This document shows, piece by piece, positions 1 through 33,006 of a stretch of DNA of 33,006 nt. Numbering within the stretch: position 1 is the first letter of the stretch; every line of letters starts with the position of its first letter. Both the position numbers and the translations under genes were made by a program. The notes under the pieces are model-generated. The model was given only the letters and a program-made list of their open reading frames with translations. It was not told the DNA's origin and did no database searches. Source of the stretch: a virus; IMG/VR virus record IMGVR_UViG_3300006927_000034, positions 1-33,006 of that record, one strand, 5' to 3'.

Positions 1-182
1 GCTACAAGGGCAGGACTGGTATAAACGAACCTGTCACCCCCAACGAAATTATCTACCACATCTAAATCTAGAAGCTCTACATCGCTTGTTCCATCATCGC
101 GGTAAAACTTATTATCTGACTTCCTGAATACAAGAGTCTTGTAAACATCTTTTATTAAATTTGGTGATGATAAACTTCCCAC
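1..182 (-). CDS. Partial structural-operon gene, product unknown
   Basis: An open frame starts with GTG at 182-180 and stays open to the left edge, so only about 60 N-terminal residues are visible. The start was chosen because AGGAG lies five bases upstream of the GTG, while the overlapping ATG frame closes after nine codons. The visible protein begins MGSLSSPNLIKDVYKTLVFR and is hydrophilic with a DNKFYRDDGT stretch. I do not recognise a domain. It is the last visible gene of the minus-strand virion operon, nine bases after its neighbour, so a tail or other virion component is the natural guess. Confidence 0.6.
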   Translation of the reverse strand, partial: MGSLSSPNLIKDVYKTLVFRKSDNKFYRDDGTSDVELLDLDVVDNFVGGDRFVYTSPALV

Positions 183-190
183 ATTAACTC

Positions 191-406
191 CTAATTATAT
201 AACGGATATTTCTCCGTATACGTCGTTGAAGCACCCTCAGACACGTCCGTATAAGTAGTAGAACTTACCAAAATATCCGAATAGTTACTTGTAAAATCTT
301 CCTCGAGTGTGATTAATAAAGACGTCATTAAGGCATCATTAAAAGCGATACCTATATCATCAAATGATTGTGCAGCAAATCTTCCTCTTTCCCAATGAAG
401 TGCCAT
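191..406 (-). CDS. Small structural-operon protein, unknown
   Basis: This 71-aa protein starts at the ATG at 406-404, whose A is shared with the TAA stop of the upstream gene (TAATG), which implies translational coupling. It is acidic and rich in Ser, Thr and Tyr in its second half, with no membrane segment or cysteines. No family is recognised. Its place after two adaptor-like genes in the virion operon suggests a small head-tail joining or tail protein, but that is context only. Confidence 0.6.
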   Translation of the reverse strand: MALHWERGRFAAQSFDDIGIAFNDALMTSLLITLEEDFTSNYSDILVSSTTYTDVSEGASTTYTEKYPLYN

Positions 407-828
407 TAAAAATCTATGGGACGTATAGATTTAAAAGTCCCACTCCTCCCTCTATAAGCATATTTTCTTCCTCGTTTTATACCAGCTTCAAACTTCTGAC
501 CAAAATACTGTGCTTGTGCAGCACCCGCTGGTTGTCTCTCGTATCCCCATTGAATAGCTTTCTCTACTAAATGTTCGTGAAACTGAGAAGGAATCTCACT
601 TTCCTCACTTTCCCATCCACTATCAGCAGAAGGTTCATTAAAAGCATCAGCTCTCTTATAATAATAAACTGTAACCAGTCTAACTTTATCAGGAGATTCA
701 AATTTATTCTTCCCACTAGTAGTAGGATTATATTTTGCAATACCAATAGAATTCCTCTCAACCCACCACATCCAAGAAGAAGTTTTCCAAGACGCTAAAG
801 CACTTCCTTTTGTTACTGTCGTAGACAT
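406..828 (-). CDS. Putative head-tail adaptor-type protein
   Basis: A 140-aa protein coupled by TAATG to the gene upstream. Its second half, IPSQFHEHLVEKAIQWGYER followed by an AQYFGQKFEAGIKRGRKYA-type helix, resembles the C-terminal part of short phage head-tail adaptor proteins, in which a Pro-x-x-Phe-His helix is followed by a long helix. The first half is Trp- and Tyr-rich with beta-strand character (VRLVTVYYYKR). With the 92-aa and 521-aa proteins next to it, it probably forms the connector beneath the portal. The assignment rests on resemblance and context. Confidence 0.55.
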   Translation of the reverse strand: MSTTVTKGSALASWKTSSWMWWVERNSIGIAKYNPTTSGKNKFESPDKVRLVTVYYYKRADAFNEPSADSGWESEESEIPSQFHEHLVEKAIQWGYERQPAGAAQAQYFGQKFEAGIKRGRKYAYRGRSGTFKSIRPIDF

Positions 829-1106
829 TAAGTCAAATCCCTTATCTGAGGTCTACCTACTAACTTTGGAACTGATTCCTGGTCACCATCATCATTCTCC
901 ACATCTACAGACCATATCTCTAAAATCTTTGTATCTAAGGCGTAATATCTCTGGTCTACAGCTGTATTAAATTGAACTGCAGAATCTAATAATCTCGTCC
1001 TTGCGCTATATTCATCTGAAGCTCTATTGAACATCTTTATAATTTCTTGTGCACCCAAATCAGGATGATGCTGTTGTACTAACTCTACCATTTCTTTTGC
1101 TTTCAT
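828..1106 (-). CDS. Putative short head-tail adaptor protein
   Basis: A 92-aa protein whose ATG overlaps the TGA of the 521-aa gene (ATGA). The pattern is an N-terminal helical segment (MVELVQQHHPDLGAQEIIKM), then NRASDEYSARTRLLDSAVQF, then a strand-rich DQRYYALDTKILEIWSVDV. This is the usual start of phage adaptor proteins: a helix, then 'gq..Y.Lp..i..i..V'. It is much shorter than full adaptors. The missing second part may be supplied by the next gene (140 aa), so the two could be a split adaptor. Confidence 0.55.
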   Translation of the reverse strand: MKAKEMVELVQQHHPDLGAQEIIKMFNRASDEYSARTRLLDSAVQFNTAVDQRYYALDTKILEIWSVDVENDDGDQESVPKLVGRPQIRDLT

Positions 1107-2668
1107 TTCTGCACCCCTACAAACGATGAATTAGCATCAGCTGAGGCTCCTGCATATGGAGCCCAACATCTTTCATACATAGATTGAATATATTGCATCT
1201 GTCCCTGTAGCCACTGATAATCAACTGTATCTTTCTGAATAACAGATTCATAAGAACGAAGTTTTTTCTCTAGATTAGCAGTGAACACCTGAACTTCCTT
1301 ATTTATCAATGCCTGGTATTCTTGAATTTCTGTTGCATATTCTTGAAGTGTGGCTGAATACTCGCTATCCTTAGCTTGAAATTCCGTCATATTCTTCTGG
1401 ATAGTGGCTTGATAAGCGACATTTTCTTTATTGAATTCATTCAATTCATTCTGGATATCTATTGAATATGTTTGCAATGCATTTGCATACTCCGTTGTCC
1501 ACTTCTGAAACTTATGCTGAAGTTCATTATTCGTCCATTCTTGAACTTCTGAATTTACCTGCGCCTGAAATCTGGCAAGTTCTGCCTGAAAAGCCGAAGA
1601 ATCAGTCTGAGTTCTTGATAGCTTCTGTCTATACGATTCGAGATTAACATTAAATTCATTCAAGTTATTTTGTATCTGAGTAGAATATGCCTGCACATAA
1701 GTACTTATCTTTCCTATCTGTGCCTCAGCTAATTCCACATCCTCCTGGTCTTCTATCATATCAGACAACGCTGTAAACCAAGTAGCATAATTTATCCAAT
1801 CTGAATCTGTTCCTGTCGTATCACCTGTCATAGCTGACAAAGTTTCACTCGATTCATCTCCAGCCCCAGAAATAATAGGTCTTGTATAGCTTAATGTATC
1901 CGGTGTACCAGGAGAAGTAATAGACAAAGCAAGAGCTGTAATCTGTGCATTCCCAGAAGTACTTAAATCAAGAGTAGCAATAGAAGGGAATGAAGGGGCT
2001 GTAAAAGTAGGCTTAGAATAAGCTGGTGCGCCACCAAAAGATGCAACAGAACCATAACTTGGTGCATCAGGAGAATTTGGCAGAGACATATTCAGAGACA
2101 AGTCAGTTATAGCATCAAATGCAGTAGCATCTCCATCTAAATCTGACGGCAAAGCCTCACGTAATGCAACCATTTTAGCATGAATTAGATTCGCTGCCAC
2201 CCATAACACAACGTGCTTGTAGAACTCGGAAGGAAAGTACGATATAGACGGAGAAGATGCGTCAGATATCGTTCCGTAGGTGACATGGCTGACCTTGGCT
2301 GACGCCGATGAGGTAGGGTCAGGCTTTACGTAAAGCTTGCCGTTTAATACAAAATACTTTGGGTCAGTACTAGGAGCATAATAAATACTATTTGTATCCG
2401 AAATTTTCCCTCTCCATTGATTTTTTATTGGCGTAGCTCTTCTATCATCTCGTTGAACATCCAAAACTCTTCCATTCGCAGTAACATCGAAACCACTTCC
2501 ACTAGTTACTGATGTCTCTAAAGAGAACATATCTAACAAATCTTTATTTATCTGCTCTGCCTGAGTAACAATAGTCTTTACTCCATCAATTAACCACTGA
2601 GCTATCTCAGAAGAATAACCACTGGTACCCCCAGCATAATAACCAATCTGGTCTGTAAAGCTAGCCAT
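1103..2668 (-). CDS. Large coiled-coil virion protein, connector-like N-terminus
   Basis: A 521-aa protein. Residues 1-190 are globular with strands (KYFVLNGKLYVKPDP, VSHVTYGTISD) and a helix PSEFYKHVVLWVAANLIHA, resembling podovirus head-tail connector proteins. Residues of about 190-290 are Ser/Pro/Thr-rich. From about 300 to 500 there is a long coiled coil built from imperfect repeats of the type Y-x-x-x-I-Q-N-x-L-N-E-F-N and Q-x-x-L-x-x-Y, rich in Gln and Glu. Such rods fit a tail shaft or a protein spanning connector and tail. It starts by TAATG overlap with the 47-aa gene and ends in an ATGA overlap with the 92-aa gene. Confidence 0.65.
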   Translation of the reverse strand: MASFTDQIGYYAGGTSGYSSEIAQWLIDGVKTIVTQAEQINKDLLDMFSLETSVTSGSGFDVTANGRVLDVQRDDRRATPIKNQWRGKISDTNSIYYAPSTDPKYFVLNGKLYVKPDPTSSASAKVSHVTYGTISDASSPSISYFPSEFYKHVVLWVAANLIHAKMVALREALPSDLDGDATAFDAITDLSLNMSLPNSPDAPSYGSVASFGGAPAYSKPTFTAPSFPSIATLDLSTSGNAQITALALSITSPGTPDTLSYTRPIISGAGDESSETLSAMTGDTTGTDSDWINYATWFTALSDMIEDQEDVELAEAQIGKISTYVQAYSTQIQNNLNEFNVNLESYRQKLSRTQTDSSAFQAELARFQAQVNSEVQEWTNNELQHKFQKWTTEYANALQTYSIDIQNELNEFNKENVAYQATIQKNMTEFQAKDSEYSATLQEYATEIQEYQALINKEVQVFTANLEKKLRSYESVIQKDTVDYQWLQGQMQYIQSMYERCWAPYAGASADANSSFVGVQK

Positions 2669-2811
2669 TATTTCTTTTTGGGATAGCGCTTCTTCTTAGC
2701 TGGACTCTTTTTACTTTTCATATTCTGGGTCCTCCTACTGTTATCGTTATTTTCTTCCTTGCCTGATTGCCAAGAACCACCAATACCGACACTTGTCACC
2801 ATACCAGCCAT
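2668..2811 (-). CDS. 47-aa Lys-rich small protein
   Basis: A short frame begins MAGMVTSVGIGGSWQSGKEE and ends in a strongly basic tail (KSKKSPAKKKRYPKKK). It fills the gap between the decoration-like gene and the 521-aa gene: its ATG lies two bases after the upstream TAG, and its TAA overlaps the next ATG (TAATG). This perfect packing is the main evidence that it is expressed. The Gly-rich N-terminus plus poly-Lys tail could bind DNA or capsid, but no family is recognised. The upstream ribosome binding site is weak, so translation probably depends on coupling. Confidence 0.6.
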   Translation of the reverse strand: MAGMVTSVGIGGSWQSGKEENNDNSRRTQNMKSKKSPAKKKRYPKKK

Positions 2812-2813
2812 GA

Positions 2814-3338
2814 CTAATCTTTTAAGATACCAATCTTCATTTTCATATTAGTAGTAGCAGTTGCTACCCAGTTTCCACCACTTCTATTCACTACGTGACA
2901 ATATAGACTTGTAGAACCAGATGCTCCATGTACAGCTAACTGAATATTAGACTTAGTGCCTAACTTAGCATCAGCCATATCAGCCCAATCACCTGCCGCA
3001 ACATTTACATGACCAACAAAATTAGCAAAAACTGCATCAAGGTCGGATACATCTTCACCTATTGACTTCCCCTCATCCTGCGTAATCGCATCGTCTGTAG
3101 TTGAGAAGAAAATGTCAACTGCAGGCCCTATAACTACTTCATCCAATAATACTATTGACTGAATCAGTGAACTGCCACCATTTGTTGAAAATGCATACGG
3201 TATTTCAATGCTTTGAGCTAAGACCTTATTGTCGCCTATTGTCTCGGCATCAGTAGTAAGGGTAACTGTAATTACATCCAACTCCCTCTTGTTGTCCCTC
3301 TCTTGGGAAGAATACTTATGTAAATTCGTTTGTGCCAT
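2814..3338 (-). CDS. Putative capsid decoration/structural protein
   Basis: A 174-aa protein directly downstream of the major capsid gene, with a good AAAGGAG upstream of its ATG. It is predicted mostly beta (DVITVTLTTDAETI, IQSIVLLDEVVIGPAVDIFF, NMKMKIGILKD), with few charged helices and many Ser/Thr/Gly. Head decoration or stabilising proteins commonly follow the capsid gene and look like this, so I infer that role. No specific family is recognised. It could instead be a tail-tube-like or spike component. Confidence 0.6.
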   Translation of the reverse strand: MAQTNLHKYSSQERDNKRELDVITVTLTTDAETIGDNKVLAQSIEIPYAFSTNGGSSLIQSIVLLDEVVIGPAVDIFFSTTDDAITQDEGKSIGEDVSDLDAVFANFVGHVNVAAGDWADMADAKLGTKSNIQLAVHGASGSTSLYCHVVNRSGGNWVATATTNMKMKIGILKD

Positions 3339-3362
3339 TTCTCGTTATCTCCTTTAGGGATT

Positions 3363-3383
3363 CGGGGGGCCTTTGGCCCCCCG
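3363..3383 (-). promoter_or_regulatory. GC-rich hairpin after the capsid gene
   Basis: A perfect inverted repeat, GGGGGGCC at 3364-3371 and GGCCCCCC at 3375-3382 with a three-base loop, plus one further C-G pair outside. It lies between the stop of the major capsid gene and the ribosome binding site of the next gene. There is no U-tract on the minus strand after it, so it is not a standard intrinsic terminator. A 3' stability element or partial attenuator that keeps capsid mRNA more abundant than downstream mRNA is likely. Confidence 0.65.
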
Positions 3384-3396
3384 CCCTATGCTAGTA

Positions 3397-4803
3397 TTAG
3401 CTAAACTTCAGAATACAATGTGTTTCTGGAAGACTAACTTCTAGACCGCCTTCGGTTAGAACCATGTCTTTCCGTCCATCAACATTATTGTTCTGAACGT
3501 TAGTGATGATATGTGTATCCCTAGAAACGCCATTCGCCGAAAGTGGGCGATATGCTACGTTTTTAAGGTCAACCATCACAGAGTAATCTTCCCAGACATT
3601 CCGGAACATCGGCTCCTGAACAAAATGAAGTCTGCCATAAATAGTATTTATAGTAGACACATCATGTCCAAAAGCACCCTTAACGTTCTGGATATCTACG
3701 CCATAAGGATTACTCCCACCGGATGTGGTCACTGTGTGACCCAATCCAGCTGTGTTACCAATGAATGAACTCGAACCTAGTTTATTCAACCAAGAAATTA
3801 TCTTTCTTGATGCTAGGACAAGTTTATCTCCACTGTTACCTGACTCTGGAGCAAATACATCCTCCATCGCGTCAATGAAATCGTCATACGTAGAAGAAGC
3901 GTATGTGAAAGATTTTATCTTTCCATAAACTTCTGTGTAAGGAACGATTCCCCATGAGCGACGGACGGGTCCAGTTGCTGTCGAGTCGTCTGTACCAACG
4001 CCAAATAGCATTGCATGCTCTAGGTCCATTTTATGTTCCATGAGCTTCTCTTGCCAAACACGTTTATATTCGTTGCCTACGCCACGATATCGTGTTGCCA
4101 GAGCAGTACCAGAAAAGAGAGGAATAGCTGTCTTAAAAATCTGACAGTATCCTTCCCTATCGTAGAATTCGTCTTTCCATCCTTCTGGGTCGTTACTACC
4201 CTCAGCAAAAGCTGAACCTACAACCTGACCTTTAGCATCTGCAAGAATCCTGATTTTACCAGCATTCGCAGGTGTAACCGCACCAGTAGCTTGCTGAATA
4301 AGCTTCAAGAAAGTAAGCTGTACTCCAGCCTTATCAGCTGCGGATGCGATGTCTGGGTCAGCAGCTATTTTATAATAAGCTGTAAACCCGGTTGCATAGG
4401 TAGAACCATCTGATGCATAAGATGCAGCGATGGCTACGACCTGGTTGTTAAGAAGAAACAGCGGCTGTACAGCAGTTGTTACTGTTCGTCCGTACTTATC
4501 GTACAAACAATCAACTTGCAACTTTGCACCAGAACCTTGGTCCCACGTACTGCTATAAGCAGCAGAGGTGAGTTGAGCTTGGGCCTCAAAGTTTCTGCGC
4601 TGCCATTGATGACGCCTTTCTAAGAACTTAAAAACAGGGTCATCTGTTGGCTTCTTAGCAACTTTGGAAAGATAGACGAAAAACGGGGACTGCTGAGGAG
4701 CAAGTTCAGGAAGCCTCTCCCCGAAGTTATACATTCTTCGGGAATGGTCAACGGAACTAGATTGCATTGAGCCACCAGCGCCGATGCTGTATTGATTAGC
4801 CAT
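3397..4803 (-). CDS. Major capsid protein
   Basis: A 468-aa protein with GAGGAG upstream of the ATG, placed immediately after the scaffold-like gene in the order terminase-portal-scaffold-capsid. The N-terminal segment FGERLPELAPQQSPFFVYLS, then KKPTDDPVFKFLERRHQWQR, matches a pattern I associate with capsid proteins of environmental podoviruses. It has alternating strands and helices and no signal peptide. It should form the icosahedral shell by an HK97-type fold; the fold is inferred from position and size, not from a catalytic motif. A GC-rich hairpin follows the stop. Confidence 0.85.
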   Translation of the reverse strand: MANQYSIGAGGSMQSSSVDHSRRMYNFGERLPELAPQQSPFFVYLSKVAKKPTDDPVFKFLERRHQWQRRNFEAQAQLTSAAYSSTWDQGSGAKLQVDCLYDKYGRTVTTAVQPLFLLNNQVVAIAASYASDGSTYATGFTAYYKIAADPDIASAADKAGVQLTFLKLIQQATGAVTPANAGKIRILADAKGQVVGSAFAEGSNDPEGWKDEFYDREGYCQIFKTAIPLFSGTALATRYRGVGNEYKRVWQEKLMEHKMDLEHAMLFGVGTDDSTATGPVRRSWGIVPYTEVYGKIKSFTYASSTYDDFIDAMEDVFAPESGNSGDKLVLASRKIISWLNKLGSSSFIGNTAGLGHTVTTSGGSNPYGVDIQNVKGAFGHDVSTINTIYGRLHFVQEPMFRNVWEDYSVMVDLKNVAYRPLSANGVSRDTHIITNVQNNNVDGRKDMVLTEGGLEVSLPETHCILKFS

Positions 4804-4829
4804 CGTGGTATCTCCTCGTCATCTGTTGT

Positions 4830-5801
4830 TTACGTCCAAGGATTCGTATCTTCGTAGTCTTTGATGATAGAATCCATTATCCTATCCGAATCCGTTTTGG
4901 AATCAACACCCACATTCTGTGAGGGAAGTACTCCCATCGGACTCGGCACTTGTTGCGCCCTCTTGGCCTGCTGAAAATCCGGACTCGGTTGAGCCTGCGG
5001 AGGGGCAGCAGGGGGAGGCGGGGGAGTTTCTAGATTATTATCTAGTGTGTATAACCTCCAAAGGTTATCAATCGTGAGACTATTGGGGTCAGACATCTTC
5101 GACACAAAATCCTGAGCAACGTTATCATTAACATTGTAAGAACTCTTAACCTGATTAGCAACGCTATCAAGCTGTTGGCTATACTGTTGCTCTGCCTCTC
5201 TGCGCTGAATATCTTCTACCTGCTTTCGCCGGATAGCTTCATTTTCAGCCTGCATAGAAGCAGTTGTATACTCCATGTGAAGACTATTGTATTCATCCAT
5301 ATCGTCGCGCCACGATTCCACATCATCGAGATATTTTGCACTCTCTGAGCTAGAATCTGTATACGCTTCCTCACGAGAAAAACCACTAGGTCTCTGTGGC
5401 TTTCCAGGGGCCGGGGGGAATTCTTCCCGTGCCGGTTCCTGTTCTTGCTGAGCCTGTTGCTGAATCCCGCCTTGATTCTGAAGAACTTGACTTAACTGTT
5501 GCTGGGTAGTTTGAAACTGCCCCTGCAAACTATCATAGTCATTCTTTAGTTTATCATGTTGAGACTGCCAGTACTCATACCTTACCTCTTCGTTACCACT
5601 CTGAGGTGGGGTACCTGGTTCCATTGGTCTTTCGGGGGTTGAGTCGGTTACGACTGCCTTTTCCTCTGGTACGGCGAATGCTCGGTCCCCCTGGACCGTA
5701 GCATCATCGCCCAAGATGATTTCATCTATATCAGAGTCCTGCACAGAATCTATCGCTTGGATATTTTCTATAACTGCAGGAGTATCTGTTCTTTCATCCA
5801 T
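4830..5801 (-). CDS. Putative capsid scaffold protein
   Basis: A 323-aa, acidic, low-complexity protein. It has an acidic N-terminus (about 1-60), a Gln-rich coiled coil at about 75-125, a Pro-rich linker, a second helical Gln/Glu-rich part at about 165-225 and a Pro/Ala-rich stretch (PPPPPAAPPQ) at about 260-275. This build and its place between portal and capsid genes are typical of scaffolding proteins, which fill the procapsid and leave before or during packaging. No protease motif is evident. Confidence 0.75.
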   Translation of the reverse strand: MDERTDTPAVIENIQAIDSVQDSDIDEIILGDDATVQGDRAFAVPEEKAVVTDSTPERPMEPGTPPQSGNEEVRYEYWQSQHDKLKNDYDSLQGQFQTTQQQLSQVLQNQGGIQQQAQQEQEPAREEFPPAPGKPQRPSGFSREEAYTDSSSESAKYLDDVESWRDDMDEYNSLHMEYTTASMQAENEAIRRKQVEDIQRREAEQQYSQQLDSVANQVKSSYNVNDNVAQDFVSKMSDPNSLTIDNLWRLYTLDNNLETPPPPPAAPPQAQPSPDFQQAKRAQQVPSPMGVLPSQNVGVDSKTDSDRIMDSIIKDYEDTNPWT

Positions 5802-5814
5802 CTATCTTTGACTC

Positions 5815-8001
5815 CTATTTTGGCGAGCTGCCCCGTCGGGACTTGGGGGGTAAACTCTCTGTTTTAGCTTCTTTGGCGGCCTCTCGGACCTCCTTTTGAA
5901 CTTGTCCCACTGCGTCATCAAGTCTTCGCTCAAATACTGTTCCAGCGGCTTTTGCCTTCGTGGAAGTAGAGTCCAAGTTGGACTTGAATTTTTCTAATTC
6001 AGCTCTCTGCTTAGCATGATATACCTCACGCTCTCTAGTTTGCAGGTCGCCTTGTAAGTTTTTAATAGTTTCAGAAGCCTGCTCTAACTGTCGGGCTAAT
6101 TTAGCAACTACATCTGTTCTTTGCAATACACCCTCCATGTCAAAGACCTCTGTTTTCTTTAATACTTCTTGTTTATCAATAATACCTTTTTCGTAGGCAT
6201 CCATGTACATATCTAACTGAGCCATTCTGTTCGTTGGGAGGGTAGAACCAGTAACAACTACAACATCATATTTACCAATAGCTATATTATTCTCTATAGC
6301 CGATATTTCTCCTGTTTTACTATCAAAAAGTTTCTTATTGACAGCATATTCAGTCATTGAGTTATTAGGCTGAAGAAGTCTTATAATCTTTTCCTGCGTA
6401 TACAACTGCTGCATATACGGTATAGCGATATTACACAATCTATTTAATCCTGATTCTATATCCATCTGCTTAGATTTTATCTTCCTCTGTCCGAATTCAT
6501 CTAAACTTACTGTTGCCTTATAAGTATGAGGTGCAGCTTGAGAATTACCCATCATTAGCTCATACAACCCCATTTGATGGTCTATATCACTTTTCGCAAC
6601 CTTTTCATTCTGATATAATTCGTTTGGTAAGGGAGTTGGCTGAACTGGCTGAGGAGGGCCTTGGTCAAAATCAACTTCAATAGCAATACCAGGCTGTGAC
6701 CACTTCTGTTCAAACTCTCTCATATCCACAGAGCCTGAAGGAACTAAAATCTTTGTATTCGTACTAGTAGTAGCATGAGCTATAATTAAAGACCGAGTCT
6801 TATTTATATACTCTTGCATACCTTTTACCATTCTAACATCTGAGAGAGGAAAAGGGGTTCTAGTGTGCATATTCATAAAGAAAACAAGAGGATAATGAGA
6901 AGTAGGAAGCATACGTTGATAAAGCAATGCATCACCCATAATAACGCAAACATGAACTCTCTCTGTAGGAGTGGTAACAACCTCTATCTCCCCAGCCTCT
7001 AGTAGCTCACTATACTTAAGTTCCTGCACATCTGGAGCGGGAGGGACCTCTCCTCCCTCTGCCTCTGCAACCTCGACAGCCCTGGCATAATGCTTATGCA
7101 TGACTTGAATAGCCTTACTAGCCATGTCAGGATTTGTTATAATTTGTCCCTGTACTCTCCAAGCAGGCCGCTCCACATACTCGTTAAAATCATCTTCTTC
7201 TAACAAGTCCTCCTTTCCACTAAACTTTTCAAATACTCTATAATGGTCTACTCTTTCTTTGTAATAACGTTCATAACCCCGAATATATTCTGATGATTCA
7301 CCAAATGTTACACCCGTGTCTATATCCTCTGGAAAAGTAAGCTCCCCATCATCCTGTCGAGTAGTTTGCGGTCTATCTGACATGAAATCCTCAGACTGCG
7401 CATTTTTTATAGCTTTCTCGTACATAGGATAAAGTTTTGCAGCCTGTTCTTTAGTGTATAAACGAGAAATTAGGATATTCTCCGCATCATCACAAAATCT
7501 ATCTCTTGCGTTCGGGTCTATGTATACATCAAGAGGGTCGATATCCTTTAACTTCACTTCTCCCTTACCCATGTCGGCAAGAGGGTCTTGATAAACAAGA
7601 GCGCACCCCATTCCGATTACATAATAATCATCAATAACATTCCTCAATACCTGGTCCCCATCAGAACCTTGCCATATATACTCTAACAGGCCATTCATTA
7701 CTTGAGCAACCTTGTTATCGCTATCTTCTCTGGGGGAAACACGAAAAGAAGGCTTGTTAGCAGTTAAAAGAGCCTTTGCAGCTTCAACAGCAGGATGAAT
7801 CCTATTTACCACTATTGCAGCTTGACCCCTCTCTTCGAGTGTCTGACGCTGTTGTTTTGTCCATTGTCTTCCCAGGCGAAACTCTCTATCTTCTTGAGCA
7901 TGATGCGCCCAAGTATCTCGCTTCTGAGAATATGTTTTAAAAAGCCGGTGCGTGTCCTCGACCTTTCCTTTTTTGGACTTCTTCTTCTTAGAATAAGCCA
8001 T
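5815..8001 (-). CDS. Portal protein, P22-like
   Basis: A 728-aa protein, close to the length of the phage P22 portal (about 725 aa). Residues 20-130 carry the pattern I associate with that family: a helical N-terminus, a WTKQQRQTLEERGQAAIVVN segment, then a PSFRVSPREDSDNKVAQVMN-type strand and helix, and IDPLDVYIDPNA at about 170. The last ~100 residues form a charged coiled coil ending in a basic tail, as expected for a barrel-like extension. It forms the dodecameric DNA gate at one capsid vertex and docks the terminase. It begins 15 bases after the terminase stop. Confidence 0.9.
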   Translation of the reverse strand: MAYSKKKKSKKGKVEDTHRLFKTYSQKRDTWAHHAQEDREFRLGRQWTKQQRQTLEERGQAAIVVNRIHPAVEAAKALLTANKPSFRVSPREDSDNKVAQVMNGLLEYIWQGSDGDQVLRNVIDDYYVIGMGCALVYQDPLADMGKGEVKLKDIDPLDVYIDPNARDRFCDDAENILISRLYTKEQAAKLYPMYEKAIKNAQSEDFMSDRPQTTRQDDGELTFPEDIDTGVTFGESSEYIRGYERYYKERVDHYRVFEKFSGKEDLLEEDDFNEYVERPAWRVQGQIITNPDMASKAIQVMHKHYARAVEVAEAEGGEVPPAPDVQELKYSELLEAGEIEVVTTPTERVHVCVIMGDALLYQRMLPTSHYPLVFFMNMHTRTPFPLSDVRMVKGMQEYINKTRSLIIAHATTSTNTKILVPSGSVDMREFEQKWSQPGIAIEVDFDQGPPQPVQPTPLPNELYQNEKVAKSDIDHQMGLYELMMGNSQAAPHTYKATVSLDEFGQRKIKSKQMDIESGLNRLCNIAIPYMQQLYTQEKIIRLLQPNNSMTEYAVNKKLFDSKTGEISAIENNIAIGKYDVVVVTGSTLPTNRMAQLDMYMDAYEKGIIDKQEVLKKTEVFDMEGVLQRTDVVAKLARQLEQASETIKNLQGDLQTREREVYHAKQRAELEKFKSNLDSTSTKAKAAGTVFERRLDDAVGQVQKEVREAAKEAKTESLPPKSRRGSSPK

Positions 8002-8016
8002 TGTATAAATTTACCA

Positions 8017-9516
8017 TCATATTGTCATCCAGTCAATCACTTTTCTTGCCATTGAGGGATTATTTTTCACCCCTGATAAATCTTTTATCCTACAGGGCCT
8101 AGAGCCCTCTAGTGCCACCCAAATTGAATCTAAAACATCATCATGCTTCCCTTTGGGATAAGACAAGAACTCTTTCTGAGCTGTAATATCCTCAGGACGA
8201 AAGTAAAACTCTCCTTTTGCTAACATCGGAACCAAACTAATTAACCTCTCAGATTTCCTTGTCCTAGGTTTAACGCCCTTCTCTATCCCTGGAATGTACA
8301 AATTTTCCTGCAACATTATGGAACGAACCGTAGCTCTTAACGCTTCTTGGTACGCAGTTGTTTCAATCTTCATCCGCTTGGGACGATATTTCTTATAAAT
8401 TTCGATAATTTTTGCCGGCTGTTCCGCAGGGTCAAGACGATGCCTGAATATATCAATAATGTACTTATTCCCGTCATGGTCAATGCCAATAGTTGAAATA
8501 ACAAAAAAGTCAGCACGGGAGCTAAGAGAACTAGCGGGGTCAACACCGCAATAAACTTCAACCGGGATAATCTTGTCTCCATCGCCTGTACTCCTTGTTA
8601 AACAGGGTTGCCCCTCTATTCTTTTAAAACTATAGTGATGTAATTTAATATACTCAGGCTTAAATGGTGCATTATCAGGAGCCTGGGCAATATTCATGTA
8701 TTCTTGGTAAAATCCATTTAGGTTCCCAACACTAGCGAATTCTTCCTTAATCTGAAGAATTCTCTTTCTGGGGAACCTTTCAGGCCAAATACTCTTCTCA
8801 TCTTCATCCCAGATAGAATACCACATAGTTTCCCAAGCAGAACTACCTTTTGCCCAATACAAGAAGCAATCTTCTGAGATTACTGTACCTATCATAATAA
8901 TACGACCACGGTCAGATAAGGATGGAATAACAGCCTCAGTCATCCATTTCCTATTCTTTGCCCTTGCTTCTGGTGTAATAGCATTCAACTCTGATTCAAA
9001 GTCATCTACTATAATCAGGTTAGGACGTGTATCACCCTCAATAAAACCACGAACCCTCTGACCAGTACCTACCGCTACTATCCTTGTTCCATTGGCGAGG
9101 ATAATATCATTATTCGTCCACCTCCGTGCTGTCCTAGCACCTAAATCCATAAAAACCTGTCTAAACCGGTCACTATGGTCTAGGTGGTACTTTATTCTGG
9201 ATAAGAAGTTTATACTCTGTGCCTGGGACTCTGATATGATAACGATAAACAAGTCCTCGTCACTCTTCTTGTAAGCAGTCCTATACAAAGGAAGTATCAG
9301 GCTACAAACAGTAGATTTAGCTGTCCCGCGAGGAGCAGCTATCAATATTCGTTTGTTCTTCTGATTCCTTAAACTGGCATAGATATTATGATGAAAAGGA
9401 GGAATCTCCCTCCTTAGAGCCTTGGGAAAGCAATATCGCCCGAATAGACCCATATTGTTCCTAAGTTTGTTAAGAACTTCCCAGCGGTCTTCGTAATCTA
9501 CCTTATTCTTTGACAT
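8017..9516 (-). CDS. terL: Terminase large subunit
   Basis: A 499-aa DNA-packaging motor protein. The ATPase domain has Walker A APRGTAKST at 61-69 and Walker B LIIVDDFE at 167-174, with the catalytic acid in the DDFE part. A motif III-like IMIGTVIS is at about 207-214. The C-terminal RNase H-like nuclease shows D326 in YCGVDPASS, E385 in KIETTAYQEA, and D459/D460/D463 in HDDVLDSIW. All key acids are present, so it should both translocate and cut concatemeric DNA. It overlaps the end of the putative small terminase gene by 14 bases. Confidence 0.95.
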   Translation of the reverse strand: MSKNKVDYEDRWEVLNKLRNNMGLFGRYCFPKALRREIPPFHHNIYASLRNQKNKRILIAAPRGTAKSTVCSLILPLYRTAYKKSDEDLFIVIISESQAQSINFLSRIKYHLDHSDRFRQVFMDLGARTARRWTNNDIILANGTRIVAVGTGQRVRGFIEGDTRPNLIIVDDFESELNAITPEARAKNRKWMTEAVIPSLSDRGRIIMIGTVISEDCFLYWAKGSSAWETMWYSIWDEDEKSIWPERFPRKRILQIKEEFASVGNLNGFYQEYMNIAQAPDNAPFKPEYIKLHHYSFKRIEGQPCLTRSTGDGDKIIPVEVYCGVDPASSLSSRADFFVISTIGIDHDGNKYIIDIFRHRLDPAEQPAKIIEIYKKYRPKRMKIETTAYQEALRATVRSIMLQENLYIPGIEKGVKPRTRKSERLISLVPMLAKGEFYFRPEDITAQKEFLSYPKGKHDDVLDSIWVALEGSRPCRIKDLSGVKNNPSMARKVIDWMTI

Positions 9517-10279
9517 CCTTGCTTTCTACCTGGGTAGCAACCAATTTCCTTTCTTCCTCAGTAACCTCGTCCAGCATTCTCTGGGTCTCTGTTGCCTCTA
9601 GTTGCGTTGTAGTAACAACCTTGTTCTTGTCCTTCATGCCATGTAAATCCTCTAGATTCTCAATAATACGATTTAGATTGCTTAAATCCTTTTTATCAAG
9701 AGCCATGGTTACTGCATCTGAAAGCAACTCCATAGTCCTATCAGGTCCCAACCCATGTTCATCAAGTAATTTCGCCACTTCTTCTCTAACCATCTTTCTA
9801 AACTCCCTATGTTTCATATTCCGCTTCCATCTGCGACGGTCCTTTGGTGTCACAGTACCAAAAGCCAAATCTATAGCTACATCCTCGTTAAATTCACCAT
9901 ACGCCCCTCTTGTGAACGCATACATCATAGCAAGGTTTTTCCACTTGGTTAAACCGGTCTTTACCTCCATAGCGTCTTTACCAGTAAAAGTATGAGGAGT
10001 ATACCTCCCCTCAGCATAAAACTTCCGTGTACCGTACTTTGTATCCCACATATGATATCCAAAAGGAAGTTTAAAGTAAACTGTCTTATATCCTTTGGGA
10101 TGTGTGTATTCCTGCCTTTTTAAGACAGGAGCACAGTATCCATCGTCTGAGAGAGCATAGTCACCTTCCCTACTCTCTTTCCATGGTTTATACGGGATAT
10201 CCTTCTCATCTGCTTCTTTCTGGGTATAGATATCATAGGTTTTCTCTCCAGACCTATGATTTATAGTTATTTGATACAC
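9503..10279 (-). CDS. Putative terminase small subunit
   Basis: A 258-aa protein lying just upstream of and overlapping the large terminase gene. The N-terminal ~100 residues are strand-rich and aromatic. The middle has a basic segment, PKDRRRWKRNMKHREFRKMV (about 143-162), followed by a helical LLDEHGLGPDRTMELLSDAV and KKDLSNLNRIIENLEDLHGM. The latter resembles C-terminal helices seen in small terminase subunits of this type of phage. It would recognise the packaging site and feed the genome to the large subunit. Position is the strongest argument; the N-terminal domain is unrecognised. Confidence 0.6.
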   Translation of the reverse strand: MYQITINHRSGEKTYDIYTQKEADEKDIPYKPWKESREGDYALSDDGYCAPVLKRQEYTHPKGYKTVYFKLPFGYHMWDTKYGTRKFYAEGRYTPHTFTGKDAMEVKTGLTKWKNLAMMYAFTRGAYGEFNEDVAIDLAFGTVTPKDRRRWKRNMKHREFRKMVREEVAKLLDEHGLGPDRTMELLSDAVTMALDKKDLSNLNRIIENLEDLHGMKDKNKVVTTTQLEATETQRMLDEVTEEERKLVATQVESKDVKE

Positions 10280-10689
10280 TACTTATCGTAAAGTTCGAAA
10301 TGCACCAAATCATCAAATTTATTGTCCTTTACTTCTGTATCCATATCCCAATCACCTCCCCAACGTATTCTCAAGTGCGGGACTTTGTCGCTAAGCTTCG
10401 TAGCCATGCCCATAACAAAACCAGCAAAGTAGTTAAACCTGTCACGGTCGCCCCAGTCGATAGGGTAAGGAGCCACATCCACGGCTTTTGAAGGATTAGC
10501 ATTATGCTTGCCATCAGGATAACGAAGCTTACTTCGTCCCGCGTCATACGCTTGATTTTGTTCTTCTTCACCTCTGTATCCTTGTATTACTGTGCAATCA
10601 AAATGTTTTACAACCTCTTTAAATAACTTCTGAAGCCTGACATCGCAGGTTGCCAACCTTTTCTTAGAGCGTTTACCAAATCGGGGCAT
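10279..10689 (-). CDS. M15-type peptidoglycan peptidase (endolysin)
   Basis: A 136-aa protein with the layout of small L-alanyl-D-glutamate / VanY-like M15 endopeptidases. There is an N-terminal helix, VIQGYRGEEEQNQAYDAGRS (34-53), then zinc ligands H62 (GKHNANPSKAVDVAP, with D71) and H130 in the final LVHFELYDK, with RIRWGGDWDMD between them. All expected ligands are present, and the length fits phage endolysins of this class. There is no signal peptide, so it needs a holin, which is not visible here, or it acts in the virion. It is unusual in sitting upstream of the terminase genes near the start of the late operon. Confidence 0.85.
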   Translation of the reverse strand: MPRFGKRSKKRLATCDVRLQKLFKEVVKHFDCTVIQGYRGEEEQNQAYDAGRSKLRYPDGKHNANPSKAVDVAPYPIDWGDRDRFNYFAGFVMGMATKLSDKVPHLRIRWGGDWDMDTEVKDNKFDDLVHFELYDK

Positions 10690-10813
10690 GTTTCTTCCTC
10701 TCCATACGTGCTTTTTTACGTTTTATCTGAGCTGGAGTTCGTCCATACTTACTCAGATATGCATCTTTCTCTCTTCTTTCATCTTTTCTACGCTTTGCTG
10801 CCTTATTCGGCAT
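10673..10813 (-). CDS. 46-aa highly basic protein
   Basis: A short frame beginning MPNKAAKRRKDERREKDAYL and ending ERKKHAPIW. It starts inside the end of the 69-aa gene (GGGGA seven bases or less upstream) and ends 17 bases inside the peptidase gene, so translation is probably coupled. More than a third of its residues are Lys or Arg. Tiny Arg/Lys-rich proteins with an MPNK-type start and a YGRTPAQ-like motif are common in phage late operons. The function is unknown; nucleic-acid binding is plausible. Confidence 0.6.
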   Translation of the reverse strand: MPNKAAKRRKDERREKDAYLSKYGRTPAQIKRKKARMERKKHAPIW

Positions 10814-11012
10814 CAGAATCCCCATATTTCAGAGATTTATACCAATTTGTTACATTATCATACAAAATTTGCCGCCTCTTCTTAGAATCAAAGCCCTGTA
10901 TCTTCCCCATATCATCAAAAAGTAGCTGATAATTCAAGGTTGTACCCTTATTACTTACACTTACAGCACTTTTTATGTACTTACTGTAGTGAGAAGTCTC
11001 TGTGGGGCTCAC
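10803..11012 (-). CDS. First gene of the late operon, unknown
   Basis: A 69-aa protein with a GTG start at 11012; AAGGA lies about nine bases upstream in the intergenic leader. It is hydrophilic (TSHYSKYIKS, DDMGKIQGFDSKKRRQILYD). No family is recognised. It is the promoter-proximal gene of the minus-strand late operon and overlaps the 46-aa basic gene. Confidence 0.5.
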   Translation of the reverse strand: MSPTETSHYSKYIKSAVSVSNKGTTLNYQLLFDDMGKIQGFDSKKRRQILYDNVTNWYKSLKYGDSDAE

Positions 11013-11062
11013 CTGTTGTCCTTATATATATTAACTATCTACACCTATAAAAACTAGAGAGA

Positions 11063-11090
11063 ATTTTAGACATTTTTTGCAAATAATCAA
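11063..11090 (-). promoter_or_regulatory. Candidate promoter for the late operon
   Basis: On the minus strand, TTGATT (11090-11085) and TAAAAT (11068-11063) are separated by 16 bases in a very AT-rich stretch about 50 bases upstream of the first minus-strand start codon. This is compatible with a sigma70-type promoter. AT-rich DNA gives chance matches, and if the phage has its own polymerase a different consensus could matter. Confidence 0.35.
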
Positions 11091-11363
11091 CAAAATAATA
11101 AAAATTCTTAACCTCAACAAAAATAACCACTTAGCAGGAATCCTACAAATCCTGCTTGAGATGGAAAACGTTGCGAAAGGTAATCCAAAAAATTACTGTA
11201 GAATGGGAGTACGAGATATACATCGTGCGGTACCCCCGCGAAATTCACCGTTGGGGTTACCAACATCGTTGAATTCCGCGTTGGCACTATCGCACGCCTG
11301 CCCCTGTTCATTGCTGTGCAGAATGGCTGTGCAGCAGCATATGACCTGCAGTCATACTACCAG

Positions 11364-11380
11364 ATGAAAGGAGCTTTCAT
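11364..11380 (+). promoter_or_regulatory. Hairpin sequestering the ribosome binding site
   Basis: ATGAAAG (11364-11370) and CTTTCAT (11374-11380) form a perfect seven-pair stem with a GAG loop. The Shine-Dalgarno AAAGGAG (11367-11373) lies in the 5' arm and loop, and the ATG start follows immediately at 11381. Folding would therefore hide the ribosome binding site, so translation could be switched by a protein, a competing pair or temperature. Confidence 0.55.
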
Positions 11381-11719
11381 ATGGCAGCAGCGAAACATAT
11401 TGGACAGGTGTCCAACACGTATCGCGGTGCTACTAACAAGCGCACGGGTGAGTTCATCCACGAGCTCGACAAGGACGAGCGGTGGATACCCACGAACAAC
11501 GTTCGTGTAACTCTCCCTGTCAATGACGTCGCAAAGACTACCGTCTCTGCGTCTGTCATGACGTCGCTTGCTAAGCAGCACAGCCTGAACATCGTGACTG
11601 GTGCCGATTATCAGTTGAGCAAGGTCGTTGACCTTGACGCAACGGATGACCGTCCCGCAGTGCAATGGTGCTTTTACAAGCCCATCGCCGAGCACGATGT
11701 CAGCGCGTTCGTGACTTAG
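11381..11719 (+). CDS. 112-aa orphan protein, foreign-looking codon use
   Basis: The start is supported by AAAGGAG seven bases upstream. The product is soluble, with no signal or membrane segment and strand-like segments (NNVRVTLPVND, PAVQWCFYKPIAEHDVSAFV). I do not recognise it. Codon third positions are strongly G/C (AAG, AAC, GAG, GAC, ATC and CGC/CGT, with no AGA), unlike the AGA/AAA-rich genes to the right. This supports real coding and suggests recent acquisition or adaptation for high expression. The message is unusually rich in short perfect stems, for example TTGGAC/GTCCAA around 11400-11415, CACGAAC/GTTCGTG at 11491-11507 and AAGGTC/GACCTT at 11621-11635. It stands alone between the two main transcription units. 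Confidence 0.7.
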   Translation: MAAAKHIGQVSNTYRGATNKRTGEFIHELDKDERWIPTNNVRVTLPVNDVAKTTVSASVMTSLAKQHSLNIVTGADYQLSKVVDLDATDDRPAVQWCFYKPIAEHDVSAFVT

Positions 11720-11746
11720 TACGTTTCGTACACGTGACGAACGGCA

Positions 11747-11822
11747 AACAACGCTTGGCATTGTACCAAGCAAGCTACATAGGTGCACGCAACGTGCGGC
11801 TATGTAGTCAAGTGTTGTTTTT
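11747..11822 (+). terminator. Complex terminator-like structure after the 112-aa gene
   Basis: An 11-base arm, AACAACGCTTG (11747-11757), pairs with CAAGTGTTGTT (11809-11819, one G-U pair) and runs into TTTTT at 11818-11822. Inside it is a perfect branched hairpin: CTACATAG/CTATGTAG (11775-11782 with 11800-11807) enclosing GCACG/CGTGC (11785-11789 with 11793-11797). The alternative stem GCTTGG/CCAAGC (11753-11758 with 11766-11771) would compete with the outer arm, so it could act as an attenuator. Just upstream, CGTTCGT/ACGAACG (11706-11712 with 11737-11743) enclosing GTACG/CGTAC spans the TAG stop. Confidence 0.5.
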
Positions 11823-12556
11823 GCTTACGCATAGTAATAGGACTGAAAAATTTGAGGGGGGGGAGCGTACGAAATACGTCAACTACGATATATTTTATAC
11901 CTATAGACGTATAGGAATGGGATGTAAGTAAACATGTAGTTCATATGGTGGAGAGATACTCATATGCCCCCCTACGTGAATTGATTAACATCAACATCAG
12001 GGATGGCACTCGGGTGATAGCGTAGTGTACCAAATAGTAAGCGAGCTTTACTACCAAACTGAATGTTGGAACGGAATCATCAGGAACAGGGAGTGATGGC
12101 TGTGACCGCGAGTCGCTTGTCGTTGCTCTCTGACTGATGATTATTTGGATAGAATGTTTTAAGGTGTAATCATATTATACCACCGTTGGTCATCGACTAA
12201 TATTAGAGACCTGCATAGGCGGTGGGATTGATTGCACCTAGATATGATGGATGGCCAGTAATGGTTGGTTATGTATTAAATATCCATGCACATGCCAGAG
12301 TGTGTAGAACGACATAGAAGTATCTATGTGGAGCAAGACTATGCGACAAGACATAAAAGTAGTCAAATAGCTATGTTGGGCAAGTAGTGAAGTTATCTGG
12401 AACCAAGGAGGCCCTGAAATACAAACCACGATTGGGCAGGCGTGGAATATTATTACCTGCCCAAAGATTTTGAAGTAAGGCTTACGTAAGGGTGAGGTAA
12501 GGGTTACATGAGCAAATTCCGTGCCATGCGGAATTCGGGATTCGGTATTTGGGTAG
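11823..12556 (+). ncRNA. Candidate large structured noncoding RNA
   Basis: No credible gene is present in this stretch of about 0.7 kb, but complementary arms follow one another. AGGGGGG/CCCCCCT (11855-11861 with 11967-11973) encloses CCTATA/TATAGG (11900-11915) and CATATG/CATATG (11942-11966). Then come TAGTAAG/TTTACTA (12035-12053), and AATCATCAG/CTGATGATT (12075-12083 with 12134-12142) stacked on CAGGGAG/CTCTCTG. GGTGTAATCA/TGATTGCACC (12163-12172 with 12229-12238) encloses CCACCG/CGGTGG and GGTC/GACC. ATGGAT/ATCCAT (12247-12287) encloses GGCCA-GTAA-TGGTT with a GNRA loop, followed by ACATAGA/TCTATGT (12312-12329). Size and complexity recall phage ornate RNAs such as GOLLD or ROOL, but no class is assigned. 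The strand is inferred from G-U pairs, the GNRA loop and the downstream T-run. Confidence 0.6.
12426..12464 (+). other. H-type pseudoknot candidate in the RNA 3' part
   Basis: CCACG (12426-12430) can pair with CGTGG (12441-12445), and TTGGGCAGG (12432-12440) with CCTGCCCAA (12456-12464). The arms interleave as 1-2-1'-2', the H-type pseudoknot order, with a one-base first loop and a ten-base AU-rich third loop. The nine-pair stem may have to open one or two A-U pairs for geometry. If a pseudoknot does not form, the two stems are mutually exclusive and could act as a switch. Confidence 0.5.
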
Positions 12557-12565
12557 TTTTTTTTT
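12515..12565 (+). terminator. Hairpin and T-run before the early operon
   Basis: A perfect stem, AATTCCG (12515-12521) with CGGAATT (12529-12535), is followed after 21 bases by nine T residues (12557-12565). The spacing is too long for a standard intrinsic terminator using this stem, so it may be only the 3' boundary of the structured RNA. The T-run ends 27 bases before the first early-gene start. Confidence 0.3.
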
Positions 12566-12592
12566 GTAAAATGACAGTAAAAGGAGTCAGTA

Positions 12593-13204
12593 ATGACAGC
12601 AAATAGTTTTTATATCAAATGTCCGTATAAGTATAAATATGAGCTGGTTGATTGGTATCGCCAGTATTTTGATGTTTCTAAGTATGAGGCATCAAAGCTT
12701 TCTAAAGCAGCATTATATGCAATTTGGTATAGGCGCAGAGAACTGGACATCTTAGAGAAGTTATTGTCTAGTATTGAGGCATTTGGTGGGCAGTGTGGTT
12801 ATGATAAAATTGATAATGTATCCGAGAACAGGGACAAAGAGGGTAATCTTATCTGGTGGTGTTCGGAATGGGATTATGTGCAGAATATGTACAAAGCTGT
12901 TTACAATGAGCATGAAGTCATGCTTGATAATAACCTTTTGACCAGGCTATGTGAGAAGTATAACGTAATAAATAAAAAAGGAGAGTTCAATATGGGAGTA
13001 TCTAAACATCATAGGGATGGACAGTCTGCCAGTGAGTGGAAGAAGGCGTCTAACCGAAGGAGATATAATGCGAAAAAGGATAATGAAACAGAATCCGGTA
13101 GTAAAAGAGAACCTGTCATTGCTCAGGCTCCCAGGCAACATGACATTAAAAGAGCAGGACAGACGTGGTGGCAGCGTGTCAAAAGAAGGCTGTCACCTAA
13201 ATGA
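12593..13204 (+). CDS. Early-region protein, unknown; possible internal start
   Basis: A 203-aa protein with AAAAGGAG six bases upstream of ATG, the first gene of the plus-strand operon. The N-terminal part (FYIKCPYKYKYELVDWYRQY, then LSKAALYAIWYRRRELD) is helical and basic-aromatic. The C-terminal part (about 134-203) is strongly basic and polar. An ATG at 12992 (residue 134) has its own AAAAAAGGAG eight bases upstream, so a separate 70-aa basic product may also be made, or two ancestral genes have fused. The function is unknown. The last 137 bases are shared with the next gene in another frame. Confidence 0.6.
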   Translation: MTANSFYIKCPYKYKYELVDWYRQYFDVSKYEASKLSKAALYAIWYRRRELDILEKLLSSIEAFGGQCGYDKIDNVSENRDKEGNLIWWCSEWDYVQNMYKAVYNEHEVMLDNNLLTRLCEKYNVINKKGEFNMGVSKHHRDGQSASEWKKASNRRRYNAKKDNETESGSKREPVIAQAPRQHDIKRAGQTWWQRVKRRLSPK

Positions 13205-13316
13205 GGAGAATGTTAAGCAGAATATGCTTGACTATGTCGTGAATAACACCGAAATTCTTAGTGCTGCAGTAACTGACATAGTTTGCAGCCATGAAATAGG
13301 TGACACGACATTTTAA
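13068..13316 (+). CDS. 82-aa overlapping early gene, unknown
   Basis: The start at 13068 is chosen over an earlier in-frame ATG (13017) because AAGGAG lies five bases upstream, one of the best ribosome binding sites in the window. The first 45 codons are read in a different frame from the end of the 203-aa gene. The product has a basic N-terminus (MRKRIMKQNPVVKENLSLL) and an acidic, helical C-terminus (NVKQNMLDYVVNNTEILSAA). No family is recognised. It is followed by two hairpins, the second a strong terminator. Confidence 0.5.
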   Translation: MRKRIMKQNPVVKENLSLLRLPGNMTLKEQDRRGGSVSKEGCHLNEENVKQNMLDYVVNNTEILSAAVTDIVCSHEIGDTTF

Positions 13317-13364
13317 GACCTCGCGGGAATACCAGCAAATGATGGCTGTTTCGTATGAGGTTTT
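13315..13364 (+). promoter_or_regulatory. Stem-loop before the terminator
   Basis: AAGACCTC (13315-13322) pairs with GAGGTTTT (13357-13364, one G-U), enclosing a small CAGC/GCTG stem. It starts at the stop codon of the 82-aa gene and abuts the strong terminator. It could be a 3' stability structure or part of a read-through switch. Confidence 0.4.
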
Positions 13365-13366
13365 AG

Positions 13367-13390
13367 CAGGGGGCTAAGGCCCCCTGTTTT
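13367..13390 (+). terminator. Strong intrinsic terminator
   Basis: CAGGGGGC (13367-13374) and GCCCCCTG (13379-13386) form a perfect eight-pair GC stem with a TAAG loop, followed directly by TTTT. It would end transcripts of the two first early genes or of the structured RNA region. The following genes then need a new promoter or antitermination. Confidence 0.85.
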
Positions 13391-13397
13391 ATGTTAA

Positions 13398-13458
13398 GGC
13401 GGTATGTCCAGCTCCTCCTGTCAGATACCTCGGAAGCTACCCAAATGGATATACCGCC
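13398..13458 (+). promoter_or_regulatory. Structured leader with GGCGGTAT/ATACCGCC arms
   Basis: GGCGGTAT (13398-13405) pairs perfectly with ATACCGCC (13451-13458) and encloses a smaller AGCT-based stem. It lies in the untranslated leader 23 bases before the start of the 57-aa gene. Its 5' side (TAAGGCGGTA, then AGCTCC five bases on) is nearly repeated at the start of the terminator at 24325-24375. A regulatory role is inferred. Confidence 0.5.
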
Positions 13459-13481
13459 AATTACTTATAAGGAGAAGAACA

Positions 13482-13655
13482 ATGGAGTATTTACTTGCGA
13501 TGATTCCCACATTCCTGTTAGGATTTATATGGGGATTCATTCTGTGTTCAGTGAATAGTACGTATCAAAAGAGAAAGTTACAAAAACAAGATTATGATGT
13601 GGACGTAGATGAAAATGGTCCATTTATCATAAGCAAAGAAAGGAGTATGATATGA
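13482..13655 (+). CDS. 57-aa single-pass membrane protein
   Basis: The ATG at 13482 is preferred over an upstream in-frame ATG because AAGGAG sits nine bases upstream and the earlier start would lie inside the structured leader. Residues 4-24 (LLAMIPTFLLGFIWGFILCS) form one transmembrane helix. They are followed by a basic cluster (YQKRKLQKQ) that places the C-terminus in the cytoplasm, and an acidic tail. It could be a small early membrane effector or an atypical spanin- or holin-like protein; nothing specific supports lysis. It ends in an ATGA overlap with the next gene. Confidence 0.65.
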   Translation: MEYLLAMIPTFLLGFIWGFILCSVNSTYQKRKLQKQDYDVDVDENGPFIISKERSMI

Positions 13656-13990
13656 AGGATGATGGATTTGAATTAAAAGTGACAAGTAGTACAGACCGTG
13701 CTACAGTAGAGCCTGCATTAAATGATGATGATAAGCTGGTAAAAGAAATCGCTGAGGCTGATAGAGTGGGTGATTTTGAACATTCTGGCGATAAAGTATG
13801 GGATACTTTGACAGAGACAACAAGTATGATGGCTCAACTTGCTGAAATCATGGATAAATGCCATATTGATATTATCACTCTGGCAAATAAAATGGATAAA
13901 GTTGAAGGTGGGTTAGAACAGCTCCGGTTCAGGATTAAAAGACTTGAAAATGCTACTATTGGAGATGTGACAAATGACATCATTAACTAA
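13652..13990 (+). CDS. Acidic coiled-coil protein, unknown
   Basis: A 112-aa protein with AAAGGAG before the ATG and an ATGA overlap with the upstream gene. The first ~50 residues are acidic and polar; residues of about 52-100 form a coiled coil (MMAQLAEIMDKCHIDIITLA, then NKMDKVEGGLEQLRFRIKRL). No enzyme motif is seen. An oligomeric adaptor or regulatory role is possible, perhaps with the membrane protein encoded just before it. It overlaps the next gene by 17 bases. Confidence 0.6.
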   Translation: MKDDGFELKVTSSTDRATVEPALNDDDKLVKEIAEADRVGDFEHSGDKVWDTLTETTSMMAQLAEIMDKCHIDIITLANKMDKVEGGLEQLRFRIKRLENATIGDVTNDIIN

Positions 13991-14204
13991 GGAGAGGCTA
14001 ACATATTATCGTATGTATGCTTTGAATCGTAAGAATTGGAAGTATCCTTATGAATCTGTCGAATGTCCTGAGTACCTAAAAGATAAACAAGAGCTTATGG
14101 ACAAACATCAGAATGGATGGTGGTGGTATTCAGGTGTTGATTATCATAGAATACCTAAAGAACATCGTCATCTAAAAGATTCTGCGCCAAATAAAGGAGG
14201 CTAG
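13974..14204 (+). CDS. Small aromatic-rich protein, unknown
   Basis: A 76-aa protein overlapping its upstream neighbour by 17 bases; GGAG lies about nine bases before the ATG. It is rich in Tyr, Trp, His and Lys (YYRMYALNRKNWKYPYESVE, NGWWWYSGVDYHRIPKEHRH). No family is recognised. It belongs to the run of small early genes that commonly encode host-takeover factors. Confidence 0.5.
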   Translation: MTSLTKERLTYYRMYALNRKNWKYPYESVECPEYLKDKQELMDKHQNGWWWYSGVDYHRIPKEHRHLKDSAPNKGG

Positions 14205-14206
14205 GT

Positions 14207-14479
14207 ATGGAAGATATACCAGAAATTTGTAGTTGTGGAGCTAGGTTATCTGAGACTGTAAGAGCGCAACTTAAGCAAAATCAATCACTTAAGAAAGAAG
14301 TGGATGATGTAAAAAAGACCTGGGCTGAGGAAAATGTAGAACTTACTCAGCGCTTGAAAAAAGCCGAGGATGTGTTAGATAGTATATCTTCGCAGTCCAA
14401 TCCATCGTTTCTTGACCAGTTGGCTAAGAAATATTATGATTGGAAACATGAACAACAAACCAAGAGGAGTATGTCATGA
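14207..14479 (+). CDS. Coiled-coil protein with N-terminal CxC
   Basis: A 90-aa protein with AAAGGAGG upstream of the ATG. The N-terminus has EICSCGARL (Cys8 and Cys10), half of a possible metal site that would need a partner or a second copy in a dimer. Residues 20-58 form a coiled coil (LKQNQSLKKEVDDVKKTWAE). Its stop overlaps the next start (ATGA). The function is unknown. Confidence 0.55.
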   Translation: MEDIPEICSCGARLSETVRAQLKQNQSLKKEVDDVKKTWAEENVELTQRLKKAEDVLDSISSQSNPSFLDQLAKKYYDWKHEQQTKRSMS

Positions 14480-15528
14480 AAAAGCAACAGAAGTCACGCA
14501 TGAAAGTGACACCGGTTGTTTACAAAGAATGTAAACAGCTGTTGGAAAAAGTCGGTGTTGAAAAAGGAAAGCCAATAAGCACCGAGAGAAGTAAAGGTAT
14601 TGGAGGTGTTTTCGGATTTTCCGGTACTACTGTGATAAAAATACATCAGACAGATAGCTATCAAGGCTATAGGGACCATGTATCTAGGAGAACACGAGAA
14701 TTAAAGGCTAAGTATCCTTATTGCTATCCTTTAAAGAAACGTGTTAAAAAGAGTGATTATCTGGCCTGGTTGTTAAAGAACTGGGATAAATTTATGTCAA
14801 CAACACATAAATTAGCAAAGAAAGACACTCATGGTTATCTTGGAAAAGTGGTACATGAGTACGAAGGATATCTAAAATTCCTAGAACGTAGTATATCACG
14901 AATTAAGCCTGTGGATTTACATGAAGATGCACTCCGTCCGGGTGCTATTCATTTGACTATGTCCATTGCAGGAAGAACAAACTATAAATCAGCATATAAA
15001 CATTATTTTATGTATGATTTTAGTGATGCTTTGGCATCTATTTACAGACATAATAGATATCAAACATATTTCTGTGATTTTCAGGTAACCAATCTTGGTG
15101 TATTAAAGGCTGTAGATGGATGGATAGAGGATAAACCATTGAATCATGAAATGAAACATATTACAAAAGATGGAAATCCTTTTACTCCGATAATAAATAC
15201 TGAATTGACCAGTATGGATAAATACATCGTGAATGGAGTTCTTGCCCATTTCAAGGGTAAGAGAGTAAATCTTTCATCACATGAATTTGATAAAATGTGC
15301 AATGATGCATATCAAATATGGAGTGATGAAAGAAAAGATGGTCAAGAGAAAAATGTATATTCCAGTATATTAGTAACACTGGAAGAACATGGATTTGGGC
15401 CTAAGGAATTGGTTAAACTTCTTGATGTAAAAGAAAAAGTAATCATTTCCTGGCACAAAGCAGATAATTTACCAGAGGAGAAGTATGGCAAACGCCTGAA
15501 AGCTCTGGTAAATGTTCTGAATAAGTAG
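14476..15528 (+). CDS. 350-aa protein with two HTH-like regions, unknown
   Basis: A soluble basic protein just upstream of the ubiquitin-like gene, starting in an ATGA overlap. Residues of about 35-75 (STERSKGIGGVFGFSGTTVI, then KIHQTDSYQGYRDHV) have the rhythm of a DNA-binding helix-turn-helix with a YRDH-type ending. Residues of about 300-350 (EEHGFGPKELVKLLDVKEKV, ISWHKADNLPEEKYGKRLKA) look like an XRE-type helix-turn-helix. The middle (about 100-290) is mixed alpha/beta, with Tyr/His-rich stretches and no catalytic motif I recognise. It may regulate the operon or be the substrate or effector of the ubiquitin-like module; both are guesses from position. Confidence 0.55.
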   Translation: MKKQQKSRMKVTPVVYKECKQLLEKVGVEKGKPISTERSKGIGGVFGFSGTTVIKIHQTDSYQGYRDHVSRRTRELKAKYPYCYPLKKRVKKSDYLAWLLKNWDKFMSTTHKLAKKDTHGYLGKVVHEYEGYLKFLERSISRIKPVDLHEDALRPGAIHLTMSIAGRTNYKSAYKHYFMYDFSDALASIYRHNRYQTYFCDFQVTNLGVLKAVDGWIEDKPLNHEMKHITKDGNPFTPIINTELTSMDKYIVNGVLAHFKGKRVNLSSHEFDKMCNDAYQIWSDERKDGQEKNVYSSILVTLEEHGFGPKELVKLLDVKEKVIISWHKADNLPEEKYGKRLKALVNVLNK

Positions 15529-15551
15529 AACAAAAGAGAAAGGAGGTTACT

Positions 15552-15782
15552 ATGGCGCTAGCACATGTAATCAGCTTTCATAACGGTGGAGTGATGCAAG
15601 AGGTAGATGCAGGTACGCCTGCTGAAATAGCAACTAACCTCGGTATTAGCATGGATAATACTTCTATATTTGTTGACGATAAGCAAGTAAAGGGTAGCCA
15701 TGAACTCCGAGATGGTGATGTGGTTTCGTTTCAGAAATCATCTACTAAGTCCGGTATGAAAGTGTTAGTTAGAAATCGGTAA
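15552..15782 (+). CDS. Ubiquitin-like (ThiS/MoaD-type beta-grasp) protein
   Basis: A 76-aa protein with a strong AAAGGAGG site. It fits the beta-grasp fold: strand 1 AHVISFHNG, strand 2 QEVDAG, the helix TPAEIATNLGI, strand TSIFVDDKQV, and the characteristic HELRDGDVVSFQ turn-strand (50-61) seen in ThiS/MoaD and phage or bacterial ubiquitin-like proteins. It lacks a C-terminal Gly-Gly. Instead KSG (66-68) is followed by eight residues, MKVLVRNR, so activation by the E1 would require removal of this tail, probably by the nearby JAMM protease. It opens the Ubl-E2-JAB-E1 set. Confidence 0.75.
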   Translation: MALAHVISFHNGGVMQEVDAGTPAEIATNLGISMDNTSIFVDDKQVKGSHELRDGDVVSFQKSSTKSGMKVLVRNR

Positions 15783-15804
15783 ATAAATCACCGGTTATTG
15801 GAAG

Positions 15805-15855
15805 AAGGGGGCATAGAATCCGTAATGTGGAAGCCTTAAAGTCCTATGTCCCCTT
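15805..15855 (+). promoter_or_regulatory. Long stem-loop between Ubl and E2-like genes
   Basis: AAGGGGGCATAG (15805-15816) pairs with CTATGTCCCCTT (15844-15855) over 12 positions with a single G-U pair and a 27-base loop. No proper T-tract follows. It lies in the only sizeable gap of the module, so it probably sets the ratio of the ubiquitin-like protein, needed in excess, to the enzymes, through partial termination or RNA processing. Confidence 0.55.
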
Positions 15856-15878
15856 CATAATTTTAGAAAGGAGAAGAA

Positions 15879-17624
15879 ATGAAAATTTCAACAATACCTA
15901 AAAGAGCGGAGTATGTATTTCAAGAATTATCAAATGATGCATTCAAAAGAAAGATATTTTTACAATACATATGTCTTGCATTTCCGAAATTAAGACAAAT
16001 GCATTCTGTAAGGGTACAAAAGGAACAGGTTGATATTATACTTGGAATGTTTGATAATATCAAAATAACTACAAGATGTGCCGGACAAAGACCAGATGGA
16101 GACGATAGATTACATGACCAATATAATCTATGTATTGAAATAGCATTGGGAAGACCAAGGTTAAGAGCAAGGAGAATTGCTCTATTAGATGAACTCTATC
16201 TGGTAATGGTTTGTGATTATTATATAAATGATGACAATGAATACATTCCAACTATAGAACGTGGTAATGCACGCATATTTCCAAGTTTATTAAAGTACTA
16301 TAACAGAGAGCAAAGAGGACTCTTTAAAGCTCAGGATGAAAGAGAACCTTCTTACGAAGCAGAACATCCTCATGTATCACGTGGAGGAGCTTGTTATGGT
16401 GATTTTGATAGTGGCCTTATTAATATGGCTGCTCAAGGAAATGTAGCAGGATGGTTCCAGACTCAACGTAATTGGAAAAATAACTGGTACAGACACAGTG
16501 CTTATTGGGACATAAATCATTACTTACGTCCTGACGACAATCATATCCGAGGAAATGTGATGGACAAAATAGCTGTTTCTAAATATATAAAAGAAATAGG
16601 AACCGATTGTGTAAGTAATATCTGGAAAAAAATGGCTTATAATCTAAAGAAAGAATACAATGACAAAAGGTCAGAGTTGCCAAGAATTAGTTGTCCTAAT
16701 GAAAAACATAAGCATCCAAATCGTAATGGAAGACATTCTCTTGAATTTATTTCCGATAATCCATCACTTGATGCATTGTCTGCAATGCAAGTTATTCTTG
16801 CATTTAGACTTGCTTCTAAACTGTCAGTAGCAATGGATGTTAATTATATTTCATTGCAAGAAGCCGCAGAGCAAGTAGATACTATCAGAGATAATAGTTG
16901 GCTTTGGTTGAATAGAAAATGGTTTAAACATGAAACCATTGCAAGTGATATTATGAGTTCATTGCATTATTTGCAGAATGATAGAAATATACGTGTTCAT
17001 CCAAAGGCTAATACAGATGAATGGAGTATTAGACATCATCGTATGATATCAGAGTTAGAAGCTATAAGGAATAATCTAAGTTATTATGTTGCCAATCATT
17101 TTACTTTTAAGAATATTGTAGAATGGTATAATAATTATGGTCCATTCTTTACTGAAGACCTAATTCGAGATAACTATTTCTTACAAAAAGATGATGACTA
17201 TCGTAGGCATAGTGTGTATTCGCAATTAAATCTGACTATGGAAGGTGTTCCTATGTGGGAAGGTGCAAGAGACTTATCCATACATTATACCAAAGTATCA
17301 GATTGGATTGAAAGAATACGTACTTGGTACAGAGAGAAGTATGAAGCATTGGGTGGAACCAAAGGCGGATATGCATCTGAATATTACGAATTCATAAAAA
17401 AACAACATCAAATGAATATGCCATACATGGGTACTTCTGATATTTATCAGAAGAGAAATCTTCCTAATGTTGGAAGCGAATCTATAACCGCAATGAAAAT
17501 GGATATTCATCAACAAACCGCCAGCTATTATTTAGAATGGCTGGAAAAAGAAAGGAGAAGAATAACAAATGAACCTAATAATACCCGCAAAGATGAACGA
17601 CAAACTGACCTATTTCCTGTCTGA
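15879..17624 (+). CDS. Large protein with E2-like motif
   Basis: A 581-aa protein with AAAGGAG before the ATG. At 163-174, HPHVSRGGACYG closely follows the E2 signature (HPN-I/V-x-x-x-G-x-I-C-L): an HP dipeptide, then a Gly-preceded Cys nine residues later (C172). The motif is followed by a helix and an aromatic-rich region (GWFQTQRNWKNNWYRHSAYW), as in prokaryotic E2/RWD-like proteins with HPH instead of HPN. C172 would carry the activated ubiquitin-like protein. The remainder (about 230-581) is helical, with SCPNEKHKHPNRNGRH at 271-286 as a possible metal site, and is not recognised. It may select targets as an E3 would. It overlaps the JAB gene by 56 bases. E2 function is inferred from the motif and the neighbours. 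Confidence 0.6.
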   Translation: MKISTIPKRAEYVFQELSNDAFKRKIFLQYICLAFPKLRQMHSVRVQKEQVDIILGMFDNIKITTRCAGQRPDGDDRLHDQYNLCIEIALGRPRLRARRIALLDELYLVMVCDYYINDDNEYIPTIERGNARIFPSLLKYYNREQRGLFKAQDEREPSYEAEHPHVSRGGACYGDFDSGLINMAAQGNVAGWFQTQRNWKNNWYRHSAYWDINHYLRPDDNHIRGNVMDKIAVSKYIKEIGTDCVSNIWKKMAYNLKKEYNDKRSELPRISCPNEKHKHPNRNGRHSLEFISDNPSLDALSAMQVILAFRLASKLSVAMDVNYISLQEAAEQVDTIRDNSWLWLNRKWFKHETIASDIMSSLHYLQNDRNIRVHPKANTDEWSIRHHRMISELEAIRNNLSYYVANHFTFKNIVEWYNNYGPFFTEDLIRDNYFLQKDDDYRRHSVYSQLNLTMEGVPMWEGARDLSIHYTKVSDWIERIRTWYREKYEALGGTKGGYASEYYEFIKKQHQMNMPYMGTSDIYQKRNLPNVGSESITAMKMDIHQQTASYYLEWLEKERRRITNEPNNTRKDERQTDLFPV

Positions 17625-18411
17625 ATTTAAAAAGACGGAATGGAGTGGGCCTGCATGGTACACAGTGACTAAGTCAGATAAGAAGGGATTTCCCAAAACA
17701 TGGAAACTTGTTCATTTTGTACCTATAGACCTGGGACATTCAGCAGCAACTGAATTTTCAGCAAAAGCATTAGTAAAAACTATTAAAAAGCTTTACAAAG
17801 AAATGCCTCAGCTGTCTAAATGTTATCTTGGTTTAATACATAGCCACCATTCAATGGGTGCTTATTATAGTGGAACTGATGAGGATACTATGATAGATAA
17901 TGCACCAAACGAAGGATTCTATGGTAGCTTGGTAGTGGCATCATCCGGCAAAGAAGGATATGCTTTTGCTTTTAGTTATCTTGACCAATATGACAAACCA
18001 ACTGTCATAGAACTGGAAGAAGATAAAATAGATGTAGAGGTATTGACAAAGGTACCGGAAGCATGGACAAAAGAAGCAAAGGAAATCCGTAGGAAATCCA
18101 CGATAAAGAAGAAAGCTGATGCTAAAGCCAAAGAAACATCTCAAGGTACATTTGGCTGGAGATATTCCAACGGGCAGCAAAGTCCCACTAAAACAGAAAT
18201 CATAGAATCAGCTGTTTTTGCTAACAAAAGACTAAATCAACCGGTTACAGAAGTAGCGGCTAAAGAAAATAGTCTTACTGTAGCTCAAGAAGCTGATATG
18301 GAAGACTTAGAAGCTGCATATCTAGCCAATGAAATAACCTTCGAACAGTACAAATACGAATGTAAAAATCAATTTGGGATAGACCCAGTGATGTACTATG
18401 GTGGATTCTAA
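17569..18411 (+). CDS. JAMM/JAB-domain metalloisopeptidase
   Basis: A 280-aa protein with AAAGGAG upstream of the ATG; a second in-frame ATG at 17593 is an alternative start. The zinc motif is complete: H91 and H93 in GLIHSHHSMGAYYSGTDED, S101 and D104, which is HxHx7SxxD, with E24 as the probable catalytic Glu. Flanking strands (WKLVHFVPIDLGHSA, GFYGSLVVASSG) fit the JAB fold. The C-terminal ~45 residues (DLEAAYLANEITFEQYKYEC) look like a SHOCT-type two-helix module. It should trim the tail of the ubiquitin-like protein and/or remove it from targets. Its stop overlaps the E1 start (TAATG). Confidence 0.92.
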   Translation: MNLIIPAKMNDKLTYFLSEFKKTEWSGPAWYTVTKSDKKGFPKTWKLVHFVPIDLGHSAATEFSAKALVKTIKKLYKEMPQLSKCYLGLIHSHHSMGAYYSGTDEDTMIDNAPNEGFYGSLVVASSGKEGYAFAFSYLDQYDKPTVIELEEDKIDVEVLTKVPEAWTKEAKEIRRKSTIKKKADAKAKETSQGTFGWRYSNGQQSPTKTEIIESAVFANKRLNQPVTEVAAKENSLTVAQEADMEDLEAAYLANEITFEQYKYECKNQFGIDPVMYYGGF

Positions 18412-19097
18412 TGGAGTTACGAAACAGATTCCTTAGAAATAAGGACTTAATAGACCAGAAGTCTTTGGATGAAGTAATGATAATCGGATTAGGTGGCGTG
18501 GGCTCTGCTCTCGTCACCAATCTGAGCATCATGGGATTTGACAGAATCATTGGATATGATGACGATGTGCTTGAGGACCATAATCTATCAAGTACAGTAT
18601 ATCCAGTAAATGAAGTTGGTAATTCAAAAGCAAGAGCTGCTGAATATCAAGCATTAGCTTACGGATGTCCTACACCTGTAATGTTTGAAAAACGATGGAC
18701 TCCTAGTAGCAATCTTTCTAGCAAAATGATTGTTTGCCCTGATAATAATGAAGTAAGACTTCAAGCTTACCAGGCGTGGTGGGATAATACTGATGAAGGA
18801 TTTTTCATTGACTTAAGGATGGATGCCCTGCAAATGGAAATAGTAGCAAAAACAAAGCCTGATGGAGTAGGACATAAGGGGCCTGATACAGAGTATCTTG
18901 ATTATTGGAAATCCAGTGACCAGATAGAAGATGCACCATGTACAATGAAACATACGATATTTACTTCAAGCATTTTATCGGGATTTGGTATAGACCAAGT
19001 CTTTAATCTGCTTGGAAAAAGACCGTATTATCGGTACATTTGGATAGGGCTGACGCCTCTTATTATCAGTAAGGAAAGACTGATATCTGGCTATTAA
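18411..19097 (+). CDS. ThiF/E1-like ubiquitin-activating enzyme
   Basis: A 228-aa protein whose ATG overlaps the stop of the JAB gene. The nucleotide site GLGGVG is at 26-31, followed by RIIGYDDDVLEDHNLSS (45-61) with the ribose-binding Asp50 and Asn58, and VGNSKA at 69-74 with the conserved Lys73. The Arg-Gln that usually follows Asn-Leu is replaced by Ser-Ser/Thr, a departure from ThiF and MoeB. A candidate catalytic cysteine is C177 in EDAPCTMKHT, before a helix that resembles the E1 crossover region. There is no CxxC zinc site. It should adenylate the C-terminus of the ubiquitin-like protein and pass it to the E2-like partner. Confidence 0.9.
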   Translation: MELRNRFLRNKDLIDQKSLDEVMIIGLGGVGSALVTNLSIMGFDRIIGYDDDVLEDHNLSSTVYPVNEVGNSKARAAEYQALAYGCPTPVMFEKRWTPSSNLSSKMIVCPDNNEVRLQAYQAWWDNTDEGFFIDLRMDALQMEIVAKTKPDGVGHKGPDTEYLDYWKSSDQIEDAPCTMKHTIFTSSILSGFGIDQVFNLLGKRPYYRYIWIGLTPLIISKERLISGY

Positions 19098-19106
19098 TTG
19101 AAGAAC

Positions 19107-19166
19107 ACAAACGAGTGGCTATTTTTGTTTTCCGCATCCTTTCACAAGAATAGTCACTTTGTTTGT
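19107..19166 (+). promoter_or_regulatory. Long stem-loop after the E1 gene
   Basis: ACAAAC plus AGTGGCTATT (19107-19112 and 19114-19123) pair with AATAGTCACT plus GTTTGT (19149-19158 and 19161-19166). This gives 16 pairs interrupted by a small internal loop, with one G-U. It separates the ubiquitin-like module from the replication genes and ends 20 bases before the next start. The T-rich stretch lies inside the loop, not after the stem, so it is more likely a processing or regulatory site than a terminator. Confidence 0.5.
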
Positions 19167-19186
19167 ATAATTATAAGGAGAAGATA

Positions 19187-19555
19187 ATGCCAATTACGAT
19201 TCATAATAAACCATATGTTATGGTACATGAAAGAGTACAAACCTTTAATAATGTATATCCACTAGGTGCCATACATACAAAACTACTTCATAGTGAAGAT
19301 GGACATTACTTTGTAGAAGCCAAGGTTTATCCTGATACAATGGAAACACCTGACAGGTATTTCACCGGGCTTGCTCACGAAGAACAAGGAAGTACCCAGA
19401 TAAATAATACTAGTGCATTAGAAAATGCAGAGACTAGTGCAATAGGACGTGCACTTGGTTTCCTTGGTCTGGGTACTGAAGATTCAATAGCATCAGCAGA
19501 AGAAGTATTAACTGCTGTTGCTCAACAACAAGAGATGAAAACACAGAGGAGATGA
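19187..19555 (+). CDS. Short recombination/annealing-associated protein (putative)
   Basis: The ATG at 19187 is chosen because AAGGAG lies six bases upstream; an in-frame ATG at 19163 lies in the preceding hairpin. The 122-aa product has a strand-rich first half (MVHERVQTFNNVYPLGAIHT) and the motif NTSALENAETSAIGRALGFL followed by GTEDSIASAEEVL. This motif is frequent in short phage proteins beside single-strand-binding proteins and resembles the ETSA-GRAL segment of phage annealing proteins. A role in recombination or replication is likely; the exact family is uncertain. Confidence 0.6.
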   Translation: MPITIHNKPYVMVHERVQTFNNVYPLGAIHTKLLHSEDGHYFVEAKVYPDTMETPDRYFTGLAHEEQGSTQINNTSALENAETSAIGRALGFLGLGTEDSIASAEEVLTAVAQQQEMKTQRR

Positions 19556-19556
19556 C

Positions 19557-20249
19557 ATGAGTAGATTCAGACCAGAAAAAAAAGCAAAAAAAGGTGGTTC
19601 ATTTGACGGACCACCACCATGGTTAGGATATCAAGATGCCATGATATTGTCTTTTAAAGATAGAAGTAGTGATTTCAGTGCCAGTTGGGCAGAAGTCTTT
19701 ATGGATATTGAATTTAAGACTAAGGGAAGTGAGTATCCAGTTACTATGTCAATAGTAGGTGAACATGAAAGAGATGATGATGGTTATATTACCGATTCCC
19801 CAGTACTAAAGAAAATCTACAGTATCGCCGATGCAGTAGGATTTGGTGGTGGCCCGGATAACACCGGTGAATGGGTAAATACAGTTGGTGATAAAATTTC
19901 TAATGTAGAGAAATTTATGAACGACAACTATACATCTGACCCTAATAGTTCTGAATATCCTTACCGGATATATGTTTATAAAAAATGGAACAATAAACAA
20001 AATCGTGCATTCACAACTGTTGTTCCAAGAGTAGCAAAAGTAACAGATACTAAATCTGTTGGTCAGCTAGAATCGTATGTTGACTGGGCAAAAGAGAATA
20101 AAAACCTTGTTGAATATACAGAGCCAAAGGAAAAGGACCCGTGGGATGAAAAACCACGTAAGGACAATCCTATTACTGTAGAATCAAAAGGTGCAACTGA
20201 TGGCCCTACACAGCCTGCACCTAATTCTCCTACATATAATCCCGGCTAA
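19557..20249 (+). CDS. Putative single-stranded DNA-binding protein
   Basis: A 230-aa protein with GAGGAG upstream. Residues of about 25-165 are strand-rich with aromatic residues (WAEVFMDIEFKTKGSEYPVT, YRIYVYKKWNNKQNRAFTTV), as in OB-fold DNA-binding proteins. The C-terminal ~50 residues are disordered, Pro/Asn-rich and charged (KEKDPWDEKPRKDNP). The stop is directly followed by the primase-helicase start. The gene order annealing-like protein, this gene, primase-helicase supports an SSB role. No diagnostic motif is seen, and the tail is not a typical acidic SSB tip. Confidence 0.5.
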   Translation: MSRFRPEKKAKKGGSFDGPPPWLGYQDAMILSFKDRSSDFSASWAEVFMDIEFKTKGSEYPVTMSIVGEHERDDDGYITDSPVLKKIYSIADAVGFGGGPDNTGEWVNTVGDKISNVEKFMNDNYTSDPNSSEYPYRIYVYKKWNNKQNRAFTTVVPRVAKVTDTKSVGQLESYVDWAKENKNLVEYTEPKEKDPWDEKPRKDNPITVESKGATDGPTQPAPNSPTYNPG

Positions 20250-22025
20250 ATGTGGTATGAAATAGCGGTAGGCAGTCCTCGTAACAGAGGATTGCTTACC
20301 GACCTTACTGCTCTCAATCTAAAAGCAGAGAGAAAAGGCAGTAAGGTTCCTGTATATAGGTCTACTTATTATTATAACGACGAAGGCAGAGAATTCGCAC
20401 TTAAACATAACAGCATAAAAGGATATCTTGGATGGAGAGGTATAGACATATTACCTCTTGATGTAGATTATATTACAGGTCATAATGAAACATTGCAAAA
20501 GGCATTGCATATTTATGATTGTTTATTAACTGCAACCATACCTAAAAAATATATAAATATATATTATAGTGGAACAGGATATCATTTTGAAATGGCTGCT
20601 AGTTTATTTGAATTCCCTGAAGGACCAGACTTACCTTGGATTGTAAAAAATACATTAAAACGAATATCACCTGATATTGATTTAAGTATTTATTCAAGAA
20701 GTGCATTATATAGAATGCATAATACAAAAAACTTTAAGTCTGGTTTGTTCAAAATACAATTATCAAGACAAGATTTTCAAGGATTTACATCCAAGGAAAT
20801 AAGAGAACTTGCTAGAACAAGAAATGCATGGAGCAATAACCACTTACCTACGAAAGGAGAAATGAAAGGTATAGTTGTAAAAGAAGTTCCTTCAGTAAGA
20901 AGTCTTGAAAGAGTACGAGAACCTGATAAAGTAGTACCTTGTGTACAAGAGATGTATACACTAGGGCCACAAGAAGGTAGTCGTCATGACATTATGATGA
21001 GAATTGCTTCCCATTTTAGAAGAAATGGTATTCCATCTGATGCTACTAAGGCAGCGATACTTTCATGGAATAACAACTCTATGGCTGAAGCAACTGTTTT
21101 AGGTAATATAGAAGATGTATATAATGCTGGATATCAATACGGCTGTCATGATGAAATTATGGCAGCACATTGCAAAGAGCATTGTATATATTTTAAAAGA
21201 AAGGACTATCTTATGAATGTATATAACTCTGATGAACTCCAAGATTTATTAATGGAAAGACTGAATACAAACTTTGAAGGAAGAGCTATTGACCTTTCTC
21301 ATATGTTTGGACTAGGTCAAGTAGATTCATTAGTATATCCTGGTGAACTAATGACCATATATGGTCAGACTGGTGCCAATAAAACAGCTTTGGCACAGAA
21401 CATTGCTTTGGCGTATAATTCCGCAACTGACTCTATTGATGAAGATAAGCAGATTAAGACTCTGTATTTATCATTAGAATTAAGTGCATGGATGATGCAA
21501 AGAAGAAATCTTCAAATTGTTAGTAATTGTAACAAAGAAGAAGTCTTAACTAATCCTAATGAATTATACAAGAAGTATCGAAAACTACTAGACCATATAA
21601 CTATACAAGTTATTAGTCCTAGTATAGAAGGGATACAGGCTAAAATACGGGAAATTCAACCGGCCTGTGTCATTGTAGATTACGTTGACCTTATAGAACC
21701 ACCACCAGGCGTAAGGGGTGAGTATGAAACAATAAAATTCATATCACATTCCTTAAGCAAAATAGCTGTCACAAATGATATTATTGTCATTCAAATCAGC
21801 CAAATATCTAGAGAATATTCAAGAGGAGATATCATTGACCTATTCGCAGGGAAAGGCAGTGGAGCAATAGAAAATGCCTCAAGAAAAGTTCTGGGTATAG
21901 GTGGTAAGGCAAATAATCAATATAAAAAGGTTGAAGCATTAAAAAACAGTGATGGTGACCTCTGGGAAGTAGAACTTGAATTCCAAGAGTCATTTAGAAT
22001 GAGGAGAAAAGACCATGGTAACTAA
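20250..22025 (+). CDS. Primase-helicase (AEP primase + DnaB-like helicase)
   Basis: A 591-aa replication protein. The N-terminal half is archaeo-eukaryotic primase-like: the DxD acids D71 and D73 in ILPLDVDY, SGTGYH at 107-112, and a third-motif-like IYSRSALYRMHNTK at 147-160. A Cys/His cluster, GCHDEIMAAHCKEHC, at about 298-312 may bind metal. The C-terminal half is a RecA-type DnaB helicase: Walker A GQTGANKT at 372-379, LYLSLELSAW, Walker B CVIVDYVDLI, and IIVIQISQISREYSRG. It would unwind DNA and prime it at the fork. It has almost no gap to the SSB-like gene, so translation is coupled. Confidence 0.9.
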   Translation: MWYEIAVGSPRNRGLLTDLTALNLKAERKGSKVPVYRSTYYYNDEGREFALKHNSIKGYLGWRGIDILPLDVDYITGHNETLQKALHIYDCLLTATIPKKYINIYYSGTGYHFEMAASLFEFPEGPDLPWIVKNTLKRISPDIDLSIYSRSALYRMHNTKNFKSGLFKIQLSRQDFQGFTSKEIRELARTRNAWSNNHLPTKGEMKGIVVKEVPSVRSLERVREPDKVVPCVQEMYTLGPQEGSRHDIMMRIASHFRRNGIPSDATKAAILSWNNNSMAEATVLGNIEDVYNAGYQYGCHDEIMAAHCKEHCIYFKRKDYLMNVYNSDELQDLLMERLNTNFEGRAIDLSHMFGLGQVDSLVYPGELMTIYGQTGANKTALAQNIALAYNSATDSIDEDKQIKTLYLSLELSAWMMQRRNLQIVSNCNKEEVLTNPNELYKKYRKLLDHITIQVISPSIEGIQAKIREIQPACVIVDYVDLIEPPPGVRGEYETIKFISHSLSKIAVTNDIIVIQISQISREYSRGDIIDLFAGKGSGAIENASRKVLGIGGKANNQYKKVEALKNSDGDLWEVELEFQESFRMRRKDHGN

Positions 22026-22590
22026 GGTAGACATTGCTCACAAGAAATTGGAAAGCAGAAATTCAATAACATCCCTTATAGGAGACTATATGCAATTAGT
22101 TCATGAACATGAAGCTAATTCAGATGATGTTGCTTATACTGATACATTGGAAGCAGTTCAAGGACAGATAAAGAAAAAGATAGAAGACATAGATGTATTT
22201 TCTCTTGAAGTAAAGAGAAAGGAATTCTTTATAGATGCTGAGATAGAAGCTCTAGCAGAGGAAATACAACGTCTGAAATCAAGGAAAAGAGCTATTGGTA
22301 GATTTAAACAGTTCATGGAAAATATGATATTACCATGGGCAATAAAGAAATTTGGCAATGGCAAAGTATGGGAAACATCTTATGCTAGGTATACAATGTA
22401 CGAAGCATATGGTGAATTAGATGTTCACGTACCATTGGAAAAAGTTCCTGATGATTACAAGAAAGTAGAAATAAAGGAAGGTGTCAACCGGTCTTTGGCA
22501 AGAAAAGATTCCATGGCGGCACAAAAAGATGGAAAAGATGGACTGAGTTGGTGCAGAGTAAAGAAAATAACGAAAGTGAGAAGGTCATGA
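22015..22590 (+). CDS. Siphovirus Gp157-like protein
   Basis: A 191-aa protein whose start lies inside the end of the helicase gene, with GAGGAG upstream. The plan is an N-terminal helical part, a long coiled coil FIDAEIEALAEEIQRLKSRK and FKQFMENMILPW at about 75-110, then a strand-rich domain with VPDDYKKVEIKEGVNRSLAR. This is the pattern of Gp157-type phage proteins (PF05565), usually encoded in replication/recombination clusters beside SSB and helicase genes. The molecular role is unclear. Confidence 0.7.
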   Translation: MVTKVDIAHKKLESRNSITSLIGDYMQLVHEHEANSDDVAYTDTLEAVQGQIKKKIEDIDVFSLEVKRKEFFIDAEIEALAEEIQRLKSRKRAIGRFKQFMENMILPWAIKKFGNGKVWETSYARYTMYEAYGELDVHVPLEKVPDDYKKVEIKEGVNRSLARKDSMAAQKDGKDGLSWCRVKKITKVRRS

Positions 22591-22796
22591 TTCAACTATT
22601 AAAATGGATTGTACAATTTAAATCTTACAGCCCTGTAAATCAGGGCAAAGTAGGATTCGAAATAATGTTCTTTCAAATTATGAGATTTGGAATAGAACTA
22701 GCAACAGATGAAAGTACAGTAGGAGACTATATACATTTTGATATAGGAATATGGAGACTCGCAATTTCAACAATGTTCTCGATTAAATGGAGATGA
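22587..22796 (+). CDS. Small hydrophobic-aromatic protein, unknown
   Basis: The start at 22587 gives an ATGA overlap with the Gp157-like gene and has GAGAAGG nearby; an earlier in-frame ATG (22548) would need a 43-base overlap. The 69-aa product is rich in Phe, Ile and Trp (GFEIMFFQIMRFGIELA, FDIGIWRLAISTMF), but its charged residues are spaced so that no clear membrane helix appears. The pattern resembles small phage proteins with a beta-hairpin core. The function is unknown. Confidence 0.55.
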   Translation: MIQLLKWIVQFKSYSPVNQGKVGFEIMFFQIMRFGIELATDESTVGDYIHFDIGIWRLAISTMFSIKWR

Positions 22797-22797
22797 T

Positions 22798-23007
22798 ATG
22801 ACAAAAACATCACAACTAACAAAAATAAGAACCCATCTCAAAAGAGGTGGTGTTTTAACGCCAGTCACAGCCCTTAATATGTTTGGAACATTCAGATTGT
22901 CTGCACATATCTATGTTCTTAGGCACGATGAAGGACTTGATATTGTTACGAAAAAAGTATCAAATAGAAATGGTAATGTATTTGCTGAATATTCCTTGAG
23001 AAATTAA
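22798..23007 (+). CDS. Phage helix-turn-helix DNA-binding protein
   Basis: A 69-aa protein with GGAG just upstream. It matches a common small phage winged-HTH type: KIRTHLKRGGVLTPVTALNM, then FGTFRLSAHIYVLRHDEGL with the recognition helix around residues 30-42, and a C-terminal wing KKVSNRNGNVFAEYSLRN. It would act as a transcription regulator or a replication/recombination accessory factor that binds DNA. It is the last gene before a perfect 10-pair inverted repeat, which might be its operator. Confidence 0.8.
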   Translation: MTKTSQLTKIRTHLKRGGVLTPVTALNMFGTFRLSAHIYVLRHDEGLDIVTKKVSNRNGNVFAEYSLRN

Positions 23008-23028
23008 AAGTAACAAAATAAATTAAGG

Positions 23029-23060
23029 ACCAGACAGATACCTAAAAATGTCTGTCTGGT
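23029..23060 (+). promoter_or_regulatory. Perfect 10-bp inverted repeat before the HNH gene
   Basis: ACCAGACAGA (23029-23038) and TCTGTCTGGT (23051-23060) are perfectly complementary around a 12-base loop and end six bases before the HNH start codon. No Shine-Dalgarno sequence is visible there and no T-tract follows. It could be an operator for a dimeric regulator or an RNA processing site; both fit the small HTH gene just upstream. Confidence 0.6.
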
Positions 23061-23066
23061 TACTTA

Positions 23067-23507
23067 ATGGATTATAAAGAAGGAACATTCAGAGAAAAAT
23101 TGGTGAAAGTTCACCATACCTATTGGCATAAAGCATGGTTAAGATTAAATAGAAAAATGTCAGCATTAAAATCATCCTTAAAAAGACGCTCAAAAGAAGC
23201 AGGAGTAGAATTCAACATTGAACTGAATGATATTAAAAAAATGTTTTACGATATCTACGGAAAAAAATGTAAATACTGCAACGAAGTTCTAAACATAAGG
23301 ACTATAGCATGTGACCATATAATTCCAATTACTAAAGGCGGAGCATCTACACCTGATAATCTTCAGTTGATATGTAAAAGATGTAACACAAGGAAAGGGC
23401 CATTAGACGAATGTGATTATGAAACAGTTGTTAAATGGGTAAGACGTCAATCTGATGAAGTACGTACCTATCTAATGAAAAAACTAGCAAAAGGAGGCAA
23501 ATACTAA
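23067..23507 (+). CDS. HNH endonuclease
   Basis: A 146-aa protein. The HNH/treble-clef core is complete: CKYC in GKKCKYCNEVL (about 69-72), ACDHIIPITKGG with the catalytic DH (about 84-85), NLQLICKRCNTRKG with the Asn of the motif and the second CxxC. The basic N-terminal helix RLNRKMSALKSSLKRRSKEA may bind DNA. Free-standing HNH proteins in phages are homing endonucleases or nucleases for host DNA breakdown or packaging; this one lies in the replication region with no visible intron. The start lacks a clear ribosome binding site because the inverted repeat precedes it. Confidence 0.88.
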   Translation: MDYKEGTFREKLVKVHHTYWHKAWLRLNRKMSALKSSLKRRSKEAGVEFNIELNDIKKMFYDIYGKKCKYCNEVLNIRTIACDHIIPITKGGASTPDNLQLICKRCNTRKGPLDECDYETVVKWVRRQSDEVRTYLMKKLAKGGKY

Positions 23508-23767
23508 TGCCAAAAGAACAGATGAAAAAGGTAACTGTAACCGAGGAACAACATAAATATGTTTTATCAGCTCTGGAAGGTTTAAAAGATGCATTCTACT
23601 TAGAAAATGAATTAGGTAAAGTACATGAAATATTTGAACTAATTAAATTACTTACACCAAAAAATGGTCTGATAGAAAAAAGTAGATTTGATGTTGACGT
23701 AAATGAAGAAATACAAAGAGCACAAGGTACCCTTGTAGCAGGATGTAAGGGTGAAAACTGCGATTAA
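23507..23767 (+). CDS. Small helical protein, unknown
   Basis: An 86-aa protein coupled to the HNH gene by TAATG, with AAAGGAGG nearby. It is helical and amphipathic in the middle (HKYVLSALEGLKDAFYLENE, then VHEIFELIKLL). It ends in a short tail with two cysteines (VAGCKGENCD). No family is recognised. Its end overlaps the next gene's GTG start by 17 bases. Confidence 0.5.
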   Translation: MPKEQMKKVTVTEEQHKYVLSALEGLKDAFYLENELGKVHEIFELIKLLTPKNGLIEKSRFDVDVNEEIQRAQGTLVAGCKGENCD

Positions 23768-24008
23768 ACATCAGTGCACAGGAATAACGACAAAAAATCG
23801 TCGTTGCAAGAACATGACAATAGGTATTCTTTGTCATCTTCATGTATCAAGTCTTATAATATGTGACAAATACACCTATATTTACATAGATGATAATATG
23901 TATAAAAAAAGTAAATATCGAAAGTGGACAAATACTCCTCTTGACCCCGAAAACATATGTATACCAGACCTTCGTATAGTTAAATATAAATGGGAAAAAA
24001 GACTTTAA
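23751..24008 (+). CDS. Small Cys/His zinc-site protein
   Basis: An 85-aa protein with a GTG start overlapping the previous gene. The N-terminal segment QCTGITTKNRRCKNM, then ILCHLH, gives Cys9, Cys19, Cys28 and His31. This resembles the short 'C-x-G-x-T-x-x-x-x-x-C ... C-x-x-H' zinc knuckle found in small phage and nuclease-associated proteins. The remainder is Tyr- and Lys-rich (KYTYIYIDDNMYKKSKY). It may bind nucleic acid. The weak ribosome binding site lowers confidence in the start. Confidence 0.5.
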   Translation: MKTAIKHQCTGITTKNRRCKNMTIGILCHLHVSSLIICDKYTYIYIDDNMYKKSKYRKWTNTPLDPENICIPDLRIVKYKWEKRL

Positions 24009-24083
24009 AAATTATGCAAAAATTAGAATTCACATTTCACTTTTATCTTTTGACAATGTCCTATATACAACGTAGAAATCTAG

Positions 24084-24323
24084 TTGAAAAAGAAAAATCT
24101 AATACCATTGGTCAGAAGAACCTGTTCTAACTGGAAAGCAGACGGAACCTGTGCCGGTGTAAAATTTAAATGTTACAGAATACCAGGAATGACGACAAAA
24201 ATACGGTTTGAATTAGACAAAGAACTAATGGGTAAGCCATGTAAAATAAACAAAGACTGCTCATTCTTTGATGCCATCGTGGTACCTGGTCTTACGGATA
24301 AAGACAAGGCACTTGCGATGTAA
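24084..24323 (+). CDS. Small Cys-rich protein
   Basis: A 79-aa protein ending just before the early-region terminator. The start is taken as TTG at 24084, which is uncertain because no good ribosome binding site is visible. It carries a cysteine set (CSNWKADGTCAGVKFKC, then PCKINKDCSFFDAIVVPG) with a C-x5-C-x-F pattern that recurs in small phage proteins of unknown function and may bind zinc or an iron-sulfur cluster. No further role can be stated. Confidence 0.5.
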   Translation: MKKKNLIPLVRRTCSNWKADGTCAGVKFKCYRIPGMTTKIRFELDKELMGKPCKINKDCSFFDAIVVPGLTDKDKALAM

Positions 24324-24324
24324 G

Positions 24325-24375
24325 GCGGTAGACTAGCTCCCAAGGTCGAAAGACCTTGTGTCTACCGCTTTTTTT
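24325..24375 (+). terminator. Intrinsic terminator of the early operon
   Basis: GCGGTAGAC (24325-24333) pairs with GTCTACCGC (24360-24368). It encloses AAGGTC-GAAA-GACCTT (24342-24357), a perfect stem with a GNRA loop, and is followed by seven T residues. It begins right after the TAA of the last plus-strand gene. There is no T-run on the opposite strand, so it terminates plus-strand transcripts only and separates the convergent transcription units. Confidence 0.9.
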
Positions 24376-24407
24376 CCAAAAATTTTTTCCCTCTAGTGTA
24401 ATAGGAA

Positions 24408-25259
24408 TCAGCGATATTTACCTTCTATAGTAGGAACATTCTTCATTCTACTAGCTAAAAATTTTCTTAATTTTAAGATAGCAATCTGCTCTAATTCTTG
24501 TACTCCCTTTTTACCTGCCCTAAGTCTAGCATATATCATTTCATCCTTTGGATTCCATTCTACCCCCCATCTATCACGAAATATTTTCTTCTCTAAATCT
24601 TGTTCAAAGTGACCCATTATACTATGCTGACTTCTAGGATACGATTTATAGTTCTTATTCCTATGCCTATCCATAAATTCTTCAATACTCATCTTGTCTT
24701 CATGACGCCTTGCAATGTCTCCTGCCTCGAAGTCCTGTTTTCTAGCAATCCTTTCATTACGACGATTATATACATAAGTATTTTTTGTCCCAGGCTTTTT
24801 CCTTAAAAAGTTTGCACTGTTAATTTTTAACCCTGTAGTTCCATCAGGATTAACTTTTACTGGTAATTTTCTGGAAGATAAATTCATTGCCCTTCTGAAT
24901 AAGAAATCTCTTACAGCTAACCTCTCATACATCTCATCTAAATTTCTTGGAAAGTTTGTTTTTTTAGCAGCAACCTCTGAAAAAAGCATCGGATTTTTAA
25001 CTGCCTCTTTATATTTAACACCATAAGGAGATAATGTCCTATCAAGAAATTCTTCGGTAATCCTTGGTCCATATTTAGGATGAGACCACATAGGCATGTC
25101 TTTTTTTAATGCCCAAGCAGCTACTCTAGGATATTTATTAACAGCAGCTGCGGTAGCCGGCACAGAATACTTATACGTAACAGGTATTAATAAGTTAGTA
25201 ATAGCTTTATCACCAGCTCTTCCTCCCGTCCTAATTAATGCTCCTAATAACCCAGTCAT
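24408..25259 (-). CDS. Basic protein of the giant-gene operon
   Basis: A 283-aa, strongly basic protein, last in the right-hand minus-strand operon. Its first residues (MTGLLGALIRTGGRAGDKAI) resemble those of the 403-aa protein upstream (MAVGLLGRALSVLV), hinting at a shared targeting or packaging signal. The remainder is charged (YVYNRRNERIARKQDFEAGD, EEFMDRHRNKNYKSYPRSQH) with no recognised catalytic motif. It may be an internal virion protein co-ejected with the giant protein. It starts a few bases after the previous stop. Confidence 0.55.
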   Translation of the reverse strand: MTGLLGALIRTGGRAGDKAITNLLIPVTYKYSVPATAAAVNKYPRVAAWALKKDMPMWSHPKYGPRITEEFLDRTLSPYGVKYKEAVKNPMLFSEVAAKKTNFPRNLDEMYERLAVRDFLFRRAMNLSSRKLPVKVNPDGTTGLKINSANFLRKKPGTKNTYVYNRRNERIARKQDFEAGDIARRHEDKMSIEEFMDRHRNKNYKSYPRSQHSIMGHFEQDLEKKIFRDRWGVEWNPKDEMIYARLRAGKKGVQELEQIAILKLRKFLASRMKNVPTIEGKYR

Positions 25260-25263
25260 TATC

Positions 25264-26475
25264 TCATCCTATTATTTCATCGGCTAGGCCCGGTATATTT
25301 TTGAATTTCTTGTCATAACCATAACGTCCTTCATAGTATTTTTTCATCAAACCAGATACTATACCACCAGGTTTACTCTTTCTCCATTTTTGCATCAGCT
25401 CTTCAGCTTTACGCGTAGCATCCTTAGCTTGTGTATAAAAATCAACACCTGCCCTTTTAGAATAATCCATTGGGTCTAACTTTATTACCTCGGGAAGCCC
25501 ACGATGATTTAACGCTACAAATTTATTTGACTGACCATAAAAATTAAACTGAGTAGGGTCTATACCTGTAATAGCACCTAATTCATCACGTAAGTTATGG
25601 AACTTATCAGACCACGTATAACCATGTCTACGTCCTTCCATCCCTCTGAAATATCTTCTTAATTTTTCTCCAGAAGAAGCATTCTTCTTATGTAATATTC
25701 TATGTGGTTCATACTCTTTCTTTACTATAGCTCTTACCTTATCTATTGCTTCCCTAGCTATCGCAACCTTTGAATTATTTTTAGCAGCCTTATCTATATA
25801 ATACTTCTTTAAAGCGTTCTGGAATGTACCAGTACCCATATATGAAACTTCCGAAAAATAAGGTGCCAATCTTTTTTTCCATTTTTTACTTGTAATTTCT
25901 ATGGCATCGTCATATCCCCCTACTGGGTCAACCCATGAATGTAATTTACCCACACCTACATCATCTGTTCTTGACCCTCCAGACACCACCCACTGCTCCC
26001 CCATCTTTCCGCTAGGCGAACCTTTGGGTGAACTTCTGAGTTCATATTTATCAACTTTATCCCAATTTACTACTCTCGGAGATTCAGGGGTACCAACTTT
26101 CCACCCTGCAGGCGGCGTATGATAGTGAGGTATGGAAGGTTTGAAATTTTTTGGACTAAGCAATTCTTTTTTCTTAGCTAAAGCAGTTTTAGCGGCTTTC
26201 TCTTCTGTTTTCTTTATAAGAGCAACACTGCCTTGAAAACCCCTTCCTTGTACTACATCTACAAGAACTTTTTGCTTAGCCCGTAGCTTCGCACCTTCAT
26301 GTAATAACTTATTATGTATATTTAATTCGTCAGCTATACCAGCTGACCTCGTAAAGAACTGGCGCCTAGTCATAGGACCAGAAGCAACAGCACCTGCTAC
26401 CCTGGTAAGCTTAGAAGGCAATGCTCCCGTATTTACTAAAACACTTAAGGCTCTCCCTAATAATCCAACAGCCAT
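25264..26475 (-). CDS. Putative internal virion protein, unknown
   Basis: A 403-aa, very basic protein joined to the giant gene by TAATG. The N-terminus (1-30) is hydrophobic and small-residue-rich (MAVGLLGRALSVLVNTGALP). The middle has a Pro/Gly-rich part (IPHYHTPPAGWKVGTPESPR) and the C-terminal ~200 residues are helical and Lys/Arg-rich. An RRQFFTRSAG stretch at 37-46 resembles a twin-arginine motif but is probably coincidental. Translational coupling to the giant RNA-polymerase-like protein suggests the two work together, for example as ejected virion cargo. No fold is recognised. Confidence 0.55.
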   Translation of the reverse strand: MAVGLLGRALSVLVNTGALPSKLTRVAGAVASGPMTRRQFFTRSAGIADELNIHNKLLHEGAKLRAKQKVLVDVVQGRGFQGSVALIKKTEEKAAKTALAKKKELLSPKNFKPSIPHYHTPPAGWKVGTPESPRVVNWDKVDKYELRSSPKGSPSGKMGEQWVVSGGSRTDDVGVGKLHSWVDPVGGYDDAIEITSKKWKKRLAPYFSEVSYMGTGTFQNALKKYYIDKAAKNNSKVAIAREAIDKVRAIVKKEYEPHRILHKKNASSGEKLRRYFRGMEGRRHGYTWSDKFHNLRDELGAITGIDPTQFNFYGQSNKFVALNHRGLPEVIKLDPMDYSKRAGVDFYTQAKDATRKAEELMQKWRKSKPGGIVSGLMKKYYEGRYGYDKKFKNIPGLADEIIG

Positions 26476-29400
26476 TAAATAAATCCTCTAGGAGCTGTCT
26501 TAGGTTTCTCCCTCTCCTCCACTATCGTTCTATGCAGCTGCATATAAGGTAGTCCTGTCAGCTTCTCTACGCTACGCATAGGATTCTCAAGGATACCACC
26601 AGGCCCTGCTATGTCCCTTGCCATCCTACCAAATGGAAACATAGTCCATATATAATAATTAGATAGCCTGGTATAATCATCAGTAACCATAGCCTTAAAG
26701 GTAGCAGGCAACAACCTAGCAAGAGGAGGGGTAATCATCTGCAATGGCTGCAAAGGTGCGGGATAAGCACCAAAGAACGCTCTCTCACGCTCGTTATCAT
26801 CGCCAAACATCATCTCAGCAGTGTCCTGAAACCAGTTCCACGGTGCAGGTAAAGCATTCTCAAATATGGAATACATAAATACATTAGCAAGACCAAGCAT
26901 GAATAAGTCTGCTGTCGCCATCCTTTTGTACTTCTCAAATTCTTGTGTGCCTTCACGCCAACCATATATATGAGCCTGGTTAATAATATCCTTCCTAAAT
27001 CTAACAGAGTTCCAAGACCACAACTGAAACCTCGTATATACCTTGCCAAATTGTGTCCTTGCAAAGGCAGGTCTATAAGGAGCACTGTATAAGAACTGTG
27101 TAGCCTTCACACCCTTCTTAGCCATCTCAATAAGAAGAGGATGATTATAATCACCTATCATACCGCCAAATCTTTCAACAGCCGCTAAGTAATGAGAAAT
27201 AAAAGCATCCCTTCTCAATGTCCTCTCTGGTATCCGCATAAATGCAGCAGCTTTATTAAATATACTATCACTTATCTTATGCTTCCTTGCTATCTCCCTC
27301 AGCGTAACATCAGATAGGTTCGGGTCTTTAGCAATCTTAGCCACTCCTTCCTTCACAAAACTTCTCCATCTTGCAGATTTTGCGCCAGGTGTCAAGCCTG
27401 ATAAACCTTCATAAAGAAGGAACTCCTCAACAATACCATGTCCCTTCACCCAATCATATAAATCTCCCTTAGATTTCCACTCCTTATTTATAGTCTGCAT
27501 ATGTTTTATATCACGAGCGTTCTTAAAGTGTTCAGCTCCTACATTTATCCAAGTATGAACACTACCACCATACATATTAGCAGTACTACTCTTGATGTGA
27601 GCTAATAAAGTAGCCAGTTCATATTTAGCTTCCAGTTGCCCTAGCCTTCTCAAAGAATTCCAGTCGTTCTCTATCAATTCTTTTGGTAGGTCAGGTCTCT
27701 TCTTATCAAATCCTAGAAGCCTCTTCATGTTATTTAATTTTTTTAATATCCTATTATCTGCCCACCAAGCATAAGGCGTTCCTTTAATTTTCATAGTTGG
27801 GTCATTTAGAAGTCTATCAGGTACAACACTAGGGCCACCCTGAGCTTCATTAGAATACATTTGGAACCAATTAGCCCACGAATTAGCCAGCTCCGGGCCT
27901 AGCCTACGTCCCCACACCTTTCTAAATCCCACTATAGCATCACGAGCTACAATATCAGCTCCTTGAGAATAGAAAGCATTTAAAATGTTCTTCATATACA
28001 TATCGTATGCTTCAGGAGAAGTATTCCAACCCGGAACATGAACTGTCCTACTAAACTGGTTACCCACACGCCTATTAACATTAAATGCTTTTAGTTCTTC
28101 TACAGATTTAACCTTACCCTTAGCTATCTCATTCATAACATTATGAATTATATCCCAAGAGCCACCCATATCTTCCGACCTCTGTATCCAATCACCAGTT
28201 ACCTGCTTGTGATGATAGACTAATTTCTTCAACGTCTTCTCCCTATCAACAGAGTCATACGATTTGTCAGCAGCAACAATCTTTATAGCCCTAGACAGTT
28301 CCTTTTCAGCAACCTTCCTATCAAACATAACATGAGGCCAGTACATATCCGGGTCTATCTGTCCGGTGGGTTCCATAGCATACTTCTCTATCATAATATT
28401 TCGTTGCAACTGACGCTGCTGTTCTTTCTGGTTAGAAGTCATTCTATCAAAACTTGATGCTTTCTTACCCATCCTATCTCTTATTAAATGGTCTAGTCCT
28501 CTATTAGGTACCTGCAACACCATGATTCTCTTACCTATCTCCCTGAGACCATCCATTCCTATATTAATATCTAATTTCTTACCATCAGTAGCTTCTTTTG
28601 CTCTGTCCCGCATGTAAGTATCTCTTAATCTTTTCAGCCCAAGATGAGTACCATCATCAAGACCGATATATCTATTTGCAGCTATTCCGTCTCCTTGGAG
28701 CCAGGTAATAACCTCTTTATTCTGTGCTTCTATAACTTTCTGTATCTTTCTTACAACTTCCTTTCCTGTAACTGTTTTAGCTTCTCCGGCTTCTCTAACC
28801 ACGTACTTCTTATTCTGCAGTTCATTCCAATTAGTTGTTTTATATACTCTCCTCATTGCATCTTTATAATTACCCATATAATATTTGAATATATCTCTAC
28901 CCTTATGCTGTGCAGTTATATGTTTATTTGCATACCTATTATCCATCTGAATAACAGCAACATCAAACAGTTTTACCCCATCTTCTAAAGCATACACATA
29001 TGGGTCTAGCTTATCCGCAAGCTTTACCACCTCTTCCTGGTGTGTTCCTGTTGCATGTTCCTGTGCCTTGCCGTGCCATTGCATAAGTTCTTCTACTATA
29101 TTGGTAGGCCTATATACCTCACCCGACATAGCATTACCTCTCTGGTCAAGAAACATACCTCTTCCTTTCACCAGCTTCATTTCACCACGCATTATATCAA
29201 GATTTACAGTCTCAGGGAAATTCATATAATGTCTCTTTGCAAGTTTTACAAATCCTGTCTTATCATCCAGCTTCGCAAACATACGTTGATACCACGTACC
29301 TGTCCTCATCTGTGTAAACCATCTATCAAGAATTCTAAAATCTTCTAATGTCATCGCATTTAAATTCTTACCTATAACTGTCCTCACAAGACCATTTAAT

Positions 29401-32400
29401 CGCCTGCCTGTTATACCAGGGCGATAATAATTGATGTGGTCTTCCAAAGAAGAAAGAACCTTACGTGCATCTCTATTCAATTTGCCTTTATAAAGTCCTT
29501 CAAAGGGAGAATGTTCATTAATATACTTCTTTGTTTCCACATCAAAGTCAGATGATTCAATAATGCTCCCCTCTACAGGCTTACCATCCTCATCAAACAT
29601 CCTTTGTTTCCTCTCTGCGTCCTTTGCTTCTTCTACTAAATCATCAGTAGCCTTCTTATTTAATCCTTTAATATTCATATCAAAGAAGTCACTATAAGCT
29701 TTAACAAATTTTCTAACACTAGTATCAGGCACCATGCTAGTCATAAATCCTAGCTTAGAAGTACTAGTACCTGATGATTCCAATGTCCACTTATGTATCT
29801 GGTCCCTCATCTTATCAGTCATCTTGCCCGGCTTTATCTTACGCATCTGCTTCTCTATTATATCAACCTTCCCCCTATTCAGACTACCAAGAAGAAACAT
29901 ATCAAAAAGGTTCCTCTCTGCAACATTTAAACCAGCCCGATAAGTACCTATAGCTATATCCATAACATTCTGAGAATGTTTATTAGCCTGTACATCTTGA
30001 GTCAGAGCCTTCTCTGTTTCTATCAACCAATCTTTAGCCCACTCTTCTTCTACCATATTATACATCTTTTCATAGTCAGGTCTTTGGTTGCTTGTAAAGT
30101 TCTTATGCTCTGACTTATAAGCCTCAGTCTGTCTATGTATTTCTAAGATTCTATCAGGGTTAGCAATAGGAATTGCAGCTTCCATAATAACCTTCATACT
30201 TGCCATGTCAGATATATCATTAATAAGATAATGCTCTGCTTTCCTCTGCATATCTAAAAGCCATCTTTTCCTTTGCGTATAATTTTCTTTCATCACATCA
30301 AATACTTCGGGTTTAAATCTCTTTCGATAGATGGAGAAATTATCAAAAATATTTTTATCATAATCTTTATGCTTAGGATTTAACTGAGCCTCAAAACCAT
30401 CATCAGTAAATAACCTTTTATCCCAAACCACTTTAATATAATCATGTTGAGGAACAGCCATACTCTTTCTAAGAAGAACATTTTTTAACCAATCATATCT
30501 AGACAAATTCTTTTCATGTATACTATACATAGCATCCATCTTTGTCTTGTCAACTCTATGAAAAACACTATCGCTCCAATCTACGTTCTCTACATCTCTA
30601 GCAATCTTACCTAACAATGTATTCCTGCTACTCTCTGGTATACCAGGGAACCATAGCGGAATATTATCCTTATTAAACCTGAAATTATTTTCATTCCCAA
30701 CAATCCCCAGCCTGTGCATTATCTCTGGTCTAGTCCACCGTTTCTTGTTTGTAAAATCTCTACCATACAGCGCTGTATTTACACCACTAAACATCCTTGT
30801 TAAACCACGACCTTTCATCCATTGCTTCACCTTTAGCCCCTTCCACTGCTCTCCCTGCATGCCATGAACTGTGAAATCAAACAGGCTATCTATCATTGCA
30901 TCGCTAAATACTTTCCTTGGTCTTAGCCCTGATTCATCCATAGGGTCAGAGCTGAATGATACAGCAGCTCTGGCAAGCTCTCTAAAATTATCCATCTCTT
31001 TCTTACCAGTCTTAGCTTTCATGTGCACTCTAAATTTTCTAGGTTTTTTATTTATATAAAATTCTTCTTCCCACACATAAGTACCTTTCGGAGCACGAAT
31101 AAACATCTGTTTGCCCCCAGGGGTCTCTACTCTCACTGTCCTTTTCTCTAAATCAGCTACAGCTGCATGAGCTGCTGCTATAGTTGTTCTTCCCACAACA
31201 TTAGTTCCCAGTTTAGTACGACCTTCAGCTGAACCTTCAGAAGCAAACTGCCTCATCCACGGAGAAAACATAAGAACTGAAGAATCATTCATTCCCTTTA
31301 GAAGGTCATCCTGCTTCTTATTTCCTGTTCCTGTTAATTTAGAACGCCACTTAGCTTTAGCATCCTCCGCACTAGCTATATTATTTGCTTCTTTATTAAA
31401 AAATTCTCCTTTGTTCTTATCATACATATCCTTCCAAGACTTTTTAAATCCATGTGTCTCATCTCCAAAGAATATCCAAGACTTATCTCCGTCTAAATCT
31501 GCACCACCCAGAGCCTTGGCTGTCCTAGGATGTATTAATACTCCTAAACCATCTATACCGGTGAATCCAGAGAATTTTAGGACGTGAGCTCCAGATATAT
31601 TATCCATAGGGACACGCATTAAGACAGCATTGAATATCTCTTCTACTGCAGGTCTATTAGTCTCAGATATCTGTCCCTTATGATACTTCTCCCATAAATC
31701 TCCGAGAGTAATAAACTCTCTCTCCCTACCAAACATATCAGTTCTTATCTTTAACTCTTTAAATGTATTATCTAAAAAGAATATATTATCATTATCATTC
31801 AATTCTTTAGTCGGGCCTCTTCTTTTAGTTCTATTCCATAAACCTATATCATACGGACGCATCCTAGCAGCAGCACTATTATCAATAAGAGGACGAGTAA
31901 ATCTATGGACTACATAGTTACGCACTACAGATTCCCTATAATCATTCGAATACTTATGAAACGCACCAGCTAAACTATCCTTAGCGAATCTTATTATTCT
32001 TTCATGAATTGCATTGAACTCTACTGCATCTACCTTCTCATCTAATAAGTTCTCCCTTGTTAATTCTCCCTCTCCAACCATCTCGTGAATAATATCATCA
32101 TTAACACGCATCATTTTCCGATAAGCATTACTAGCAAATACTGTATCCTCTTTTATCCCCTTCACTAGCCTCTCTATACTAATCTTATCTATATCTCTTA
32201 CTAAATCTTCGACAATAGTTTGATTACCCTTCGGATTTGCCAAGAACACATCCATCTTTTTATTCACCTCAGGGTCACCCTCTCTTCCTCTACCTGATAA
32301 GGTTTCATACATATCTGATATAGATTCGCGGAATATAGGAAAAGAAGAAAATGGAGTTAATACAGACTGCATCTGTTTTGGTACTCTCTGTGGGTCTAAG

Positions 32401-33006
32401 AAATGTAGGTCTGTTATATCGGATGTAACAGTCTTCATATCTTGGATGGGCAACTTATACAATACCGACTCATCAACAGGATTTCCTTTCAAGTCCTGCA
32501 TCTCTATCTTACCATCCTTATCTCTTGCTATTTTATAGAAGGCTCTACTACCCGATTGCTTAGCTGAAGAAGTATTAATAAGAAAATGCATTCCTTTCTT
32601 CTTCATGTAGATTGCAAGCTCTGGGGAGGCTGTATGTATCGCATACTTGCCCAATAGAGCCCCGTATTGGGGGCTAGGAGACACGATAAATGATTTATGG
32701 ATACCACCTTCGACTGGGAGCCCTTGCTCCCTGTTTAGGCCCTTTACGACATCTGGACGCCCTATTACACCACCATCTTCGCTTTCTAGATATTCCCTCG
32801 CTTTTGATTCAATATTCAATTTGCTTTGGTCTACGCCTAATCCTTCCACATCATGTACTAACCCAAATTTAAAAGAACCACCCAGGGAAGTTTCATATTG
32901 AATATTTAATCCAAGTTTTTTAGCATAATTAATTTCTTCTTGCATTAACCTGCCAATACCATGAGTATCATCAACAATTACAGTTGACCCCTTTGGCATT
33001 GAATCC
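26475..33006 (-). CDS. Giant protein with RNA-polymerase DxDGD motif (5' partial)
   Basis: The frame is open to the right edge, so the protein exceeds 2,174 aa; numbering here is from the ATG at 32999. Residues 465-520 contain RVPMDNISGAHVLKF, HPRTAKALGGADLDGDKSWIF; D501-L-D503-G-D505 is the DxDGD metal-binding signature of the beta'-type double-psi barrel of cellular-type RNA polymerases. Upstream, K102, K118 and K147, in GGIHKSFIV, LLGKYAI and NTSSAKQSG, are candidates for the lysines of the first, beta-type barrel. The C-terminal third is helical and polyvalent-protein-like, with a hydrophobic stretch at about 2027-2055 (LFMLGLANVFMYSIF). It lies on the same strand as the virion genes, so a virion-ejected polymerase like those of crAss-like phages is inferred. 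Confidence 0.65.
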   Translation of the reverse strand, partial: DSMPKGSTVIVDDTHGIGRLMQEEINYAKKLGLNIQYETSLGGSFKFGLVHDVEGLGVDQSKLNIESKAREYLESEDGGVIGRPDVVKGLNREQGLPVEGGIHKSFIVSPSPQYGALLGKYAIHTASPELAIYMKKKGMHFLINTSSAKQSGSRAFYKIARDKDGKIEMQDLKGNPVDESVLYKLPIQDMKTVTSDITDLHFLDPQRVPKQMQSVLTPFSSFPIFRESISDMYETLSGRGREGDPEVNKKMDVFLANPKGNQTIVEDLVRDIDKISIERLVKGIKEDTVFASNAYRKMMRVNDDIIHEMVGEGELTRENLLDEKVDAVEFNAIHERIIRFAKDSLAGAFHKYSNDYRESVVRNYVVHRFTRPLIDNSAAARMRPYDIGLWNRTKRRGPTKELNDNDNIFFLDNTFKELKIRTDMFGREREFITLGDLWEKYHKGQISETNRPAVEEIFNAVLMRVPMDNISGAHVLKFSGFTGIDGLGVLIHPRTAKALGGADLDGDKSWIFFGDETHGFKKSWKDMYDKNKGEFFNKEANNIASAEDAKAKWRSKLTGTGNKKQDDLLKGMNDSSVLMFSPWMRQFASEGSAEGRTKLGTNVVGRTTIAAAHAAVADLEKRTVRVETPGGKQMFIRAPKGTYVWEEEFYINKKPRKFRVHMKAKTGKKEMDNFRELARAAVSFSSDPMDESGLRPRKVFSDAMIDSLFDFTVHGMQGEQWKGLKVKQWMKGRGLTRMFSGVNTALYGRDFTNKKRWTRPEIMHRLGIVGNENNFRFNKDNIPLWFPGIPESSRNTLLGKIARDVENVDWSDSVFHRVDKTKMDAMYSIHEKNLSRYDWLKNVLLRKSMAVPQHDYIKVVWDKRLFTDDGFEAQLNPKHKDYDKNIFDNFSIYRKRFKPEVFDVMKENYTQRKRWLLDMQRKAEHYLINDISDMASMKVIMEAAIPIANPDRILEIHRQTEAYKSEHKNFTSNQRPDYEKMYNMVEEEWAKDWLIETEKALTQDVQANKHSQNVMDIAIGTYRAGLNVAERNLFDMFLLGSLNRGKVDIIEKQMRKIKPGKMTDKMRDQIHKWTLESSGTSTSKLGFMTSMVPDTSVRKFVKAYSDFFDMNIKGLNKKATDDLVEEAKDAERKQRMFDEDGKPVEGSIIESSDFDVETKKYINEHSPFEGLYKGKLNRDARKVLSSLEDHINYYRPGITGRRLNGLVRTVIGKNLNAMTLEDFRILDRWFTQMRTGTWYQRMFAKLDDKTGFVKLAKRHYMNFPETVNLDIMRGEMKLVKGRGMFLDQRGNAMSGEVYRPTNIVEELMQWHGKAQEHATGTHQEEVVKLADKLDPYVYALEDGVKLFDVAVIQMDNRYANKHITAQHKGRDIFKYYMGNYKDAMRRVYKTTNWNELQNKKYVVREAGEAKTVTGKEVVRKIQKVIEAQNKEVITWLQGDGIAANRYIGLDDGTHLGLKRLRDTYMRDRAKEATDGKKLDINIGMDGLREIGKRIMVLQVPNRGLDHLIRDRMGKKASSFDRMTSNQKEQQRQLQRNIMIEKYAMEPTGQIDPDMYWPHVMFDRKVAEKELSRAIKIVAADKSYDSVDREKTLKKLVYHHKQVTGDWIQRSEDMGGSWDIIHNVMNEIAKGKVKSVEELKAFNVNRRVGNQFSRTVHVPGWNTSPEAYDMYMKNILNAFYSQGADIVARDAIVGFRKVWGRRLGPELANSWANWFQMYSNEAQGGPSVVPDRLLNDPTMKIKGTPYAWWADNRILKKLNNMKRLLGFDKKRPDLPKELIENDWNSLRRLGQLEAKYELATLLAHIKSSTANMYGGSVHTWINVGAEHFKNARDIKHMQTINKEWKSKGDLYDWVKGHGIVEEFLLYEGLSGLTPGAKSARWRSFVKEGVAKIAKDPNLSDVTLREIARKHKISDSIFNKAAAFMRIPERTLRRDAFISHYLAAVERFGGMIGDYNHPLLIEMAKKGVKATQFLYSAPYRPAFARTQFGKVYTRFQLWSWNSVRFRKDIINQAHIYGWREGTQEFEKYKRMATADLFMLGLANVFMYSIFENALPAPWNWFQDTAEMMFGDDNERERAFFGAYPAPLQPLQMITPPLARLLPATFKAMVTDDYTRLSNYYIWTMFPFGRMARDIAGPGGILENPMRSVEKLTGLPYMQLHRTIVEEREKPKTAPRGFI

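Follow-up and report, generated by a model that had tools for sequence, protein, structure and literature searches.

What does a bacteriophage do with genes for ubiquitin-like conjugation, and is the set that it carries a complete one? The ubiquitin-like systems known from bacteria are mostly treated as antiphage weapons; in the window, as we call the whole 33,006-nucleotide stretch of virus record IMGVR_UViG_3300006927_000034 analyzed here, an apparently complete set belongs to the core genes of the phages themselves and adjoins their replication genes. A sequence-only reading had assigned four adjacent plus-strand genes to a beta-grasp modifier (Ubl), an E2-like protein, a JAMM isopeptidase and a ThiF/E1 enzyme, the last three overlapping. 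The open reading frames and the conservation of the families bear out this assignment (Table 1), with an overlap of 56 nt between the E2 and JAB genes and of 1 nt between the JAB and E1 genes (TAATG), and AGGAG-type ribosome sites are found at the first three genes of the module.

Table 1. The four-gene module and its downstream neighbors (positions in the window)
Feature	Position	Strand	Basis
Ubl, beta-grasp modifier, 76 aa	15552..15782	+	ORF, AF2, profile and fold matches
E2-like protein, 581 aa	15879..17624	+	ORF, AF2 core, motif, hhalign, dN/dS split
JAB/JAMM metalloprotease, 280 aa	17569..18411	+	Pfam Prok-JAB above cut-off; metal-site residues
E1/ThiF-like activating enzyme, 228 aa	18411..19097	+	Pfam ThiF above cut-off; PDB profile matches
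Conserved protein directly downstream of module, 230 aa	19557..20249	+	54/54 relatives; no family match
Primase (PriCT-1)-DnaB-type helicase	20250..22025	+	Always downstream of module in lineage
Gp157/Gam-like protein	22015..22590	+	Neighbor of module
Endonuclease VII-like nuclease	23067..23507	+	52/54 relatives

The reading hinged on two folds, a beta-grasp in the 76-residue protein and a UBC-type fold in the 581-residue protein, and both are predicted. The AF2 model of the Ubl is a beta-grasp (mean pLDDT 82) with SUMO, NEDD8 and TtuB among its best solved folds, and the Ubl profile matches ThiS (2cu3, E = 1.3e-4); against the ThiS model, the protein scores 15.1 bits, under the cut-off of 22.5, and it ends in SG rather than GG. 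This Ser-Gly pair is invariant (55/55 homologues) and usually lies 0-2 residues before the C-terminal end. In the window, Ser67-Gly68 is followed by 8 further residues (MKVLVRNR), and the protein is predicted to be trimmed to ..STKSG. Model and alignment together give a beta-grasp modifier with a C-terminal Gly reachable by processing, and a dN/dS of 0.14 indicates purifying selection.

In the E2-like protein, the HPHV...C motif that had been pointed out is present at residues 163-172 (H163-P-H165 and C172), within a UBC core spanning approximately residues 17-215. The AF2 model is partial: it shows UBC topology around HPH...C, with most pLDDT values in the range 84-94 near the N-terminal helices, the first strands and the helices after the Cys, and a C-terminal part that is mostly helical at low confidence (pLDDT < 50 in the C-terminal half). 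Fold matches of the protein itself are weak; TSG101-UEV structures head the PDB folds, Foldseek with the whole protein gave no significant match (best E = 0.17), and profiles of the whole protein and of its core found only chance matches among PDB sequences. The profile link to UBC comes from hhalign, which scores the E2 domain of the cellular branch described below at 95.4% against eukaryotic UBC profiles and the phage-dominated core at 64.7%, compared with 0.2% for reversed profiles. The family conserves H-[PS]-H and a Cys after it: HPHx4-7C occurs in 76/89 sequences of an unfiltered set, and the 13 exceptions are 6 partial and 7 complete ORFs, the latter having, where inspected, H[PS]H at another spacing from the Cys. 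We read the protein as having an E2/UBC fold with a His and a putative catalytic Cys. Pfam and NCBIfam have no family for the E2, whether phage or cellular. Searching for the 581-residue protein by tblastn in cultured phages, and with its single sequence in viral contigs, returned nothing, and the family became detectable only via the neighboring JAB and E1 genes. Its C-terminal region is the fastest-evolving part of the module (dN/dS 0.41 versus 0.25 in the UBC core, higher in 15/16 pairs). The C-terminal half may be a target-choosing region, a role for which it is a candidate; relaxed constraint may also account for the elevated dN/dS.

The JAMM motif of the JAB protein reads HSH-x7-SGTD, as had been reported, and the Prok-JAB model is matched at 26.4 bits (cut-off 25). 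Its metal-site residues (E24, H91-S-H93, S101 and D104) are invariant in ~107 homologues, and dN/dS is 0.24, again indicating purifying selection; the protein is predicted to process the Ubl precursor and to deconjugate the Ubl. A JAB profile scan of bacterial genomes found no relative. The ThiF/E1 identity of the fourth protein is upheld by Pfam (39.3 bits; ThiF cut-off 28.1) and by PDB profile matches to ThiF, MccB, UBA5, NAE, SAE2, UBA1, Cap2 and BubCD. Under purifying selection as well (dN/dS 0.14), it combines an adenylation domain (GLGGVGS, D50/D52, N58, K73, D111, with RFLRNKD N-terminal) with Cys177 (PCTMKHT), conserved in 100/100 homologues and a candidate for the catalytic Cys. The arginine of ThiF/MoeB (usually NLxRQ) is replaced in the phage E1 (NLSST).

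E1 or JAB relatives are found on more than 340 viral contigs. The proposed survey of gene neighbors in related phages gave the order Ubl-E2-JAB-E1 in 43/43 distinct loci with enough upstream sequence: 39 by HMM, two (L056 and L083) in which the gene at the E2 place carries HPH...C, and the phages FpV4 and cr126_1, whose Ubl and E2 genes are divergent but correctly placed. Because the same order recurs across distinct loci, it is far beyond chance. Inspected loci without HMM matches still have a Ubl and an E2 of divergent type. Downstream of the module, the conserved protein and then the primase-helicase follow in 54/54 relatives. Loci picked by primase alone, with a query built from module-bearing loci, carry E1 and JAB in 39/39 cases, and the figure is 24/24 for those with long upstream sequence (both among the best 80 of 553 primase matches). 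The possible placement of the unclassified window phage in the order Crassvirales was approached through its terminase, which is nearest those of Bacillus-type phages, at 24-30% identity; the phage has no close cultured relative.

Computation shows the folds, the catalytic residues, conservation across the family, inheritance as a unit and constant linkage to the primase-helicase. The module probably encodes a complete pathway of Ubl conjugation and deconjugation that is a core part of the replication-gene cluster. In the pathway that we infer, chemical step by chemical step, the JAB protease would cut the Ubl precursor on the C-terminal side of the invariant Ser-Gly; the E1 would adenylate the Ubl Gly and load the Ubl on Cys177, from which it would be handed to the E2, at Cys172; this E2 would pick a target with its C-terminal region, and the Ubl would be joined to it; and the JAB protease could remove the Ubl again. 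If the pathway is real, trypsin digestion should leave Ser-Gly remnants attached to lysine as a clear biochemical signature. The target, in our view, is most likely a phage replication or recombination protein, or else a protein of the host that is encountered at the replication complex; should the rapid divergence of the C-terminal half of the E2 be adaptive, a host factor would be favored. The suggested tie to replication is one of guilt by association, through gene linkage. Among the roles offered by the sequence-only reading, a replication-tied function is the best fit, the module being a core feature that keeps its synteny with the primase-helicase; a weapon or decoy is less likely. More tentatively, and with somewhat more doubt than belief, bacterial viruses from crAss-like gut phages to abundant uncultured lineages might have a full Ubl cascade of their own that is obligatory for DNA replication, its target chosen by the fast-evolving region fused to the E2.

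The same conjugation machinery could instead be a counter-defense weapon that disables host immune or housekeeping proteins, and a fastest-changing E2 C-terminal region is what would be expected of a part tracking changing host targets; related ubiquitin-like families do act in phage-bacterium conflict (PMC10097602). We consider this unlikely, given that, throughout the lineage, the module is a fixture with constant synteny (39/39, among the best 80 of 553 primase matches), unlike typical accessory anti-defense genes, and that dN/dS stays below 1.

Quite improbable is a phage-carried defense or superinfection-exclusion system resembling Bil or CBASS, which would act by modifying rival phages. 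The Bil genes run BilA-BilB-BilC-BilD, that is, Ubl-E2-DUB-E1, the component set and order seen here, and the E1 matches the PADLOC E1-E2 and BilD models. The likeness to Bil suggested earlier holds for gene order and mechanism class but not for family membership, which we reject: no PADLOC model picks up the Ubl or the E2, only the E1 matches Bil family models, at just 19 bits to BilD, and the module lies within the phage's own replication operon (54/54 relatives). Type II CBASS shares the E1 adenylation domain and the JAB class through Cap2 and Cap3, but its Cap2 is a fused E2-E1 and it has no separate Ubl, whereas all four window genes are separate; a Pfam scan of the ten proteins around the module also showed no nucleotidyltransferase (CD-NTase), and membership is rejected. 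A further comparison is with Iyer/Aravind operon type 6d, which we take to be PRTRC. Type 6d also has a Ubl with a C-terminal Gly, an E2-like protein, a JAB and an E1-like protein, but its E2 is without the upstream His and it has an extra helical protein (PMC1779556). In the window, HPH precedes the Cys and no extra gene interrupts the module, and the phage E1 scores 24 bits against PRTRC_ThiF (TIGR03736; cut-off 144.75; 22 bits at the DNA level), so this membership is rejected as well. Plasmid searches returned distant ThiF proteins only, or nothing, and PRTRC is set apart here by model score and published description. In the part of the literature covered, we found no description of a phage-encoded complete set.

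A sulfur-carrier relay (ThiS/ThiF with JAB) for thiamine, molybdopterin or tRNA thiolation would explain why ThiS and ThiF are the nearest profiles of the Ubl and E1; it is marginally less probable still, as the module invariably includes an E2 whose catalytic motif is conserved, the E1 is devoid of a rhodanese domain, and most tails in the phage clade are SG or NG rather than GG. Least probable of all is a processed structural or assembly factor that is not conjugated, as proposed for the lambda tail proteins I and K; lambdoid tail modules do contain Ubl plus JAB (PMC1779556), but here E1 and E2 are present and the genes adjoin replication, not tail, genes.

Similar gene sets outside the lineage support the conjugation reading. 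Cellular four-gene operons found via the E1 (loci L156-L178; Myxococcales, Ignavibacteria, Nitrospinae and candidate-phyla bacteria) likewise have Ubl, E2, JAB and E1, in the same order in most, with the Ubl gene after E1 in some genomes. Their E2 carries HPHxxxxGxPCxGN and, unlike that of the window, is short and has a C-terminal UBC domain; their Ubl ends in GG (KVEGG), and that of L164 passes the ThiS cut-off. Their E1s group with those of the phages, to the exclusion of other ThiF proteins (100/97).

The kit of the window phage and its hundreds of relatives is also carried, in more distant form, by the gut phage crAss001, in which gp79-gp76 are a divergent version of the module (in crAss001 and relatives, the Ubl and E2 genes are represented by 45 records each). 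In crAss001 and FpV4, the Ubl-E2-JAB-E1 order and the replication region are as in the window, the adjoining crAss genes being primase and uracil-DNA glycosylase, the JAB and E1 are homologous, and K-S-G or R-S-G ends the Ubl domain in most. They differ in that the Ubl usually has a long C-terminal extension, the E2 has HSH and a longer insertion before the Cys, and the E1 may carry an N-terminal extension; the cr106_1 Ubl stops two residues past KSG. With hhalign, the crAss E2 scores 71% against the phage E2 core and 0.2%, a negative result, directly against UBC, and the crAss Ubl 25% against the phage Ubl, so the case for homology of the crAss Ubl and E2 draws chiefly on their position, the motif and the JAB/E1 neighbors. 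In the cultured phages crAss001, DAC15 and FpV4, annotations of the module go no further than "hypothetical," "metalloprotease" and "thiamine biosynthesis."

The four module genes lie on the plus strand at 15552-19097, where the sequence-only reading had placed them, and the last three do overlap as it claimed, with 56 nt shared by E2 and JAB and a TAATG common to JAB and E1; AGGAG ribosome-binding stretches are found upstream of the Ubl, E2 and JAB genes. The plus strand of the window otherwise carries replication genes, and the minus strand carries terminase, portal and major head protein genes. Because the record (33,006 bases) is labelled linear in IMG/VR, the window is probably a fragment of a larger genome.

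Coordinates of the module, neighboring genes and related loci
Feature	Location	Strand	Remark
350-aa ORF	window 14476-15528		directly upstream of Ubl gene; homologue absent in 25 relatives
Ubl	window 15552-15782	+	76 aa
E2-like	window 15879-17624	+	581 aa
JAB	window 17569-18411	+	280 aa
E1	window 18411-19097	+	228 aa
Conserved protein	window 19557-20249		230 aa
Primase-helicase	window 20250-22025		
2174-aa ORF	window 26475-32999	-	N-terminal 1166 aa without PHROG match
cr106_1	L288 5501-6704		HNH endonuclease gene downstream of Ubl domain
Divergent module	L265 2282-5622		
PhiXhv-12 locus	L206 3280-6654		Xanthomonas phage

JAB and E1 pass their Pfam models (26.4 bits against a cut-off of 25, and 39.3 bits against 28.1 for ThiF), the sole Pfam match of the Ubl is a sub-threshold one to ThiS, and the E2-like protein has no Pfam match. 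PADLOC and NCBIfam models recover only E1 and JAB relationships, with scores far short of membership. Identification of the module as Bil, CBASS, PRTRC or ThiS was rejected by membership tests, which set it apart from these systems, although as a class it may work like them. C177 and the ATP-site residues of E1 are invariant in 100 homologues, and E24, H91, H93, S101 and D104 of JAB are invariant in its family. The NLxRQ arginine found in MoeB/ThiF is missing from the window E1 and also from its cellular relatives (NLPNQ); RFLRNKD at the start of the window E1 aligns with RYSRN of a solved ThiF-type protein.

AlphaFold modeling of the Ubl (with 53 Ubls) predicts the beta-grasp fold that had been claimed for it (mean pLDDT 82), with Foldseek matches to SUMO, NEDD8, archaeal ubiquitin and TtuB. 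The sole two invariant residues, in 55/55 family members, are a Ser and a Gly at the domain end, followed by a tail of 0-2 residues in 46/55 Ubls and of 8 in the window. In cr106_1, an HNH gene splits the Ubl domain from its former C-terminal extension after ..KIKSGKF (i.e., two residues beyond KSG), a natural hint that the domain may terminate at Ser-Gly.

In the AlphaFold model of the window E2 (69 E2s), helices, a beta-meander, HPH...C and two helices follow one another in the order of the UBC fold. Model confidence lies mostly at 84-94 for the N-terminal helices, first strands and helices past the Cys, drops to about 60 for the last strand region and stays <50 across most of the C-terminal half. 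The leading PDB matches of the full model (Foldseek) are UEV domains of TSG101, an E2 relative, and at E 0.17-1 are suggestive only. Profiles provide a firmer link: hand-entered eukaryotic UBC sequences match the E2 domain of the cellular branch over 109 columns at 95.4% probability, against 0.2% for a reversed-UBC control, and a mixed, phage-dominated core reaches 64.7%. Phage and cellular E2s find one another by HMM (E down to 3e-18), and H-[PS]-H...C is kept in every complete homologue inspected. The UBC-order core and the profile match together sustain the earlier E2-like assignment.

All chemical steps of the following pathway are inferred from family knowledge: JAB would cut the Ubl precursor back to Ser-Gly, E1 would activate the trimmed Ubl and hold it on C177, the Ubl would pass to C172 of E2, whose C-terminal region would select the target, and JAB would undo the attachment. 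Median pairwise dN/dS is 0.09 for the primase, 0.14 for Ubl and E1, 0.24 for JAB and 0.53 for E2. Among well-aligned pairs, it is 0.25 in the UBC core versus 0.41 in the C-terminal region of E2, which is the higher in 15/16 (non-independent) pairs; the difference is compatible with target recognition by that region or just with relaxed constraint.

A single-sequence E1 scan of viral contigs yielded 16 loci, and all those with enough sequence have JAB with an E2-sized and a Ubl-sized gene upstream; profile scans found E1 relatives in 341 contigs and JAB relatives in 354. The gene order Ubl-E2-JAB-E1, read initially from the window, is borne out by HMM in 39 of 43 distinct loci that extend far enough upstream, the other four being versions missed by HMM (L056 and L083, where the unscored E2 gene yet has HPH...C) or divergent (FpV4 and cr126_1). 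Downstream of the module, the 230-aa protein and primase-helicase follow in 54/54 relatives with sequence and an endonuclease VII-like gene in 52/54; genes upstream differ between relatives. In a reverse search (best 80 matches to a primase query built from module-bearing loci), E1 and JAB are present in 39/39 contigs in which 2.6 kb or more of upstream sequence is available and, given 5.2 kb, E2 was scored in 20/24 and Ubl in 22/24; the exceptions inspected, among them L265, L266 and L221, still have E2/Ubl in divergent form. Module-gene and primase protein distances correlate (r 0.67-0.86). Given the fixed downstream synteny, the primase-picked loci and the correlated distances, the module looks like a vertically inherited core, not accessory cargo.

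Two loci (L265 and L266) have a highly divergent module in the same synteny, with a Ubl terminus DKVGG and FGTVCLDK in E2, which resembles the eukaryotic GSICLD motif; the E2 of another (L221) has HPHSSSGNDLC. Six loci (L015, L142, L143, L147, L149 and L154) have a JAB-E1 gap of roughly 0.5-0.7 kb, which in L015 contains a 142-aa gene.

In an ML tree of E1 (midpoint-rooted for drawing only), one clade (100/99) unites the phage E1s and a second (100/99) the crAss/FpV E1s; the two pair only moderately (94/72), and both join a cellular four-gene branch in a grouping that leaves out other ThiF proteins (100/97). The cellular operons of this branch, in bacterial MAGs (L156-L178) of Myxococcales, Ignavibacteria, Nitrospinae and candidate phyla, are possibly undescribed so far, and some have DnaG-type primase, Rad52 or Prim-Pol nearby. 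In the passages covered here, Iyer et al. (2006; PMC1779556) predicted operons in bacteria that combine Ubl, E2, JAB and E1 and described Ubl and JAB in tail proteins of phages, with no mention of a phage set that includes E1 and E2; the Bil-like system mentioned in a hankyphage study (PMC12135933) is the host's, not the phage's. The module was not described in the texts covered by a full-text literature search; we make no claim to priority because subscription journals and preprints mostly fall outside that coverage.

In crAss001, gp79-gp76 (annotated hypothetical/hypothetical/metalloprotease/ThiF) are flanked by DNA primase and uracil-DNA glycosylase, and crAss-type E2 and Ubl genes occur in 45 phage records each. 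In PhiXhv-12, where no JAB or Ubl was recognized, an 892-aa protein with ..RIHPHMAVPSSQESHGSLCLGSF adjoins a ThiF-like protein and topoisomerases, and the two probably make up a further E2-E1 pair, this one from a jumbo phage.
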